From contig NZ_CP133091.1 in the NCBI RefSeq assembly GCF_030908385.1, positions 186,001 to 250,000 of the forward strand: a stretch of DNA of 64,000 nucleotides, read 5' to 3'. The translations under genes were made by a program, and so were the position numbers. A model generated the notes under the pieces. That model was not told the DNA's origin. It saw nothing but the letters and a program-made list of their open reading frames with translations, and made no database searches. This DNA comes from Mangrovimonas sp. YM274 (lineage in GTDB: Bacteria; Bacteroidota; Bacteroidia; Flavobacteriales; Flavobacteriaceae). Numbering within the stretch: position 1 is the stretch's first letter; every line of letters begins with the position of its first letter. This document shows positions 1 to 64,000 of this stretch, in pieces.

Positions 1-1545
1 ACCAATATTCCCTCTCACTCTTGAAGCTGATTGAATTGCTTTTTGATAATGAGCTCCCTCCATTTCCAAGCCAATTACATTCCAAGTAGAATTGTAAAAG
101 AATTTCAAAATCTCTTTATTCTGAAGTGAGGTTCCTAACACCGTAATCATGGAGCCTTCATAAACGCTAATGCCATGACCTTCCAAATCCTGTTTACACA
201 GTTCATTGTCAAAAGGATAATTATCCGCCGTTCCTTCAAAAATATGGGCCGATGGAATCATGATATCACCTTTTCCTCCTTCCAAAATACCTGCTTTCCC
301 CATGATTGATATCGATTCAACTTTTAAATGCTTCTTATAATCCTCAATAATAACAGGCTTCAAGAGTTCGTCCATGGTTTCGTATGCCTGCTCTCCAAAA
401 GCATAATCCATAACCACAATCACAGGTTTATCCCGTTTCAATTTCTGCTCATCAACTTGAATATCCAATTTTGAAAAATCAATTTTGGAAGTATCAAAAA
501 TCTGAACATCAATATTGGTTCCTGAACTGTCAGGTATGTACAACATCCCATGTTGCAACGCCTCCTTATTCACTTTATTGCGTAGGGACTCATTGTCTTT
601 CTTACTCAAGTCCTGATAGACCTCAAAAATATTCTTTTTGGCTAAACTTCCTTTTAAAACACTCGATGTAAACAAGGAATTCATCACACTGTGCATATTT
701 GCACTTATAATGTGAATTGGACGATCCAACAATTCATTTTCTATTAAAACAGCTTTGATATCATCAGCCCAAATTTCACCATGAATATGGTGTCCCAAAC
801 GCTCTCTTAGAACTGGCGAAAACGTCACTGTTCTCTTGGTATCACTTACGGTTTCCTCAATTGCCAATTTCCCTAACCAGTAAACAATATGCAATAACCT
901 GTCTGGCTGCTTAGATGTCGCAAATTGACTATAAATGTGAGTAATCTCATTAAAGGTTCTTCCTAGGATATTAGCTGTATGCGTAATGGCAATTTCCCGT
1001 TCATTTTGGGACAACTTTTCTTCAGATAAAACAGCCTTTTCCAGTTTTACCCAATCCCTAGTCGTAGTTCCTTGTTCATCGACAAGCACTCGATTACTAA
1101 TTTTATGAGATTCAACAAACAAAAAAGTTAAGTGCGTTAGAATATCATATATTTCGGAACGTCCTCTAGTAATCTCAATGTTCATTTGCTCCTCATCGAT
1201 ACGATAACAATTTCTCCTCCTTTTGGCAGGAATAATTGCTTTAAAATGCGAATTTCCATAACCTTCATCACTCGTCAAATTGATAAAGGTACATTCCTCT
1301 ATTCCCAAAGGCAATCTATCAATCACATAAAGCAAGCCTTCCAGCTCTGCCTTTTCATCGGCAATAGAACCATAAATTTCAGGTCTCAACAACAGCAAAG
1401 ACTCCCTAAGAGTTTCTCCAGAAACCCCCATAGGTTTATAGAAGCCCCTATTGAACAAATGTCGCATCGTGATGTACATTTTTTCAATAGCGCTAGAACT
1501 CTCCTGAGCCCTAGTTCTTTCGTGTCTTTTTGCTGTGTTTGCCAT
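1..1545 (-). CDS. Conserved Bacteroidota protein with nucleosidase-like C-terminal motifs (3' end outside window)
   Basis: The gene runs off the left edge: 515 codons from an ATG at 1543-1545 with no stop inside the window. It begins MANTAKRHERTRAQ and has a long N-terminal region that I cannot assign to a known fold. Near the truncated end are GKAGIL, a Lys-Gly-Asp followed by Ile-Met-Ile-Pro, and GLEMEGAHY at about residue 490. Purine nucleoside phosphorylase and AMP nucleosidase families carry similar Gly-rich and Met-Glu-Gly motifs, the latter binding the ribose. From memory it resembles the family called DUF6909 in flavobacteria; that label is unchecked. No signal peptide or membrane segment is seen. 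The GH3-like gene lies just upstream on the same strand, 24 bp away. Function is unknown; nucleoside or nucleotide cleavage is only an inference. Confidence 0.8.
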   Translation of the reverse strand, partial: MANTAKRHERTRAQESSSAIEKMYITMRHLFNRGFYKPMGVSGETLRESLLLLRPEIYGSIADEKAELEGLLYVIDRLPLGIEECTFINLTSDEGYGNSHFKAIIPAKRRRNCYRIDEEQMNIEITRGRSEIYDILTHLTFLFVESHKISNRVLVDEQGTTTRDWVKLEKAVLSEEKLSQNEREIAITHTANILGRTFNEITHIYSQFATSKQPDRLLHIVYWLGKLAIEETVSDTKRTVTFSPVLRERLGHHIHGEIWADDIKAVLIENELLDRPIHIISANMHSVMNSLFTSSVLKGSLAKKNIFEVYQDLSKKDNESLRNKVNKEALQHGMLYIPDSSGTNIDVQIFDTSKIDFSKLDIQVDEQKLKRDKPVIVVMDYAFGEQAYETMDELLKPVIIEDYKKHLKVESISIMGKAGILEGGKGDIMIPSAHIFEGTADNYPFDNELCKQDLEGHGISVYEGSMITVLGTSLQNKEILKFFYNSTWNVIGLEMEGAHYQKAIQSASRVRGNIG

Positions 1546-1569
1546 ACTTGTTAACCTACAAATATAGGA

Positions 1570-3072
1570 CTATTTCGTTAATCCCTGCCCATACAAGGCA
1601 TCCGCAATTTTCCTGTCGTTAGACAATCTTGGAATTTTGTTTTGCCCCCCTAACTTTCCAATGGATTTCATATATTCCGTAAATCCATTCTTTTTGATTG
1701 CCGTTATCTTAAGGGGCCTCAATACTTTACCCTCAATTAAATCGAAATAATAGGTATTTTGCTGCTGAAGGGATTGATCAATTTTAGCTTCCAGTGAAGC
1801 TAAATCCTCTGGAACAGTTTCAAATTCAATAAACCATTCATGATAAGGCAATCCACTTTCTGGATTAATTTGAGGTGCAACTGTAAATTCTGAAATTTCA
1901 ATAGAACTACCTTCCATTCCTTCTTTCAATGCCTGCTCCACTTCCTTGCCAATAACATGTTCTCCAAAGGCCGAAATAAAATGCTTTATCCTCCCTGACA
2001 CAATAACGCGATAGGGCTTTATCGAGGTAAACATCACTGTATCACCTACATTATAGGCCCAAAGGCCTGCATTGGTAGACACAATCATCACATAATTCAC
2101 TCCCATTTCAACATCGGCAATGGAGATACGTTCTGGATTGTCATTAAAAAAATCATCCGCTTTAATGAATTCATAGAATATTCCTGAATTCAACTGAAGT
2201 AACATCCCTTTTTCCTTCTGGCTATCCTGAAAAGCAAAAAAGCCTTCGCTAGCAGGGAACAGCTCAATGCTGTCCACCTTTCTGCCTATTAAATTTTCAA
2301 ACTTTGCTCTGTAAGGTTCATAGTTCACTCCGCCATAAATAAAGAGTTCAAAGTTTTGGAATACATCCCCAACCTTTTGTCCTGTTTTCTCCTGAATCTT
2401 CTCAAAATACATCTGCACCCAAGAAGGGATCCCTGAAATTACCGTCATGTTTTCGGGAAGGGTTTCTTCCACAATAGCATTGACCTTTGTTTCCCAATCT
2501 TCTATACAATTGGTTTCCCATGAAGGCATGCGGTTTTTTTGCAAATATTTTGGCACATAATGAGCAACAATCCCAGACAATCTTCCCAGCTGAATACCGT
2601 TTTGTTCCTTAAGAATTGGGCTACCCTGTAAAAAGATCATTTTGCCATCCACAAATTTGGCATTGCCCGTCTCAGCAATATACATGAGAATAGCATTTCT
2701 TGCCGCATCGATATGACTTGGCATACTTTCCTTTGTCAATGGAATATATTTTGCGCCCGAAGTGGTGCCTGAAGTTTTAGCAAAATAAAGCGGTTTCCCT
2801 TTCCAAAGTACATTTTCTTCTCCCGCAACCACTCTATCTACATAGGGCTTTAAGGCTTCATAATCCCGAATAGGCACTCTTTTCTTAAAGTCTTCATAAG
2901 AATTAATGCTCACAAAATCATGATCTTTCCCAAATTGCGTTCCTGCCGCTTCCGAAATCAATTCATTGAACACCTCTTGTTGCGCTTCAATGGGATTTTT
3001 AGCCCATTTCAATACAGATTTTTTGACTCTTTTGGCAAATGGTTTGGCTAAGGCAGATTTTATTGAAAGCAT
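1570..3072 (-). CDS. GH3 family acyl-adenylate-forming protein
   Basis: A 500-residue member of the GH3 family of adenylate-forming enzymes, which in plants conjugate amino acids to carboxylic acids such as auxin or jasmonate. Motifs visible are the ATP-binding loop SGTTSGAKYIPLT (residues 101-113), LFPASEGFFA (271-280), YNVGDTVMF (340-348) and SGRIKHFISAFGEH (359-372), in the expected order and spacing. No signal peptide, so cytoplasmic. The ATG overlaps the stop of the M23 peptidase gene upstream by one base (TAATG arrangement), so the two are probably co-translated. The substrate of bacterial GH3 homologues is unknown, so I do not assign a specific reaction. Family assignment is secure; role is open. 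Confidence 0.9.
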   Translation of the reverse strand: MLSIKSALAKPFAKRVKKSVLKWAKNPIEAQQEVFNELISEAAGTQFGKDHDFVSINSYEDFKKRVPIRDYEALKPYVDRVVAGEENVLWKGKPLYFAKTSGTTSGAKYIPLTKESMPSHIDAARNAILMYIAETGNAKFVDGKMIFLQGSPILKEQNGIQLGRLSGIVAHYVPKYLQKNRMPSWETNCIEDWETKVNAIVEETLPENMTVISGIPSWVQMYFEKIQEKTGQKVGDVFQNFELFIYGGVNYEPYRAKFENLIGRKVDSIELFPASEGFFAFQDSQKEKGMLLQLNSGIFYEFIKADDFFNDNPERISIADVEMGVNYVMIVSTNAGLWAYNVGDTVMFTSIKPYRVIVSGRIKHFISAFGEHVIGKEVEQALKEGMEGSSIEISEFTVAPQINPESGLPYHEWFIEFETVPEDLASLEAKIDQSLQQQNTYYFDLIEGKVLRPLKITAIKKNGFTEYMKSIGKLGGQNKIPRLSNDRKIADALYGQGLTK

Positions 3073-3938
3073 TAGTTAAAATCGATAAAGTTAGTTGGGT
3101 TTACGGGATACCCTCTGTTCCATAATTCAAAATGCAAATGGGGTCCCGTAGAGTACTCTCCCATATTTCCGGCCATAGCAATCACTTCTCCCCCTTTCAC
3201 CAAATCTCCTTGTTCTTTGGTAATCGCACCGTTGTGTTTATAAACCGAAATCAATTCATGACTATGCTCCAATACAACCACATAACCAGTTTCCGCAGTC
3301 CATTCAGCAAAAATTACGGTTCCGTCGGCAGCTGCTTTAACAGGTGTATCCTTAGCGACAACAATATCTACCGCATAATGCTTCTTTTCAACATCATAAC
3401 CATCTGAAATGGTTCCGTTAACAGGAGGAAACAACACAAAATTGGTTGCAGAAATGGCCGATTCAAACAAATTGTATTTATCTTCTTTTGCTACTTTTTC
3501 CCTTAAGAGCGAATCCTCTTTACTTGGCACCAGTCTTTCAGTGTTTACTTCATTTTGTACCGCATTGATAATAGAATCCTTATTGAGTTCTTCGGTTTTC
3601 ACATCGCCTGTCAATACTTTTTTGATCGAACTGTAGTAACGCTCGTTCATAGTAATAACCTGTTGTAGAGAGTCGGTTTTATAATGAAGCGCTGTGGCTT
3701 TTCTCTTTAAAGCGGCCGAAGAATACCCTGGGATAAACTCTCTTAATGAGGTAAAGGCTATTAGTAACGTGGTTCCCGCTATCAATAAAATTGAAGAAAT
3801 TGCAGCAATAACAAACACATTTAACCGCGTAAGCTTTATCGCAAAGCGCTCTTCAAAAGTATCCTCGTTTAATATGACCAATCGGTACTTGTGCAGTAAC
3901 TTTTTGGTAAATTTCTTTTCTTTCTTTTTCGTAGTCAT
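3072..3938 (-). CDS. M23 family metallopeptidase, membrane-anchored
   Basis: A 288-residue protein with a Lys-rich cytoplasmic start, one membrane segment (about 41-62), a predicted coiled coil (about 75-120) and a C-terminal LytM/M23 domain. The zinc-binding pattern is present: H187 and D191 in HYAVD, and H267/H269 in GPHLHFELW. M23 enzymes are endopeptidases that cut peptide cross-links in peptidoglycan in the periplasm; those with intact ligands are usually active. It is probably the first gene of a pair with the GH3-like gene, overlapping it by one base. The tatA gene starts 115 bp away on the opposite strand. An enzymatic role in cell-wall remodelling is likely, though an activator role cannot be excluded. 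Confidence 0.9.
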   Translation of the reverse strand: MTTKKKEKKFTKKLLHKYRLVILNEDTFEERFAIKLTRLNVFVIAAISSILLIAGTTLLIAFTSLREFIPGYSSAALKRKATALHYKTDSLQQVITMNERYYSSIKKVLTGDVKTEELNKDSIINAVQNEVNTERLVPSKEDSLLREKVAKEDKYNLFESAISATNFVLFPPVNGTISDGYDVEKKHYAVDIVVAKDTPVKAAADGTVIFAEWTAETGYVVVLEHSHELISVYKHNGAITKEQGDLVKGGEVIAMAGNMGEYSTGPHLHFELWNRGYPVNPTNFIDFN

Positions 3939-4026
3939 TATGACACAAAATTAAATAAAATAAGTGCAAGTCTTTTTGCTTAATCTTAAAGTTTAGTTTA
4001 AAACGCTTAATTTGAAGTTTAATTAT

Positions 4027-4034
4027 TAAATTTG
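4027..4034 (+). promoter_or_regulatory. -7 promoter element for tatA
   Basis: TAAATTTG matches the Bacteroidota -7 consensus TAnnTTTG and lies 19 bp before the tatA ATG. A TTTG at 4011-4014 is nearer than the usual -33 spacing, so only the -7 element is called. Confidence 0.5.
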
Positions 4035-4053
4035 CAGTTCTAAATAATATATT

Positions 4054-4227
4054 ATGAGTTTACTTATGTTACCATTGGTTGTTGGATGGCCTCAAATAGT
4101 ATTAATTGCTGTGGTAGTTTTATTAATTTTTGGTGGTAAAAAAATTCCTGAGTTAATGAGAGGTTTAGGAAGTGGAATTAAGGAATTTAAGGACGCCAGT
4201 AAAGAGGAAGACGATAAAACAAGCTAA
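4054..4227 (+). CDS. tatA: Twin-arginine translocase TatA/E subunit
   Basis: A 57-residue protein, close to the usual TatA/E length. It begins [17 protein letters not shown], has one N-terminal membrane helix (about 13-26), the hinge [14 protein letters not shown], then an amphipathic helix and a short acidic and Lys-rich tail. TatA oligomers form the translocation path for folded proteins with twin-arginine signals in the inner membrane. It stands alone here: tatC is not in the window. A -7 element lies upstream and a bidirectional terminator hairpin follows, so it is probably monocistronic. Confidence 0.93.
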
Positions 4228-4265
4228 CGTATTCTTAACGATAGATTAATCTTAATTATAAAAAT

Positions 4266-4299
4266 AAAAAAAGCCAACTTTAAAAAGTTGGCTTTTTTT
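4266..4299. terminator. Bidirectional terminator, tatA / DUF4837
   Basis: Perfect inverted repeat AAGCCAACTT/AAGTTGGCTT with a 4-nt loop, A-run on the left and T-run on the right. It lies between the convergent tatA (+) and the DUF4837 gene (-) and can end transcription from both sides. Confidence 0.85.
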
Positions 4300-4318
4300 A
4301 TGAAATATCGTTTCCTAT

Positions 4319-5296
4319 CTATTGAATTTTGGCTGATCTAATAATCGCTTCCAATTCAAACATATAATCTCGCTTATCCACTGAAGGAGCAAATGCATAG
4401 CCTTCAATAATCACATATCTGTTTTTAGCCTTATCTTCTATGGCGTAATTGATAAACGGTCCTGCCATAAAATCATTTTTTACTTCCCAAATTCCTTTGG
4501 TTTCAATGGCCGGCTTCTTGTCTATTTCGGTATCAAAAACAAAAGGTGCATATTTGTTTTCCGTAATCATGTAAGAACCTTCCAATCGTCCTTCTATATG
4601 CGCTTTTCCAACAGAATCTCGCATTTTTACCACATCCATTGCTAAACTATCGCCTGGTCTTAATGTACTTAAAGGCACGGCATACACCATCAAGTCCATA
4701 GTACCTGTTGTGATATCCTTACGAATCCAAAAAAATCCATCTTCGTCCTTGGCCATTCTATACACCGATGGAAGCTTCATAGACACCCCCAATTCTTCCT
4801 TCAATCTAGTATCGTCAAATAGGGACAGGTTTATACGACGTTGTTTTTCCTTGATTTCTTCCTTTTTCAAGGCGTCAACAATTTCGGTTGCGTGCGACTT
4901 TAATTGTTGAATAATCTCATCATTAGTTGCTCCTGATACATAAACCACTGTTTGTGGTTTTGCATATACATCATGGCCTACCTTTATACCGGCAGTCTTA
5001 CCTTTTTCAACCTTTACGATAATACGACTTTTGGTGGTAAAGCCAGAAAACACCTGTGTTGGCAATTGATTAATTGTAAACAAAGGCTCATCAATAGCAA
5101 GTCCATTAACAGGAGCCGCCAAAACATCGCGCATAGCTTCCCCAACGTTGTCCTCCCATAGTAGATTATCAACTACAACTGTTAAGTGATTAAGGTTTCC
5201 TGAGGATGCTGGTACTAAACGTTGATTTTTTGAAGAATCCTTTTTACACCCCAAAACAAGGGTAGCAAATACAAGGACAATGGCTAAGTGTTTCAT
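4319..5296 (-). CDS. DUF4837 family lipoprotein
   Basis: A 325-residue protein with a lipoprotein signal: MKHLAIVLVFATLVLGC, with the lipidated Cys at 17 followed by Lys-Lys-Asp. The rest looks soluble with mixed alpha/beta content. The region around residues 35-75 (LNHLTVVVDNLLWEDNVGEA, then LFTINQLP) is what I recognise as the Bacteroidota family DUF4837; there is no known biochemical function. It starts 18 bp after the lytic transglycosylase stop on the same strand, so both probably belong to one transcript serving the envelope. Terminated by the hairpin at 4266-4299. Confidence 0.8.
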   Translation of the reverse strand: MKHLAIVLVFATLVLGCKKDSSKNQRLVPASSGNLNHLTVVVDNLLWEDNVGEAMRDVLAAPVNGLAIDEPLFTINQLPTQVFSGFTTKSRIIVKVEKGKTAGIKVGHDVYAKPQTVVYVSGATNDEIIQQLKSHATEIVDALKKEEIKEKQRRINLSLFDDTRLKEELGVSMKLPSVYRMAKDEDGFFWIRKDITTGTMDLMVYAVPLSTLRPGDSLAMDVVKMRDSVGKAHIEGRLEGSYMITENKYAPFVFDTEIDKKPAIETKGIWEVKNDFMAGPFINYAIEDKAKNRYVIIEGYAFAPSVDKRDYMFELEAIIRSAKIQ

Positions 5297-5314
5297 TTAA
5301 ATAGTTCTTTAGTG

Positions 5315-6898
5315 TTAGTTAGATACAATAAGCTTCATGCCTACCTTTAATTGTGTACCACTAATACCGTTCCAATCTTTAATATTTTGGACAGAAATTC
5401 CCGGAAATTTTTTAGAAATCCCCCAAAGTGTATCTCCTTGCTGCACCAAATATGTTTGTTTACCTTCAACCTCGACAGTTTTAACGGCAGCTTTCTGCGC
5501 TGGAGGATTTGTAAAAACAGGCTTTCTTGGATAAATACTTAATCGCTGCCCTATTCTTAGATTATTACTCCTTAAACCATTCCATTGCTTTATTTGACTT
5601 ACCCTAACACCATATTTCCTCGCAATTTTACCTAAATAATCACCGCTTCTTACCCTGTAAGTAATCTTTACATCCGATTCAAAAAATTGTGGTAATGGTT
5701 TTTCACGCTTGTCAAACTCGGCTTGGGCGTAAGCATAAATATCTTTTTCATTGGCTACAAACCTACCAACAGCATGCCTTGGTAATCTTAAGGTATAGTT
5801 TTCATCCTTGATATATGGAATGATATCCAGTTTATAGGATGGGTTCAAAAACTGCAGCTCCTCTACGGGCAAATCCAAAACCTCGGATACTTGATCCAAG
5901 GTAATCATTTGTTTCACGTGGATTGTATCGGTTTCAATATAGTGAAATTCTGGTTTAATTCTATTGAATCCATGTTCCTCAGCATATTCAAAAATATACA
6001 TGGTAGCAAAAAATGCCGGAACATAACCTGCTGTTTCACGTGGAAGAAACGGCCTGATATTCCAATAATTTTGATAGCCTCCAGAACGGCGAATCGCTTT
6101 ACTCACGTTTCCAGGACCCGAATTATAGGCGGCTAAAGCCAAATCCCAATCTCCAAAAATCTCGTATAATTTAGCTAGATACTTACTGGCTGCTTCGGTA
6201 GATTTAATAGGATCACTACGTTCATCTACATAACTGCTCACATTAAGCCCGTACATTTTTCCGGTAGCAAACATAAACTGCCATAATCCCGTTGCGCCAA
6301 CTCTAGATTTGGCCTTTGGTTTTAAAGCAGACTCTACAATAGCCAAGTACTTCATCTCCAAAGGCAAATTGTAACTGTCTAAAGTAGTCTCAAAAAGCGG
6401 AAAATAATACTCACTTAAAGACATCAATCTGTCCAAAGACTCCCGTCTGTTTTTCAAATAAGACTTGATAACACTCTCCAACGAAGGATTGTATTCTATA
6501 TTGAAAGGGGTCCTTGCATTAAGTTCCTTCAAACGAGCCTTTAGGGTATCTGTAGGCAACTCTGGATATTCAACATCTTCATACGTCAATTCTGTAACCG
6601 ACTTATAAATGGTATCAAATAAGGAATTGCTGTACAGTTCATCCAGCCATCTTTGGTCAATATCCGCAGCATGTTTATGGTCTTCGTAAACCATAAGTGC
6701 TGTAGAATCTGATACAGGAGTGATGGCTTTAACTTCAGCGCTTTTTCCATCAATCAGGGAATCAACCTGTTTTGGGACAACGGTTTCAACCTTGATGGAA
6801 TCTTCTTTAATATGCGTTTCTTGCTCTTTATTTTCTTGAGCCAAAGAAACTCCACAACATAACAAAGCGCCTACAACTAAGGTAATAGGTTTGTTCAT
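5315..6898 (-). CDS. Membrane-bound lytic murein transglycosylase (MltD-like) with two LysM domains
   Basis: A 527-residue exported protein with a signal peptide of about 20 residues (MNKPITLVVGALLCCGVSLA). Residues about 165-275 form an SLT (goose-lysozyme-like) domain: catalytic Glu E189 in IVESALKPKA, GATGLWQFM (201-209) and LAAYNSGPGNV (255-265). Two LysM peptidoglycan-binding domains follow at about 412-457 and 481-526, each with a GDYLGKIA or GDTLWGIS core. Such enzymes cleave glycan strands with formation of 1,6-anhydro-MurNAc. It probably forms an operon with the DUF4837 lipoprotein 18 bp downstream. The domain order is that of E. coli MltD. No catalytic residue is missing. Two partial matches to parS lie inside the coding region (see findings). 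Confidence 0.93.
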   Translation of the reverse strand: MNKPITLVVGALLCCGVSLAQENKEQETHIKEDSIKVETVVPKQVDSLIDGKSAEVKAITPVSDSTALMVYEDHKHAADIDQRWLDELYSNSLFDTIYKSVTELTYEDVEYPELPTDTLKARLKELNARTPFNIEYNPSLESVIKSYLKNRRESLDRLMSLSEYYFPLFETTLDSYNLPLEMKYLAIVESALKPKAKSRVGATGLWQFMFATGKMYGLNVSSYVDERSDPIKSTEAASKYLAKLYEIFGDWDLALAAYNSGPGNVSKAIRRSGGYQNYWNIRPFLPRETAGYVPAFFATMYIFEYAEEHGFNRIKPEFHYIETDTIHVKQMITLDQVSEVLDLPVEELQFLNPSYKLDIIPYIKDENYTLRLPRHAVGRFVANEKDIYAYAQAEFDKREKPLPQFFESDVKITYRVRSGDYLGKIARKYGVRVSQIKQWNGLRSNNLRIGQRLSIYPRKPVFTNPPAQKAAVKTVEVEGKQTYLVQQGDTLWGISKKFPGISVQNIKDWNGISGTQLKVGMKLIVSN

Positions 6899-7023
6899 TT
6901 GTAAAAATTATCTGTACTATCAACGATAGATGGCGCTAAAATCGTATTTTTTTGAAACATATAAAAGACGAAGCACTTCTTTTAACAGAAATATAGGCTT
7001 TTAAACGATTGATTTTGTATGAA

Positions 7024-8211
7024 TTACTCTAAAATAGCAGCAATCCCCGGTAGCGTTTTTCCTTCCAAACTTTCCAACATAGCGCCTCCCCCAGTACTTA
7101 CGTAGCTCACTTTGTCTTCAAATCCAAATTGTTTCACGGCTGCAACAGAATCACCACCTCCAACTAAAGAGAAGGCTCCCTTTTCTGTCGCTTCAGCAAT
7201 AGAATTTCCTAGAGCGATGGTTCCTTTTGAGAAGTTTTCCATTTCAAACACTCCAAGTGGACCATTCCAAAGAATAGTTTTACACTCCATTACCACATCA
7301 TGGAAATTCGCCAACGACTTTGGTCCAGCATCCAGACCCTGCCATCCGTCAGGGATTTTGGTTACGTCTACAATTTGTGTAGCCGCATCATTACTAAAGC
7401 TATCGGCAGCCACGACATCTACAGGGATATGTACTTGAACATTTTTGGCTTTGGCATTCTTTAAAATCTCAAGCGCCATTTCCATCTTATCATCTTCACA
7501 AATAGACTCTCCAATAGAACCGCCTTGAGCTTTAATAAAGGTAAAGGTCATCCCTCCTCCAATGATCAAATGGTCTACCTTATCCAAAATGTTTTCAATA
7601 ATGGTAATTTTTGAAGATACTTTAGCACCTCCCAATACTGCCAAAACAGGTTTTTCTCCCGTTTTCATAACTTTTTCGATACTCTCAATTTCTTGGGCCA
7701 ATAAGTATCCAAAACATTTATGCTCTGGGAAGAATTGTGCGACGATCGTAGTTGAAGCATGAGCACGGTGTGCCGTACCAAATGCATCGTTCACATAAAT
7801 ATCACCTAGTTTTGAAAGTCCTTCTGCAAAGGCTTTGTCACCCGCTGTTTCTTCAGAATGAAACCTTAAATTTTCCAACAACAGCACTTCTCCTGGCTGT
7901 AGTTCTTTGGCTGCTGCTTCAGCTTCGGCTCCCACACAATTGGCAACAAATTTTACTTCAACACCAATAACCTCTGACACCTTATCTACAATATGACGTA
8001 ATGAAAACGTATCATCAACACCTTTTGGCCTTCCTAAATGCGACATCAACACACAGCTACCGCCATCTTCCAAAATTTTGATAATGGTTGGCTTTGCCGA
8101 TACAATTCTGGTATCATCGGTTACCTCAAATTCTTCGTTTAAAGGCACGTTGAAATCTACTCTAATTAAGGCTTTTTTATCTTTAAAATTGAAGTCGTTA
8201 ATCGTTTTCAT
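7024..8211 (-). CDS. pgk: Phosphoglycerate kinase
   Basis: 395 residues from the ATG at 8209-8211 ([25 protein letters not shown]), the normal length for the enzyme. An upstream in-frame start would add nine residues that do not fit the family. Visible are the substrate-binding RVDFNVPL and SHLGRPKG segments and the C-terminal nucleotide-binding end with [11 protein letters not shown] and [13 protein letters not shown]. It transfers phosphate between 1,3-bisphosphoglycerate and ADP in glycolysis and gluconeogenesis in the cytoplasm. The gene stands alone, 125 bp before the lytic transglycosylase gene, with its own -7 element at 8236-8243. Confidence 0.97.
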
Positions 8212-8235
8212 AATGTGATATTTTTTAGTGTAACA

Positions 8236-8243
8236 CAAAAGTA
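8236..8243 (-). promoter_or_regulatory. -7 promoter element for pgk
   Basis: Read on the minus strand this is TACTTTTG, matching TAnnTTTG, 24 bp before the pgk ATG. No clear -33 partner was found. Confidence 0.45.
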
Positions 8244-8356
8244 GTTAAATAAACAATGCCATAAAATGGCTTTTCCAACCGAAATCGTTATAGGTTGAAA
8301 AATATTTTACTCTTTGGAATCTAGAACAGCTCGCTTCTTTATAAGAGAAATTTACA

Positions 8357-8364
8357 TAGTTTTG
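8357..8364 (+). promoter_or_regulatory. -7 promoter element for the delta' gene
   Basis: TAGTTTTG matches TAnnTTTG and ends only 4 bp before the ATG at 8369, so the transcript would have almost no leader. Confidence 0.5.
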
Positions 8365-8368
8365 CCGT

Positions 8369-9517
8369 ATGTTATTTTCAGAAATTTTAGGACAGGAACA
8401 TTTAAAAAGCCATCTCACACAAAGTGTGGACAATGGCCGTATACCTCATGCGCAATTATTTGTTGGCCCGGAAGGATCCGGTACATTGCCTTTGGCCATC
8501 GCCTATGCGCAATATATTTTATGTAAAAACCAAAATTCTGAAAACCAGGGAGGGCTTGACGCCTGTAATTTAAAATTTAAAAACCTTTCACACCCAGATT
8601 TACATTTTGCGTTTCCGGTAGCCACCAACGACAAAGTTAAAAGTCATCCGGTGTCGTCGCATTTCTTGGAAGAGTGGCGCCAATTGGTAGCCGAACAACC
8701 TTACGGCAATCTATTTGACTGGTACAAACTTTTGGGAATAGACAACAAACAAGGTCAAATTGGTGTGGACGAAGCACAAGATATTGTAAAAGCGCTTTCC
8801 CTAAAATCATACGAAGGAGGTTACAAGGTTATGTTGATTTGGATGGCAGATAAGATGAATACGGCTGCCGCCAACAAACTACTGAAATTGATTGAAGAGC
8901 CGCCCAGCAAAACCATTTTCATCTTGATAGCTGAAGACGAAGAACAGATTATCAACACCATAAAATCGCGATGCCAAATTTTACACTTTCCGCCCTTGGC
9001 AGAAGAAGTCATAAAGCAAGCTTTGATGAAACAGTACGATATTAATGAAGCTGAAGCTACTAAAATTGCCCATCAAGCCAATGGCAATTACAACAAAGCT
9101 TGTGATATAGTTTATCAGGATTCTGAAGATTTACAATTTGAAGAGTGGTTTATATTTTGGATTCGATCGGCATTTAAGGCAAAAGGCAACAAAGGTGCTA
9201 TTTTGGATTTGATCAAGTGGAGCGAGGACATTGCCAAAACAGGAAGAGAAACCCAGAAACAATTTCTTCATTTCTGCATCGACTTTTTCAGACAAGCCCT
9301 ATTGATGAATTACGGCGCCAACGATTTGGTATACATGGAACCCAAAACCCAAAGTTTCAAGCTTGAAAAATTTGCGCCTTTTGTTCATAATGCCAATATT
9401 TTGGAAATTAGTGAAGAGCTACAAGATGCCATTTACCACATTGAGCGCAATGGAAATTCCAAAATTATCCTGACAGATTTATCTATTAAACTCACACGAT
9501 TGCTTCACAAAAAATAA
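8369..9517 (+). CDS. holB: DNA polymerase III delta' subunit
   Basis: A 382-residue clamp-loader-type AAA+ protein. The N-terminus MLFSEILGQEHLKSHL and the HAQLFVGPEGSG segment are those of delta'/DnaX proteins. The Walker A is degenerate: residues 33-40 read GPEGSGTL, with Thr where the catalytic Lys would be, which fits delta' (not an ATPase) rather than DnaX. The LLKLIEEPP segment with following sensor region fits the AAA+ core, and a helical C-terminal collar domain follows. Delta' helps open and load the sliding clamp during replication. The gene is monocistronic, divergent from pgk, with a -7 element directly before the start. No zinc Cys cluster is evident. Confidence 0.88.
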   Translation: MLFSEILGQEHLKSHLTQSVDNGRIPHAQLFVGPEGSGTLPLAIAYAQYILCKNQNSENQGGLDACNLKFKNLSHPDLHFAFPVATNDKVKSHPVSSHFLEEWRQLVAEQPYGNLFDWYKLLGIDNKQGQIGVDEAQDIVKALSLKSYEGGYKVMLIWMADKMNTAAANKLLKLIEEPPSKTIFILIAEDEEQIINTIKSRCQILHFPPLAEEVIKQALMKQYDINEAEATKIAHQANGNYNKACDIVYQDSEDLQFEEWFIFWIRSAFKAKGNKGAILDLIKWSEDIAKTGRETQKQFLHFCIDFFRQALLMNYGANDLVYMEPKTQSFKLEKFAPFVHNANILEISEELQDAIYHIERNGNSKIILTDLSIKLTRLLHKK

Positions 9518-9540
9518 GCACAAATTTTTCAGCCTTTGGT

Positions 9541-10386
9541 TTATTCAAAGGTGTAAGATGTTTTCTCAACCTCTGTTACCCTAAAATATCCAAAAGGATA
9601 ATTTTCTGGATTGGTTTGGTTAACACAATTCCCTCGTAATTGAGCAGAATTGGAACTAAAGGGATCGCCTCCTGTGGCATATTGTTCTATCAACAAACGC
9701 ATGTAATTGTAATACCTTTCAGAAATTCCAAAAAAACTGATTTCTACCGTATCTCCAACTTCAAAAGGCTCCTCGTTGTTATCTTCATCATCACGCTTTT
9801 CATAAAAATTGTACATTTCATTTCCATTGGAAAACTCATCAGATATTTCCCTTAAAACGGGAAACAAATCCCCTTCTTCATAATATCGCAACAGATAGTA
9901 GTTGTCTTCATCTGCAGGATCATTAAAATAAACATTCAATTCCAACAAATCAGGATCCAAACCGCCATCTGTGGATTGCGTGATATTGGAAATATCCGTT
10001 ACTGGTACCAAAATTTCACTTCCTACATATGTTTCATTGTTATGGACTATTTCCAAGGTATAAAGATCATTCTCAATAGGCACAAAACTGGAGGTTGTAT
10101 AGGTTCCATCGTTTTGATCTTCAAACAAAAATTCTTCCCCAGTATTGGTATTGGTTACTTTCACAAATGCTCCAGTTACGCCACTATCTGAAGTAACATC
10201 AAAATATGCTGTAGACATACTGAGTTTTATAAGTTGTTCATTTCCCAAAGTACCCTTTTCCCAATCCAAGGAAGCCTCAATCACCAATCTTGGAGCTGCT
10301 GTAGGCACTTCAACATCAATAACGTCCTCACAGGACACAAAAGTTGCAAAAACGACGATCAGAATTGTATATAAGTTGATTTTCAT
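9541..10386 (-). CDS. DUF4249 domain lipoprotein
   Basis: A 281-residue exported protein with a lipoprotein signal (MKINLYTILIVVFATFVSC, then Glu-Asp). The mature part is beta-rich: it begins DVEVPTAAPRLVIEASLDWEKG and has immunoglobulin-like strands. This is the family DUF4249, whose genes in Bacteroidota sit directly behind TonB-dependent receptor genes, as here: only 4 bp separate it from the receptor stop. It is probably a surface or periplasmic partner of that receptor in nutrient uptake, analogous to, but not homologous with, SusD. The cargo is unknown. Its stop codon region faces the end of the delta' gene. Confidence 0.85.
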   Translation of the reverse strand: MKINLYTILIVVFATFVSCEDVIDVEVPTAAPRLVIEASLDWEKGTLGNEQLIKLSMSTAYFDVTSDSGVTGAFVKVTNTNTGEEFLFEDQNDGTYTTSSFVPIENDLYTLEIVHNNETYVGSEILVPVTDISNITQSTDGGLDPDLLELNVYFNDPADEDNYYLLRYYEEGDLFPVLREISDEFSNGNEMYNFYEKRDDEDNNEEPFEVGDTVEISFFGISERYYNYMRLLIEQYATGGDPFSSNSAQLRGNCVNQTNPENYPFGYFRVTEVEKTSYTFE

Positions 10387-10390
10387 GATT

Positions 10391-12766
10391 TTAGAATTTA
10401 AAGTTGTACGTTACCGAAGGAATAATCCCGAAAATAGATAGGCGGGTAGCTTCATTAAGTCCAGTGACATTACTTTGGCCAAACGAAATAGAGGCCGCAT
10501 TCTTCCTGCTATAGACATTATATATACCAAACACCCACTCCCCTTTCCAACGTCTCTCAGGGCGCTTATTTGGCTTGTAAACAGCCGAAATATCCAAACG
10601 GTGATATTGTGGTAATCTATCGGTATTCCTATTGGAATAACTCGCTATAGAAAGCCCTTCGTATTCATACTGACCATTTGGATAGGTTACAGGACGTCCT
10701 GTTTGAAATACAAAGTTGGAACTAAAGCTCCATTTATCATTGAGTTGGTAGGCCGCGGTAACAGATACATCATGGGTTCTATCATATGGTGTGTTATACC
10801 AATCTCCACCATTGATTCCAGGACCTCCTGCCTTTCCTCCCAAAGTACGCTGTTCCGATTTTGATAAGGTATAGCCTACCCAACCGGTAAATTTCCCCTT
10901 GGTTTTTCTAAGCAGAAGTTCCAATCCATAAGCTCTCGCTTCACCATTTAAAATTTCAGTTTCAATAGTATTGTTACCAATCAAATCCGATCCATCGATA
11001 TAATCGATTCTGTTTTTAATGGTTTTATAATAGGTCTCCAATTCCAAAGTAAATCCTTTCTCTCTAAAATTCTTGTAATACCCCATTGCATATTGATTGG
11101 ATCGTTGTGGCTTAATATATTGCCCACTGGGTGTCCAAACATCCAAAGGTGTTACGGAAGATGTATTGGAAAGCAAATGCAGGTATTGGGTGGATTTGGT
11201 ATAGCTAGCTTTTAAGGAAGACGAACTGTTAAGCTCGTAAGAAAGCCCTAATCTAGGTTCCAAACCGTTGTAATCCTTAATCGTTTCGCCTTTGCTATAA
11301 TTAATTTCATCCAAAGCCTCTCCCCTCTCGTAAATTCCCAATTCATCATTATACACCACAGGTTGGTTATTGACATAGGTAGTCATGGCCTGTCCACCAA
11401 GACGCATAAATTGGCTAAATCGCAAGCCATACTGCGCCGTTAATCTTTTACTAATTTGATGTTCTGCACTAATGTAAACGGCACCTTCAAAAGCACGTTT
11501 ATCGTCCAGTTTTAGATAATTTATAGGGGATTCAATAGAGGTTGGACTAATTTCACCTGGATTTAAAAGATATGAAATACCACTAAGCCCAAAATCCAAA
11601 TCCAATTTGTCACTCAAGTAATATTTCAAATCATATTTCAGGTTGTAATTAGCTATATCTGCAATCCAATCCAACTCAATAAAATCCAAAACAATTTGAT
11701 AATCATATTTACTATAGATCATGGATAAATTGGAAAACAGTCGATCATTAAACACATGATTCCAACGTAAATTTCCTGAAACATTACCGTAGCCGTTTTC
11801 AATAATTTTATTTAGGTTAAAAACATCCCTCCCAAAATATCCTGAGAGATAAATCTTGTTATTACTATTAAGCTCATAATTAGCCTTTAAGTTAAGATCG
11901 TAAAATGAAATCTTATCATCCTTAAAATCTTCCATCGCTTTAAGAAACAAATGCGCATAAGAAGTCCTTCCCGAAATCAAGAAAGACCCCTTATCCTTGA
12001 AAATTGGAGATTCAGCAGTTAACCTGCTAGAAATCAATCCTATACCCCCTGTTAAATTGAAATTTTTACGGTTTCCTTCCTTTTGGCGCACATCTAAAAC
12101 AGACGATACACGACCCCCAAATTTTGCAGGAATATCCCCCTTGTAAAGCTTAATATCTTTGATAGCATCACTATTAAACACCGAAAAAAAACCGAAAAAA
12201 TGTGACGTATTGTAAATAATAGCCTCATCCAAAAGCACCAAATTCTGGTCTGCCGCACCACCACGTACATTAAAACCTGAAGATCCTTCCCCATTATTGG
12301 TAACTCCTGGCAACAATTGAATGGATTTAACAACATCTACCTCTCCCAAAACAGCAGGCATTTGTTTTATCGTTGCCGCATTAAGCTTAGCAACACTCAT
12401 TTCTGGTTTTTTAATATTGATTTGTTCAGATTCTTCGGCCGTAATTACAATCTCATCTAGAGCAGTTGCAGATTCGCTCAATTCAAAATTGATAGTTTGA
12501 TCCTTATCCAAATTAATTTGTTTGGTCTGGGTTTCGTAACCCATATAAGAAATAATCAAAGTATAATTTCCATTTGCAGCCGTTAAGGAATAGAAACCGT
12601 ATTCATTGGTGACCGATCCGTTGTCTGTCCCCTGCAAAAATGCCGTAGCCCCCATAAGAGTTTCTCCATTGGCCGCATCCGTTATGGTTCCCCTAATAGT
12701 AAATTTTTCCTGAGCAAAAACAGAAAAACTTATTAAAAAGTAAGTAATAAAAAAAAGGTGTTTCAT
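10391..12766 (-). CDS. TonB-dependent outer-membrane receptor with carboxypeptidase-like regulatory domain
   Basis: 791 residues. Order: signal peptide (1-18), a CarboxypepD_reg-like beta-sandwich (about 22-105, FTIRGTITDAANGETLMGAT), a plug domain (about 120-230, with LPGVTNNGEGSSGFNVRGG), then a C-terminal beta barrel ending in an aromatic residue (SVTYNFKF), as needed for BAM-dependent insertion. The family imports ligands across the outer membrane with energy from TonB/ExbBD. The DUF4249 gene follows after 4 bp, so the pair is an operon. There is no SusD homologue or polysaccharide enzyme beside it, so the substrate cannot be inferred. Confidence 0.93.
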   Translation of the reverse strand: MKHLFFITYFLISFSVFAQEKFTIRGTITDAANGETLMGATAFLQGTDNGSVTNEYGFYSLTAANGNYTLIISYMGYETQTKQINLDKDQTINFELSESATALDEIVITAEESEQINIKKPEMSVAKLNAATIKQMPAVLGEVDVVKSIQLLPGVTNNGEGSSGFNVRGGAADQNLVLLDEAIIYNTSHFFGFFSVFNSDAIKDIKLYKGDIPAKFGGRVSSVLDVRQKEGNRKNFNLTGGIGLISSRLTAESPIFKDKGSFLISGRTSYAHLFLKAMEDFKDDKISFYDLNLKANYELNSNNKIYLSGYFGRDVFNLNKIIENGYGNVSGNLRWNHVFNDRLFSNLSMIYSKYDYQIVLDFIELDWIADIANYNLKYDLKYYLSDKLDLDFGLSGISYLLNPGEISPTSIESPINYLKLDDKRAFEGAVYISAEHQISKRLTAQYGLRFSQFMRLGGQAMTTYVNNQPVVYNDELGIYERGEALDEINYSKGETIKDYNGLEPRLGLSYELNSSSSLKASYTKSTQYLHLLSNTSSVTPLDVWTPSGQYIKPQRSNQYAMGYYKNFREKGFTLELETYYKTIKNRIDYIDGSDLIGNNTIETEILNGEARAYGLELLLRKTKGKFTGWVGYTLSKSEQRTLGGKAGGPGINGGDWYNTPYDRTHDVSVTAAYQLNDKWSFSSNFVFQTGRPVTYPNGQYEYEGLSIASYSNRNTDRLPQYHRLDISAVYKPNKRPERRWKGEWVFGIYNVYSRKNAASISFGQSNVTGLNEATRLSIFGIIPSVTYNFKF

Positions 12767-12819
12767 TCAGTTGTGATTTGATTTTATTGATTGATGTAAT
12801 ATTTCTTAAGAGTCCATAA

Positions 12820-12846
12820 ACAAAAAGCCAGTTGTTTAACTGGCCA
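12820..12846 (-). terminator. Terminator after the OmpH-like gene
   Basis: Inverted repeat GCCAGTT (12827-12833) / AACTGGC (12838-12844), followed on the minus strand by TTTTTGTTT. It lies 20-40 bp after the OmpH-like stop. Confidence 0.75.
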
Positions 12847-12863
12847 ATCTAAATATGTATTCT

Positions 12864-13385
12864 CTATTCCTTTTCCTCATAAGCTTTATTCAGCGCTTCC
12901 GTAATAGTTTGGGTAAGATCATTATCTTCTTTTCCATACAACACACTTGCAGCAACCTCGCTAGTACCTAAAATATAAGTATAATCGTTCTTTTTGCCGT
13001 ATTCTTTTACAAATTCTTTGACTTCAACAATTACAGAGTCAATTTCCTTTTGAAACTCCTCGGTCATTTCCTCCTGCTTCATTTTGATTTGCTGGATCAA
13101 TTGCTGTTCTTTCCTCCCTAATTCTTGAGACAATTTCTGCACATCATTATCCGACATTCCCTTTGCTTGGTCTTGAGCTGTTTTATATTCCAATTGATAT
13201 TTAGCTATCAAACTATCCCTCAATTTTTGAAATTGTAGATCTTTAAGTTTAAATTTTTCTTCAACATCAATTTTGGCCTGATAATCGTTAATGACTTTAC
13301 CGTTATCCACGAAAGCAATTTTTTGTTGGTTTTGACAAGAAAATATTCCAAGTCCCAAACCAATAAGCAATGCAATTTTTTTCAT
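12864..13385 (-). CDS. OmpH/Skp-like periplasmic chaperone, predicted lipoprotein
   Basis: 173 residues from the ATG at 13383-13385 (MKKIALLIGLGLGIFSC); a longer frame would start at TTG and spoil the signal peptide. Residues after Cys17 read QNQQKIAFVDNGKVINDYQ, the typical start of the OmpH/Skp family, followed by a long charged coiled coil (about 40-125) and a short C-terminal beta region. Skp trimers hold unfolded outer-membrane proteins in the periplasm. The apparent lipobox (GIFSC) would anchor this copy to a membrane, unlike E. coli Skp. It is not next to bamA here; a hairpin terminator follows. Confidence 0.8.
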   Translation of the reverse strand: MKKIALLIGLGLGIFSCQNQQKIAFVDNGKVINDYQAKIDVEEKFKLKDLQFQKLRDSLIAKYQLEYKTAQDQAKGMSDNDVQKLSQELGRKEQQLIQQIKMKQEEMTEEFQKEIDSVIVEVKEFVKEYGKKNDYTYILGTSEVAASVLYGKEDNDLTQTITEALNKAYEEKE

Positions 13386-13603
13386 TTTATTTTTCAAATT
13401 AAATTTTTGTAAATGTATCAACTTGGTCTGCTATTTTTTGAAATACCCTTCCATAAAATAATTTTATAATAATTATAATCTACTATCAGAAATCCCTATT
13501 AAAAACAACGCATTTTAAAGCGATTTAAGCAACTTTTTAAAAACGGCAAGGTAATCCAACATTAGAAGCGGCAAAAACAAACCCTAAGGACTTATTTAAA
13601 GTT

Positions 13604-14455
13604 TTACTTACTTTTTAGCACATAAATAAGCGAAGAATACTCTCCGGAGCGCTTCGCTTTGAGATTCGATTGAAATCCCACCCAAAAGGCTTTAAAAAAA
13701 TTCATCTTGCCATTTTTATATTTTTCCGAAAGCATACTCACATAAAATGCATCAAATGGCATTGGCAAAATATTTTTCACAACCATATTTTGTTCCAAAA
13801 ACAATTTTGAAATAGCTGTTTTAGAGAAATGCCAAAGATGTCTCGGCACATCATAAGCCGCCCAATACGATTTGTAATAACCGGCATCGTAACTCTTAAA
13901 ATTGGGAACAGCAATAATTAAAGTACCGTTTGGACGCAACAAGCGTTTCAATTGTTCTATTTCCCTTTTCAAATCTGGTAAATGTTCCAAAACATGCCAT
14001 AACGTAATTACATCAAAGCTTTGATCCTTTAACGAAGGCAATTTCGAAACATCAAAAACATTGTCCTTTGTTTTTTTATTAGCGATGCTCCTAGCCTCTT
14101 CATTTGGCTCAATCCCGCAAACATTCCAATTGGCATCTTGTGCGACTTTTAAAAAATCTCCTGTTCCACAACCAATATCCAAAAGTGATTTCGATTCTTT
14201 ACTTACAGCATTAATTAGTTTTAATTTTCTTTGAAGTGAAATATTGCGCACAGCATGATATACCTTTTCAAACACATTTCGTTTTGCATCGGTATGCGAA
14301 ATATAATCTTCGCTTTTATAATATTCAGGAAGACGTTCTAAAGACGGTTTTGGAGTTGTCTCCAATAAATCCAATTCTGGATGACGGACCAAAACAAATT
14401 CTTCACCCGATACGGAATGATCCTTAACCTTTAAAAAATTATCTGTTTTTGCCAT
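13604..14455 (-). CDS. Class I SAM-dependent methyltransferase
   Basis: 283 residues from the ATG at 14453-14455. A TTG further upstream lies inside a terminator-like hairpin, so the ATG is preferred. The SAM motif I LLDIGCGTGDF is at 91-101, the acidic post-motif (GIEPNEE) near 114-120 and ITLWHVLEHL near 153. The N-terminal part (about 15-60: ELDLLETTPKPSLERLPEYY and SEDYISHTD) resembles methyltransferases that act on sugar or lipid-linked substrates, but without their usual CxxC zinc ribbon. It lies 68 bp behind mnmG on the same strand, separated by a parS-like site and a hairpin. The methyl acceptor is unknown. Confidence 0.88.
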   Translation of the reverse strand: MAKTDNFLKVKDHSVSGEEFVLVRHPELDLLETTPKPSLERLPEYYKSEDYISHTDAKRNVFEKVYHAVRNISLQRKLKLINAVSKESKSLLDIGCGTGDFLKVAQDANWNVCGIEPNEEARSIANKKTKDNVFDVSKLPSLKDQSFDVITLWHVLEHLPDLKREIEQLKRLLRPNGTLIIAVPNFKSYDAGYYKSYWAAYDVPRHLWHFSKTAISKLFLEQNMVVKNILPMPFDAFYVSMLSEKYKNGKMNFFKAFWVGFQSNLKAKRSGEYSSLIYVLKSK

Positions 14456-14456
14456 A

Positions 14457-14483
14457 AAAAAATATTCCTGCAAAAGCAGGAAT
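14457..14483 (-). terminator. Terminator-like hairpin between mnmG and the methyltransferase
   Basis: Inverted repeat ATTCCTGC (14464-14471) / GCAGGAAT (14476-14483) with loop AAAA; on the minus strand it is followed by ATTTTTTT directly before the methyltransferase ATG. It could end mnmG transcription or attenuate read-through. Confidence 0.55.
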
Positions 14484-14487
14484 GTTA

Positions 14488-14503
14488 TGTTCCACGTGAA
14501 ACA
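14488..14503. promoter_or_regulatory. parS-like ParB-binding site 1
   Basis: TGTTCCACGTGAAACA, 15 of 16 bases identical to the Bacillus subtilis parS consensus TGTTTCACGTGAAACA. It lies in the gap between mnmG and the methyltransferase gene. An identical copy is at 16405-16420. ParB/Spo0J binds such sites near the origin to direct chromosome segregation. Confidence 0.8.
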
Positions 14504-14523
14504 CTTTTAATTTATATTTTAAA

Positions 14524-16404
14524 TTATCGCCCCATATACACCAAAAGCACAGAAACGTCACTTGGAGAAACCCCACTTATTCGTGACGCCTGGGAAATGG
14601 TAACAGGTCTAATTTTATTTAATTTTTCTCTAGCCTCAAAGCTCATATTTGTAATTCTTGAATAATCGAAATTCTCAGGAATTTTAATATTCTCCAACCT
14701 ATTCAACTTATCCGCATTATTCTTTTCCTTCTCGATATATCCTGAATACTTCACTTGTATTTCGGCTTGCTCAATAACCTCAGGATCCAAATCATGTTCT
14801 TGAACATACGCTTCAACAACATCCAGTTTACGCATGTCGTCAATCGTGATATTTGGTCTAGAAAACACCTTAAACATCTTATCAGATTGTTTAACCAAAG
14901 CCGAATCTTTGCTCTCCAATATCGGATTTATATCTTCAGGCTTTACACTGGTCTCTTTAAAGAACGTCACAAAATCCTCAGCTGCCGAATGCTTTTCCTC
15001 CATACGTTTTAAACGCTTTTCAGAAGCCAAACCTAATTCATACGACTTAGGCGTTAATCTTAAATCAGCATTATCTTGACGTAACAAAGTACGGTATTCC
15101 GCTCTTGAGGTAAACATTCTATAAGGCTCTTCCGTTCCCTTCGTTATCAAATCATCAATTAAAACACCAATATAAGCCTCACTTCTATTTAAAATAAAAG
15201 CTTCCCGTTCTTGAACTTTAAGCGCCGCATTAATACCAGCCATCAAACCTTGCGAAGCTGCTTCCTCATACCCCGTAGTTCCATTAATCTGCCCAGCAAA
15301 ATACAAACCATCAATCAACTTAGTTTCCAACGTATGCTTTAACTGGGTAGGTGGAAAATAATCATATTCGATAGCGTAACCAGGCCTAAAGAATTTTACA
15401 TTTTCAAAACCAGCCACAGAACGCAAAGCCTTAAACTGAACATCTTCTGGCAAGGAGGTAGAAAAACCATTTACATACACTTCTACCGTATTCCACCCTT
15501 CTGGCTCAACAAATAATTGATGCCTATCCTTATCCGCAAATCGATTGATCTTATCCTCTATAGAGGGACAATATCTTGGTCCAGTACTTTTAATTCTCCC
15601 ATTAAACATTGGCGACCTATCAAACCCTTCACGTAACAAATCATGTACTTCCGGACTGGTATAAGACATATGACAATCGCGTTGCTTTATTAATGGTTTT
15701 GTAACATCAGAATACGAGAATTTCTCTGGATTTTCATCTCCAGGCTGTACAATCATTTTAGAATAATCCAACGAACGACCATCAACCCTAGGAGGAGTTC
15801 CCGTCTTCATTCTTCCCGCATCAAAACCTAAATCAACCAACTGTTCGGTAATTCCCTTAGCAGCTCTTTCACCAGCTCTACCACCGCCAAAATTCTTATC
15901 TCCTATATGAATTAATCCATTCAAAAAAGTACCATTTGTCAATACCACAGTCTTTGCCTTAACTTCAATTCCCAAAGAAGTTTTCACTCCAACCACACGC
16001 TCACCTTCCACCAACAAACCAGATACCATATCCTGATAAAAATCCAAATTAGGTGTTTGTTCCAACATCATTCGCCAATCCTCGGCAAACCTCATCCTAT
16101 CACTTTGCACCCGGGGACTCCACATAGCAGGACCTTTGGATTTATTCAACATCTTGAACTGGATCGCAGAAGTATCACTCACAATACCACTATAACCACC
16201 TAAGGCATCAATCTCCCGCACAATTTGCCCCTTAGCAATTCCACCCATAGCTGGATTGCAAGACATCTGTGCAATGTTCTGAAGGTTCATGGTTATCAAT
16301 AAAGTTGAACATCCCATATTAGCCGCTGCTGCCGCAGCTTCACTACCGGCATGCCCAGCCCCAACTACAATTACATCATATGTTTCTTGAAATAAACTCA
16401 TCAT
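14524..16404 (-). CDS. mnmG: tRNA uridine-5-carboxymethylaminomethyl modification enzyme MnmG (GidA)
   Basis: 626 residues, normal length. FAD-binding Rossmann motif VVGAGHAGSEAA near 13-24, CNPAMGGIAKGQIVREIDALGG near 49-70 (first Cys of the conserved segment present) and the long helical C-terminal domain (ISGVSPSDVSVLLVYM near the end). With MnmE it installs cmnm5 on the wobble uridine of several tRNAs in the cytoplasm; MnmE is not in the window. ATG codons occur at residues 1 and 2. The first directly abuts a parS-like site, so ParB binding could overlap its initiation region. mnmG/gidA lies near oriC in many bacteria, which fits the proposed origin 16 kb away. Confidence 0.97.
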   Translation of the reverse strand: MMSLFQETYDVIVVGAGHAGSEAAAAAANMGCSTLLITMNLQNIAQMSCNPAMGGIAKGQIVREIDALGGYSGIVSDTSAIQFKMLNKSKGPAMWSPRVQSDRMRFAEDWRMMLEQTPNLDFYQDMVSGLLVEGERVVGVKTSLGIEVKAKTVVLTNGTFLNGLIHIGDKNFGGGRAGERAAKGITEQLVDLGFDAGRMKTGTPPRVDGRSLDYSKMIVQPGDENPEKFSYSDVTKPLIKQRDCHMSYTSPEVHDLLREGFDRSPMFNGRIKSTGPRYCPSIEDKINRFADKDRHQLFVEPEGWNTVEVYVNGFSTSLPEDVQFKALRSVAGFENVKFFRPGYAIEYDYFPPTQLKHTLETKLIDGLYFAGQINGTTGYEEAASQGLMAGINAALKVQEREAFILNRSEAYIGVLIDDLITKGTEEPYRMFTSRAEYRTLLRQDNADLRLTPKSYELGLASEKRLKRMEEKHSAAEDFVTFFKETSVKPEDINPILESKDSALVKQSDKMFKVFSRPNITIDDMRKLDVVEAYVQEHDLDPEVIEQAEIQVKYSGYIEKEKNNADKLNRLENIKIPENFDYSRITNMSFEAREKLNKIRPVTISQASRISGVSPSDVSVLLVYMGR

Positions 16405-16420
16405 TGTTCCACGTGAAACA
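16405..16420. promoter_or_regulatory. parS-like ParB-binding site 2
   Basis: TGTTCCACGTGAAACA, identical in sequence and orientation to 14488-14503. It touches the mnmG start codon (ATG ends at 16404 on the minus strand), so it occupies the position of its leader and ribosome-binding region. Confidence 0.82.
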
Positions 16421-16484
16421 TTTTTCCATGTTTCATTTAATCATTAAAAAATAAGTTTGCAAATATACGCTCATTTAGTGAGTA

Positions 16485-16895
16485 TTAAACAAACTTAGAA
16501 ATATAGTAATTTTCCTTACTCCTCATTTGCAAAGCGTCATCATCTGTCTTATCTTTGTACCCACAATAATGTAGGATTCCGTGAATCATCACACGCTTCA
16601 GCTCCTCCTTGAATTCTACATCAAAATCCTTAGCATTATCTTCAACCCTTTCAATAGAGATATAAACATCTCCATGTAGCTCTTTTCCTACTGAATAATC
16701 AAAACTTATAATGTCGGTTAAAGTATCGTGATCTAAAAACTCTACGTTAATTTTGTGGAGATATTCATCATCACAAAATATATAATTAAGTTCTCCTTCT
16801 TTACAACCCTCTTCGCTTATTGTTTCAGAAATCCATTTGGTGTATTCGCCCTCATTGGAAAGCTCAAACTCCGTTTCGTAATTAAAACTAATCAT
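16485..16895 (-). CDS. ybeY: Endoribonuclease YbeY
   Basis: 136 residues, slightly shorter than E. coli YbeY. The metal-binding motif region reads HGILHYCGYKDK (105-116): H105 and H109 are present, but the third His of the usual HGxLHLxGYDH pattern is replaced by Asp115. FLDHDTLTDIISFDY (54-68) is the conserved middle segment. YbeY trims 16S rRNA 3' ends and takes part in ribosome quality control. The gene overlaps the DUF4175-like gene by 8 bp, so the two are translationally coupled. The missing His may be normal in this phylum, with Asp as ligand (inference). Confidence 0.92.
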   Translation of the reverse strand: MISFNYETEFELSNEGEYTKWISETISEEGCKEGELNYIFCDDEYLHKINVEFLDHDTLTDIISFDYSVGKELHGDVYISIERVEDNAKDFDVEFKEELKRVMIHGILHYCGYKDKTDDDALQMRSKENYYISKFV

Positions 16896-19800
16896 CTGTT
16901 TTCTTAAAATACTCTTGTACTTTTACTTTGTAAATTTGCTGCAAAGGTAAGGCTTGTCTATTTAAAATTTCTGTGGTATTAAAATATTCTCTTGCCGTTG
17001 GAATTTGATCCTGAACCGTATTATTATAATCCTTCAAATTTGTTTCCGATTGCCGCTTATTATCCTCTCCCTGCATGAATGTAGCATTCTCCATTTTGAG
17101 TAATTGATGTTCCAATTGCATCATTTTTTGCAACGTTTGATTGGTGAAACCTTTGTTCAATAAATCCAATTCCACCTCTTCCATGTCCTTCAACAACTTT
17201 TGAGCTTGCCCATTCAGTCCTTCCTTAGTCAACTTTTCTTGTAAAGCATTACGCAATTCCTGTTGTCTTTGATAAATTCCAAAAAGTTCCCCATTCATTT
17301 CTTCATTGTTCTGTTCAGACTCACCTTCCTGTTCACCATCCTGACCTTGTTGTGGTTGTTGACCCTTTTGCTCACCTTGTTGTTGGCCATCCTTAGGCTT
17401 GCCTTGTTGCTTTTCCATTTGTTCTTCCATCTCCTTATTCAACTCCCCTTGACTTTTAATTATGTCCGGTAATTGCATCTCGCTACCCTGCCCTTGCCCA
17501 GGAGAGGAATTCATTTGTGCCTCCATGTTATCCAATACATCACTTAAAAAGCTAGCCAGAGCATTGGTAGCCGTAATGGTATATTGCTGCGCAGCAATAC
17601 CTTGATACAACTGATTCTCGGAAAGTTGGTCCAACGATTTATCAATGTTATAAAACACCTCAGTAATTTGACTATTCACCTGCTCCGATAACATAGGTTG
17701 TCTAAGGGATAAAGAAAACAAACTGTCATCGATATGCTCAAAATGTTCCCGTAAACTACTTTGCTTACGTAGATACTTACCATACTCATTATGGTTAATT
17801 TCAATACTCTTAAACGTGTTTAATAAAGCTTCCTGATCAAAAGAAAACACCACCAAATTATCCAAAATTTGTCGTAGCATTTCAGCGTCTTCAGCCATTT
17901 GTTGGCCACCGCCTCCCATCATTCCTTGTGCCATTTCTGAACTCATTTTTTTCATTTTTTTAGCAGCTGATTTCTGTTTCTGCTTAGCGTTCTGCTGACT
18001 TTGTTGTGCTCCTTGCTGATCGTTTTGTTGCTCTTGTTCTTCTTGCTTTTCCAAATCGTCTGATGCCCCTTGCTGCTCCTCCTTGATTTCTTCCTCGGTC
18101 ATGTCATCCTTAGGTAAATCCATTGGTTTCTTTAAACCTTCATTTTCCTTTTCCAGGTCGTCCATTTCCTTTTGGAATTCTTCAAAAGCTTTATTCAGTT
18201 CGTCCTGGGCTTCTTTATTATTTTCTTCAGAATTTTTATTGGATAAGTCTTCTTGCTTTTCACTCAATTGTTCCAAATCCTGTTGCAACTTTTCGGCTTT
18301 TTTAGCCACATAATAACGCTTGGTAAGTTCCAATAACTGCTCTAAACTGCGTTGCTTATTTTTATTTTGCTTAGCCAATTGTTCCAACTTATCGGTCAAT
18401 TCTTCCTTTTGAATTTTTTCTTGAAGCTTTTCCAATTCTTCCAACAACTTCTCGTCTTGTTTCAATTGCTGTTCTTGTTCTTCCAAACGTTCCTTCAACG
18501 CTTCCTTAAATTCATCCTTTTCATTACTCTCCTTTTGAAATTCCTCTAGATTCTCCTGCAACTTTTTATTGAAATTTTGCATCATTTCTTCCTGCGCTTT
18601 TTGACGCTTCAAGAACTGCTGCAATTTCTGTTTGTCATTAAAATTCAATTGATCCTTTTCCTTTTGTGTTTTGGAAAACTCTTCAAGTTGTTGGTCCTGT
18701 TCTTTCAACTTATCAAAAGAATTATTTAAGTCCTTAATGGTTTCGTTTTGCTCATCAAGTTGCCTTGTTTCTTCCTCTTCTGAGGTTAATTTACGGTATG
18801 AAAATACTTGGCTCTTTGCTTGCTTGTAATTATGCAAACGGTCATTATCAAACACCTGAAAAAACAATTCGTAAGCCTGTCCTGGTTGCACATTTAGCTG
18901 ATTTGGAAACGCACTTACAAATTCATCAAAATTTGAATTATTAACAGGAATAGATACATACGCTTTATCATCTTCATTCCCTACAGGATAATACACCAAT
19001 TGTAATTTACTCAATGCATAGTCATCACTTACCTGGCCATAGAAATACAAACTCTGTTGATCCAAACTATCCCTTTGCGATTCTACCCTAATTTCAGGAT
19101 AATCATCCTTGATTATTTTCAATTCAAAAGTTAAATTTTCATAATCCTTTAATGCCTGATTACTTGTACTAATTTGATAATTGCTATTCTTAAATAACTG
19201 CTTGTTAGCTACGAAATTATTGTCATCAAGCTTTTCAAAATTCAAGGTGTCTTCTGCATACAATGCCACCCGTTCCGTAAATCTTGTATTCACTTTCCAA
19301 GTTACCTTGGTACCTTCTGGTATGGTAGCACTTCCCGTACTTTTTAAAACCTCATTTCCCTTTTTGGTATGCCCTGGATAATCCAAAAGCATTTCAAAAT
19401 TCACTAAAGCAGGCACCTTGGTTACTTCCAAAGTGTAATCCTTGGACACTACATCATTAGCCATCATTCTAAAATCCAAAGATTCCATAGGCTGCTCAAA
19501 AACATACTCAAACTGTCCTGGGGCGGTCTGTTGTAAAAAATAAGTTTCGTTGTTAAATTGAATTTGGGCATTCTCTGGAATAACCTTACCAGCCGTTGAC
19601 ACCTTTAATACATAATTCTTGTTTTCAACTGCCTTTAAATTTTCATTCAAGACAAAAAACTTAAACGGTGCCGGTGGCTCATAGGCCGTTTTGTAGTTTA
19701 GAACCCTCTCATAACTATCGCTAAACAAATTGAAATGTCCTGTGAGGAAGGATAAGCCAATTATGAGCAATGGAATAGCCGCATATTTCAGATATTTGAA

Positions 19801-20259
19801 ATTTTTTTTGAAGTTAACGGCCAATTTAAAAGGTACAGGCTGCAACTGCGCCGCCTTTTGTTCTATTCCTGCCATTAACAAATCTGAATCACTGGTTTTA
19901 AGGTTAGCAGACTGCTGCAACTGCAACACATTCAACAATTTATCACTTACCTCAGGAAAGTGCTTCCCTATAATATTTGAAGCCTGTTCATAATTGATGC
20001 CCTTTTGAAGCTTGAACAATTTAGCCAAGGGCAACAGAATAAATTTTATAAACAGCCCAAATTCAACAGCTATAAACACCCAAAACAGAATAGTTCGTGC
20101 CGTAGGATTGAGCCACAACACATATTCGATAAATAATGTAAGTAAAAAATATAAGAGACCTATGGCGAAAAAAAGAATGGCTCCCTTGAGCAATTCGTTG
20201 AAGTAATATCGCCTGATAAATTCCTCTAATTTAAGTTGTATGCTGTTAAAATGACTCAC
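16888..20259 (-). CDS. Very large DUF4175-like membrane protein with Gln/Glu/Lys-rich coiled coil
   Basis: 1123 residues from a GTG at 20257-20259; a TTG six bases upstream is the alternative, and no ATG is available because an in-frame stop lies above. The N-terminus has two membrane helices (about 22-45 and 55-80) and a third near 152-173. A periplasmic beta-rich part (about 175-500) follows, then a very long Gln/Glu/Lys-rich coiled coil (about 500-800), a helical region, and another low-complexity segment with PGQGQG and GQQ repeats. The layout resembles DUF4175 proteins, called TIGR02302-type in alphaproteobacteria. Function unknown. It is transcribed with ybeY, overlapping by 8 bp. The antisense strand carries spurious hydrophobic frames because of the AAA/CAA-rich codons. 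Confidence 0.8.
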   Translation of the reverse strand: MSHFNSIQLKLEEFIRRYYFNELLKGAILFFAIGLLYFLLTLFIEYVLWLNPTARTILFWVFIAVEFGLFIKFILLPLAKLFKLQKGINYEQASNIIGKHFPEVSDKLLNVLQLQQSANLKTSDSDLLMAGIEQKAAQLQPVPFKLAVNFKKNFKYLKYAAIPLLIIGLSFLTGHFNLFSDSYERVLNYKTAYEPPAPFKFFVLNENLKAVENKNYVLKVSTAGKVIPENAQIQFNNETYFLQQTAPGQFEYVFEQPMESLDFRMMANDVVSKDYTLEVTKVPALVNFEMLLDYPGHTKKGNEVLKSTGSATIPEGTKVTWKVNTRFTERVALYAEDTLNFEKLDDNNFVANKQLFKNSNYQISTSNQALKDYENLTFELKIIKDDYPEIRVESQRDSLDQQSLYFYGQVSDDYALSKLQLVYYPVGNEDDKAYVSIPVNNSNFDEFVSAFPNQLNVQPGQAYELFFQVFDNDRLHNYKQAKSQVFSYRKLTSEEEETRQLDEQNETIKDLNNSFDKLKEQDQQLEEFSKTQKEKDQLNFNDKQKLQQFLKRQKAQEEMMQNFNKKLQENLEEFQKESNEKDEFKEALKERLEEQEQQLKQDEKLLEELEKLQEKIQKEELTDKLEQLAKQNKNKQRSLEQLLELTKRYYVAKKAEKLQQDLEQLSEKQEDLSNKNSEENNKEAQDELNKAFEEFQKEMDDLEKENEGLKKPMDLPKDDMTEEEIKEEQQGASDDLEKQEEQEQQNDQQGAQQSQQNAKQKQKSAAKKMKKMSSEMAQGMMGGGGQQMAEDAEMLRQILDNLVVFSFDQEALLNTFKSIEINHNEYGKYLRKQSSLREHFEHIDDSLFSLSLRQPMLSEQVNSQITEVFYNIDKSLDQLSENQLYQGIAAQQYTITATNALASFLSDVLDNMEAQMNSSPGQGQGSEMQLPDIIKSQGELNKEMEEQMEKQQGKPKDGQQQGEQKGQQPQQGQDGEQEGESEQNNEEMNGELFGIYQRQQELRNALQEKLTKEGLNGQAQKLLKDMEEVELDLLNKGFTNQTLQKMMQLEHQLLKMENATFMQGEDNKRQSETNLKDYNNTVQDQIPTAREYFNTTEILNRQALPLQQIYKVKVQEYFKKTDD

Positions 20260-20423
20260 GTGCAATGGGATTGACTTACTAATCTACAATTTTATTTTTA
20301 GCTGTAATTAGACGAAAGTAATAACATTCTGTTAAACTCGATGATTTCAACTTAAAATCCGTTCTATCAAAAATCACCGCAAGTCTTTTCATCAAACTAC
20401 TTTTATCTTACACGATATCAATC

Positions 20424-20431
20424 TATCTTTG
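20424..20431 (+). promoter_or_regulatory. -7 promoter element for gltX
   Basis: TATCTTTG matches TAnnTTTG, 17 bp before the gltX ATG; no good -33 TTTG at the usual spacing. Confidence 0.5.
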
Positions 20432-20448
20432 CAACAAATTTACAAAAC

Positions 20449-21960
20449 ATGACCAAAGAAGTTCGCGTGCGATTTGCCCCTAGCCCAACGGGGCCTTTAC
20501 ATATTGGAGGGGTTCGCACCGCCCTATTCAACTATTTATTTGCAAAAAAACACAATGGAACCTTTGTGTTGAGAATTGAGGACACCGATCAAAACCGTTA
20601 TGTGGAAGGTGCCGAACAATACATTGTAGATGCCCTTAACTGGTGTAACATTCCGTTTGATGAAGGTCCAGGTAAAAATGAAAAGTTTGGTCCTTATCGT
20701 CAAAGCGAACGCAAACATTTATACAAGGCTTACGCCGAAGAACTGATTGCTTCAGGAAATGCCTACTACGCATTTGATACGGCAGAATCTTTAGATTTCC
20801 ACAGAAAAGACCACGAAGAAAAAGGAAAGACCTTTATTTATAATTGGCACAACCGATTAAAATTGAGCAACTCCCTTTCGCTTTCAGAAGACGAAGTAAA
20901 AACAAAATTGGACGCTGGTGAGCCTTATGTGATTCGTTTTAAATCGCCACAAGATGAAACTTTGCACCTTACAGATATTGTGCGTGGCAATATGACCATT
21001 GACACCAACATTTTAGATGATAAAATTTTGTTCAAAAGCGATGGGATGCCAACCTATCACTTGGCAAACATTGTGGATGATCATTTAATGGAAATCACCC
21101 ATGTCATTCGTGGTGAAGAATGGTTACCTTCCTTGGCACTTCATGTGTTATTGTATAAAGCCTTTGGTTGGGAGGCACCAGAATTTGCACACCTACCATT
21201 GATTTTAAAACCTACAGGAAAAGGAAAATTGAGCAAGCGTGACGGTGACAAATTAGGTTTCCCTGTATTTCCATTACAATGGCTAGATCCAGCATCACAG
21301 GAAATCTCTAGAGGTTATAAAGAAGATGGTTACTTCCCAGAAGCTATGATCAACTTTTTGGCGTTTTTGGGATGGAACCCTGGCACGGAACAGGAAATTT
21401 TCAGTCTGGAAGAATTGACCGACGCGTTTGATCTTACACGCGTGAATAAAGCGGGTGCCCGTTTTGATCCAGACAAGATTAAATGGTTCAACCACCATTA
21501 CATGCAAGACCAACACAACGATGATTTGGCAGCAACGTTTAAGGAAAGTAGACCAGAACTGGCCAATATTGACGTCAACTATATTTCTTTGGTAATAGGT
21601 TTAATTAAAGAGCGTGCCACTTTTGTTGGAGACTTTTGGCAATTGGGAAGCTATTTCTTTGTTGCACCAGAAAGTTATGACGAGAAAGCTTATAAAAAAG
21701 CCATTAAGGAGGATACTAAGGCCTTAATGGAAGAATTGTTGACAGAGATAAACAACGTGGATGATTTTACTGCAGAAACGCTTCAAAACACCATAAAAGG
21801 ATGGATCACGTTCAAAGAAATTGGTTTTGGTAAAGTAATGATGCCATTGCGTATTGCCCTTGTTGGAGCATTACAAGGTCCAGATGTTTTTGAAATCATG
21901 TTCCTTATTGGCAAAAATGAATCGGTTTCCAGAATTGAGAAGCTGATAGCAACTTTATAA
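20449..21960 (+). CDS. gltX: Glutamyl-tRNA synthetase
   Basis: 503 residues, a class I synthetase. The HIGH-type motif PSPTGPLHIGG is at 11-21 and the KMSKS-type KLSKR at 260-264. Between lie RIEDTDQNR and the catalytic-domain segment RGEEWLPS. It charges tRNA-Glu with glutamate. A separate glnS is present at 25.9 kb, so this enzyme need not mischarge tRNA-Gln and is probably discriminating (inference). The gene is monocistronic with a -7 element upstream and a strong hairpin terminator downstream. Confidence 0.97.
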   Translation: MTKEVRVRFAPSPTGPLHIGGVRTALFNYLFAKKHNGTFVLRIEDTDQNRYVEGAEQYIVDALNWCNIPFDEGPGKNEKFGPYRQSERKHLYKAYAEELIASGNAYYAFDTAESLDFHRKDHEEKGKTFIYNWHNRLKLSNSLSLSEDEVKTKLDAGEPYVIRFKSPQDETLHLTDIVRGNMTIDTNILDDKILFKSDGMPTYHLANIVDDHLMEITHVIRGEEWLPSLALHVLLYKAFGWEAPEFAHLPLILKPTGKGKLSKRDGDKLGFPVFPLQWLDPASQEISRGYKEDGYFPEAMINFLAFLGWNPGTEQEIFSLEELTDAFDLTRVNKAGARFDPDKIKWFNHHYMQDQHNDDLAATFKESRPELANIDVNYISLVIGLIKERATFVGDFWQLGSYFFVAPESYDEKAYKKAIKEDTKALMEELLTEINNVDDFTAETLQNTIKGWITFKEIGFGKVMMPLRIALVGALQGPDVFEIMFLIGKNESVSRIEKLIATL

Positions 21961-21975
21961 AAAAGTAAACCCCAT

Positions 21976-22006
21976 AAAAAAAGCGAGCCATTGAGCTCGC
22001 TTTTTT
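21976..22006. terminator. Bidirectional terminator after gltX
   Basis: GCGAGC (21983-21988) and GCTCGC (21995-22000) flanked by A-run and T-run, between the convergent gltX and outer-membrane barrel genes. Confidence 0.85.
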
Positions 22007-22021
22007 GTTTTTAAATGTTGA

Positions 22022-22708
22022 TTAGAATAAAATCATCGCTGTAAACACCAACATGGATTGGTGTCCTTTAAACTTCGAAGGCCCTCCAAAAGTGTCAATA
22101 TCGTTGTTATTATTCAGCTTGTTTAATATGTTGGTAAATCCATAAATATACTGTCCTCGCAATTTAAAACCAGGAAAACCTGCCGATAACCCCACAGCTC
22201 CATTCACATTGAATTTAGAAATATCGGTGATTTCCTGAGCAGTTAAATTCTGATACCCCAAGATTCTATAGTTTTCCTGTGAGTCATCTTTTAATTCCAA
22301 CTCACTGTTGTATTGAATCATAGGTCCAAAATCGGCAGTGATATAATCCTGAATAATTTTCGCATGGAATAAAAAGGACACCTGTGCCGTAAACATTTTA
22401 TATTCAATTTCCTCCTCTTGAAACAATTGAAGCTGCGGACTTCCCAGAACATTCACATTGTTTTCGGATAAATGAATGTTATAACTTACCGAATACCATT
22501 TATGGGGCAAATCTACCGTAGCGCTCAAACCTCCAATCCAACCCGTTGAAGAGGTAGTTTCAAAATTATCTGTTAGAATGTCAAACTGGGTAATCCCACC
22601 GTGGATTCCTATGCCGTTTTGAATTCGGTACCGTTTGTGCTGTGCCAAAGAAGTTGTAACAAAACCTATACAAAAGACTACTAATAAGATAAAATTGTTG
22701 TGCTTCAT
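22022..22708 (-). CDS. Outer-membrane beta-barrel family protein
   Basis: 228 residues with a signal peptide (MKHNNFILLVVFCIGFVTTSLAQ cleaved after about 22). The rest shows alternating-residue strands with Tyr/Phe at ends, such as WYSVSYNIHLS, LFHAKIIQDYITADFGPM and LRGQYIYGFTNILNKL, and ends with a short hydrophobic strand and terminal Phe (LVFTAMILF). This pattern fits the small outer-membrane beta-barrel families of Bacteroidota (PorT-like or OMP_b-brl_2), but I cannot name the subfamily. It is transcribed toward gltX and is separated from the SPFH gene by a divergent promoter region. Confidence 0.7.
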   Translation of the reverse strand: MKHNNFILLVVFCIGFVTTSLAQHKRYRIQNGIGIHGGITQFDILTDNFETTSSTGWIGGLSATVDLPHKWYSVSYNIHLSENNVNVLGSPQLQLFQEEEIEYKMFTAQVSFLFHAKIIQDYITADFGPMIQYNSELELKDDSQENYRILGYQNLTAQEITDISKFNVNGAVGLSAGFPGFKLRGQYIYGFTNILNKLNNNNDIDTFGGPSKFKGHQSMLVFTAMILF

Positions 22709-22855
22709 AATGTAATTATCAGGGTATCAACAATCCAACCCGTTTTAAGCAAAAATAGTACTTAGATTGTCGTATTTATTGTCGAAATATAATTCTTACG
22801 GGCAAAATAAGCTTAATTTAGTAATCATTAAATAATTAACCTTAAAAATTTTATC

Positions 22856-23785
22856 ATGGGACAATTTATCCTGGTTCCGATTCTAGTTATCGCAGCCCTA
22901 ATTTTAATCTCCGCTCTCTTTATCGTTAAACAGCAAACCGCCGTAATTATTGAGCGTTTTGGTAAGTTTCAAAGTATCAGGCAATCTGGATTACAACTAA
23001 AAATTCCTGTTGTGGATAAAATTGCTGGACGCCTAAGTTTAAAAATACAGCAGTTAGATGTTATTGTGGAAACCAAAACTTTGGATGACGTATTCGTAAG
23101 GTTAAAAGTATCGGTACAATACAAAGTAATTCGCGATAAAGTATATGACGCCTTTTATAAATTGGATTATCCCCATGAGCAAATCACTTCCTACGTATTT
23201 GACGTGGTACGTGCCGAAGTTCCAAAAATGAAATTGGACGACGTCTTTGTAAAAAAGGATGATATTGCCCTAGCTGTAAAAGCTGAATTAAATGATGCCA
23301 TGCTAGACTATGGTTTTGACATCATTAAAACCTTGGTAACCGATATTGACCCAGATGCTCAAGTGAAAGCGGCCATGAACCGCATCAATGCCGCAGAAAG
23401 AGAAAAAACAGCCGCGCAGTACGAAGGAGATGCACAACGCATTTTAATTGTTGAAAAAGCAAAAGCCGAAGCCGAAAGCAAGCGTTTACAAGGACAAGGT
23501 ATTGCCGATCAACGTCGCGAAATTGCCAGAGGTTTGGAAGAATCTGTGGAAGTATTGAACCGTGTGGGTATCAATTCACAGGAAGCTTCTGCCTTGATTG
23601 TGGTAACCCAACACTATGATACCTTGCAATCCTTAGGAGAAGAAACCAATAGCAACTTGATTTTATTACCAAATGTTCCACAAGCAGGAAGTAACATGCT
23701 GAATGAAATGGTTGCCAGCTTTACGGCAAGTAACCAAATTGGTGAAGCTATGAAAGAAGCCAAAAATAAAGGCAATCAAGAATAG
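22856..23785 (+). CDS. SPFH/band-7 family membrane protein (stomatin-like)
   Basis: 309 residues: an N-terminal membrane segment (about 4-24), then the SPFH domain (QQTAVIIERFGKFQSIRQSGLQ at 28-49 through about 190) and a helical C-terminal tail with an Ala/Glu-rich coiled coil (AEREKTAAQYEGDAQRILIVE). Such proteins form large ring assemblies on the membrane and influence membrane domains and proteases; the closest bacterial types are slipins, QmcA and HflK. No NfeD or protease gene lies alongside, so it is an orphan. It is monocistronic with a terminator downstream. ATG 22856 gives the complete membrane segment. Confidence 0.93.
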   Translation: MGQFILVPILVIAALILISALFIVKQQTAVIIERFGKFQSIRQSGLQLKIPVVDKIAGRLSLKIQQLDVIVETKTLDDVFVRLKVSVQYKVIRDKVYDAFYKLDYPHEQITSYVFDVVRAEVPKMKLDDVFVKKDDIALAVKAELNDAMLDYGFDIIKTLVTDIDPDAQVKAAMNRINAAEREKTAAQYEGDAQRILIVEKAKAEAESKRLQGQGIADQRREIARGLEESVEVLNRVGINSQEASALIVVTQHYDTLQSLGEETNSNLILLPNVPQAGSNMLNEMVASFTASNQIGEAMKEAKNKGNQE

Positions 23786-23806
23786 CCTTCCTATAAAACT
23801 TAATTT

Positions 23807-23838
23807 AAAGCCCCATAACAAATGTTTGGGGCTTTTTT
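23807..23838. terminator. Bidirectional terminator after the SPFH gene
   Basis: AAAGCCCCA ... TGGGGCTTT with T-run on the right; the right arm touches the stop codon of the convergent 67-residue gene. Confidence 0.8.
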
Positions 23839-24040
23839 AATGGTCTTTCCTATATTTCTCCAAAAGTGTCTCTAAACTGGCCAAATATTCCTTCAATTCG
23901 GTTTCGCTTATCGAAGGATGTTCCATGTTTGGGATGGTCATTGGATTTTCGTTTAAATACTTGTATACATCAGGGTAATTGGTTTCAATATCCCTCGTTA
24001 TATTCGAAATTTTTGTAAGCAGTTCCTGTACTGTGTCCAT
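23837..24040 (-). CDS. Small conserved-looking protein (67 residues)
   Basis: Starts at ATG (24038-24040) and reads MDTVQELLTKISNITRDIE, then PDVYKYLNENPMTIPN and a second helix ending LETLLEKYRKDH. It is acidic and helical, with a proline-rich turn, no signal peptide and no Cys. I have the impression that similar short proteins occur in other flavobacteria, but no family name can be given. Its end overlaps the SPFH terminator, and it lies 51 bp from the GNAT gene stop on the same strand. Confidence 0.65.
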   Translation of the reverse strand: MDTVQELLTKISNITRDIETNYPDVYKYLNENPMTIPNMEHPSISETELKEYLASLETLLEKYRKDH

Positions 24041-24090
24041 ACCTCATATTTTTTCCTTAAGGTACAAAATTTCAAGGCTATTTAAAATCC

Positions 24091-25248
24091 CTATTGTTGA
24101 AAAGGATGCCGTTCTTCCCATTCCCTTGAAGGATTCATCAATTTAAAAATTTGTTGCAGCAATGCGTTTAAAACGCAATTGGTATGTTTCATATACATAC
24201 TCATAGCCACAGCCTTGGCACCAACCGAACTTTTAATTTCCATAGCAGTTCTACAATAGGCAATGTTTTTAAAAGAATTTTCAATCCCAAATTGTGCCAT
24301 ATCATACAACATATTCAAATACAATTGATTGTCATATTGATGTTCGCTGTCATACCCCAAAAAATAAGTTTCCAATACATCGTTATTCATGATCAACGTA
24401 TAAAAACCAACTAAACCACCATCCAAATAATAACCGATTACCCTGAACTTCTCCTGCAAGTGCACTTTTAAACTGCAGAAATGTCTTTTAGGAAGTATAA
24501 AAGTGTTGATTTTGGCATTATCAGAGACATTTTTATACAGTTGATAAAGCGTTTCAGAATTAGATTCAATCTCCTCAAGAGTCAATTCTTTCGAAATAAT
24601 GTCCTTGGATTTTTTTTTCGCCGTCCGATAACGTCGTCTGTACTTTTTATTTAAACTCCCTACATAATCGTCCATACTATCCCAGTTGGAACGAACTTTC
24701 ATCATCATATTAGGCTGTGCAGAAACTTTGGAAATTTGATGACTCTCAAAAAAAGCGGTTTGCTTATGGATGGGATCTGTTTCAAAATAATCCTTAAAAA
24801 GCAATAACCGTATGGTTTTACCGGATTCCTCTTTGACTTTTATTTGTAGGGCTGTTAACGCCCTATAAATAGCCTCTACCTTTGCCCTTCCATTTAAAAT
24901 ATCTTTAAAGAAAATACCATGTTGTCCTGTATGCATTAAATTACCAACTACTAGAACATTCCCTCTTAAAACCTTAGATACTAAATTTTTAAACCGCTGT
25001 TCCAAACAATGGTCATTTGGGTTTCTAAAAATATCTTCCAAATACAACTGTACTCTTTGCATTATTGCCAGGCCAACCAATTCTTCACTTTTAAAAAAGC
25101 CGACATAATACCAAGTAATGTTATTTGGAGAAACAGTTTCTAAAGCTTTTAAATAATCCTGTTGTAAAAAAACATCGTGGTTCACCAAAGCATCCCATTG
25201 GTTTGGAAGATCATTTACGGAGCTATAAATTTTAAAATCTATCAATGT
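24091..25248 (-). CDS. GNAT-type N-acetyltransferase (BioF2/FemAB-like)
   Basis: About 385 residues. The preferred start is the TTG at 25246-25248 (IDFKIYSSVNDLPNQWDALV follows). A TTG 21 bp upstream lies within the loop of a hairpin terminator, and no ATG is available before about residue 60. The protein shows features of large acyltransferases of the GNAT fold used for cell-surface or peptidoglycan chemistry: the basic stretch NKKYRRRYRTAKKKSKD near the middle and GYYLDGGLVGFYTLIMN with YFLGYDSEHQ further on. The substrate is unknown. It is transcribed alone, after the DUF1761 gene and its terminator. Confidence 0.72.
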   Translation of the reverse strand, partial: TLIDFKIYSSVNDLPNQWDALVNHDVFLQQDYLKALETVSPNNITWYYVGFFKSEELVGLAIMQRVQLYLEDIFRNPNDHCLEQRFKNLVSKVLRGNVLVVGNLMHTGQHGIFFKDILNGRAKVEAIYRALTALQIKVKEESGKTIRLLLFKDYFETDPIHKQTAFFESHQISKVSAQPNMMMKVRSNWDSMDDYVGSLNKKYRRRYRTAKKKSKDIISKELTLEEIESNSETLYQLYKNVSDNAKINTFILPKRHFCSLKVHLQEKFRVIGYYLDGGLVGFYTLIMNNDVLETYFLGYDSEHQYDNQLYLNMLYDMAQFGIENSFKNIAYCRTAMEIKSSVGAKAVAMSMYMKHTNCVLNALLQQIFKLMNPSREWEERHPFQQ

Positions 25249-25255
25249 ATAAAAG

Positions 25256-25284
25256 AAAAGACTGAACAATACTGTCAGTCTTTT
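25256..25284. terminator. Bidirectional terminator between DUF1761 and GNAT genes
   Basis: Perfect 10-bp arms AAAAGACTGA / TCAGTCTTTT with a 9-nt loop; on the minus strand T-run follows. It lies 22 bp behind the DUF1761 stop (25306). Confidence 0.75.
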
Positions 25285-25305
25285 AAAAATATGATTTGTT
25301 ACAAA

Positions 25306-25788
25306 CTATTCCCAAGCACAAATAATGCCTCCCATAAGCATCATGCATACAATCCAAAATCCACTATTTATAAAGATATATTTGGCACTTTTACGTTCAA
25401 ATAAAGCATTGGTACCAATGATAGGCAAAGCCATAGTGACCCCTGTTATAAATCCATGTAACATGCCGTGTTTAAAGGTTCTAAAGGACGTTCCGTAGTC
25501 GTTCATAAAAGCAGCATACGATGGTAAAGCGCCTTCTACATCACCTTCTATCAAACTAAAAACTCCCGATTGATGCACCACTAAAGCACGTAAGGTAGCC
25601 GCAATAAAAAACGCAAATAACAAGGCCAAACCAAAAATCTTTGCCATGTTAGCCCCTTTCATTTTTTCTTCGGTCATTTCAGCCGCTTTCATCCAAGCAG
25701 TACCAAACACTTTTGGATTATACCAAATAGCACCAACAACCAAAGTAGAGGCAGCTGCGACCACAAGTGCCAAAATATTGAATTCCAT
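25306..25788 (-). CDS. DUF1761 family membrane protein
   Basis: 160 residues with four membrane segments (about 5-25, 50-70, 107-128 and 138-158). The first reads ALVVAAASTLVVGAIWYNPK, with the AIWYNPKVFGTAWMK motif I associate with DUF1761. Function unknown, inner membrane. It is monocistronic, between two hairpin terminators. Confidence 0.85.
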   Translation of the reverse strand: MEFNILALVVAAASTLVVGAIWYNPKVFGTAWMKAAEMTEEKMKGANMAKIFGLALLFAFFIAATLRALVVHQSGVFSLIEGDVEGALPSYAAFMNDYGTSFRTFKHGMLHGFITGVTMALPIIGTNALFERKSAKYIFINSGFWIVCMMLMGGIICAWE

Positions 25789-25874
25789 AAATTATTGTTT
25801 TAGTTAGTAATATAAATATAATGAAATTGTAAATATTTAATATATTTTGAGTTACACCTATGAACTAACAACAT

Positions 25875-25910
25875 AAAAAAAGCTTCAAATCTAAGTATTT
25901 GAAGCTTTTT
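25875..25910. terminator. Terminator behind glnS
   Basis: AAGCTTCAAAT / ATTTGAAGCTT arms with a 6-nt loop and T-run on both strands. It lies 23 bp behind the glnS stop (minus strand) and could serve both directions. Confidence 0.85.
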
Positions 25911-25932
25911 AAAATATATTATGCTTTGAGGG

Positions 25933-27939
25933 CTAAATCATATTAGCCTCCATAACCAATAAGTCATTTTTATCTTCTTGGGCTTTAATTATAAAGGCTT
26001 CAATAGCCTCATTTTTCTCAAGTCCTTCATCCAAAAGTACACCCAAAGTTAACATAGCAGCAATGCGGGTTCCAACTTTTTTAACCGCCGTTTCAAATAA
26101 TGGTTCCAGTTCTTCATAAGTAACTTCCTTAGCCAATTTTTGGATTTCAGCTTTCGTCTTAAGCTGTTTGGATTCAGGAAGATTGGTATATTTTTTCCCC
26201 AATTGCTTGATGACTTCAATTGCTGGACGCTTTGGTTGATTTTGCTTTGGCTGTGGTGCCTGCTTCTGTTGCGGAGCCGGTTGTTGTTTAGCCCAAGTAT
26301 CACGTAAACCAACTGTTTTATTGAATACCAATACTTCAGGAGTGGTATCCTCATCCACATTAAAATATCCCAAACGTTGGAATTGGAAACGATCTCCTAT
26401 CTGAGCTTCTTTCAAACTTGGTTCTACATAGGCTTCAATGATGCGCAGTGAATCCGGATTCAAAAATTCCATAAAATCAACATCCTGATCACCATCTGGA
26501 GATTCGTTTTTAAACAAACGATCGTACTCACGCACTTCTACCTTCACAGCATGTTTTACAGATACCCAATGCAAAGTTCCTTTCACCTTTTTGGAAGTAT
26601 CCTCGGAATAAGTACAGTGAATCTCAGTTATATTACCTTCAGCATCCTTTACAACACTTTCTGCTTTAACGATATAAGCATTTTTCAAACGTACCTCACC
26701 ACCAAGTTTCAGTCTAAAGTATTTACTATTGGCTTCTTCCTTGAAGTCGTCACGTTCTATATATAATTCTTTTGAAAACGGTACTTTTCTAAACCCTGCA
26801 TTTGGATCTTCGGGGTTGTTTTCAGCTTCCAGCCATTCTTCTTTATCCTCTGGATAATTATCAATCACCAATTTAACAGGATCCAACACCGCCATGACAC
26901 GAGGGGCTGTCTTGTTTAAATCTTCCCTTACACAAAACTCCAATAAGGATACATCAATCACGTTTTCACGCTTGGCTACCCCAACCTTTTCAATAAATTG
27001 TCTGATGGATGACGGTGTATACCCACGACGTCTCAATCCAGAAATCGTAGGCATTCTTGGATCGTCCCAGCCACTTACAACACCATCTTCTACCAATTTG
27101 AGCAATTTACGCTTGCTCATTACCGTATAACTCAAGTTTAAACGAGCAAACTCACGCTGTTTTGGCAACATAGGAAGCGCTTCTGGCTGATATTTGTGTA
27201 CATTATGCTTGAACCAGTTATAAAGCTCTCTATGAGGCTTAAATTCCAAAGAGCATAAAGAGTGTGAAATCTGTTCTAAATAATCACTTTCACCATGGGT
27301 CCAGTCGTACATTGGATAAATACACCAACTATCTCCAGTTCTATGATGCGCTTTCTTTAAAATTCGGTACATGATAGGATCGCGCATTAACATATTTGGA
27401 TGTTCCATATCGATTTTGGCACGTAACACATGAGAGCCTTCATCAAATTCACCATTTTTCATACGTTCAAACAAATCCAGGTTTTCTTCAACGGATCTGT
27501 TTCTATAAGGACTATCGGTTCCAGGTTGTGTAGGCGTTCCTTTCTGTTCAGCCATAGCTTCACTGGACTGTGAATCCACATAAGCCTTTCCTTCCTTAAT
27601 CAACGCTACTGCCCAGTCATACAACTGCTGGAAATAATCTGAAGAATACAATTCGTTGGCCCATTGGTATCCCAACCAAGACACATCCTTTTTAATAGCA
27701 TCTACATATTCCTGTTCTTCCTTAACAGGGTTGGTATCGTCAAAACGGAGGTTTACAGGAGCGTTGTACTTCTCCCCTAATCCAAAACTAATACCAATGG
27801 CTTTGGTATGCCCAATATGCAAATAGCCATTGGGTTCTGGAGGAAACCTAAAACGTAGTTTATCGGTTGATAAACCATTGGCCAAATCCTCTTCTATGAT
27901 GTGCTCAATGAAATTGAGTGATTTCTTATCTTCAGACAT
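25933..27939 (-). CDS. glnS: Glutaminyl-tRNA synthetase with C-terminal extension
   Basis: 668 residues; the E. coli enzyme is about 550. Class I motifs [15 protein letters not shown] (33-47) and VMSKRKL (near 273) are present, followed by the beta-barrel anticodon-binding region. An extra stretch of about 110 residues follows a Pro/Gln/Lys linker ([18 protein letters not shown]) and has Glu/Lys-rich helices; it resembles in position, though not obviously in sequence, the YqeY-type tail of some bacterial GlnRS. It charges tRNA-Gln directly, which implies that amidotransferase GatCAB need not make Gln-tRNA here. Single gene with terminator. Confidence 0.96.
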
Positions 27940-28153
27940 AAAGTATCGGAATTATTACTCTAAATTTTTCTTTTAAATTTTTCCACAAAATTAGGCAAAT
28001 TTAAAGAAACTATATCATTAATGAACAGTTATCTAAAACCCCTAAAACCATTAGTTTTCTTCTTTGTTTTCAAGGCAATATGAAATATAATTTTATGAAT
28101 CATATTGGATGATAATTTAAATCCAGATTAACAATACATCCCTTTTTATCCCG

Positions 28154-28161
28154 TACCTTTG
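28154..28161 (+). promoter_or_regulatory. -7 promoter element for folB
   Basis: TACCTTTG matches TAnnTTTG; only 4 bp separate it from the ATG at 28166, so the transcript is probably leaderless or nearly so. Confidence 0.55.
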
Positions 28162-28165
28162 CAGC

Positions 28166-28534
28166 ATGGGAATCATTAAAGTTGAAAACATCCGTGTATT
28201 TGCCAACCATGGTTGCTTAAAGGAAGAAACCAAAATAGGCAGTGATTATCGAGTAGATTTAAAGATAAAAGCCAATTTGCAGGCATCGGCACAATCTGAT
28301 GACCTTGGAGATACGGTAGATTATGTCCTTTTAAACAAAATTGTAAGGGAAGAAATGCACCAACCTTCACATTTATTGGAAACCGTTGCCAAACGTATCA
28401 TAGTGCGCATATTAAAGGAAGATCCACTAGTCACAAAAGCTACGGTTTGGGTGAGTAAATTGAACCCTCCTATTGGCGGTGATGTAGAAATGGTGACAAT
28501 AAAAATGACTGAAAGACGAAAAAATTTGCAGTAA
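28166..28534 (+). CDS. folB: Dihydroneopterin aldolase
   Basis: 122 residues, normal length for FolB. IKVENIRVFANHGCLKEET (4-22) includes the conserved His-Gly-Cys/Glu loop, and the C-terminal half has VWVSKLNPP with the catalytic Lys near 98-100. It converts 7,8-dihydroneopterin to 6-hydroxymethyl-dihydropterin and glycolaldehyde in folate synthesis (cytoplasm). It stands alone, with the tRNA-Cys gene 46 bp downstream on the same strand, and a promoter element directly before the start. Confidence 0.93.
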   Translation: MGIIKVENIRVFANHGCLKEETKIGSDYRVDLKIKANLQASAQSDDLGDTVDYVLLNKIVREEMHQPSHLLETVAKRIIVRILKEDPLVTKATVWVSKLNPPIGGDVEMVTIKMTERRKNLQ

Positions 28535-28558
28535 GTGGTGTAGAAACTATATTTTTTT

Positions 28559-28566
28559 TACATTTG
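28559..28566 (+). promoter_or_regulatory. -7 promoter element for tRNA-Cys
   Basis: TACATTTG matches TAnnTTTG and lies 14 bp before the tRNA 5' end. Confidence 0.5.
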
Positions 28567-28580
28567 CTGTCCTCAAACAA

Positions 28581-28651
28581 GGCGTCTTGGCCGAGTGGCT
28601 AGGCAAAGGTCTGCAAAACCTTGTACAGCGGTTCGAATCCGCTAGACGCCT
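28581..28651 (+). tRNA. tRNA-Cys (GCA)
   Basis: 71-nt cloverleaf: acceptor GGCGTCT / AGACGCC, anticodon stem AGGTC.. with loop CTGCAAA giving anticodon GCA, and T-loop GGTTCGAATCC. Discriminator T at 28651; no encoded CCA. It is followed immediately by a hairpin terminator. Confidence 0.95.
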
Positions 28652-28652
28652 C

Positions 28653-28689
28653 AAAAAAGCCTTAAGAAAATGATTCTTAAGGCTTTTTT
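28653..28689. terminator. Bidirectional terminator after tRNA-Cys
   Basis: AAGCCTTAAGAA / TTCTTAAGGCTT arms with A-run and T-run, between tRNA-Cys (+) and the LysE gene (-). Confidence 0.88.
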
Positions 28690-28698
28690 ATTTTTGGT

Positions 28699-29373
28699 CT
28701 ACATATTAATTTCTTCCAATTTATCCTTTATCAACTCCTTTTCCTTCGGAAAGAAGCCCTGCAAGAGCAATAAAATTCCGAATCCTAAGATGACCAAAGC
28801 GACAATTTTCTTTGTTTTAAAGATTAAACGCGGTGTTAATTTATTCCGTAATGTTTTGGCCACAACAATTTTTACAAGATCTACAATGAAATAAACCGCC
28901 AAAATAGTTCCTAGGAACACGTAAAGTCCTTCCTTACCTTCGGTAAGTGAATTACCAATAATGATAAACCCAAGCCATCCCAACAACACACCAATGTTAA
29001 TAAAGTTGAGCAAAAAGCCTTTTAAAAAGAGTTTTCCGTAATTTTTTTGAATTTCAACACGATGGTATTCCCTAACAATCTCTCTAAAAGACTTAGAGGT
29101 TTTTATAAATGAAATAAAACCATACACGGCCAACAGTACACCACCAAAAATTAAAAAATTAGGATCGTCCTCTACCTTTTCAATAAGGTTATTCGTACTA
29201 AAAAAAGCAACTAGGATGAAAAGAATATCCGCAAAAATAACTCCCATATCAAAGATAAGGGCACTCTTAAAACCTTTAGTGGCACTGGTTTCCAGCAGTA
29301 CAAAAAAAACAGGACCTATGGTAAAAGCTAAAATAATACCAAAAGGTACAGCTGCTAAAATAGCATCGAGCAT
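28699..29373 (-). CDS. LysE family translocator
   Basis: 224 residues with six hydrophobic segments (about 5-25, 39-60, 72-90, 118-140, 148-170, 188-207). The family signature near the N-terminus reads FGIILAFTIGPVFFVLLETSATKGFK (positions 11-36). LysE proteins export amino acids such as lysine or threonine through the inner membrane; the substrate here cannot be read from the sequence. Single gene, bounded by terminators. Confidence 0.92.
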   Translation of the reverse strand: MLDAILAAVPFGIILAFTIGPVFFVLLETSATKGFKSALIFDMGVIFADILFILVAFFSTNNLIEKVEDDPNFLIFGGVLLAVYGFISFIKTSKSFREIVREYHRVEIQKNYGKLFLKGFLLNFINIGVLLGWLGFIIIGNSLTEGKEGLYVFLGTILAVYFIVDLVKIVVAKTLRNKLTPRLIFKTKKIVALVILGFGILLLLQGFFPKEKELIKDKLEEINM

Positions 29374-29466
29374 AAAAGATATTTGTTTCTACAAAGTTAG
29401 AAAAAGCAACTTATAAGGTTTGCCTTTTTCTCAATTGGAAGGACAAAAATACAATTCTGATTAATA

Positions 29467-29769
29467 TTATGCCTTCACTAAAACTGCAGTTCCAGTTATG
29501 GAAACTACAATTATAGCAGAATTTGGAAAAGTTTCAATATCCAATCTAATACCGACCACGGCATTGGCCTTTAATTTTACGGCATTATCCCGTAAATGTT
29601 GAAAAGCTTCTTCTTTAACTTCATTTAAATTATCCTCCATGGATTGGTAGTACTTATCCATGTTAAAGGTAAAAGCAGCCTTTTGAATTCTGGTAGAAAC
29701 CCCAGAAACAATCCCTAAATAATTGATTATTGGATGGCCTTCAATTTGATCGGTTGTTGTTAAAATCAT
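29467..29769 (-). CDS. YbjQ-like heavy-metal-binding-domain protein
   Basis: 100 residues from the ATG at 29767-29769 (MILTTTDQIEGHPI); a GTG three codons upstream is less likely. This is the small YbjQ family (heavy-metal-binding domain 1): GHPIINYLGIVSGVS, an amphipathic middle helix and the core LKANAVVGIRLDIE. Members form pentameric rings; no enzyme activity is established. It lies 15 bp behind rnr on the same strand, so it is probably co-transcribed. Confidence 0.86.
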   Translation of the reverse strand: MILTTTDQIEGHPIINYLGIVSGVSTRIQKAAFTFNMDKYYQSMEDNLNEVKEEAFQHLRDNAVKLKANAVVGIRLDIETFPNSAIIVVSITGTAVLVKA

Positions 29770-29784
29770 GCTATGCACACTAAA

Positions 29785-31977
29785 TTATTCCTCAGGTTTT
29801 CCCACTAAATTAAAATCTAAATGTTTTTTCACCAAATCGGTATCCTTTACCGTAACCACCACTTCATCTCCCAATTGGTACATATGTTTGGTTTCACGGC
29901 CAATAATGGCAAATTGAGTTTCGTCAAATTCGTAATAATCATCACGAATGTCACGAATTCTTACCATTCCTTCACATTTGTTGGAAATGATTTCTACATA
30001 AATTCCCCAATCGGTTACTCCAGAAATTACGCCCACAAACTGCTCATCCTTATGATCCTGCATAAATCTTATTTGCATATACTTAATGGAATCACGTTCA
30101 GCTTTAGTAGCTAAATATTCCATATCGCTGGAATGCTTGCACTTATCTTCATAAATCTCTTCATTGGCCGATTTTTCGCCATCCAAATACATCTGTAACA
30201 ACCGGTGTGCCATCACATCTGGATATCGTCTAATTGGCGATGTAAAGTGACTATAATAATCAAAAGCCAATCCATAATGCCCAATATTGTGTGTAGTATA
30301 CTCGGCCTTACTCATACTTCTAATGGTAAGTGTATCTACCAAATTCTGTTCTTTTTTCCCGTTTACTTCAGCTAATAAATTGTTAAGCGAATTGGAAATA
30401 CTTTTACGATCCTTGAAATTCAATTTATATCCAAATTTTGATACAACGCCTTGAAGCGCTGATAATTTGCTCTCGTCAGGTTCGTCATGAACGCGATACA
30501 CAAATGTCTTTGGTGGTTTTTGTTTACCTACAAACTCGGCTACTTTTTTATTAGCCAAAAGCATGAATTCCTCAATGAGTTTATTGGCATCTTGACTGGT
30601 TTTAAAAAACACTCCAATTGGGTTGTTATCTTCATCCAAATTGAATTTCACCTCTACCTTATCAAACGAAATTGCTCCTGAACGCATACGTTTACTACGC
30701 ATTTTTTTGGCCAAGATATCCATGGTTAATATAGCATCAGCTATGGCCTGATCTGCTTTATAAGCCTTTTCAGTTAGAGACACCTCTTTAGGAATATCAT
30801 TGGTTTTAGATTCAATAATAGCCTGTGCCTCTTCATAGGCAAATCTGGCATCACTGTAAGTCACTGTTCTCCCAAACCACTGGTCTTTTACTTCTGCTTT
30901 GTCATTTATTTGAAATACAGCCGAAAAAGTATATTTCTCTTCATGCGGTCGTAAAGAACAAGCCTTATTGGACAGTATTTCAGGAAGCATTGGTACTACG
31001 CGATCTACCAAATACACCGAAGTGGCCCGTTCGTAAGCCTCATCATCCAACACAGTGTTTGGACGGACATAATGCGATACATCGGCAATATGGATTCCAA
31101 TCTCATATAAGCCGTTTTCAAGCACTTTAAAGGACAAAGCATCATCGAAGTCCTTAGCATCCTTAGGATCGATTGTAAAGGTCAATACGTCGCGCATATC
31201 GCGTCTTTTAGCTATTTCCTCTTTGGTTATGGAAGTGTCCAAATTGTTAGCATATTGCTCCACTTCATATGGAAATTCATAAGGTAAACCGTATTCGGCT
31301 AATATTGAATGGATTTCGGTATTATGTTCCCCTGGTTTCCCTAAAACCTTTAAAATTTTTCCATAAGGGGAATCGGCCTTTTCAGGCCAATCTTCCAAAG
31401 ATACCAACACTTTGTCACCATCTTCGGCATTGTTTGTTTTATTGATAGGCACAAAAATATCCTTGTACATTTTACCACTGTCAGGTATAACAAAAGCATA
31501 GTTACTATGCAATTGTACCACGCCAACATACTCGGTTTTAGCACGTTTCAATATTTGGGTTACTTCTCCTTCTTGACGCCCTCGATAACGTCTTTTGTAC
31601 ACGTAAAACTCAACTTCATCACCATCTAAGGCTTTGTTCATGTTATTGGAAGCTATAAATACGTCATCCTCAAAGTGATCCGAAATAATATATCCAGATC
31701 CCCTGGCACTCATATCTACAATTCCGGTATAATAATCGGTAGTCACGATGGCCTTAAACTTGCCCCGTTCTACTTCTTCTATTTCCTGTTTGGCTTTAAG
31801 TTGCTGAAGTTTCTTTATGATCTGATTCCTACTACTGGCATCGTTTACACCAAGCTTGGCAGCAATCTGCTTATAGTTAAAGGTTTTGTTACGTTCCTTT
31901 TTTAAAATACTTAAGATTGTATTTGTAAGGTTGGAAATTTGGTTGTTCGATTTCCTTCTTTTTTTCTTTCTAGCCAT
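29785..31977 (-). CDS. rnr: Ribonuclease R
   Basis: 730 residues. A basic N-terminus (ARKKKRRKS) and a helix-turn-helix part are followed by two cold-shock OB regions (about 80-230), the RNB catalytic core from about 255 (FTIDPKDAKDFDDAL, with the metal-binding acidic residues, then IADVSHYV) and an S1 domain near the C-terminus (QFVGVISGVTDWGIYVEI). It is a 3'-5' exoribonuclease that degrades structured RNA. It leads a minus-strand pair with the YbjQ-like gene. Its -7 element sits at the edge of the putative oriC. Confidence 0.95.
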   Translation of the reverse strand: MARKKKRRKSNNQISNLTNTILSILKKERNKTFNYKQIAAKLGVNDASSRNQIIKKLQQLKAKQEIEEVERGKFKAIVTTDYYTGIVDMSARGSGYIISDHFEDDVFIASNNMNKALDGDEVEFYVYKRRYRGRQEGEVTQILKRAKTEYVGVVQLHSNYAFVIPDSGKMYKDIFVPINKTNNAEDGDKVLVSLEDWPEKADSPYGKILKVLGKPGEHNTEIHSILAEYGLPYEFPYEVEQYANNLDTSITKEEIAKRRDMRDVLTFTIDPKDAKDFDDALSFKVLENGLYEIGIHIADVSHYVRPNTVLDDEAYERATSVYLVDRVVPMLPEILSNKACSLRPHEEKYTFSAVFQINDKAEVKDQWFGRTVTYSDARFAYEEAQAIIESKTNDIPKEVSLTEKAYKADQAIADAILTMDILAKKMRSKRMRSGAISFDKVEVKFNLDEDNNPIGVFFKTSQDANKLIEEFMLLANKKVAEFVGKQKPPKTFVYRVHDEPDESKLSALQGVVSKFGYKLNFKDRKSISNSLNNLLAEVNGKKEQNLVDTLTIRSMSKAEYTTHNIGHYGLAFDYYSHFTSPIRRYPDVMAHRLLQMYLDGEKSANEEIYEDKCKHSSDMEYLATKAERDSIKYMQIRFMQDHKDEQFVGVISGVTDWGIYVEIISNKCEGMVRIRDIRDDYYEFDETQFAIIGRETKHMYQLGDEVVVTVKDTDLVKKHLDFNLVGKPEE

Positions 31978-31997
31978 TCTCTTTTTTCTAATAGTAA

Positions 31998-32005
31998 CAA
32001 ATCTA
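31998..32005 (-). promoter_or_regulatory. -7 promoter element for rnr
   Basis: Read on the minus strand TAGATTTG matches TAnnTTTG, 20 bp before the rnr ATG, and sits at the left edge of the putative origin. Confidence 0.5.
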
Positions 32006-32109
32006 AGCTTTAATATACTAAATCATATTTCTTTTAGGCTAAGATTTTAAAGGAATCACTAAACAGACTTCAAATATATCTTTTCAAACAGATTTTGTTA
32101 ATCCAATCG

Positions 32110-32118
32110 TTATTCACA
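32110..32118 (+). promoter_or_regulatory. DnaA-box-like TTATTCACA
   Basis: TTATTCACA fits the bacterial DnaA-box pattern TTATnCACA exactly and lies inside the putative oriC. Confidence 0.65.
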
Positions 32119-32182
32119 ATTAATACTATAATTACTTTTCTTTTTTGAAATTTTAAAAAAATGATTGTTGTTTATGATAGGG

Positions 32183-32191
32183 TGTTAATAA
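32183..32191 (-). promoter_or_regulatory. Degenerate DnaA-box-like TTATTAACA
   Basis: Reverse-strand TTATTAACA, one mismatch to TTATnCACA. The same 9-mer occurs at 32251-32259 and 32503-32511, which argues against pure chance even in AT-rich DNA. Confidence 0.4.
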
Positions 32192-32250
32192 GTGGAATAA
32201 CTTTTTTGATTTTTTTTTTGAAAACTCACAGTTTACGGTCTATTAAAATG

Positions 32251-32259
32251 TTATTAACA
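32251..32259 (+). promoter_or_regulatory. Degenerate DnaA-box-like TTATTAACA
   Basis: TTATTAACA, forward, within the putative oriC; identical to 32503-32511. Confidence 0.4.
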
Positions 32260-32502
32260 ACCTGTTTTTATTTAAATACTTCATTTTGAGTAAAATTATG
32301 GTAGTTATTAAAACCTGTTTAAAACGAATGTTAATAGTTTTGATTTAACAACTTTTAGAAATTTTGGTGTTTATAATGAAAAAAAGGATGCTGAAAACTC
32401 CGCCAAAAAAAGTGAAGTTATATTTTGGTTATGTCATTCCGGTTTCTGTATTGGAAATTATTTTGAGTTTTAAAAAATAATCTTTTAGAATTTAATTAAC
32501 AG

Positions 32503-32511
32503 TTATTAACA
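32503..32511 (+). promoter_or_regulatory. Degenerate DnaA-box-like TTATTAACA
   Basis: TTATTAACA, forward; flanked by the same AC dinucleotide as the copy at 32251. Confidence 0.4.
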
Positions 32512-32556
32512 ACTTATAAAAAGAAAAGTGAAAAGTAATTAACCATCACTTTAAAA

Positions 32557-32565
32557 TGTGCATAA
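32557..32565 (-). promoter_or_regulatory. DnaA-box-like TTATGCACA
   Basis: Reverse-strand TTATGCACA, an exact fit to TTATnCACA, about 70 bp before the rpiB start. Confidence 0.65.
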
Positions 32566-32590
32566 CTATAGGCTGTAAAAGGACATTTTG

Positions 32591-32598
32591 TACCTTTG
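32591..32598 (+). promoter_or_regulatory. -7 promoter element for rpiB
   Basis: TACCTTTG matches TAnnTTTG, 27 bp before the rpiB ATG. Confidence 0.5.
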
Positions 32599-32625
32599 TA
32601 CCTTTAAATCAATTTAATACATATA

Positions 32626-33060
32626 ATGAACATTTCAATCGGTAACGATCACGCAGGAACAGAGTATAAATATGCTATTGTTAAACATTTGGAAGCAAAG
32701 GGATATACTGTTAAAAACTATGGAACAGATAGTAGTGACAGTGTAGATTACCCAGATTTTGTACATCCTGTGGCTAATGATGTGGAAAGTAAAGCTGCAA
32801 ATTTTGGAATTATTATTTGCGGTAGCGGAAATGGTGCCAATATGACTGCCAACAAACATCAAGGTGTCCGTTCTGCTTTATGTTGGACTAAGGAAATTGT
32901 AACCTTGGCCAGAGAGCATAACGATGCCAATATATTGAGTATTCCAGCGCGTTTTACGGCGCTTCCACAAGCCATTGAAATGGTGGATGCGTTTTTGGAA
33001 ACGCAATTTGAAGGTGGACGTCATCAAAACCGGGTTAACAAGATCCCAGTGTCTTGCTAA
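32626..33060 (+). CDS. rpiB: Ribose 5-phosphate isomerase B
   Basis: 144 residues, usual length. GNDHAGTEYK (7-16), catalytic Cys65 in ICGSGNGANMTANK, and HQGVRSALCW are all present. It interconverts ribose 5-phosphate and ribulose 5-phosphate in the pentose phosphate pathway. The stop directly precedes the start of the CDF transporter gene (0 bp gap), and that gene overlaps the GNAT gene by one base, so three genes form one operon directed away from the putative origin. Confidence 0.95.
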   Translation: MNISIGNDHAGTEYKYAIVKHLEAKGYTVKNYGTDSSDSVDYPDFVHPVANDVESKAANFGIIICGSGNGANMTANKHQGVRSALCWTKEIVTLAREHNDANILSIPARFTALPQAIEMVDAFLETQFEGGRHQNRVNKIPVSC

Positions 33061-33972
33061 ATGGGACATTCTCATTCACATACTCACCTACACGCTAGTA
33101 CAAAAGATAGAAATCTTGTGGTTTCTATCTTTTTGAATATACTTATAACAGTAGCACAGGTCATTGGAGGGCTTATCTCTGGTAGTCTCTCGCTTTTGAG
33201 TGATGCGCTTCATAACTTTAGTGACGTATTATCATTAATTGTAAGTTATGTGGCCTCCAAACTTTCTAGGCAAAAGGCCTCCATAAACAGAACCTTTGGC
33301 TTTAAACGTGCCGAAATATTAGCAGCTTTTGTCAATGCCATCACCTTGGTTGTCGTGGCTATTTTGTTGATTATTGAGGCGGTTAAGCGTTTTAAAACTC
33401 CAGAGGAAATTCAATCCAATTTGGTAATATGGCTTTCCTTAATTGCTATTGTAGCTAACGGTTTTAGTGTGCTTTTGTTGAAAAGTGATTCTGAAAAGAA
33501 TATCAATATCCGTTCGGCCTATTTACACCTGTTAACAGATATGTTGGCAAGTGTTGCTGTGTTGGTGGGGGGCTTGTTAATGAAATACTACCAATTGTAT
33601 TGGGTGGATAGTGTCCTAACCTTTTTAATTGCGCTTTATCTTATTTGGGTGGGGTATGATTTGCTAAAAACGTCTACCAAAATGTTGATGTTGTTCACAC
33701 CAGATCACATTAACATAAAGGATGTGGTAAGAGCTGTGAACAAATTGCCAAAAGTGAGTAAACTTCACCATGTCCATATTTGGAATTTGAGTGACCATGA
33801 GCTGCATTTGGAAGCACATTTAGATTTAAATGAAGATATTTCTACAACCGAGTTCAATGAACTTTTACATGAGATAGAAAAATTGTTGCACCATAAGTTT
33901 GAAATTAACCATGTTACCATACAGCCCGAATTCAATAAAATAGATCCTAAAGAAGTTATCGTTCAAGATTAA
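33061..33972 (+). CDS. Cation diffusion facilitator (CDF) family metal exporter
   Basis: 303 residues. A His-rich N-terminus (HSHSHTHLH at 3-11), six membrane segments (about 20-40, 42-62, 88-108, 118-136, 155-175, 180-200), D48/H51/D55 in LSDALHNFSDV and a second site HLLTDMLAS, then a cytoplasmic domain ending near 290. Such proteins export Zn2+ (or Co2+/Cd2+) by proton antiport; Zn is the most likely substrate from the DxxxH/HxxxD pattern. Middle gene of the rpiB operon. Confidence 0.93.
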   Translation: MGHSHSHTHLHASTKDRNLVVSIFLNILITVAQVIGGLISGSLSLLSDALHNFSDVLSLIVSYVASKLSRQKASINRTFGFKRAEILAAFVNAITLVVVAILLIIEAVKRFKTPEEIQSNLVIWLSLIAIVANGFSVLLLKSDSEKNINIRSAYLHLLTDMLASVAVLVGGLLMKYYQLYWVDSVLTFLIALYLIWVGYDLLKTSTKMLMLFTPDHINIKDVVRAVNKLPKVSKLHHVHIWNLSDHELHLEAHLDLNEDISTTEFNELLHEIEKLLHHKFEINHVTIQPEFNKIDPKEVIVQD

Positions 33973-34424
33973 TGTTATCCATATCTACTAAATATTTTTC
34001 AGAATTATCAGTTTTAGAATTGTATGACCTCTTAAGGTTACGTTCTGAAGTGTTTGTAGTAGAACAGGATTGTGTTTATCAAGATGTTGATAATAAAGAC
34101 CAAAAAGCACTACATGTTTTAGGGTATGAAGGCGATACTTTGGTTGCCTATACCCGACTTTTTAAACCCGGTGATTATTTTAATGAAGCCAGTATTGGAA
34201 GGGTGGTTGTGGCTGCCAATTGGCGTAAACATAAATACGGTTATCAAATAATGGAAAGTTCAATTGCTGCCGTTTCCAAATACTTTAATGAGGAAACCAT
34301 CAAAATTTCGGCGCAGTGTTATTTGCAACAATTTTATAACAATTTAGGTTTTAAAGAAGTTGGAAATTCCTATTTAGAAGATGGAATCCCGCACATTGCC
34401 ATGCTTAAGACAACAAATAATTAA
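33972..34424 (+). CDS. GNAT family N-acetyltransferase, ElaA-like
   Basis: 150 residues. Begins MLSISTKYFSELSVLELYDLLRLRSEVFVVEQ, the ElaA signature, with the acetyl-CoA-binding segment IGRVVVAANWRKHKYGYQIM near 76-95. The substrate is unknown. The start overlaps the CDF stop (TAATG), so it is translationally coupled. It ends 5 bp before the convergent OmpA-like gene, without an obvious hairpin between. Confidence 0.88.
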   Translation: MLSISTKYFSELSVLELYDLLRLRSEVFVVEQDCVYQDVDNKDQKALHVLGYEGDTLVAYTRLFKPGDYFNEASIGRVVVAANWRKHKYGYQIMESSIAAVSKYFNEETIKISAQCYLQQFYNNLGFKEVGNSYLEDGIPHIAMLKTTNN

Positions 34425-34429
34425 CTTAA

Positions 34430-35269
34430 TTAATTACTGTTTTCTCCTCCTACGTAAGTCACCAAAATTTCAACACGCCTATCAAATTTAGGCTCGCCAC
34501 CCAGAGGAAACAAACGACGCATACCAACATATTTCATACGTTTTTTATCAACCCCTTTTTTGGCCAAATAGTCGTAGATGTACTTGGCTCTAGCTACAGA
34601 TAGATTGCGTTTTTTGGTTTTTCTATCAATGGCATCCCTACTGTTTTGTGTACAGCATACATGGCCCTGAATGGTAAAGTAAATATCGTCACGCTCCACT
34701 AATACTTCCGCAAGTTCTTCCAAAGTCTTCACGGACTCCGGAAGTAGATAGCTATAACCCGTTTTAAACAAAATATTTTCAAGAGTAAATTTATCACCTG
34801 CTTTAAGATCACCTCTTAGCTGGTCTTTTACTTCCATTTTCACAGGTTCTTCAACTACTCTGGGCGGATTGTAAGGATGTACAATAATTTCAACTTTACG
34901 GTTTAGTCCCCTAATTTTATGGACATCTTCTTCTTTAATAACTTTTAATAACACCTCCCCTTTACCATCAACATTGGTGATAATGGATTCATCAAATTCA
35001 TTGTTAGAGAAAATAGTCTTGATGGAATTGGCTCTTTGTTGGGAGAGTTTCAAATTATAGGTATCACTTCCACGGTCGTCAGTAAACCCATAAATGGACA
35101 CTTTTTCAATGTCTAAACCTTCAATTTCCGATAGAAATAAAAGTAATCTATTGTGCTCTGTTGAAGGAACTTCAAACTTGTCAGTTTCAAAATAAACCTC
35201 GTGTGTTAGATCTTCTTGTGCACATAGAAATTGTGTAATTAAAACAAAAAATGCTATTAATTTTTTCAT
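34430..35269 (-). CDS. OmpA-family protein with two peptidoglycan-binding-like domains
   Basis: 279 residues with a signal peptide (about 1-17, ending CAQ). Two OmpA-like regions can be read. The first spans about 22-130 and contains VSIYGFTDDRGSDTYNLKLSQQRANSIK, with the TDxxGs and N..LSxxRA pattern. The second spans about 155-275 and contains FTIQGHVCC, NLSVARAKYIYDYL and MKYVGMRR. Both are of the MotB/OmpA C-terminal type that binds diaminopimelate; tandem copies are less usual than one. It probably tethers the envelope in the periplasm. Single gene. Confidence 0.85.
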   Translation of the reverse strand: MKKLIAFFVLITQFLCAQEDLTHEVYFETDKFEVPSTEHNRLLLFLSEIEGLDIEKVSIYGFTDDRGSDTYNLKLSQQRANSIKTIFSNNEFDESIITNVDGKGEVLLKVIKEEDVHKIRGLNRKVEIIVHPYNPPRVVEEPVKMEVKDQLRGDLKAGDKFTLENILFKTGYSYLLPESVKTLEELAEVLVERDDIYFTIQGHVCCTQNSRDAIDRKTKKRNLSVARAKYIYDYLAKKGVDKKRMKYVGMRRLFPLGGEPKFDRRVEILVTYVGGENSN

Positions 35270-35339
35270 TATTATTACAATAAGGGGAAATAAATATACT
35301 TTATTTTTCTACTTTTTAAAAATGTACCTAAGAAATTTT

Positions 35340-36974
35340 TTACTTTAAGTAACCTTGGTACGTGGATAAATTTCCTAATATTTCCGTAGCTTTTTGAATT
35401 TCAGTGTTAGTAGCAATGTAATACGTATACAATCCTTCTCTGTAAAAATAACGTTTAACAATTTCATCGGACAAGAGAGATTTCAACTGTGTTTTATTAC
35501 TATCTACAGCTTGGTCTTTATAAGAATTTAAAGCCTTTACAAGCGCGTCATATTCGGGGTTTATAACAGGTTTTAACTGCTCTTCCTTGGCAACTGTAAT
35601 AGCTTCATCAAAAGCTTTTTCTGTTTTGGTTTCAAAGTTAAAATTGTTGGTTTTTAGGAAGCTTTTGAAATCCTTAAAGTCGGTATCTGAAAATTTAAAA
35701 GCATTTAAATCTGCTACTTGATGGGTGTAATAATATTTAGTGGCGTAATCAAAAATAAGGTTGTCGTTTAGGATTGCTGTGGTAATGGGGCTGTAAACAG
35801 ATTCTACCATCTCTACATCTGGTTGTATACCTCCACCATCGTAAACGGTTCTTCCTTTTTTGGTTTTAAATGCATTGTAATTTTCTTGTTTTACCCTAGT
35901 AGCTTTGCCATCTTCATCTCTGTTCCAATAGTCTAAAGCCTGAATACAACGTCCAGAAGGCGTATAATATCTAGAGATGGTAATTTTCATGTGGGTTCCG
36001 TAAACCAATGGTTTTGGACGTTGTACCAAACCTTTTCCAAAGCTTCGAGCTCCTACCACTACGGCACGATCCAAATCCTGTAAAGCTCCCGATACAATTT
36101 CACTGGCGGAAGCACTACGGCCATCAATTAAAACTACCAAGGGGATTTCTGTATCCAAAGGTTCTTTAGAGGTGTAATAAGTTTTGTTGTATTTCTTTAC
36201 TTTAGATTTTGTAGTAACGACCAATTGGTTTTGTGGTACAAAAATATTTACCACATTTACGGCTTCACTCAATAAGCCTCCTGGATTGCCCCTTAGGTCT
36301 AAAATCAATTTTTTGGCACCTTCCTTTTTAAGACTTCTAATGGCATTAATAGTTTCAGAAGATGCTTTTTCATTGAATTTTCGCAACACTACATAACCGG
36401 TTTGGTTATTCACCATAGAATAATGAGGTACGGCATGAATCTCTACAGCTTCGCGTTTAATAGTGGCCGAATGAGTTTTTCCTTGACGTAAATAAGTCAC
36501 ATTTACATTGGTACCAGCGGCCCCTTGTAACAAGTTTCCTGCATCGTCCTTGAAATCGGCAACCACAACATTTTCAACTTTAATGATTTCATCACCGGCT
36601 TTTAGGCCAGCTTTATCGGCGGGATAATCTTTATAAGGCTCAATGACTACCAATTTATCTTTAAGTGTCAAAATACTGGCGCCTATGCCTGTATAGTCCC
36701 CTGTATTGTTAATTCTAGAGGCTTCCACATCCTGTTCGTTCATGAAATTGGTATAGGGATCCAAATCTTCCAGCATACTTTTAATGGCCGTGTCCATTAA
36801 TTCACCAGGATTGGTCTCGTCAACATAATTCATGTTGAGTTCTTTGAAAAGAGTGGTGAAGATTTCTATCTGTTTGGCAATTTCAAAAAAATCACTCTTA
36901 AAAGCAGTTCCCGTTAAAAAAATAGAGACAATAAGAACAGGAACAAGGATATGTTTACGGAATCGATGTTTCAT
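35340..36974 (-). CDS. S41 family C-terminal processing peptidase
   Basis: 544 residues: signal/anchor segment (about 8-24), PDZ domain (about 90-170) and an S41 catalytic core with S289 in DGRSASASEIVSG and K314 in SFGKGLVQ, the Ser-Lys dyad spaced 25 residues apart as in Tsp and CtpA. An additional helical tail of about 150 residues follows. It degrades or trims periplasmic proteins from the C-terminus. It is the last gene of the pncB-pncA-rnpA cluster and starts 11 bp beyond the rnpA stop. Confidence 0.93.
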   Translation of the reverse strand: MKHRFRKHILVPVLIVSIFLTGTAFKSDFFEIAKQIEIFTTLFKELNMNYVDETNPGELMDTAIKSMLEDLDPYTNFMNEQDVEASRINNTGDYTGIGASILTLKDKLVVIEPYKDYPADKAGLKAGDEIIKVENVVVADFKDDAGNLLQGAAGTNVNVTYLRQGKTHSATIKREAVEIHAVPHYSMVNNQTGYVVLRKFNEKASSETINAIRSLKKEGAKKLILDLRGNPGGLLSEAVNVVNIFVPQNQLVVTTKSKVKKYNKTYYTSKEPLDTEIPLVVLIDGRSASASEIVSGALQDLDRAVVVGARSFGKGLVQRPKPLVYGTHMKITISRYYTPSGRCIQALDYWNRDEDGKATRVKQENYNAFKTKKGRTVYDGGGIQPDVEMVESVYSPITTAILNDNLIFDYATKYYYTHQVADLNAFKFSDTDFKDFKSFLKTNNFNFETKTEKAFDEAITVAKEEQLKPVINPEYDALVKALNSYKDQAVDSNKTQLKSLLSDEIVKRYFYREGLYTYYIATNTEIQKATEILGNLSTYQGYLK

Positions 36975-36985
36975 AGCAGTAACGT

Positions 36986-37363
36986 TTAATCTAGCGTAAT
37001 TGTTTGGGTAAATTTGGTTAGCAGTTGCTTCATTTTTTTATCAACTTGCTCAAAAGATGTACCATCTTTACCAATGTACAAAATCATTAACGCATAAGGC
37101 TCACTTATGTTGTTAAAAAAAGTTGGTTTGTTCAATCTATAGGCCTCTCGCATAAGTCGTTTTATACGGTTACGATCGGTGGCATTTTTGAATCGTCGCT
37201 TGCTTACGGACACCCCAGCCTTGATTAAAGTGCCATCGGCATGGGGAGTTGGCAAATAAATCATTTTTAATGGGTAGGCCGATACCGATTTGCCTTCTTC
37301 AAACAAATGGGAAATGACAATCTTGCTTTTAAGTTTTTCTGAAGCGTTAAACGTATATTTCAT
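36986..37363 (-). CDS. rnpA: Ribonuclease P protein component
   Basis: 125 residues, basic. The RNA-binding motif region KRRFKNATDRNRIKRLMRE (55-73) carries the RNR signature, preceded by AGVSVSK. It assists RNase P RNA in cutting tRNA 5' leaders. Its stop is one base from the pncA stop/start junction (start 37363, pncA stop at 37365) and the S41 peptidase follows after 11 bp. In many bacteria rnpA sits beside rpmH and near oriC; here it lies about 5 kb from the putative origin, without rpmH. Confidence 0.94.
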   Translation of the reverse strand: MKYTFNASEKLKSKIVISHLFEEGKSVSAYPLKMIYLPTPHADGTLIKAGVSVSKRRFKNATDRNRIKRLMREAYRLNKPTFFNNISEPYALMILYIGKDGTSFEQVDKKMKQLLTKFTQTITLD

Positions 37364-37364
37364 A

Positions 37365-37970
37365 CTAAAGATTTGAGGTCTCTACAAGATGAACTTTATG
37401 CGCCTTTAAATCGGTTAATGCAGCCTCATAGCTGGTCTGATCTATATAGCGCATAGCATCTGTAAGGTAGTAGGTATTAAAACCGGCTAATTTAGCATCT
37501 TTTGCGGTATAATACACACAATAATCGGCTGCCAATCCACACACATAGACTTCGTTTATTCCCTTCCCTTTTAAATAGGGCTCTAAGCCTGTAGCATTAC
37601 TATGGTTGTTATCATAAAAAGCACTGTAACTATCAACTTCTATATCCATACCTTTCCTAAAAATAGCAGACACTTTATTCATGTGAAGTGCCTCCGAAAA
37701 TTGGGCGCCTTCACTGCCCTGTACACAATGGTCAGGCCATAATACCTGCGAATTTCCATTTAAGTCAATCACATCAAGTACCTGTGCTTTGTCATGATTG
37801 GAAGCAAAGCTTTTATGGGTTTGTGGATGCCAATCCTGTGAGGCTACAACCAAATCAAATTTAGATTGAATGGGATTGATGATAGGAATGATAGCATCGC
37901 CATCGGGAACTGCCAAAGCACCACCAGGTAGAAAATCATTTTGGATGTCAACTAAAATTAGCGCTTTCAT
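37365..37970 (-). CDS. pncA: Nicotinamidase
   Basis: 201 residues. Cysteine hydrolase with the triad D8 (VDIQNDF), K106 (FRKGMD) and C151 (AADYCVYYTA), and the metal ligands D46, H48 (DWHPQTH) and H81. It converts nicotinamide to nicotinate. It follows pncB after 3 bp, which uses the product, so the two genes form an NAD salvage unit. It precedes rnpA by 1 bp. Confidence 0.95.
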   Translation of the reverse strand: MKALILVDIQNDFLPGGALAVPDGDAIIPIINPIQSKFDLVVASQDWHPQTHKSFASNHDKAQVLDVIDLNGNSQVLWPDHCVQGSEGAQFSEALHMNKVSAIFRKGMDIEVDSYSAFYDNNHSNATGLEPYLKGKGINEVYVCGLAADYCVYYTAKDAKLAGFNTYYLTDAMRYIDQTSYEAALTDLKAHKVHLVETSNL

Positions 37971-37973
37971 GCC

Positions 37974-39380
37974 TTAAGGTTTCAGTTTTTCCTTTTTTAA
38001 TTGATTTCTCAAAGCCTCCAACTCGGGACTCAATCCTACTTTATAGATATGTGGATAGGCAAAACGTTTGTGCTCAATAGGGAGTTTCTTTAGATTTTCT
38101 TTTGCAATTTTAGCCAATTCTACAGGTAATTGTTCGGGGTGTAAACGTTTACCATCTTTAAGTACAACCTGAAGTAAGGGAACTGCTTTATAAGGAGATA
38201 GTGCCATTTGTTTATGGGGTTCAAAAGGATGTGCCATGGTATTGGGGGCTTCCAAAGATTCTAAAGTAATAGCATCGGCAATATGCTGATCGTCTTCGTT
38301 GTAATAGCGGTAAACCTGCTTTTCTCCTGGAAAATTCATTTTCTTTAAATTCTCTGAAATCTTGATCCGGGGCGTATTGTTAAAACTGCATAGTTTGTAA
38401 ACTCCGTCCAAGGCAGCACTCTCCTTCCCTACTACCAAATTAGTACCTACACCATACAAATCTATTTGCGCCTGTTGTTCTTTTAAACTTCGTATCACAT
38501 GTTCGTCCAATTGGTTGGAAGCAGCAATTTGCACATAGGGCAATCCAGCATCATCCAACTGTTTTCGGGCGGCTTTTGATAAATAGGCCAAATCGCCACT
38601 ATCTAAACGAATTCCTAATAGCTTTTCGCCCCTGGCTTCCATTTCTTTGGCTACGGTAATAGCATTGGGAACCCCTTGTTTTAAGGTATTATAGGTATCT
38701 ACCAGAAGTACGCAGTTGTGTGGTCTGGTTTCGGCAAAATCACGGAAGGCCGTAAGCTCATCGTCATAGCTTTGAATAAAGGCGTGGGCCATGGTTCCTG
38801 AAATAGGAATGTTGTAAGCTTTTCCCGCCAGTACATTGGAGGTATGATCGAACCCTCCAATAAAGGCTGCTCTACTGGCCTGCATTCCCGCTAAGCCTTG
38901 GGCACGCCGCAAACCAAATTCGGCCAAACTTTTGGAATCACCTGCAATATGCCTTATTCTACTGGCTTTGGTAGCAATTAAGGATTGAAAGTTCAAGGTA
39001 TTGAGCAGATAGGTCTCTATAAGTTGACACTCCAAAATAGTACCGCTCACCGTTAAAATGGGAATGAACGGAAACACAATGGTACCCTCGGGCATGCTCT
39101 TGATAGTGCCTTTAAATTTGAATGTTTTTAAGTATTCTAAAAAGCCCTTATCAAATCCTTCCGAAGTCAAATACGCAATATCCTCTTCAGAAAAGGTAAA
39201 GGTTTCTAAATGTGTTAAGACTTCTTCCAAACCACAAAACAATACATAGCCGCCTTCAAAAGGCGTCTTTCTAAAGAAATAATCAAAGGTGGCAGTCACC
39301 TCGTGTTTCTGTTTTAAGAAGTAGGATTGCCCCATGGCCAGTTGGTACAAATCGGTATATAGAGCAGATTGCAAGTTCAT
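37974..39380 (-). CDS. pncB: Nicotinate phosphoribosyltransferase
   Basis: 468 residues. Conserved segments include YFFRKTPFEGGYVLFCGLEE (33-52), FGLRRAQG, GTMAHAFIQSYDDE and GIRLDSGDLAYLSK. It forms nicotinate mononucleotide from nicotinate and PRPP with ATP hydrolysis (Preiss-Handler route of NAD synthesis). It is the first gene of the pncB-pncA-rnpA-S41 cluster, with ATG at 39378-39380. Confidence 0.95.
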   Translation of the reverse strand: MNLQSALYTDLYQLAMGQSYFLKQKHEVTATFDYFFRKTPFEGGYVLFCGLEEVLTHLETFTFSEEDIAYLTSEGFDKGFLEYLKTFKFKGTIKSMPEGTIVFPFIPILTVSGTILECQLIETYLLNTLNFQSLIATKASRIRHIAGDSKSLAEFGLRRAQGLAGMQASRAAFIGGFDHTSNVLAGKAYNIPISGTMAHAFIQSYDDELTAFRDFAETRPHNCVLLVDTYNTLKQGVPNAITVAKEMEARGEKLLGIRLDSGDLAYLSKAARKQLDDAGLPYVQIAASNQLDEHVIRSLKEQQAQIDLYGVGTNLVVGKESAALDGVYKLCSFNNTPRIKISENLKKMNFPGEKQVYRYYNEDDQHIADAITLESLEAPNTMAHPFEPHKQMALSPYKAVPLLQVVLKDGKRLHPEQLPVELAKIAKENLKKLPIEHKRFAYPHIYKVGLSPELEALRNQLKKEKLKP

Positions 39381-39507
39381 GCTATTTAAGTTTCTTATAA
39401 AAATACGGAAGGTTTTCTAAAAATCCTTCCTGTGAGTTTTAAATTAGTTGAATAACAATAAATTATATTAGATATTCTCCTTAATCCCAAGCCTCATAAA
39501 GCTCTTG

Positions 39508-41106
39508 TTATTTTATTTTTGATGCCATTAAAAGAGCATTGTAGGCGTTTACAATTTTACCTGATTTGGACAATTTTTGAAAGGCTTTAATATGCGTTGG
39601 ATCATCCCCTACCTGTACTTCGGTGGGGAGGGATACCCCCGATTTCATTATGATATTTTTAACCTCTGAAGCACTTAAATGAGGGTATTGTGAACGTATT
39701 ATTGCTGCTACTCCAGTTACAGCGGGAGCGGCCATAGAGGTCCCATTTTCACTTTTGTAAGTGTTGTTTGGGTAGGTAGAATAGATATCGCTACCTGGAG
39801 CAAAGACATCTACATTGTGTTGTCCATAGTTAGAATAATCGGCGACGACTTTGGTACCATACGTTGGGGTTAGGGCACCTACAACCAAAAAATTATCCGA
39901 AATCTCTTTACCGTTTACCATATCATTGGGATAAGAAGGTGTGTCGTCCAAATTATAGGCATCATTACCTGCGCTAATTACCAAAAGAACATCATGCTGG
40001 GCAGCATATCGAATGGCATCGCTTACCCATTCGCTGTGTGTAGCATAGTATTTACCAAAACTTCCGTTGATAATCTTGGCACCATTATCCACAGCGTAAC
40101 GAATGGCCAATGCTACATCTTTATCGTATTCATCGCCATTGGGTGTACTGCGAATAGCCATAAGTTTTACATTATTGGCTACCCCATCCACTCCAATATG
40201 GTTATTGCGTTGCGCAGCTATGATCCCTGCCACATGAGTGCCGTGGGTTTCTTCCGGATCGTGTGGTTTTACATTGTTGTCGCCATAACCTACATCCGAA
40301 AGGTCATCGGGGTTATCGCCGGTAGTTCTTCCATGGAAGTCCTTGTTTAAATGGTAGTTCAAGTGGTCATTGATGAGTATCATATCTTTTTCTACGGCCT
40401 CCTTGAATTCAGAAATAGAGTCATAATCGGCAGTGTAAATTTTCATAAATTCAATAGCATTTAACACTGACGGATTGTTGGTACTGATAGTATCAATATC
40501 TGCTTTGGAATAGGTACTTTTCTTTAAATGGGTAGACAGAATATAATCTACCATTACTACTTGAGCAGTAACTCTATCGTAAATATTTTTATACTCACTG
40601 TATTTTTTAAATTCCTTTTGGTATTGCTGCTCGGCTTCGGTATACTGCGGATGGCTAGTATCTCCTTTGGCCAAAATACGGGTATATTCAAATTGCTCGT
40701 TGTAGGCATCACCTAAAAAGTTCCAACCGTGGATATCATCTACATAGCCATTGTTATCGTCATCTATTCCATTGTTGGGTATTTCATTGGGATTGGTCCA
40801 AATGACAGCACTTAAATCCTCATGGTCAATATCCATACCCGAATCTATAACAGCCACTAGAGTTGTGTTCCCTTGTTTTGTTTTAAGAATCTCCCCATAA
40901 GCTCTGTCCACACTCATTCCAGGTATGGTGTCCGTCAAGAGGTCTAAATGAGCCCAATGGTGTTCTTGCTTTTTTGTTAATGGAGTTGTTTTATAGTGGG
41001 GTTGGGTAATTTTTTCCATGGAAATACCGCTTACCCGAGCGCTCCCACATCCAACCAAAAAAGGGCCAATAAGGGCTGTTGCCAAAACAAATTTTAAGGA
41101 TTTCAT
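39508..41106 (-). CDS. S8 family (subtilisin-like) serine protease, lipoprotein
   Basis: 532 residues. A lipobox signal, GPFLVGC, with Cys20. The catalytic triad is complete: D88 (VAVIDSGMD), H288 (ETHGTHVAGII), S457 (NGTSMAAP), with oxyanion Asn381 (SAGN). Between D and H lies an insertion of roughly 160 residues; it starts with an acidic Asn/Asp loop (NGIDDDNNGYVDD), which resembles calcium-binding repeats, and continues as a long helical, Lys/Glu/Tyr-rich segment. No C-terminal T9SS sorting domain. Probably anchored to the outer membrane. It starts 3 bp after the MBL hydrolase stop on the same strand. Confidence 0.93.
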   Translation of the reverse strand: MKSLKFVLATALIGPFLVGCGSARVSGISMEKITQPHYKTTPLTKKQEHHWAHLDLLTDTIPGMSVDRAYGEILKTKQGNTTLVAVIDSGMDIDHEDLSAVIWTNPNEIPNNGIDDDNNGYVDDIHGWNFLGDAYNEQFEYTRILAKGDTSHPQYTEAEQQYQKEFKKYSEYKNIYDRVTAQVVMVDYILSTHLKKSTYSKADIDTISTNNPSVLNAIEFMKIYTADYDSISEFKEAVEKDMILINDHLNYHLNKDFHGRTTGDNPDDLSDVGYGDNNVKPHDPEETHGTHVAGIIAAQRNNHIGVDGVANNVKLMAIRSTPNGDEYDKDVALAIRYAVDNGAKIINGSFGKYYATHSEWVSDAIRYAAQHDVLLVISAGNDAYNLDDTPSYPNDMVNGKEISDNFLVVGALTPTYGTKVVADYSNYGQHNVDVFAPGSDIYSTYPNNTYKSENGTSMAAPAVTGVAAIIRSQYPHLSASEVKNIIMKSGVSLPTEVQVGDDPTHIKAFQKLSKSGKIVNAYNALLMASKIK

Positions 41107-41109
41107 AGG

Positions 41110-41967
41110 CTAAAAGATATCGTTGCAATGTATGACATCCTTTAAGCGAACGCCTTTTTCGGTGTGTTGAACAGTAATAATTTCATTGTGGGCATCATGT
41201 TCCAAAAACAAATAATAATTATTATCGGCTGCCATGTTCAAGAACTGTTCCTTTTCATCAAGGGTCAACAATGGTCTGGTGTCGTAACCCATTACAAATG
41301 GTAATGGAAGATGGCCTACGGTAGGTAATAAATCGGCCATAAAACAAATGGTATTCCCTTTGTACTGGATCATCGGGATCATTTGTTTATCCGTGTGCCC
41401 ATCGGCAAAAAAGATATCGAAACCTAAGGGAGAATCTTTTAAAATAGAGTCTTTTGGAAGCCCTGTAAATTTTAATTGTCCGCTTTCTTCCATTGGAAGG
41501 ATGTTCTCTTTCAAAAAGGATGCCTGTTCCCTCCTATTGGGTTTGGTAGCCCATTGCCAATGATCGGCATTGCTCCAAAATGTTGCGTTTTTAAAAGCCG
41601 GCTCATACCCTGTTCTATCGGCATTCCATTGAATACTTCCTCCACAGTGGTCAAAGTGCAAATGGGTCATAAACACATCGGTAATATCATCTCTATGGAA
41701 GCCATATTTAGCTAAAGATTTGTCTATAGTATCATCACCCCACATGTAGTAGTAGCCAAAAAACTTATCACTTTGCTTGTCGCCCATTCCCGTGTCAATC
41801 AATATAAGCCTATTGCCATCTTCAATCAACATACAGCGTGCTGCAATGTCTATCATGTTGTTGGCATCGGCAGGATTGGTACGTTGCCATAGAGATTTAG
41901 GGACTACGCCAAACATGGCGCCCCCGTCAAGCTTAAAATTTCCTGATTCTATAGGGTAGAGTTTCAT
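41110..41967 (-). CDS. MBL-fold metallo-hydrolase
   Basis: 285 residues. The zinc motif THLHFDHCGG (101-110) with H102, H104, D106 and H107, later DGHTDKQ (near 208) and EHDAHNE (near 260). No signal peptide, so cytoplasmic. Family members are lactonases, arylsulfatases or other hydrolases; the substrate is not apparent. Transcribed with the S8 protease, which follows after 3 bp. Confidence 0.88.
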   Translation of the reverse strand: MKLYPIESGNFKLDGGAMFGVVPKSLWQRTNPADANNMIDIAARCMLIEDGNRLILIDTGMGDKQSDKFFGYYYMWGDDTIDKSLAKYGFHRDDITDVFMTHLHFDHCGGSIQWNADRTGYEPAFKNATFWSNADHWQWATKPNRREQASFLKENILPMEESGQLKFTGLPKDSILKDSPLGFDIFFADGHTDKQMIPMIQYKGNTICFMADLLPTVGHLPLPFVMGYDTRPLLTLDEKEQFLNMAADNNYYLFLEHDAHNEIITVQHTEKGVRLKDVIHCNDIF

Positions 41968-42048
41968 ATCAAAATATTTTTATGCAAATTATGAAAAGCC
42001 GAAGGATTATTGGGTATTGTTTAGAGAATATTAAGAATGCCCAAAAGA

Positions 42049-44238
42049 CTAGTCAATCGTATTTTGAAGGCGTTTGCCAAAGTCCAACAATGCCTTTAGC
42101 TCCTTGATACTTGCCAAGCGTTCCTTACTGAAAATAAGCAAACTTGTACCATTAGACTCAATGTGATAATAGGGATTGCTTTCAAAAAAGAGCACCAATT
42201 CATCATTAAAGAACGACGTAATGCCTTCTACATCTTCACCCAACAAATAAAAGCGTTTTGAAAAGTCGTCATGATCTTGAATGGGGATGTCCTTAAAACC
42301 TGCAAGGGCATATACCTTTTCCAAAAAGCCTTCGCGATCCAAGGTAAATACAGGCACTTCGTTTTCAAGATCAATGTGTAACATGGTGGTACGCACTACT
42401 TCCTTGGCAATAAATTCACCTTCTGAGAACTCTATATCAAAGAGATTGATGGCGTGGATATCGTTAAAAAGACGGTTGTAAATATGGTTAATCTGTTTGG
42501 TTTTAAAGAATAAAAAGTCCTTAAGGAATAAAGTGTCCTTACACTTGGTGGGGTTGTAACCCAATGAAAAATCCTCGGCAATGGTTTGGAGCTGCGATTG
42601 GCGTTTGGTTAAATGGCGGCCAAACAATCGCGTACCGGAAAGGTTTCTTCGTAAAGCTAAAGGATGTTCAGAATCGGCTTTGTAGGTGTCTAGACCAACA
42701 ATTTCAAAATGCCCGTCATTTTTAGTAAACATATCTTGGTAACCGTTGAGGTTTTCCATGACCGTATGGTCTACAAAATTGCAGAGGGAAAAGTCCACAA
42801 CAACATCGTATTGAGGTGGAATAGCGTCTAGTTTTTCCTTCAGCTTATAGTAGTTTAAAAAACTGCAGAAATGTTTCACACTTACATAATAATTGCCATT
42901 ATCCTCTTTGTACATTAGTACGTTTGGTTTCATTAGGTTTCTCACAAAAAGCATGAAACTTTTGTTAATGACAATGTGAATAATCAAAGTGGTGATTACT
43001 CCCGAAATAATCCCAGTAATTAAGCCAATTTTAAGGGTCACAAACAAGGTTACAAAGAAAATGATCAGCTGTTCTTTTCCTATAAAAACAATATTTCTGA
43101 TCACGGTTGGAGAGGCCAACTTATACCCTGTAAATACCAAAATAGCCATAAGGGCCGGTAATGGCACACGGGTAAGTTGGGTACTGAACAAAACGATAAA
43201 AATCACCAAAAAGAAGGCATGAAAGAAGTTGGATGAGGTATTGCTGCCGCCATTGTTGACGTTTACTGAACTTCTGGCAATTACCGTAACAACATTAAGG
43301 CCTCCCAAAAAACCACTGCCTATACTGGCAACCCCTAGTGCTTTTAAATCTTTATTGACGTTGGAACGTCTGTTTTCGGGATCCAATTTATCCACAGCTT
43401 TAATACTCAATAAAGATTCAATGCTCGCAATTAATGTTAGGGCCAAAACACTGGACCAAAAAGGGATACTTCCCATTTGGCTAAAATCTACTGTTGGTAT
43501 TTGGGTAATGATTTCGTTAAAATGAGGAATGCCCGAAACCATATAGCTTTTACTGATTGGGTTGTCTTCATGCAGCACCAATTCAAAATAGTAACTGAAG
43601 CCAATGGAGAGCAAAACAATCCACATTGGGGCGGGAATCAATTGCAGGTATTTGTTGCGCAGTTTGGGGTAAATAACCATAATAACTAAACTCACTACAC
43701 CAATAATGGCGGCAAAAATCAAACCTTTCCTTTCATAATGAAGGGCGTCATTGATGGTTACCGGAATTTCTATCAGGTAATCCATGGCATCGGTTCGTTG
43801 TATTTTGTGAGCCAGCATAATGTGGAATTGCTTGCCTAAAATAATAAGTCCAATGGCAGCCAACATCCCCTGAATGGCAGAGGAAGGAAAAAAGTCCGAC
43901 AGTTTGCCTAATTTAAAAAAGCCAAGAGCAATCATCACCAAACCAGAACAGATTACGGCCGCATAGGCACCATTAAGTCCTAAAGCCGTAATGGCCACCA
44001 GTGTAACGCCCACCATACCGTTACCAGGCCCAGTAATGGTAACATGACTGCCTCCAAGGATAGATACCACAAGACCACTTACTATGGCAGTAATTACGCC
44101 TGCTATGGGCGGTGCTTCACTGGCCATGGCCAGTCCCAATCCCAAAGGAAGCGAAATAAGGCTAACCACAAATCCTGAAAAAATGTTCCGTGGGAGTTGG
44201 CTAAAAAAGGTTTTTATGTTGTTTTTCCTTGGGCTCAC
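42049..44238 (-). CDS. SulP family anion transporter with STAS domain
   Basis: 729 residues. About ten to twelve membrane segments between 15 and 430, with FSGFVVSLISLPLGLGLAMASEAPPIAGV (21-49) and GGSHVTITGPGNGM near 61-74 in the characteristic substrate-binding region. A STAS-type domain (about 450-560, VVVDFSLCNFVDHTVMENL) and a C-terminal cytoplasmic part of about 170 residues follow. SulP carriers move sulfate, bicarbonate or other anions. The start is GTG (44236-44238) and overlaps the stop of the universal stress protein gene by 4 bp (GTGA), so the two are translationally coupled; no ATG exists before residue 38. Confidence 0.9.
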   Translation of the reverse strand: MSPRKNNIKTFFSQLPRNIFSGFVVSLISLPLGLGLAMASEAPPIAGVITAIVSGLVVSILGGSHVTITGPGNGMVGVTLVAITALGLNGAYAAVICSGLVMIALGFFKLGKLSDFFPSSAIQGMLAAIGLIILGKQFHIMLAHKIQRTDAMDYLIEIPVTINDALHYERKGLIFAAIIGVVSLVIMVIYPKLRNKYLQLIPAPMWIVLLSIGFSYYFELVLHEDNPISKSYMVSGIPHFNEIITQIPTVDFSQMGSIPFWSSVLALTLIASIESLLSIKAVDKLDPENRRSNVNKDLKALGVASIGSGFLGGLNVVTVIARSSVNVNNGGSNTSSNFFHAFFLVIFIVLFSTQLTRVPLPALMAILVFTGYKLASPTVIRNIVFIGKEQLIIFFVTLFVTLKIGLITGIISGVITTLIIHIVINKSFMLFVRNLMKPNVLMYKEDNGNYYVSVKHFCSFLNYYKLKEKLDAIPPQYDVVVDFSLCNFVDHTVMENLNGYQDMFTKNDGHFEIVGLDTYKADSEHPLALRRNLSGTRLFGRHLTKRQSQLQTIAEDFSLGYNPTKCKDTLFLKDFLFFKTKQINHIYNRLFNDIHAINLFDIEFSEGEFIAKEVVRTTMLHIDLENEVPVFTLDREGFLEKVYALAGFKDIPIQDHDDFSKRFYLLGEDVEGITSFFNDELVLFFESNPYYHIESNGTSLLIFSKERLASIKELKALLDFGKRLQNTID

Positions 44239-45083
44239 TGGACAATCAATACATCGGTTGGTAATTCGGTTAAAATGTATTCAATGTCGTGCGGAAATAG
44301 GCGGTCCCAAAACGACATTTTTAAAGGAGCATTCATTACCAATAAATCAGCACGGACCACTTCGGCATAATGTCCAATGGAATAGCCGCGTTTTCCAAAG
44401 ATTGGTTGTGTTTTTACAAACACCGAATCTTGGTATTCCTGAGGAATTTCAGCAATTAATTTTTTCACCCTAGAGTCTTCCCTTAGTGCCAAACGTTCCT
44501 TAACAATATTGGCTTTTCTAAGGGATCTATGGTCTTCAACACTTACCGCTACCTGTTGTTTGGTAATTTCTTCTACGACCGTAATCTTGTTGGAACCTAA
44601 TTTGTTGGCCACAAAAAAGGCTGCCGAAATGGCTTCTTGGGTTCTAGGGTCTTTCAATCCGTTGACTACAATATGTTGACATGGCACACGCTGTACTGAG
44701 GGCTTTGTGAGCAATAAAATGGAACACTTGGCTTTACGGGTGATTTTTCTGGCAATGGAACCCACATAGTACTTTAAAAGGTTTTCACGTTTTAATGCAC
44801 CAATAATCAAAAGATCAATATTATAGGTCTTTGTTGCGGATAATATCACTTCCACAGGATCTCCACTTTTAAAAACCATTTGGTAAGAGAGTTGCTGTGC
44901 TATAAAGGGCTGCAGGACTTCTTCAATTTCTTTTTCTTTTTTTTCTGAAGCTTCCCCAACATGTATCAAGAGCAATTTGCAGTCAAAAAACAAAGCAAGG
45001 CGAGACGCTTCATAAATATTGGAAACGAGGTTAGGAGAAAAGGCAACGCCAATGCCAATGGTATGAAAAGGCTTTAAAGTCAA
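44235..45083 (-). CDS. Tandem universal stress protein (UspA)
   Basis: 282 residues with two Usp domains (about 5-145 and 155-282). The first contains GIGVAFSPNLVSNIYEA and LLIIGALKRENLLKYYVGSIARKIT; the second ends with DLLVMNAPLKMSFWDRLFPHDIEYILTELPTDVLIV. The start is TTG (45081-45083); no ATG or GTG lies upstream in frame. It overlaps the SulP gene by 4 bp. The function is probably a nucleotide-sensing partner of that transporter, as Usp domains commonly accompany SulP carriers (inference). Confidence 0.88.
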   Translation of the reverse strand: MTLKPFHTIGIGVAFSPNLVSNIYEASRLALFFDCKLLLIHVGEASEKKEKEIEEVLQPFIAQQLSYQMVFKSGDPVEVILSATKTYNIDLLIIGALKRENLLKYYVGSIARKITRKAKCSILLLTKPSVQRVPCQHIVVNGLKDPRTQEAISAAFFVANKLGSNKITVVEEITKQQVAVSVEDHRSLRKANIVKERLALREDSRVKKLIAEIPQEYQDSVFVKTQPIFGKRGYSIGHYAEVVRADLLVMNAPLKMSFWDRLFPHDIEYILTELPTDVLIVQ

Positions 45084-45196
45084 GCTATGGTTTTGTATTG
45101 AAAGGGCAAGATAGTATTTTTTTAAAAAATTGAATATTTTCTATTTCGCGATGAAAGTTGGAGCTTTTATTGTTATTTTAACAAAAATTTGAATAT

Positions 45197-47038
45197 ATGA
45201 TTGAACTTTCGGGCATTGTAATTTTAGGAATTTTGGCGCAGTGGGTAGCATGGCGTTTTAAAATTCCAGCTATTTTACCCTTAATTTTAATTGGGTTGTT
45301 CGTTGGGCCTTTTTCTACCTTAATTTCTGCCGACGGTTCCAAGTGGATACAGCCGGTTTGGAATGGCGAAAAAGGACTCTTCCCTGGCGATAGTCTTTAT
45401 AGTTTTGTATCCCTGGCCATTGGTGTCATTCTTTTTGAAGGAGGCTTGACCTTGAAGCGCAATGAAATATCTAAAGTGGGCCCTGTAATTATGAAACTTA
45501 TCAGTTTGGGGGCTGCTGTGACCTTTATAGGGGGAGGTATTGCTACGCATTTTATATTCAATCTTAGTTGGAAGATGTCTTTTCTGTTTTCGGCCTTGAT
45601 TATTGTAACCGGACCAACGGTAATAGCACCAATTTTAAGGAATATTCCACTTAAAAAGGATGTCTCGGCGGTGTTGAAGTGGGAAGGTATTTTAATAGAT
45701 CCTATTGGTGCTTTGGTAGCCGTATTGGTATTTGAGTTTATTAGTATTGGTGATGATACGGGGTATACTTCTCAGGCATTTATAGAATTTGGAAAGATTG
45801 TCATCATTGGGTTTTCCTTCGGAACCACGGCAGCTTTGGCCTTGTATTTTGCAATTAATAAGAAGTTAATTCCTCATTATTTATTGAATGTAGCCGCTTT
45901 GTCTGTTGTGTTATTGGTGTTTGTGGAGTCTGATATATTTGCCCATGAATCGGGGCTTTTGGCCGTTGTGGTAATGGGGATGGTATTGGGAAACAGTAAG
46001 CTTCAAAATTTAAAGGAACTGCTGTACTTTAAGGAGTCCTTGAGTGTCCTGCTCATTTCTATACTCTTTATATTGTTGTCAGCCAATGTAAACATTGAAG
46101 ACTTGCTCACTGTTTACAATTGGAAAACAGCTATTCTTATGGGGGTAATCATATTTGTTTTACGACCTATAGGAGTCTTTTTAAGTACTACCAATTCTAG
46201 ATTAAAAACCAATGAAAAGCTTTTTATAAGTTGGGTGGGACCTCGAGGTATTGTTGCTGCGGGGATTGCTTCGTTGTTTGGTACTAAATTGGTATTGAAA
46301 GGGGAGCCCGGTGCCGAGTACATTACGCCTTTGGTGTTTACCACCGTATTGGTAACTGTACTGCTGAATGCTACAACAGCGAGGTCCTTTGCCAAATGGG
46401 TAGGAGTATACCTTAAAACCAGTGATGGTATTTTAATTGTGGGAGCCTCTGAAGCCTCAAGAATTATTGCGCGTTATTTAATTGATAATGGACGTCATGT
46501 GGTGTTGATTGATAGCAACAAGGAAAACATTGATAAAGCACGCGCTAAGGATTTGGATGCCATGGAAGCCAATGTGTATTCCGAAGATCTGTCCAATGAT
46601 GTCGAATTGAGCGATATTGGCTATCTGTTGGCCTTTACGGGGAGTGATGAGGTGAACCGTCATTCCATCAATAAATTTAAGGCCTATTTAGGCGAATCTG
46701 GAGCCTATAGATTGATTTCTTCCGAGGAAATCAAACATCCAGATACCATTGATAAGGACATGATTTTCTCCATCAAGGATGATTACATCAATTTTAGTGA
46801 GGTAGCAAGGGATTATCCAGTTATCAATGAAATAGAACTGAAATCCAAAAAGGAATACTTAGAAAAGATTGATTATCTCAATTCCGAACAGAAGATGATT
46901 CCACTTTTCATCAAAGACCTCACTGGAGAATTGCATATTATTTGTAGCCTAGATAAGGAATTTAAGGTTGAGAAAGGCCATAAATTGGTGTATTTGGGTA
47001 GGCCAGAAGGGGTAGTTGCAGAGAAAAGAAAAGCGTAA
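45197..47038 (+). CDS. Cation:proton antiporter (CPA1/NhaP-like) with TrkA-N domain
   Basis: 613 residues. Twelve or thirteen membrane segments to about residue 400, with the CPA signature GVILFEGGLTL and GPTVIAPILRN and WVGPRGIVAAGIASLF. A Rossmann TrkA-N domain follows (about 410-530, GILIVGASEASRIIARYLID), then a TrkA-C-like end. It exchanges Na+ or K+ for H+; the Rossmann domain suggests regulation by nucleotide. ATG at 45197 gives a complete first helix. It is divergent from the Usp/SulP pair. Confidence 0.92.
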   Translation: MIELSGIVILGILAQWVAWRFKIPAILPLILIGLFVGPFSTLISADGSKWIQPVWNGEKGLFPGDSLYSFVSLAIGVILFEGGLTLKRNEISKVGPVIMKLISLGAAVTFIGGGIATHFIFNLSWKMSFLFSALIIVTGPTVIAPILRNIPLKKDVSAVLKWEGILIDPIGALVAVLVFEFISIGDDTGYTSQAFIEFGKIVIIGFSFGTTAALALYFAINKKLIPHYLLNVAALSVVLLVFVESDIFAHESGLLAVVVMGMVLGNSKLQNLKELLYFKESLSVLLISILFILLSANVNIEDLLTVYNWKTAILMGVIIFVLRPIGVFLSTTNSRLKTNEKLFISWVGPRGIVAAGIASLFGTKLVLKGEPGAEYITPLVFTTVLVTVLLNATTARSFAKWVGVYLKTSDGILIVGASEASRIIARYLIDNGRHVVLIDSNKENIDKARAKDLDAMEANVYSEDLSNDVELSDIGYLLAFTGSDEVNRHSINKFKAYLGESGAYRLISSEEIKHPDTIDKDMIFSIKDDYINFSEVARDYPVINEIELKSKKEYLEKIDYLNSEQKMIPLFIKDLTGELHIICSLDKEFKVEKGHKLVYLGRPEGVVAEKRKA

Positions 47039-47151
47039 ATATTGAGCGTGAAGAGTTTTTGTTTTAGAAACAGCTTGATTCAAATTAATTGATAGTGTTT
47101 TGTAATTAAATCGATAACGTTAGAAAGCATAGAATATGAATTTTAAATAAA

Positions 47152-47621
47152 ATGCATACATACGCTCATTGTAATCTATGTTTAAATGCAAATAGGAATT
47201 TGGATATTGGTATCACCTGTGGTTTGACTAATGAAAAACCAACTTTTGAAAATACGTGCCCTAAGATTAAGTTCAACAATATATCAAAAGAATATACGGC
47301 TCAAATATTAAATGACATTGACGTACTGAAGGGCACTAAAAAATCAGTTCATTTCAAATTCTATGTTTTTATTGCAATTGGATTTTTAGTAATGTTTGGG
47401 GGAAATTCACTATTAAACATACTATAGAAATTGAGAGTTTCTATCACTTTAAACTTACTCTTTTAATTTATGCATTGGGAGTTTTGATTTTAAAGGAGGG
47501 CTATGGGAATCTTTCCAATTATAGACGCAAATTAAAAAAGATGGAGTTTGAAATAGCGGAAATAAAGGAGGTTATTCAAAAATATAAGATAGACCTAGAA
47601 ACCTTTATTAGAAAAGAATGA
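47152..47621 (+). pseudogene. Frameshifted small membrane protein with N-terminal Cys motifs
   Basis: The frame from ATG 47152 encodes MHTYAHCNLCLNANRNLDIG followed by TCGLTNEKPTFENTCP (Cys at 7, 10, 24 and 36) and one membrane helix. It ends at TAG 47425-47427, soon after a run of five G (47397-47401). If one G is added there, the frame continues to TGA 47619-47621 for 156 residues, adding a second membrane segment and a charged helical tail (KKMEFEIAEIKEVIQKYKID). Similar short Cys-containing membrane proteins exist in flavobacteria (my impression only). Either a real one-base loss, a sequencing error, or a -1 frameshift. Function unknown. Confidence 0.6.
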
Positions 47622-47714
47622 AGGTAGGAAATGATTGAATTAATTTCCATGGAACAGCGGTGAGGCTTTGGGAAGAGCATATTTTTTAGGTCAATTTAAT
47701 TAACAAAATAAAAG

Positions 47715-47752
47715 ATAAGGTTGTAACGTTACCTATTACAAACCAACCTTAT
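47715..47752 (+). promoter_or_regulatory. Long inverted repeat with a nested palindrome before a small gene
   Basis: Arms ATAAGGTTG (47715-47723) and CAACCTTAT (47744-47752) enclose 20 nt that include most of the palindrome GTAACGTTAC (47723-47732). It ends 5 bp before the ATG at 47758, so an RNA hairpin here would hide the ribosome-binding site; as DNA it could also be an operator. Confidence 0.5.
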
Positions 47753-47757
47753 AGAAA

Positions 47758-48117
47758 ATGAATCAATTAAAACTTTTACTTCAAGAATTTCCTGAGTACT
47801 ACTTGACCATTTTGGTACTTCTTGCTGGGTTTACACCCCCAATATCAATTCATCCTTTTTCCGCACTACTGGCCGTTCTTTTAATCTTGCAGATAGTATT
47901 TAAAAATAAATTATCAGGCCTGCTAATTACAACGGTTTTTGCAATATTGAGCATGTTTATGTTCTTGTCATTACTATCCGAGTTAAGTGAATTTACAATA
48001 CCATCAACAAACGCAGCTAAATTATTGTTGGTAGGCCTACCTCTTTCCGTGTTAAACATACTAGTCGTTGTAATAATGGTTAAAAAGTATGCTTTTGATT
48101 GGAGTTTAAAGCATTAG
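47758..48117 (+). CDS. Uncharacterised small membrane protein (119 residues)
   Basis: Begins MNQLKLLLQEFPEYYLTIL. Four hydrophobic segments are readable (about 14-30, 34-50, 53-72, 85-110), with few charges except at the end (KKYAFDWSLKH). I do not recognise a family. It follows the frameshifted gene by 136 bp and has a hairpin directly before the start. The frame is well formed and has ATG, so it is probably real. The operon is unclear. Confidence 0.62.
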   Translation: MNQLKLLLQEFPEYYLTILVLLAGFTPPISIHPFSALLAVLLILQIVFKNKLSGLLITTVFAILSMFMFLSLLSELSEFTIPSTNAAKLLLVGLPLSVLNILVVVIMVKKYAFDWSLKH

Positions 48118-48151
48118 TTTTTAACTAGCTTTTTTATTTAAGAAAGTAAAT

Positions 48152-48184
48152 ATCTCCCTCAACTCCTTTAAAAAGGGGAATTTA
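48152..48184. repeat. REP-like element, copy A (degenerate)
   Basis: Reads ATCTCCCTCAACTCCTTT then AAAAAGGGGAATTTA: a C-run, a short A/C interval, a second C-rich block and a G-run that pairs with it. It resembles the cleaner copies at 60021 and 62082. Confidence 0.45.
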
Positions 48185-48303
48185 ATTGGCTTCTAGGAAG
48201 ACTGTTTGGGTATTAACTAGGAAAATCTTTTAATAAATGTTGCAGTTAGGAGTCTAGTTGAAATTAAAAGAATACTTCATAAACTATAAGAACAATGATC
48301 GAA

Positions 48304-48492
48304 CTAAAAAAACTTTTTGTATAACTGAAATTTGTCTATTTCTTTTTGTTCTTCTGCTGAAGGAAATGACTCTGAACCTTTTATAAAATAATTATCAAAT
48401 AGAGTATTATTTTCGTTCCAAAGAATCATCATTTTTATTCCTGAGAATACTGAAAAGAGAATAATGATGGTTTTTAAAATTAAAACTACCAT
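48304..48492 (-). CDS. Possible small membrane protein (62 residues)
   Basis: ATG at 48490-48492, MVVLILKTIIILFSVFSGIK with one membrane segment (3-20), then a polar tail with WNENNTLFDNYF and SAEEQKEIDKFQ. No recognised family. Short frames of this kind can be chance in AT-rich DNA, but the frame has a clean helix followed by a hydrophilic tail. No clear promoter. Confidence 0.4.
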   Translation of the reverse strand: MVVLILKTIIILFSVFSGIKMMILWNENNTLFDNYFIKGSESFPSAEEQKEIDKFQLYKKFF

Positions 48493-48615
48493 GTTAAATA
48501 TACTTTTTGGAAATAAGAAGATTTATTTGATTTCTAAATTTTATAAAAATAATATAATTATGATTTGGGTTACTACCTATATTACAAAGTGTCTAGGCCC
48601 AAATTCATCAAAAAC

Positions 48616-48645
48616 AAAAAGCCCTGTAAACATTACAGGGCTTTT
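48616..48645. terminator. Terminator behind lepA
   Basis: AAAAAGCCCTGTAA / TTACAGGGCTTTT with a 3-nt loop, 22 bp behind the lepA stop (minus strand); T-run also on the plus strand. Confidence 0.85.
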
Positions 48646-48667
48646 GATATCTGAGTAAGGTACAAGC

Positions 48668-50464
48668 TTAATCGTTAAGTTTTAAAACGGCCATAAAGGC
48701 TTGCTGAGGGATTTCTACGTTCCCTACTTGGCGCATACGTTTCTTACCTTTTTTCTGTTTTTCCAATAATTTACGTTTACGGGAAATATCCCCACCGTAA
48801 CATTTGGCGGTAACGTCCTTTCTAAGGGCTTTAATGGTTTCACGTGCAATGATCTTGGCACCAATGGCTGCCTGGATAGGAATGTCGAACTGTTGTCTTG
48901 GAATCAATTCCTTAAGCTTCTCACACATCTTTTTACCAATATGGTAGGCGTTATCAGCATGTATAAGAGCTGATAAGGCATCTACGGTCTGTGCGTTCAA
49001 GAGAATGTCCACACGCACCAGTTTAGAGGCGCGCATACCTATAGGCGAGTAGTCGAAAGAGGCATAGCCCTTGGACACGGTTTTTAAACGATCGTAAAAG
49101 TCGAATACAATTTCGGCCAATGGCATATCAAAACTTAATTCTACGCGTTCCGGTGTTAAATAAGTTTGATTAGTAATCTGTCCTCGTTTTTCAATACAAA
49201 GGGACATTACGTTACCAACAAAGTCAGCCTTGGTAATGATGGTAGCTTTTATATACGGTTCTTCCACACGGTTCAAGGTGGAAGGTTCCGGTAAGTCCGA
49301 CGGGTTGTTTACAATGACAACCTCATCTGGATTTTTATTGGTAAAGGCGTGGTAGGACACGTTAGGAACCGTAGTAATTACGGTCATGTCGAACTCTCGT
49401 TCCAAACGTTCTTGGATAATTTCCAGATGGAGCATGCCCAAGAATCCACATCTAAACCCAAAACCTAGTGCTGCCGAACTTTCTGGTTGAAATACCAAGG
49501 AGGCATCGTTAAGCTGGAGCTTTTCCATAGAGGCTCTCAACTCTTCATAATCTTCAGTGTCTACAGGATAAATCCCCGCAAATACCATAGGCTTCACATC
49601 CTCAAAACCGCCAATGGCGTTTTTGGTAGGTTCCTTGGCATCTGTAATGGTATCACCTACTTTGACTTCTTTAGCTTCCTTGATACCAGTAATTAAATAA
49701 CCAACATCTCCTGCCTTAATTTCTTTTTGCGGGTGTTGTTTCAATTTTAGGGTTCCTACTTCATCGGCAAAATAGGTTTTGCCAGTAGCAATAAACTTAA
49801 TTTGCTGTCCTTTTTTAATCGATCCGTTAATTACTCTAAAGTAGGTTTCCACGCCTCTAAACGGATTGTAAACAGAATCAAAAATCAAGGCTTGTAAAGG
49901 TTCGTCTGCATTTCCTTTCGGGGAAGGGATACGCTCAATAATGGCTGTTAAAATATCTTGGATTCCCAAACCAGTTTTAGCACTGGCAGGAATTACTTCC
50001 GAAGGATCACAACCCAAAAGGTCTACAATATCATCGGTTACTTCTTCTGGATTGGCGCTAGGCAAATCTACTTTGTTCAATACCGGGATGATTTCCAAAT
50101 CATTTTCCAAAGCCAAATAGAGGTTGGAGATGGTTTGTGCCTGAATGCTTTGAGCCGCATCTACAATCAACAAAGCCCCTTCACAAGCGGCAATGGAGCG
50201 GGAAACCTCGTAGGAGAAATCCACGTGACCAGGGGTGTCAATTAAATTCAGGATATAGGTTTCGCCATCATGGATGTATTCCATTTGAATGGCATGCGAT
50301 TTAATAGTGATACCACGCTCACGCTCCAAATCCATGTTGTCCAATAACTGATCCTGTTTTTCACGCTCTGTTACCGAGCCTGTAAAATCCAACAAACGAT
50401 CCGCTAAGGTACTCTTACCGTGGTCTATATGTGCAATAATGCAAAAATTTCTAATGTGCTTCAT
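48668..50464 (-). CDS. lepA: Elongation factor 4 (LepA)
   Basis: 598 residues, the normal length. P-loop AHIDHGKST (11-19), switch [18 protein letters not shown] for guanine binding and the LepA-specific C-terminal domain (VKCYGG-type [26 protein letters not shown] at the end). A ribosome-binding GTPase that moves tRNAs backward on the ribosome. Single gene, divergent from the TonB receptor gene, with -7 element at 50493-50500 and a terminator behind. Confidence 0.97.
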
Positions 50465-50492
50465 AATTGGTACTTACATACATAAGATTCTG

Positions 50493-50500
50493 CAAATATA
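50493..50500 (-). promoter_or_regulatory. -7 promoter element for lepA
   Basis: Read on the minus strand TATATTTG matches TAnnTTTG, 28 bp before the lepA ATG. Confidence 0.5.
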
Positions 50501-50621
50501 ATTGATTTATTATGCTTTGTGATGAATTATTTATAACAAAAGAATCATTAAAAATAACGGAAATCCATAAATGTAATCTCAAAACAAATAGTATATTGCA
50601 ATATCCTAAAGCTAATTTAAC

Positions 50622-53039
50622 TTGAAATTAACACCCTTAATCAACCTACTTTTTCTGGTTACATCATTAAGTTTTGGGCAAGGAGTCTTCATAAAGGGCA
50701 AAGTTGTGGATGCTAACAACGCCCCTATTTCCTATGCCAACGTCATGATTGAAACCAATGGGTCTGGTGAGTTTGTAAAAGGAAGTGCTACCAATGATAG
50801 TGGTGACTTTGAGATTACAAATTTGGATATGGGTGCATATATACTTTCCGTTTCGTTTATTGGATATAAAGAAATAGTCAAGGAGATAAACTTGAGCAGC
50901 AATTTGGATTTGGGAGTAATGGTGATGCAGGAAGATTTACAAAGCCTGGAGGAAATCAATCTTACCTATAAAAAACCTACCGTAAAAAAGGAAGCCGATC
51001 GATTGGTGTTTGAGGTTGAGAGTACGGCCCTTACCGAAGGAAACATGCTTCAGGTTATCCAAAGTACTCCGGGGGTGCTAGTGGTAGATAACAGTATTAT
51101 GGTTAAAAGTATGACACCTACGGTATATATCAACAACCGTAAGGTGAACCTATCATCATCTGAGCTTACCCAGTTGTTGGAAGGCGCTTCAGCGACCTCT
51201 ATAAAATCTGTTGAGGTTATTACCAATCCATCCGCTAAGTACGATGCCGAAAGCGGAGTGGTAATTAACATTATTATGGGAAAAAACTTGGTGACGGGGT
51301 ATAAAGGCAATGTGTTTGGTAATTTTACGCAAGGGGTATTTCCCAGATATAACGGGGGAATGGGGCATTATTTTAAGACTGAAAAGTTGAATGTATCTGC
51401 CAATTACAGTTATACCCAAAACAAAATCAACAGAGATTCTGATGAGGAAATCAATTACTTTGATAACAATCAGAATGTAAACCAGATTTGGGAATCTTCG
51501 GTGAATAGAAATACTTGGTCCAAAACGCATAACTTGGATGTGTATTTGGATTATATGTTGAGCAAGCAAAGTACTTTAAGCCTTTCGGCCAATACTCTTT
51601 GGATGCCAGATTTTGAATATAACATCAAAAATACCAGTGAGGTGTTCGACACTAATGAATCCTTGATGTATTATTTTGATGCTAATAATTTATCCTTTGA
51701 TGAAAAGCATAATCTAGGGTTTAATTTGGATTATTTGCATTTGTTTAATGAGGAAGGAGAACAGCTTTCGGGGAATGCGCATTACACAACTTATGGTTAT
51801 GCTCGTGACCAAAGTGTGAACAGCAATTATTATGATACTAACGATCAATTTTTGCAAGCCACCAGCTATAACACTTATAGTAATCAAAATACCAATATTT
51901 TCACTTCGCAATTGGATTATGCTAAAGGCGCTCCGGAAGTGTCAAGTTTTGAGACGGGACTTAAGTTTTCTAGCATTTCTACCAATAGTGATATTACGCA
52001 ATTTGACGTTTTTGAGGGTGAGGAAACCTTGAATCCCGATAATTCCGATGCTTTTGATTACAGAGAATACATTTATGCCGGCTATGTCGATTTTTCAAAT
52101 GATTGGGAGCTGTGGAGTTTGAATTTTGGTTTGAGAGTGGAGAAAACTAATTTAAAGGGAATCTCTATCACTAATAATGAAACGAATAAACAGGACTATC
52201 TAAGCTGGTTTCCAACCACAAGTATCAATTTCAAGGCTTCAGACAATTTAAGCCTTTATACCAATTACAAGCGTAGTATTGACAGACCTGACTACCAGAG
52301 TTTGAATCCTTTTAAACTTTATTTGAACGATAATACGGTAGTTGTGGGCAACCCCAAGTTACAGCCTGTTTTTATAGACCATGCCGTTATTGGCGCCTCT
52401 TTTTTGGATAACTATACGGTGGAGGCTTATTACAAGGTGAACAAGAACAATATTTACGAATTACCTACTCAGGATAACACTAATAACATTCTTACCTATG
52501 CTCCGGTTAATTTTGATAAAACCGTTGAGTTTGGTTTCGACTTTGTAGTGAATTTTTACCTTTCGGAACGCTGGTATCTTTATGCGGTGACCTCATTTTA
52601 TAATGTTCAAGACGAAGCCACTTTTGGAAGTAATACCGTGATTTTAGATCAGTGGTCCAATTATAGTGAGTTGAGTAATAACTGGCAGTTTTTAAAGGAT
52701 AAAAGTTTGAATGCCAACCTCAATTTAATTTGGGTGGGTAAGAATTTGCAGGGTTTTAGAATTGTAGAAGATAGATTGGTATCTAGTTTATCCATTTCAA
52801 AAACACTTTGCAAAAAGAAATTAGTACTGTCACTAACAGCTGAAGACTTATTCAATATGCAGGATATGGAAGATGCCACAAGATTTTTGAATCAGTACAA
52901 TTCACGTTATAATGATGTGGACAGTCGCACTATAAAGGTAGGGCTGCGCTACAATTTTGGAAATACCACACTGACTTCTGAATCTGATACCGGTAAAGAT
53001 CTTCAGGAACTCGACCGTTTGGGCACGCAGGAAAATTAA
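50622..53039 (+). CDS. TonB-dependent receptor-like outer-membrane barrel with CarboxypepD_reg domain
   Basis: 805 residues from a TTG at 50622-50624. An in-frame stop at 50613-50615 excludes longer versions, and the next ATG would remove the signal peptide (MKLTPLINLLFLVTSLSFG). Domains: signal (1-19), carboxypeptidase-like beta sandwich (about 23-105), plug-like part (about 115-215, SVEVITNPSAKYDAESGVVINI) and a large barrel (about 220-805) of the outer-membrane barrel family 3 type. It lacks an evident SusD partner. The ligand cannot be read. Single gene. Confidence 0.88.
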   Translation: MKLTPLINLLFLVTSLSFGQGVFIKGKVVDANNAPISYANVMIETNGSGEFVKGSATNDSGDFEITNLDMGAYILSVSFIGYKEIVKEINLSSNLDLGVMVMQEDLQSLEEINLTYKKPTVKKEADRLVFEVESTALTEGNMLQVIQSTPGVLVVDNSIMVKSMTPTVYINNRKVNLSSSELTQLLEGASATSIKSVEVITNPSAKYDAESGVVINIIMGKNLVTGYKGNVFGNFTQGVFPRYNGGMGHYFKTEKLNVSANYSYTQNKINRDSDEEINYFDNNQNVNQIWESSVNRNTWSKTHNLDVYLDYMLSKQSTLSLSANTLWMPDFEYNIKNTSEVFDTNESLMYYFDANNLSFDEKHNLGFNLDYLHLFNEEGEQLSGNAHYTTYGYARDQSVNSNYYDTNDQFLQATSYNTYSNQNTNIFTSQLDYAKGAPEVSSFETGLKFSSISTNSDITQFDVFEGEETLNPDNSDAFDYREYIYAGYVDFSNDWELWSLNFGLRVEKTNLKGISITNNETNKQDYLSWFPTTSINFKASDNLSLYTNYKRSIDRPDYQSLNPFKLYLNDNTVVVGNPKLQPVFIDHAVIGASFLDNYTVEAYYKVNKNNIYELPTQDNTNNILTYAPVNFDKTVEFGFDFVVNFYLSERWYLYAVTSFYNVQDEATFGSNTVILDQWSNYSELSNNWQFLKDKSLNANLNLIWVGKNLQGFRIVEDRLVSSLSISKTLCKKKLVLSLTAEDLFNMQDMEDATRFLNQYNSRYNDVDSRTIKVGLRYNFGNTTLTSESDTGKDLQELDRLGTQEN

Positions 53040-53111
53040 AATTTTCAGCAACACGTATTCATTGCTACAGTACTATTTTATTGGAATAGAAGCGGATTAG
53101 TCAAAAAGATG

Positions 53112-53119
53112 TAATTTTG
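53112..53119 (+). promoter_or_regulatory. -7 promoter element for dus
   Basis: TAATTTTG matches TAnnTTTG, 17 bp before the ATG at 53137. Confidence 0.5.
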
Positions 53120-53136
53120 CACCAAAATAGGCTATT

Positions 53137-54129
53137 ATGGTAAAAATTGGCAATATAGAACTTCCTGATTTTCCGTTGCTTTTGGCACCTATGGAAGATG
53201 TAAGTGATCCACCGTTCCGTGCACTGTGCAAGGAGCAGGGGGCAGATGTGGTATTTACGGAATTTATCTCGAGTGAAGGGCTTATTCGCGATGCGGCTAA
53301 AAGTACCATGAAACTGGATATTTATGAGAAGGAGCGTCCTGTTGGGATTCAGATTTTTGGTGCCAATTTAGACAGTATGCTCAAAACCATTGATATTGTT
53401 GAAAAGTCCAATCCGGATATGATTGACATCAATTTTGGTTGTCCTGTAAAGAAGGTGGTGAGTAAAGGTGCCGGGGCAGGAATATTGAAAGATGTATGCT
53501 TGATGGAAACCTTAACTGCCGAAATGGTGAAACGTACCAATTTGCCCATTACCGTAAAGACTAGATTAGGTTGGGACCATGATTCCATTAGGATTGTAGA
53601 AGTAGCAGAACGTCTTCAGGATGTAGGTTGTAAGGCTATTTCAATCCACGGACGAACAAGAGCTCAAATGTACAAGGGTAATGCCGACTGGCGTCCAATT
53701 GCCGAGGTTAAAAACAACCCGAGAATGCACATTCCAGTTTTTGGAAATGGCGATGTAGATACCCCTGAGCGCGCTATGGAAATGCGTGATAGCTACGGTT
53801 TGGATGGCTGTATGATTGGTCGTGCAACCATTGGGAATCCATGGTTTTTTAAACAGGTAAAGTACTTTTTCAACACGGGGGAGCACTTAGCGCCTATTTC
53901 TTTGGAAGAGCGTGTGGAAGCGGCTAGACGTCACCTGCAAATGGCCATCGATTGGAAAGGTGAAAAGTTAGGCGTTTTTGAAACCAGACGTCACTATACC
54001 AATTACTTCAAAGGAATTCCAAACTTCAAGGAATACCGAACTAAAATGGTAACCAGTGATGATGCCAAGGATGTATTCGAGGCGTTTGATGAGGTGTTGG
54101 ATCAGTTTTCTAATTACCAGTTTGTCTAA
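53137..54129 (+). CDS. dusB: tRNA-dihydrouridine synthase (DusB-type)
   Basis: 330 residues. FMN-binding TIM barrel: LLAPMEDVSDPPFRALC (15-31), catalytic Cys in INFGCPVKKVVSKGAGAG (near 100-117), and SIHGRTRAQMYKG (near 168-180), as in the Dus family. It reduces uridines in tRNA D-loops. The C-terminal end overlaps the convergent LolC/E-like gene by 20 bp (54110-54129). The DusB subtype is my best guess from the overall pattern. Confidence 0.93.
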   Translation: MVKIGNIELPDFPLLLAPMEDVSDPPFRALCKEQGADVVFTEFISSEGLIRDAAKSTMKLDIYEKERPVGIQIFGANLDSMLKTIDIVEKSNPDMIDINFGCPVKKVVSKGAGAGILKDVCLMETLTAEMVKRTNLPITVKTRLGWDHDSIRIVEVAERLQDVGCKAISIHGRTRAQMYKGNADWRPIAEVKNNPRMHIPVFGNGDVDTPERAMEMRDSYGLDGCMIGRATIGNPWFFKQVKYFFNTGEHLAPISLEERVEAARRHLQMAIDWKGEKLGVFETRRHYTNYFKGIPNFKEYRTKMVTSDDAKDVFEAFDEVLDQFSNYQFV

Positions 54130-55321
54130 CTAAAGCTTTCGATATTCTTCTAGAAGCAATTTTGGAAGCGACTACTCCTAGAAGTCCTACCGTTACAAAT
54201 ACCACAACAAAGTTGATAGGTTGTATAACTACGGGGTAGGGTAATGAAGGGGTAATCATGACCAAACTGAATTGCTGTTGCAATACCACTAGAATAAATC
54301 CAATCACAATTCCAGTGATACCTGCCAAAACCGTCATTAAACTTCCCTGAAGGAAGAAAATACGCTTTATGGCATTGGTAGGCGTCCCTAAATTAAAAAG
54401 GGTGTGTAAGGACTCCTTTTTGTCCAAAATCATCATGATAAGTGATCCTATAACGTTGAACAGGGCAATAGCAATTACCAAAGTAAAGACAAGGTATACA
54501 AACAAGTTTTCAGAGTTGAGCATTTTGTTGAGTGAGTCGTTAAGCTCTGTTCTATTTTTTATTATAAAACGGTCTCCAAACGTGTCGTTCAGAACTTGTC
54601 TTATCTGCGCTTCGTTGGCATTTGGATGTAGTTTTACCTCAATGCTGCTTACTTGGTTATCGTTGTAGTTCAGTAGAAATTTGGCGGTTTCCAAGTTGGA
54701 GTAGACATAGGTATTGTCTAAATCTTCATTGATTTGAAAAACTCCTGTATTCACAGCATTTATAGAATTGAAAGCGCCTTTTACAGAAGTAATTTGACCT
54801 GTTCCTGGTTTGGGCACATAAATTTTAAGTTGTTTAGCATAATCCAAAACACCCAAAGACAAACTGCTGGAAATACCCCATCCACAAACCACTTGGTCCG
54901 TTCCTTTTTCAAACCAAAATCCATATGCTACCATAGAATCCATATGGGTCACTTGAGTATAATGTTCGTCAACACCTTTTAGGGTGGCCAATTTTCGTTT
55001 GTTATCGAATTCCAGAATGACATGTTCTTCTATGATTTCGGAAAAAAGTGCTACACCTTCAATGGTGGAAAGTTCCAAAGAATCCTGTTCAGTAAATTGA
55101 AAGGATTTCCCTTTTGCAGGAAGCAATTTAAGGTCTGGATCTACATAGGAAGTAAACTGAAGACTAAAATCTTTCAAACCTGCAAATCCCGAAAGGACAA
55201 TAAACAGGGCGGCTGATGCAATCACAATACCAGAGGCCGCAATAAGGGTCATGATATTGATGGCATTATTACTGCTTTTGGAAAACAGGTAGCGTTTGGC
55301 AATGTAAAGGGATACATTCAT
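54110..55321 (-). CDS. FtsX-like permease (LolC/LolE-like)
   Basis: 403 residues with four membrane segments (about 23-45, 276-298, 320-345 and 372-392): one N-terminal and three C-terminal around a long periplasmic part, the pattern of the MacB/LolCE/FtsX class. It begins MNVSLYIAKRYLFSKSSNNAINIMTLIAASGIVIASAAL. Such permeases work with an ATPase such as LolD to release lipoproteins or substrates; no ABC ATPase gene is adjacent. The end overlaps dus by 20 bp. Confidence 0.88.
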   Translation of the reverse strand: MNVSLYIAKRYLFSKSSNNAINIMTLIAASGIVIASAALFIVLSGFAGLKDFSLQFTSYVDPDLKLLPAKGKSFQFTEQDSLELSTIEGVALFSEIIEEHVILEFDNKRKLATLKGVDEHYTQVTHMDSMVAYGFWFEKGTDQVVCGWGISSSLSLGVLDYAKQLKIYVPKPGTGQITSVKGAFNSINAVNTGVFQINEDLDNTYVYSNLETAKFLLNYNDNQVSSIEVKLHPNANEAQIRQVLNDTFGDRFIIKNRTELNDSLNKMLNSENLFVYLVFTLVIAIALFNVIGSLIMMILDKKESLHTLFNLGTPTNAIKRIFFLQGSLMTVLAGITGIVIGFILVVLQQQFSLVMITPSLPYPVVIQPINFVVVFVTVGLLGVVASKIASRRISKALVRQTGN

Positions 55322-55402
55322 GGCCGTAATTTAAGGCGAAAAAAGAACATAACCGAAAAGTGGGTATTAAAGAAAAAACCACTCCGAGTGGAGTGGTCAT
55401 GA

Positions 55403-55798
55403 TTATGATTTTTTGCGTTTGTCCAAAAGGTCTGGATTTTCAATCGGGTTGTCTTCGCCTTTTAGGGACTGTTCAATACGGTCTATATATTCCAAAGAAT
55501 CATCGATAAAGAATTCCAAATTAGGCATACGGCGTAATTGGTTTTTGGTGCGCTGTGCCAATTCGTGACGAATCAATGGTGTGTTGGAACGAATACCTTC
55601 CAAAAGTGCCTGACCTTTGTCGTTAGGGAAAATGCTTAAATATACCTTGGCAACGGATAAATCTGTTGTGACCTTGACCTTGCTTACCGAAATAATAATG
55701 CCTCTAAGGCCGCCTTTTGTGGCAGCGCCTTGTAATACGTCTACAAGATCTTCCTGTAAAACACCTCCAATTTTTTTCTGTCTTTGACTCTCTTCCAA
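55403..55798 (-). CDS. rbfA: Ribosome-binding factor A
   Basis: 131 residues from TTG 55796-55798 (MEESQRQKKIGGVLQEDLVDVLQ); no ATG upstream in frame. It has the KH-like core with LSIFPNDKGQALLEGI and RHELAQRTKNQLRRMPNLEFFIDDSLEY, typical for RbfA. It binds the 30S subunit during late maturation of 16S rRNA. It precedes the LolC/E-like gene by 81 bp on the same strand, so co-transcription is likely, as often seen in Bacteroidota. Confidence 0.92.
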   Translation of the reverse strand: MEESQRQKKIGGVLQEDLVDVLQGAATKGGLRGIIISVSKVKVTTDLSVAKVYLSIFPNDKGQALLEGIRSNTPLIRHELAQRTKNQLRRMPNLEFFIDDSLEYIDRIEQSLKGEDNPIENPDLLDKRKKS

Positions 55799-55876
55799 CG
55801 TGTTTAGGTTTTATAAATTAGGAAATACACTGCAAAAATAGAGCATATTTGAGGAATATCTTATTTTTAGTCCCAT

Positions 55877-55884
55877 TAAATTTG
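55877..55884 (+). promoter_or_regulatory. -7 promoter element for the epimerase gene
   Basis: TAAATTTG matches TAnnTTTG, 26 bp before the ATG at 55911. Confidence 0.45.
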
Positions 55885-55910
55885 ACCTACAGATAGAAAA
55901 CAAACTTAAA

Positions 55911-56312
55911 ATGAATAAAATAGAACACATTGGTATTGCCGTTAAGGATTTGGAAGTGTCCAATCCTTTGTTTGAAGCCTTATTGGGTGTACCAAAGTAT
56001 AAAGAGGAAACTGTTGAAAGCGAAGGGGTGAAGACCTCCTTTTTCCAATCAGGTCCCAACAAGATAGAACTGTTGGAAGCGAGTAACCCAGACAGCCCCA
56101 TTGCCAAGTTTATTGAAAAAAAGGGGGAGGGGATTCACCATATCGCTTTTGCGGTGGATGATATTGAACAGGAAATTGCGCGACTAACTAAAGAAGGCTT
56201 TACAATTTTAAATCCAATACCTAAAAAAGGGGCAGACAACAAGTTAGTGGCATTTTTACATCCCAAATCCACAAATGGTGTATTGGTGGAGCTTTGTCAA
56301 GACATCAAGTAA
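55911..56312 (+). CDS. mce: Methylmalonyl-CoA epimerase
   Basis: 133 residues, VOC fold. EHIGIAVKDLEVSNPLFEALLGVPKY (4-29) starts the first half, and EGIHHIAFAVDDIEQEI with a second metal His lies in the second half; ending NGVLVELCQDI supplies the last Glu. It interconverts (R)- and (S)-methylmalonyl-CoA, in propionate and odd-chain or branched-chain degradation. The mutase genes are not here. Single gene before the tRNA. Confidence 0.94.
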   Translation: MNKIEHIGIAVKDLEVSNPLFEALLGVPKYKEETVESEGVKTSFFQSGPNKIELLEASNPDSPIAKFIEKKGEGIHHIAFAVDDIEQEIARLTKEGFTILNPIPKKGADNKLVAFLHPKSTNGVLVELCQDIK

Positions 56313-56323
56313 TTAAAAAAAGG

Positions 56324-56355
56324 TTTGCAGTATAATAAAATTAGTAGTAATATTG
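56324..56355 (+). promoter_or_regulatory. Promoter for tRNA (CAT)
   Basis: A -33 TTTG (56324-56327) and a -7 TAATATTG (56348-56355), one mismatch to TAnnTTTG, with a 20-bp spacer; tRNA 5' end at 56369. This is the best two-box promoter in the window. Confidence 0.55.
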
Positions 56356-56368
56356 CACTCCAATTTCA

Positions 56369-56442
56369 GGTCCTATAACTCAGTTGGTTAGAGTATCTGA
56401 CTCATAATCAGAAAGTCCCTGGTTCGAGCCCAGGTGGGACCA
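56369..56442 (+). tRNA. tRNA-Met (CAT), elongator-type
   Basis: 74-nt cloverleaf: acceptor GGTCCTA / TGGGACC, D-loop AACTCAGTTGGTTAGAGT, anticodon stem CTGA/TCAG with loop CTCATAA (anticodon CAT) and T-loop GGTTCGAGCC. G1-C72 pairing and lack of three G-C pairs in the anticodon stem exclude initiator tRNA. A CAT anticodon could also be tRNA-Ile2 (lysidine-modified); Met is the more likely call, unverified. Confidence 0.88.
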
Positions 56443-56458
56443 CATAAATACTTTATGG

Positions 56459-56497
56459 AAGCGCTGTTGAATTATAAGATTTGCAGCGCTTTTTTTC
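56459..56497 (+). terminator. Terminator after tRNA (CAT)
   Basis: AAGCGCTG / CAGCGCTT arms with a 17-nt loop and a run of T (56490-56497). Confidence 0.8.
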
Positions 56498-56880
56498 TGC
56501 CCTGTATTGACCCTTGTTATTTTTTTAATTTTTTTGTGTGGTAGTTTGGGTTTTAGACTAGAGTGCCTGAACTTGACCTTAGGATGACCTTAGGATGACC
56601 TTAGGATGACCTTAGGATGACCTTAGGATGACCTTAGGATGACCTTAGGATGGTTCCTTGTTACGTTGGAATGATTTGTTTGGGTGAATTTGGTTTTGAA
56701 TTCGTTGCTGTGTTTCCGTTTGGTTTTTTAATTGTAGACTTTTTTGGTTGGGCCTAAAATTAAATTAGATTTGTAGGATATTCTTTGCGGTAAAAGCAGG
56801 AATTTCTGTTAGAGTTTAGAAATGACGATACATTTTATGGTATTTATTGCTAATATATTGTTGGATTCTTTAAAATATTA
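56498..56880. other. Gene-free stretch with tandem repeat
   Basis: 383 bp without a convincing frame. It contains the 7 x 11-bp tandem repeat at 56575-56651 and otherwise T/G-rich sequence. No RNA gene was recognised. The promoter of the following lipoprotein gene presumably lies here; no good TAnnTTTG was found near its ATG. Confidence 0.6.
56575..56651 (+). repeat. Seven perfect copies of an 11-bp tandem repeat
   Basis: The unit GACCTTAGGAT is repeated seven times without a mismatch (77 bp). Each unit contains CCTTAGG, close to an inverted repeat. The flanks do not extend it. An 11-bp unit cannot keep a reading frame, so this is non-coding. Confidence 0.97.
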
Positions 56881-57291
56881 ATGAGGGGTCTGGCAGTATT
56901 TTTATGTCTTCTGTTATGTCATTGTGCTTCATCTGTTGATAGGATTGCAAACACTGGTGTTGAGGTTATTCATTTTGGAAGTGGGGGTGGTTTTACTGGT
57001 GAAACAGTTGGCTACACTTTAAATGCCAACGGTGCCCTTAGTAAAAATGGTGAGCCCATAGGTCGGTTGTGTGCAGAGAGAACATTGGCGTATTTTAAAC
57101 AAGCAAAGGACTTCTCCCAATACCAATTCAAGCATCCAGGAAATATTTACAATTTTATAGAAATCACCTCTTCAGGTACTAGCAATCGGATTGTTTGGAG
57201 CGCAAATTCCGAAGGCATCCATAAGGATATTATTAACCTACATAAACAACTATTATTAGAAACTAACCTAATTTATGAAGAAGACCAATAA
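56881..57291 (+). CDS. Predicted lipoprotein (136 residues), upstream of the M4 protease
   Basis: Signal MRGLAVFLCLLLCHC with a likely lipidated Cys at 15, then ASSVDRIANTGVEVIHFGSGGGFTGE (16-41), a Gly-rich beta segment and a helical C-terminus (INLHKQLLLETNLIYEEDQ). There are no recognised catalytic motifs. The FGSGGGFTG stretch recalls a small flavobacterial family of unknown function. It overlaps the start of the protease gene by 17 bp, suggesting co-expression. Confidence 0.75.
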   Translation: MRGLAVFLCLLLCHCASSVDRIANTGVEVIHFGSGGGFTGETVGYTLNANGALSKNGEPIGRLCAERTLAYFKQAKDFSQYQFKHPGNIYNFIEITSSGTSNRIVWSANSEGIHKDIINLHKQLLLETNLIYEEDQ

Positions 57292-59956
57292 GTCTCGTTT
57301 GGCGGTTGCTGCAGCTTTACTTGCAACAGTTTCCTACGGGCAGTTACCACAAACGGGATTGCCAAATGTTGTCAATCCTTTTAAAACCCAAGTGGTTTCC
57401 AAATCATCCCCAAATACTAGCTTATCAAGTGGTTCATCCATTTCTAAAGGACATGGCTTGCTGAAGGTGTATAAGGGGTCGGTGCTTTCAAACTTTAAAG
57501 AGGTGCACATGAGCAGCGAGGAACTGAGCATGAACTTGGCATCTTATATAGGATTGAACGATGCTGTTTCCTTTCAGAAAATTGCTGAAAAAACGGATGC
57601 TTTAGGGGCTACCCATGCCAATTACCAACAATATTACAAAGGCGTCCCTGTGGAAGGGAAGGTTGTCATGGTGCATACCAAAGGTGGCAGGGTGTACTTG
57701 GTGAATGGACAAGTAGCGACCGATTTGGAATTGGATGTTGCCACTTCTATTTCAAAAGATGCTGCCGTTACTACAGCGAAGGCGTACTTGCAGGTCACTG
57801 AGGTTATCAACACCTATCCGGTGGAAACTGTAGTGACACAAGTGATTTCTGAAGAAGGACATATTTCCAAAGTCTCCTATAAGGTGCGCGTAGATTCGTT
57901 TTCGCCTCTTGTGATGTGCCACGTGTTTATAGATGGTGTCTCGGGCGAGGTTTTGTATAAGGAAGATTTAATTGCCCATGCAGATACCCCAGGTACGGGC
58001 CAAACCTATTACAGCGGTCTGCAGGACATTACCTGTGATAGTGATGCGGATACCTACCGCTTAAGGGAAGCGGGTAGACAGATTGAAACGTATGATGCCT
58101 CGACTGCTACTGGAATGAGCATTAATGGGCTAACGGGAACGACTGATTTTACCAGCAGTACTACAAGTTTTGAAGGTGTGCCTGAGCTTAAGGATTTTTC
58201 AATTATAACGGCCGGTAACGATTGGTGGACTGATGGCGGGGTAGACCTTTCGCAAGATTTCTACCTTATTGTTAAGGATGCTGATGGAGAGGTCGTTTAT
58301 GAATCGGATTATTTTGTTGACAGTGGTTCTTCGCTACTCCTTGAAAATTTGAATGTTCCTTTAACAAGTGCTTCTTATACGGTGGAACTTTGGGATTATG
58401 ATGCGGGCAATGCGGATGACCTTGGTGGCACCTATGCGCTCTCTATTTCTGCAGGAACCCATTCTTGGGCTGATAGTGTCAATAATGGTGATTACCTAAT
58501 AGAAACTTCTGGGCTTCCAGAGGTTGATGCACACTGGGGAATGGAACAAACCTATGATTTTTATTATAACGTATTTGATAGACAGAGTTTTGACGGTTTA
58601 GGAAGTACCATAAAGCAATATGTTGGTCCGCAGGCAAGTCTTTTAGATGATATTTTTGGCACTTCGGCAGGTATGCCCAATAATGCCTTTGCGCTTGGAC
58701 AGCCTTATAATATTATGGTTTATGGCTTGGGTGACGGGCAATACATGAACCCTGTTGTAGGGTTGGACGTTTTAGGGCATGAATTTACCCATATTGTGGT
58801 AGACCATAATGGCAATGGCGGCTTGATGTATCTGGGAGAGGCTGGTGCCCTTAACGAATCTTTTGCAGATATTTTTGGTGCTTGTACAGAGTTTTATTCT
58901 GATGTAAATGCCGATTGGTTAATTGGTGAAGAGGTTAGGGTTGGCGCTCCGTTTTTGCGCTCGATGTCTAATCCCAATGCGGGGATGCAGCCCGATACTT
59001 ATAATGGAACGTATTGGGTAGATCCGGCTTCTGGACAGGATAACGGTGGAGTTCATACCAATAGTGGTGTTCAAAATTATTGGTTCTATTTATTGGCCGA
59101 AGGCGGTACGGGAACCAACGATCTTAACGATGCTTATGACGTAAGTGCCATAGGACTGGACAAAGCCAGGCAGATAGCCTACAGAAACTTAACTACCTAT
59201 TTAACCGAGGGGGCTACCCATTTTGATGCTTATCTAGGATCTTTGCAGGCGGCCGAAGATTTGTATGGCAATCCTTCGTTGGAATATACCGCTGTTGAGG
59301 ACGCTTGGTACGCTGTTGGTGTTGGGCCTGATATTGGACCTAGTTGTTATGGTACTATTACTTTAACGGAGCCTAGTGGTACTTTTAGTGACGGAAGCGG
59401 CACGGATGACTATGGCAATAATGCCAATTGCGTGTGGGTGATTGCGCCTCCGGGAGCCGAACAGATTAGCTTAAATTTTACTGCTTTTCATACAGAATTT
59501 GATTATGATTTTGTGTATGTATATGATGGGCCAGATGATAGTTATCCGCTTTTAGAAGTGTTTTCTGGAAGTACGCTTCCAGAAGAAGCTATTGTGACCT
59601 CTGAGGGCAATGGTACCATGACCGTGAAGTTTGCATCGGATATATATATTACCGCCGGTGGCTGGGAGGCCAGCTATACCAGTACCGGGGAGGCTTTGGG
59701 TGTGGACGACAACAGTATTGCCCATCATTTAAAAGTATATCCTAATCCGTCGACTGGAGCGTTTACGGTAGCCTCTAACCTAGAGGAAGAAGGACGCTTG
59801 GATATTTTAAATATTTTGGGTCAAAAGGTGTTGACTTCTATTCCGCTTAGGAGAGGGGTGACTACTGTTGGTGGCAGTGCTTTGTCATCGGGGACTTATT
59901 TCTTGAGCTATAGGTTTGGGGATCGGGTATCTGTTGGAAAATTGATTATCAAATAA
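57275..59956 (+). CDS. Secreted M4 (thermolysin-like) metalloprotease with CUB and T9SS sorting domains
   Basis: 893 residues. Signal peptide (about 1-22), FTP and PepSY propeptide parts (about 65-235), a beta-rich insertion (about 275-400) of PPC-like type, then the M4 catalytic domain: zinc ligands H502 and H506 in GHEFTH and E528 in GALNESFAD, plus the active-site His594 in GGVHTNSGV. A CUB domain follows (about 690-800, four-strand pattern with Cys at both ends) and a C-terminal type A T9SS sorting domain (LKVYPNPSTG to the end). The enzyme is therefore exported through the outer membrane by the type IX system and probably attached to or released from the cell surface. It overlaps the lipoprotein gene by 17 bp. 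Confidence 0.95.
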   Translation: MKKTNKSRLAVAAALLATVSYGQLPQTGLPNVVNPFKTQVVSKSSPNTSLSSGSSISKGHGLLKVYKGSVLSNFKEVHMSSEELSMNLASYIGLNDAVSFQKIAEKTDALGATHANYQQYYKGVPVEGKVVMVHTKGGRVYLVNGQVATDLELDVATSISKDAAVTTAKAYLQVTEVINTYPVETVVTQVISEEGHISKVSYKVRVDSFSPLVMCHVFIDGVSGEVLYKEDLIAHADTPGTGQTYYSGLQDITCDSDADTYRLREAGRQIETYDASTATGMSINGLTGTTDFTSSTTSFEGVPELKDFSIITAGNDWWTDGGVDLSQDFYLIVKDADGEVVYESDYFVDSGSSLLLENLNVPLTSASYTVELWDYDAGNADDLGGTYALSISAGTHSWADSVNNGDYLIETSGLPEVDAHWGMEQTYDFYYNVFDRQSFDGLGSTIKQYVGPQASLLDDIFGTSAGMPNNAFALGQPYNIMVYGLGDGQYMNPVVGLDVLGHEFTHIVVDHNGNGGLMYLGEAGALNESFADIFGACTEFYSDVNADWLIGEEVRVGAPFLRSMSNPNAGMQPDTYNGTYWVDPASGQDNGGVHTNSGVQNYWFYLLAEGGTGTNDLNDAYDVSAIGLDKARQIAYRNLTTYLTEGATHFDAYLGSLQAAEDLYGNPSLEYTAVEDAWYAVGVGPDIGPSCYGTITLTEPSGTFSDGSGTDDYGNNANCVWVIAPPGAEQISLNFTAFHTEFDYDFVYVYDGPDDSYPLLEVFSGSTLPEEAIVTSEGNGTMTVKFASDIYITAGGWEASYTSTGEALGVDDNSIAHHLKVYPNPSTGAFTVASNLEEEGRLDILNILGQKVLTSIPLRRGVTTVGGSALSSGTYFLSYRFGDRVSVGKLIIK

Positions 59957-59982
59957 TTTTAACACCTATTCTTTTATATGAG

Positions 59983-60010
59983 AAAACAGGGCTTTGAGGC
60001 CCTGTTTTTT
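59983..60010 (+). terminator. Terminator after the M4 protease gene
   Basis: AAAACAGGGC and GCCCTGTTTT arms with a 6-nt loop and T-run; 27 bp after the stop. Confidence 0.85.
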
Positions 60011-60020
60011 GTTTTTACAT

Positions 60021-60056
60021 CCCCCCCTTAGTCCCCCTTCAAAGGGGGAGGGATTT
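60021..60056. repeat. REP-like element, copy B
   Basis: CCCCCCCTTAGTCCCCCTT followed by CAAAGGGGGAGGGATTT, in which the second C-block pairs with the G-block (TCCCCCTT / AAGGGGGA). GC-rich in an AT-rich genome and intergenic, as at 48152 and 62082. Confidence 0.6.
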
Positions 60057-61107
60057 AGTGTTTATGGTTTAAATGATGGGTTTTTAATAGGTCTTCTCCA
60101 AAGTCGTTGGCCTTATCTCTCCAAATGGTATGGATGTGGTTCCCTTTGTTTTGGTTATCGTATTCGATGATGAAATCTGGGCCATTGATAATGTAATAAT
60201 GAGAAGATTTGCTTTGGTAGCTGCCAATCCAGGCAAAGTAAATATTGTCGATTCCGGATGTTTCTATTGTTGATAGAAATTCAGAGGCCTTTTGGGTTTC
60301 AAGGTTGTTAATGTATTCTTTAATTAATTGGATTAGGATTTCTTTTTGATTGGAATTTAAGTCTATGCCCTGAATGCCGTAGTAGGTTGTAATCCTGTGA
60401 GGATTGTTGGGATTTGTAATAATATCTTTTGGGACGTCTTGACTTAAGGTAGCTCTTTGCTGTTGTGATTCATTAAGGCTGTTAATAAGTTTTATGCCGT
60501 AATCCTCTTCTTTGCTCAGTACTCTTAGACCAACGTGTTTGGTGTAGGGTATCAAAGCTGGGTCTGCCCCAATAAACATGGGAGTAAAGGAAACATTTTT
60601 ACTAGCTATTGTCATATTGATTGACAAATGATGGCCTTCAAATTTTAAGCTCCAAGGTGTTTCTGTACTTGGGGTTCCCCAGATGGAAATATAATAGTTG
60701 TTATAATCCCATTGCAGATCCCTAATTTTAGGTGCCATTTCGGGTTTTATCAGTTTACGCTTTACGGCTTCATCTATACTTGTGTTAAGCATGTCGTCCA
60801 GTTGCATGACGCTGGTAGTTTTTAAATAGCCTTGGGAACTGAAAATAGTAATTAGGAGTTCATGGAATTTGATTTTTGCATTATCAGAGAGCTCGCCATA
60901 TTTTAATCCGGGCCGTTTGGCCAATCCCACAGGCAAGTTGGTCCATTTGGTGCGCAATGAGTCGTTAAATTGAAGTAGAATTTCTGCTTTGTTTTCTGTG
61001 CTTAAGGTTTCGATGAATTCGTTAGTGGCGACTGTTATTTCTTGAGACGTTTGAGAATAGCCTATTGCCACACATAGTGCCACCATCATGTTTAAAACGG
61101 TTTTCAT
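60055..61107 (-). CDS. DUF3500 family exported protein
   Basis: 350 residues from the ATG at 61105-61107 (MKTVLNMMVALCVAIGYSQ as signal peptide); a longer frame overlapping the amidohydrolase gene is unlikely. It matches DUF3500 by general pattern: WTNLPVGLAKRPGLKYGEL, the FHELLITIFSSQGYLKT segment, and IYFAWIGSYQSKSSHYYIINGPDF near the end with HIH in NKGNHIHTIWRD. Function unknown. It starts 10 bp after the amidohydrolase stop on the same strand, so the two are probably one operon. Confidence 0.82.
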   Translation of the reverse strand: MKTVLNMMVALCVAIGYSQTSQEITVATNEFIETLSTENKAEILLQFNDSLRTKWTNLPVGLAKRPGLKYGELSDNAKIKFHELLITIFSSQGYLKTTSVMQLDDMLNTSIDEAVKRKLIKPEMAPKIRDLQWDYNNYYISIWGTPSTETPWSLKFEGHHLSINMTIASKNVSFTPMFIGADPALIPYTKHVGLRVLSKEEDYGIKLINSLNESQQQRATLSQDVPKDIITNPNNPHRITTYYGIQGIDLNSNQKEILIQLIKEYINNLETQKASEFLSTIETSGIDNIYFAWIGSYQSKSSHYYIINGPDFIIEYDNQNKGNHIHTIWRDKANDFGEDLLKTHHLNHKH

Positions 61108-61117
61108 TTTAGGTTGT

Positions 61118-61987
61118 TTAGTTGTTAACAGGATCCAGTTCGAAAAAGGTAAGCGCATTTTCATAGAATATTTTACGTTTATCCTCTTCATTCAAAAACT
61201 CAAAGCTGTCCAGTTTTTTGACACTTTTTTCAATGTTTTGAGGCCAATACATGGCATCGGAACCGAACATTACCCTATCCACGAGCCCTCCTTTTTTTGC
61301 TTTTCGAAGGAATTCTTCGGCATAGAGACCTGAGGGGTGGTTTTCAATCCAGAGTAAAGCTCCAAGACCACAATAGAGTTGGGGGTACATTTCCATTAAG
61401 GCTAGTGCTTTGTCATAAAATACGCCGCCAGAATGCATTAAATAGAGTTTTAGTTTTGGGTAATTGATCAAAACCTCTTCCGCGAGAAAGGGGTCGCATA
61501 GACTCAGTCTGAATTTTTTATATCTGTTGGAAATCCCAGGTGGGCCTGCTCCGGTATGCAGTGCTATGGGGATGCCCTCGCGTTCGCAGATTTTTAGATA
61601 GGGTGCAAATTTTGGGTCTGTAATTTTTAGTCCGTTGAACATTGGTAGAAACTCACCCCACACCTGAATTTTGCCTTCGTCGATTTGTTTTTTGAATTGT
61701 ATGGTGTCAAACTTTGGGTAATTGTTGGATTCGTAGCCATTCAACATTTTTTCTTCCATGTCGGTATCGTACTGACCGCCACTTTTGATGGCATATACAA
61801 TATTGAATTTTTTGAACTGTTCTCTAATTCCAGTTTTGAAATCCTCGTAGGAGGTTGGTGCTCCCGGTATTGGCCGGTAGCTGCTTTCTGTGTAGCCGTG
61901 GAGGTGTACATCAATGATGGGGTTGGTTCCGTCTTGGGCAAATAGTAGGGAGGGGATTGCAAATAGGAGGAGTAACCGTTTTTTCAT
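61118..61987 (-). CDS. Amidohydrolase-family (TIM-barrel) hydrolase, exported
   Basis: 289 residues with a signal peptide (MKKRLLLLFAIPSLLFAQ). Metal-site signs of the amidohydrolase superfamily: IDVHLHGY (24-31), ALHTGAGPPG, YLMHSGG and MFGSDAMYW (last Asp). The size and order fit the subfamily of ACMSD/DHB-decarboxylase-like proteins (amidohydrolase 2). Substrate unknown. It lies 10 bp upstream of the DUF3500 gene. Confidence 0.87.
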   Translation of the reverse strand: MKKRLLLLFAIPSLLFAQDGTNPIIDVHLHGYTESSYRPIPGAPTSYEDFKTGIREQFKKFNIVYAIKSGGQYDTDMEEKMLNGYESNNYPKFDTIQFKKQIDEGKIQVWGEFLPMFNGLKITDPKFAPYLKICEREGIPIALHTGAGPPGISNRYKKFRLSLCDPFLAEEVLINYPKLKLYLMHSGGVFYDKALALMEMYPQLYCGLGALLWIENHPSGLYAEEFLRKAKKGGLVDRVMFGSDAMYWPQNIEKSVKKLDSFEFLNEEDKRKIFYENALTFFELDPVNN

Positions 61988-62081
61988 GACTAAGACATTT
62001 GATTTTAGAATGCTGGCCTATTTAAAGTTAGTTATTTTTTAATTAAGCGATTGTTTGTTAGGTGTTTGTGTGGGTTTGTGT

Positions 62082-62114
62082 TACCCTTGGTCCCCCTTCG
62101 AAGTGGGGGTGGTT
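62082..62114. repeat. REP-like element, copy C
   Basis: CCCTTGGTCCCCCTTCGAAG followed by TGGGGGTGG, the same layout as 60021-60056 with some changes. Confidence 0.5.
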
Positions 62115-62224
62115 TGTGGCCGTTTTTGGGATGTCTAAGGGTTTCTATATATTTTATTTGCATATTAGGATGTAAGTGTTTTACTTATAAAAGAAATTAC
62201 AATCAACCATACCGGCACTATTTT

Positions 62225-62596
62225 ATGACCAACTATACCCTTATTGCCACTTTTGCCTATCCTTCGGAGTTGACTGTGGCCAAGACATTGCTAGAGGCCA
62301 ACAATATTCCCTATCTTGTTAAGGATGAACTTACCGTACAGGTGCACAATTTCTATTCCAATGCCATTGGAGGCATAAAATTGGAGGTGCCTGATGCTCG
62401 GGCTCAAGAGGCGATTGATATCCTCATAGATTCGGGTTATGAGAATTTTGTGACCCAAAATGAGGAGCTGAGTAACGAGCAGCGTTTAAAACGGCAACAA
62501 TATGCTAGGCTTTTAAAAATTATCATTTCGGTAATGTTTAGTTTGGGACTTGCTGTTGTGGTATGGCTGTTGTACTACTTAATCAGCCAACAATAG
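62225..62596 (+). CDS. DUF2007 domain protein with C-terminal membrane helix
   Basis: 123 residues from the ATG at 62225-62227 (MTNYTLIATFAYPSELTVAKTLLE); a longer frame from 62051 has Cys-rich low-quality sequence and is rejected. The DUF2007 pattern (LLEANNIPYLVKDE, GGIKLEVPDARAQEAIDIL) is clear, then Lys/Arg-rich helix and one membrane segment (about 100-120). The function is unknown; the fold resembles small signal-transducing domains. The zinc-ribbon gene follows at once. Confidence 0.85.
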   Translation: MTNYTLIATFAYPSELTVAKTLLEANNIPYLVKDELTVQVHNFYSNAIGGIKLEVPDARAQEAIDILIDSGYENFVTQNEELSNEQRLKRQQYARLLKIIISVMFSLGLAVVVWLLYYLISQQ

Positions 62597-62761
62597 ATGG
62601 TTGAGGTTGTTTGTCCGTATTGCAAGGGTAAGGATGTTTCAAAACCTTACTTCTCAAGAAAAGCCTTTGCCATTTCATTTCTTTTGTTGGGCTTTCCTTT
62701 ACTATTAAAAAAGAAGGACCGTTGGTGCTTTGATTGCTCCAAAGAGTTTCGGTTGAAATAG
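62597..62761 (+). CDS. 54-residue zinc-ribbon protein
   Basis: Starts directly after the DUF2007 stop (ATG 62597-62599): MVEVVCPYCKGKDVSKP, a hydrophobic middle (AFAISFLLLGFPLLL) and CFDCSKEF at the C-terminal end. Four Cys in two CxxC pairs are typical of a zinc ribbon. It could be a membrane-associated domain. Below the length often reported, but frame, position and pattern support it. Confidence 0.72.
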   Translation: MVEVVCPYCKGKDVSKPYFSRKAFAISFLLLGFPLLLKKKDRWCFDCSKEFRLK

Positions 62762-62768
62762 GAAGTAT

Positions 62769-63548
62769 ATGATAGGATTGTTGTTAATTTCGGTCGTTAC
62801 CCTGTTGTTTTGGATTATTGCAATTTTAAAGCCTAACGAAACGCAGAGTAAAGAAAAGGCGACTAAGAGAGATACTAAGTCTACAGTAGGGGCAGGGAAT
62901 GCTTCCGAAAGTACTGTCGTATTATCTAGTGAGAAAACAAAAGAGGGAGGTCTTGTTTCTGCTGAAGAAGCCGAGGCGCAACTGGCGGCCATTGCAATTG
63001 CAGCCCGAAACGTTACACCAACAGTTATAAGTCCTAAAACGGAATCAACCCCTAAGGAAGAAGTGTCCCCTAAAGAAAAACTAGGCTCTAAAGCAGTGGT
63101 AACATCCGGTTTTGAGAATGGGAGGTATCGTGTGTTTCAGGAGTATGTTATTGATGGCAAGCACTACACTTATGGGTTTCCAAAATCCAATTGCCCAGAT
63201 AAAAGGGTTTGGGTAGGTCTTGGAAAGCGGGAATTGGAGCGTATATCTATTAAGGAGACTAAAAGACGACTTAAGGGAAGGCCCATCCCTGTACTGGTTT
63301 ATTACCGCAATGGTTTCGATAGGGATTTTAGCCTGCCGGATGATACCTATGACGAAGTTGATGATTTCGAGTTTGATTTTGACGATTACGATGATGACTT
63401 TGAATTTGATTTTGGGTATGATGACTATGATTCCGATGATGTTGGAGGCTATGATGACTTTGGAGGCGGGGATAGTTATGGCGGTGGCTACAGTGACTAC
63501 GGTGGCGGCTATACTGATTCCGGAGGTTTTGATGGTGTGGCTGACTAG
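62769..63548 (+). CDS. Membrane-anchored protein with acidic Asp/Gly/Tyr-rich tail
   Basis: 259 residues, starting 7 bp after the zinc-ribbon stop. One membrane segment (about 1-20), a Lys/Glu/Thr/Pro-rich linker (22-115), a central domain with GRYRVFQEYVIDGKHYTYGF and RRLKGRPIPVLVYY (about 118-195) and an acidic low-complexity C-terminus from about 198 (FEFDFDDYDDDFEFDFGYDDYDS, then Gly/Tyr repeats). No family recognised. The tail may be disordered or bind cations or proteins. The frame on the opposite strand is a shadow of the repeats. Confidence 0.75.
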   Translation: MIGLLLISVVTLLFWIIAILKPNETQSKEKATKRDTKSTVGAGNASESTVVLSSEKTKEGGLVSAEEAEAQLAAIAIAARNVTPTVISPKTESTPKEEVSPKEKLGSKAVVTSGFENGRYRVFQEYVIDGKHYTYGFPKSNCPDKRVWVGLGKRELERISIKETKRRLKGRPIPVLVYYRNGFDRDFSLPDDTYDEVDDFEFDFDDYDDDFEFDFGYDDYDSDDVGGYDDFGGGDSYGGGYSDYGGGYTDSGGFDGVAD

Positions 63549-63582
63549 TTGCTTTCAGTCTAAAGGCATTCAAATAATTATT

Positions 63583-64000
63583 CTAAAACCGCTCCAACAC
63601 ACTCAATACCTCTTTTTTATAGCTACGGCTGATAGACAGGGCCTTGTTTTGAACGATGATTTCGTCGTTGGTAAAGGAGGCAATGTGCTTGATGGCGATG
63701 ATGTAGGAACGGTGGATACGCAAAAACTTCTCTGAGGGCAGTTTGGCTTCAATAGCACTAATGGTTTCGCGGGTGACGATGGTTTGGTTGCCCAGATGTA
63801 TTTTAAGGTAGTCGCTATAGCTTTCAATATAGGTAATGGCTTCAAAATCTATTTTTATCATGCGTCTGTCGGCCCTAACAAACATAAAGTTGGGTGCTTC
63901 TGTTGGTGCTGATGGGCTAGGGGTGTTTTGGGTATGGGTTTCAAAATAGTTGTTGACGGCCTTTAACAATCTATCAAAGGAAATGGGCTTTAGGAGGTAA
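63583..64000 (-). CDS. LytTR-domain response regulator, N-terminal part outside window
   Basis: The frame is open to the right edge. It begins in the window with YLLKPISFDRLLKAVNNYF, the end of a receiver domain (Lys-Pro), followed by a linker rich in Pro/Thr/Ser and a LytTR DNA-binding domain (about 30-128 of the visible part: FVRADRRMIKIDFEAITYIES, KFLRIHRSYIIAIKHI). LytTR regulators act with a histidine kinase and often control surface or carbohydrate genes; the kinase is presumably beyond the window. Stop at 63583-63585. Confidence 0.9.
   Translation of the reverse strand, partial: YLLKPISFDRLLKAVNNYFETHTQNTPSPSAPTEAPNFMFVRADRRMIKIDFEAITYIESYSDYLKIHLGNQTIVTRETISAIEAKLPSEKFLRIHRSYIIAIKHIASFTNDEIIVQNKALSISRSYKKEVLSVLERF

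Follow-up and report, generated by a model that had tools for sequence, protein, structure and literature searches.

The gap between rnr and rpiB

We analyzed a 64,000-nucleotide stretch of the Mangrovimonas sp. YM274 chromosome, hereafter the window, which corresponds to positions 186001-250000 of a single 3,823,913-bp contig. At 31978-32625 of the window (chromosomal coordinates 217978-218625) lies a 648-bp intergenic gap flanked by divergent genes. On its left is rnr, encoding ribonuclease R (RNase R), on the minus strand at 29785-31977 (NCBIfam TIGR02063, 731 bits, over the cut-off), and on its right is rpiB, encoding ribose-5-phosphate isomerase B, on the plus strand at 32626-33060 (NCBIfam TIGR01120, also over the cut-off). 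A first-pass annotation made from the sequence alone had described an AT-rich gap between these two genes with two TTATnCACA matches, another sequence in three copies and long T/A runs, and each of these features was found on reanalysis. The gap is 77.2% AT, and a T-tract and an A-tract are present at 32119-32182. Searches of 31500-33100 for Rfam families returned none up to an E value of 1, and 32090-32625 had no match in plasmid and phage collections at an E value of 1e-5.

Pattern searches placed the two TTATNCACA matches at 32110-32118 on the plus strand (TTATTCACA) and at 32557-32565 on the minus strand (TTATGCACA). The three-copy sequence is TTATTAACA, which was located at 32183-32191 on the minus strand and at 32251-32259 and 32503-32511 on the plus strand, the last copy within the aligned block AgtTATTAACAAg. 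Two further variants had been missed in the first-pass annotation: CTATTAACA at 32329-32337 on the minus strand, a DnaA-type box variant that fits TATTAACA, and a weak box-like site, TTATAAACA, at 32368-32376 on the minus strand within the aligned block TGTTtATa.

In dinucleotide shuffles of the gap, at least three TTATTAACA sites occurred in 1 of 20,000 and at least two TTATNCACA sites in 16 of 20,000, and no shuffle among 20,000 reached both counts jointly. Across the whole window there were six TTATTAACA sites against 2.17 expected and six TTATNCACA sites against 3.77 expected. Neither 9-mer is strongly over-represented at this scale; the clustering is the unusual part. Genome-wide, TTATTAACA occurs 81 times, below the 130 occurrences of a reversed control pattern, and the rnr-rpiB gap is the only place in the 3.82-Mb chromosome with three TTATTAACA sites inside 648 bp. 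When 81 sites were placed uniformly, such a three-site cluster arose in 157 of 20,000 trials. We also considered TTATNCACA alone as a genome-wide marker and rejected it, as its 151 sites compare with 173 for the reversed control.

By one published rule, a bacterial DnaA-dependent oriC has at least three DnaA boxes with a mean spacing below 100 bp. The gap contains six TTATNCACA/YTATTAACA sites in 456 bp with start distances of 73, 68, 78, 174 and 54 bp (mean, 89 bp), a count that includes TTATTAACA despite its one mismatch to TTATNCACA; strict TTATNCACA gives two sites. Elsewhere in the window, no 700-bp stretch held more than two boxes of these types.

Conservation of the locus and an 81-bp core element

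To compare this locus among relatives, we used 80 titled rnr loci from one scan (best match, Mangrovimonas xylaniphaga at 95%) and 30 rpiB loci from a search of the family Flavobacteriaceae, one of which came from this genome itself; rpiB was found in 147 of the 149 family genomes searched. Nineteen of the 110 loci examined were without one of the two genes, and rnr and rpiB were divergent in 90 of the remaining 91. Outside the family, rnr was beside rpiB in only 1 of 30 rpiB loci (each at most 3.4 kb), where the two genes were co-oriented.

For box counts, we retained only those of the 90 divergent gaps that were 500-760 bp long, removed the duplicate from our own genome (L104) and added the window, for a total of 43 gaps. 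These contained 121 TATTAACA sites compared with 8.9 in shuffles, 32 TTATNCACA sites compared with 2.1 and 38 CTATTAACA sites compared with 0.8, and TTATCCACA was present in 18 of the 43. The density of TATTAACA was 4.4 per kb in rnr-rpiB gaps, 0.06 per kb in 400 kb of this genome and 0.04 per kb at both dnaA loci and mnmG loci, making it about 100 times rarer at the latter two.

The boxes at 32110 and 32183 face each other with starts 73 bp apart around an AT-rich stretch, and 52 of the 90 gaps contain a forward box and a reverse box separated by 66-80 bp, compared with a mean of 0.05 in shuffles, for which gaps longer than 3000 bases were represented by their first 3000. The commonest spacings were 72 and 73 bp. 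Between the paired boxes, most cores carried TATATA, a T-tract, AAAATTTAAAAA and a ATGATGGTTATTATAG-like sequence that directly abuts the second box. Exact TTATTATAG followed two bases on by TGTTAATA was present in 22 of 40 cores, and the window core has TTGTTTATGATAGGG at this position. In the window, the stretch between the boxes (32119-32182, plus strand) consists of the T-tract, the A-tract and TTGTTGTTTATGATAGGG. We propose it as a candidate unwinding element from its family consensus, TTATtATaG beside the box, and its low computed stability. Positions 32119-32178 are one of the eight separate 60-bp stretches with the lowest stability in the window. Low stability is not unique to the core, as other window stretches, including 32468-32527 inside the gap, are less stable.

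We then trained a profile of this core (32110-32191) on 20 loci and ran it with nhmmer on 362 sequences (4.64 Mb) in target sets that overlap in genomes. It matched the window at 32110-32190 with 44.4 bits, 59 of the 80 titled rnr loci, 26 of the 30 rpiB loci (one from our own genome) and 23 of 56 rpiB flanks, which equals 23 of 28 single-contig relatives. The 195 control stretches gave no match; they comprised 40 stretches at a distance of 150 kb, 28 mnmG loci, 74 loci from dnaA searches (29 and 45), 30 non-family rpiB loci and 23 other loci of our own genome. A reversed decoy of the profile likewise produced no match. Ninety of the 109 matches were outside the training set, and the window core still scored 32.2 bits with two near-identical relatives left out of training. 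Eight of the 109 matches were weak (E value above 0.001), one of them being L081, 6.8 kb from rnr. No core was detected in 21 of the 80 rnr loci, several of which end close to rnr, in 15 of the 91 two-gene loci or in 5 of the 28 single-contig relatives.

The promoters of both genes must sit in the gap, and repeated sites in both orientations would also suit a regulator, so that the conserved repeats could be operator sites of a transcription factor controlling rnr or rpiB rather than DnaA boxes. The position of the core argues against such a role. Among 22 core-bearing loci with gaps longer than 1 kb, the core was 441-622 bp from rpiB in 18, where the distance to rnr reached 2.2 kb. In three others (L045, L049 and L052), it was at most 451 bp from rnr with rpiB 1.7-8.5 kb off, and in L103 it was intermediate between the two genes. 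The core is thus tied to neither gene's promoter alone. Furthermore, in three loci where rpiB is absent from the site (L065, L085 and L087), the core remains 0.1-0.6 kb upstream of rnr; seven other rnr loci without rpiB had no core match, and L081 had only the weak, distant match noted above. A regulator would also leave the switch in strand composition at the gap, described below, unexplained, and we regard operator sites as a highly improbable explanation.

We also searched for DnaA-trios of the BUS type, in which more than three 3'-[G/A]A[T/A]-5' triplets follow one another next to a GC cluster and a box. Strict TA[AG] runs of three were found in none of 40 cores on the plus strand and in 2 of 40 on the minus strand, and the gap showed no looser run of four triplets. 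The one three-triplet DnaA-trio-like run in the window, TAATAGTAA at 31989-31997, lies a short way upstream of rnr, with 112 bp between it and the closest box.

Strand composition in this chromosome and in relatives

The first-pass annotation had named a chromosome-wide skew minimum at the gap as a check on its origin proposal. We performed this check on samples, 20 stretches of 20 kb that cover 10% of the chromosome. All 10 stretches between 300 kb and 2.02 Mb had a positive GC skew, and the 10 remaining stretches (2.13 Mb through 0 to 120 kb) all had a negative one, which places the sign changes within 120-300 kb and 2.02-2.13 Mb. The two changes are thus about half a chromosome apart, one around the window and the other adjoining the antipode of the gap (2.13 Mb). 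A negative-to-positive switch, paired with a positive-to-negative one at half a chromosome's distance, is the arrangement sought for an oriC, and this part of the check came out in favor of the gap. In contrast, the raw cumulative skew within the window did not, as it falls to 32 kb, stays flat over 32-44 kb and then rises, with its minimum at 42,438. To the right of the gap, this plateau contains an uninterrupted series of nine minus-strand genes (34430-45083), whose pooled coding-strand GC3 skew is -0.16, which is lagging-strand-like; minus-strand genes left of the gap have a coding-strand GC3 skew of +0.27. Because these nine genes flatten the curve for about 10 kb, we set the raw minimum aside.

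A two-class likelihood applied to the coding-strand GC3 skew of 43 open reading frames, hand-picked as genes from 81, corrected for gene strand and returned the switch to the gap. The best boundary was 31977-32626, between rnr and rpiB, and the following gene boundary, at 33060, scored equally well, so that the switch is placed within 31977-33061. Every other boundary was at least 3.7 log units worse, with those at 33.97-35.3 kb only 3.7-5.8 worse, those at 28.5-29.4 kb 5.2-7.4 worse and that at 45.1 kb 76.4 worse.

This switch can be resolved to no better than about 1 kb, and boundaries as far as 35.3 kb fit only slightly less well, which would leave room for a true origin at another site within a few kb, with the gap itself containing a DnaA-titrating or regulatory cluster of a datA- or DARS-like kind. 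However, the confinement of more than two such boxes per 700 bp to this gap within the window, the low-stability core between the boxes and the strict positional conservation across relatives all weigh against a titrating cluster, which we consider very unlikely.

An origin beside mnmG (14524-16404 of the window, 16 kb away), with the rnr-rpiB gap merely nearby, merits consideration on published grounds. Ori-Finder 2022 predictions for two related genera (Mariniflexile litorale and Algorimicrobium) put oriC at mnmG and are stated by their authors, in the portions available, to agree with GC skew; in the available portion of PMC11278836, the legend of Figure 3 is at odds with the text. Moreover, mnmG is at most 60 kb from rpiB in 26 of 28 single-contig relatives, and such closeness means that a chromosome-wide skew plot cannot separate the two sites. 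The GC3 analysis does separate them, with a boundary at mnmG being 92.6 log units worse than one between rnr and rpiB. In addition, 28 mnmG loci contained only five TATTAACA sites in 136 kb and no core match, and Mariniflexile and Bizionia loci (L037, L054 and L055, from species other than the published ones) have the core between rnr and rpiB. An origin at mnmG therefore has, in our estimation, a very small chance of being correct.

We extended the skew analysis to 20-kb flanks in 28 single-contig relatives, two of them shortened by contig ends. The signal at this scale was noisy. The skew went from negative (left) to positive (right) in 12 of 28 and was lower on the left in 23 of 28, and GC3 skew was lower on the left in 24 of 28, with G132, G055, G099 and G017 running in the opposite direction. 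Over 150 kb on either side, the left was lower in 17 of 20 relatives, with a negative-to-positive change in 13 of 20. The best GC3 switch in relatives was often 5-19 kb off. Skew thus supports the predicted origin neighborhood in most relatives, and the exact site there rests on the conserved sequence. G017 is the sole one of the 28 with rnr and rpiB 37 kb apart; it had no core match, and its flank skew ran in the opposite direction.

The clustered DnaA-type boxes, the strand-composition switch and the family-wide conservation of both the position and the 81-bp core are all evident from the sequences. Together, they support the origin proposed in the first-pass annotation, and we predict with a probability of roughly 0.92 that the rnr-rpiB gap is the chromosomal oriC of this flavobacterium.

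The initiator DnaA

The dnaA gene of this genome is at 2,501,840, 1.54 Mb from the gap, and the predicted origin is thus not dnaA linked. Residues by which DnaA reads its box are R399, P423, D433, H434, T435 and H439 (PMC7561715, available in part), and the helix of residues 434-451 reads TnCACA, with a T435M substitution causing a binding defect (PMC5742627, available in part). By alignment, with E. coli numbering counted by hand, our DnaA keeps R399, D433, H434 and H439 and has P423A and T435A, leaving four of the six E. coli-type base contacts. A435 and the sequence RDHATV were present in all 29 family genomes, and position 423 was Ala in 28 of 29. Four further family genomes contained three with A435 and one with Ser435 (G135, labeled as the same family), bringing A435 to 32 of 33. 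Outside the family, A435 was found in none of 30 phylum loci, which were those extracted from 61 genomes searched, and in two (G187 and G191) of nine genomes that share the class or order but come from different families.

TTATTAACA differs from TTATNCACA at the sixth base, which is within the part read by the helix of residues 434-451. From these substitutions and this base, we infer that DnaA specificity may be relaxed or shifted in the family. Strict co-variation between box and DnaA residue was considered but is not established, given A435 in G187 and G191, Ser435 in G135 and TTATCCACA in the 18 gaps noted above.

Comparison with known origins

In E. coli, the unwinding element has TTATT next to box R1, which is oriented with its ACA end toward that element. 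The locus described here resembles E. coli oriC in that its AT-rich candidate unwinding stretch terminates in a TTATTATAG-like sequence adjoining a box, and the ACA end of this box points to the stretch. It differs in that another box, at a fixed spacing, is directed at the core from the opposite side, many boxes are TTATTAACA and dnaA is distant. For E. coli, binding of the single-stranded unwinding element requires TTGT and TTATT (PMC5742627, in the part available). As in Bacillus subtilis and Clostridioides difficile (PMC7561715, likewise), boxes are beside an AT-rich region, the site of strand opening in those species and its candidate here, but in our locus DnaA-trio runs are almost lacking and dnaA is not adjacent.

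The predicted origins of the Bacteroidetes Prevotella intermedia and Elizabethkingia meningoseptica likewise combine a skew switch and a box cluster with a distant dnaA. These predictions used the E. coli box with at most one mismatch, and the available portions of the reports do not give gene neighbors or a core element. A large distance between oriC and dnaA has already been described as common in Bacteroidetes (PMC4755523, available in part). The identical 9-mer TTATTAACA has been proposed as a DnaA box in Mycoplasma hominis (PMC2751442, available in part), but that species belongs to an unrelated phylum, and its two copies, located upstream of dnaA, are predictions only. As a whole word in the literature, TTATTAACA was found solely as these putative M. 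hominis boxes among the text available. Among the matches listed for oriC in Bacteroidetes or Flavobacteriaceae, titles and the starts of abstracts did not describe an rnr-rpiB origin or the 81-bp core. To that extent, we found no published description of the core, of its box usage or of the change in DnaA. We therefore view the locus as a well-supported predicted oriC with lineage-specific anatomy, and a database entry for such anatomy may already exist.

Proposed mechanism and implications

In the model we favor for the predicted rnr-rpiB origin, DnaA, encoded 1.54 Mb away, would bind both TTATNCACA sites and the lineage's TTATTAACA sites. The facing boxes at 32110 and 32183 would nucleate DnaA oligomers with their ends toward the shared T/A core, which would then melt and allow two helicases to be loaded for bidirectional replication. 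The remaining boxes at 32251-32565 may regulate or assist assembly. A more speculative extension, which we consider possible but doubtful, is that Flavobacteriaceae possess a distinct type of oriC. Its core would be symmetric, with a single unwinding element shared by two DnaA boxes that face it at a fixed 72-73 bp spacing and are read by a DnaA with a changed recognition helix region (P423A and T435A), TTATTAACA thereby being a true box. If so, two DnaA oligomers growing toward each other might load both helicases on one core.

If the predicted origin is correct, one short signature could serve to locate the origin in a large family of marine bacteria, and the DnaA change with the variant boxes would offer a direct test of initiator and origin co-evolution. 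There may also be practical consequences. In all 28 single-contig relatives, rpiB is 0.8-2.0 Mb from dnaA, and in 10 of them (G106, G120, G130, G132, G011, G115, G062, G052, G089 and G100) dnaA is at most 130 bp from position 1. With dnaA close to position 1 and rpiB far away, position 1 in those assemblies is not near the proposed origin, and equating dnaA with the origin would lead to wrong replication maps and wrong coverage-based growth estimates in such genomes. As a separate observation, contig 1 of G130 contains five TTATTAACA sites at an exact 258-bp spacing at 184456-185496, apparently a tandem repeat unrelated to the origin.
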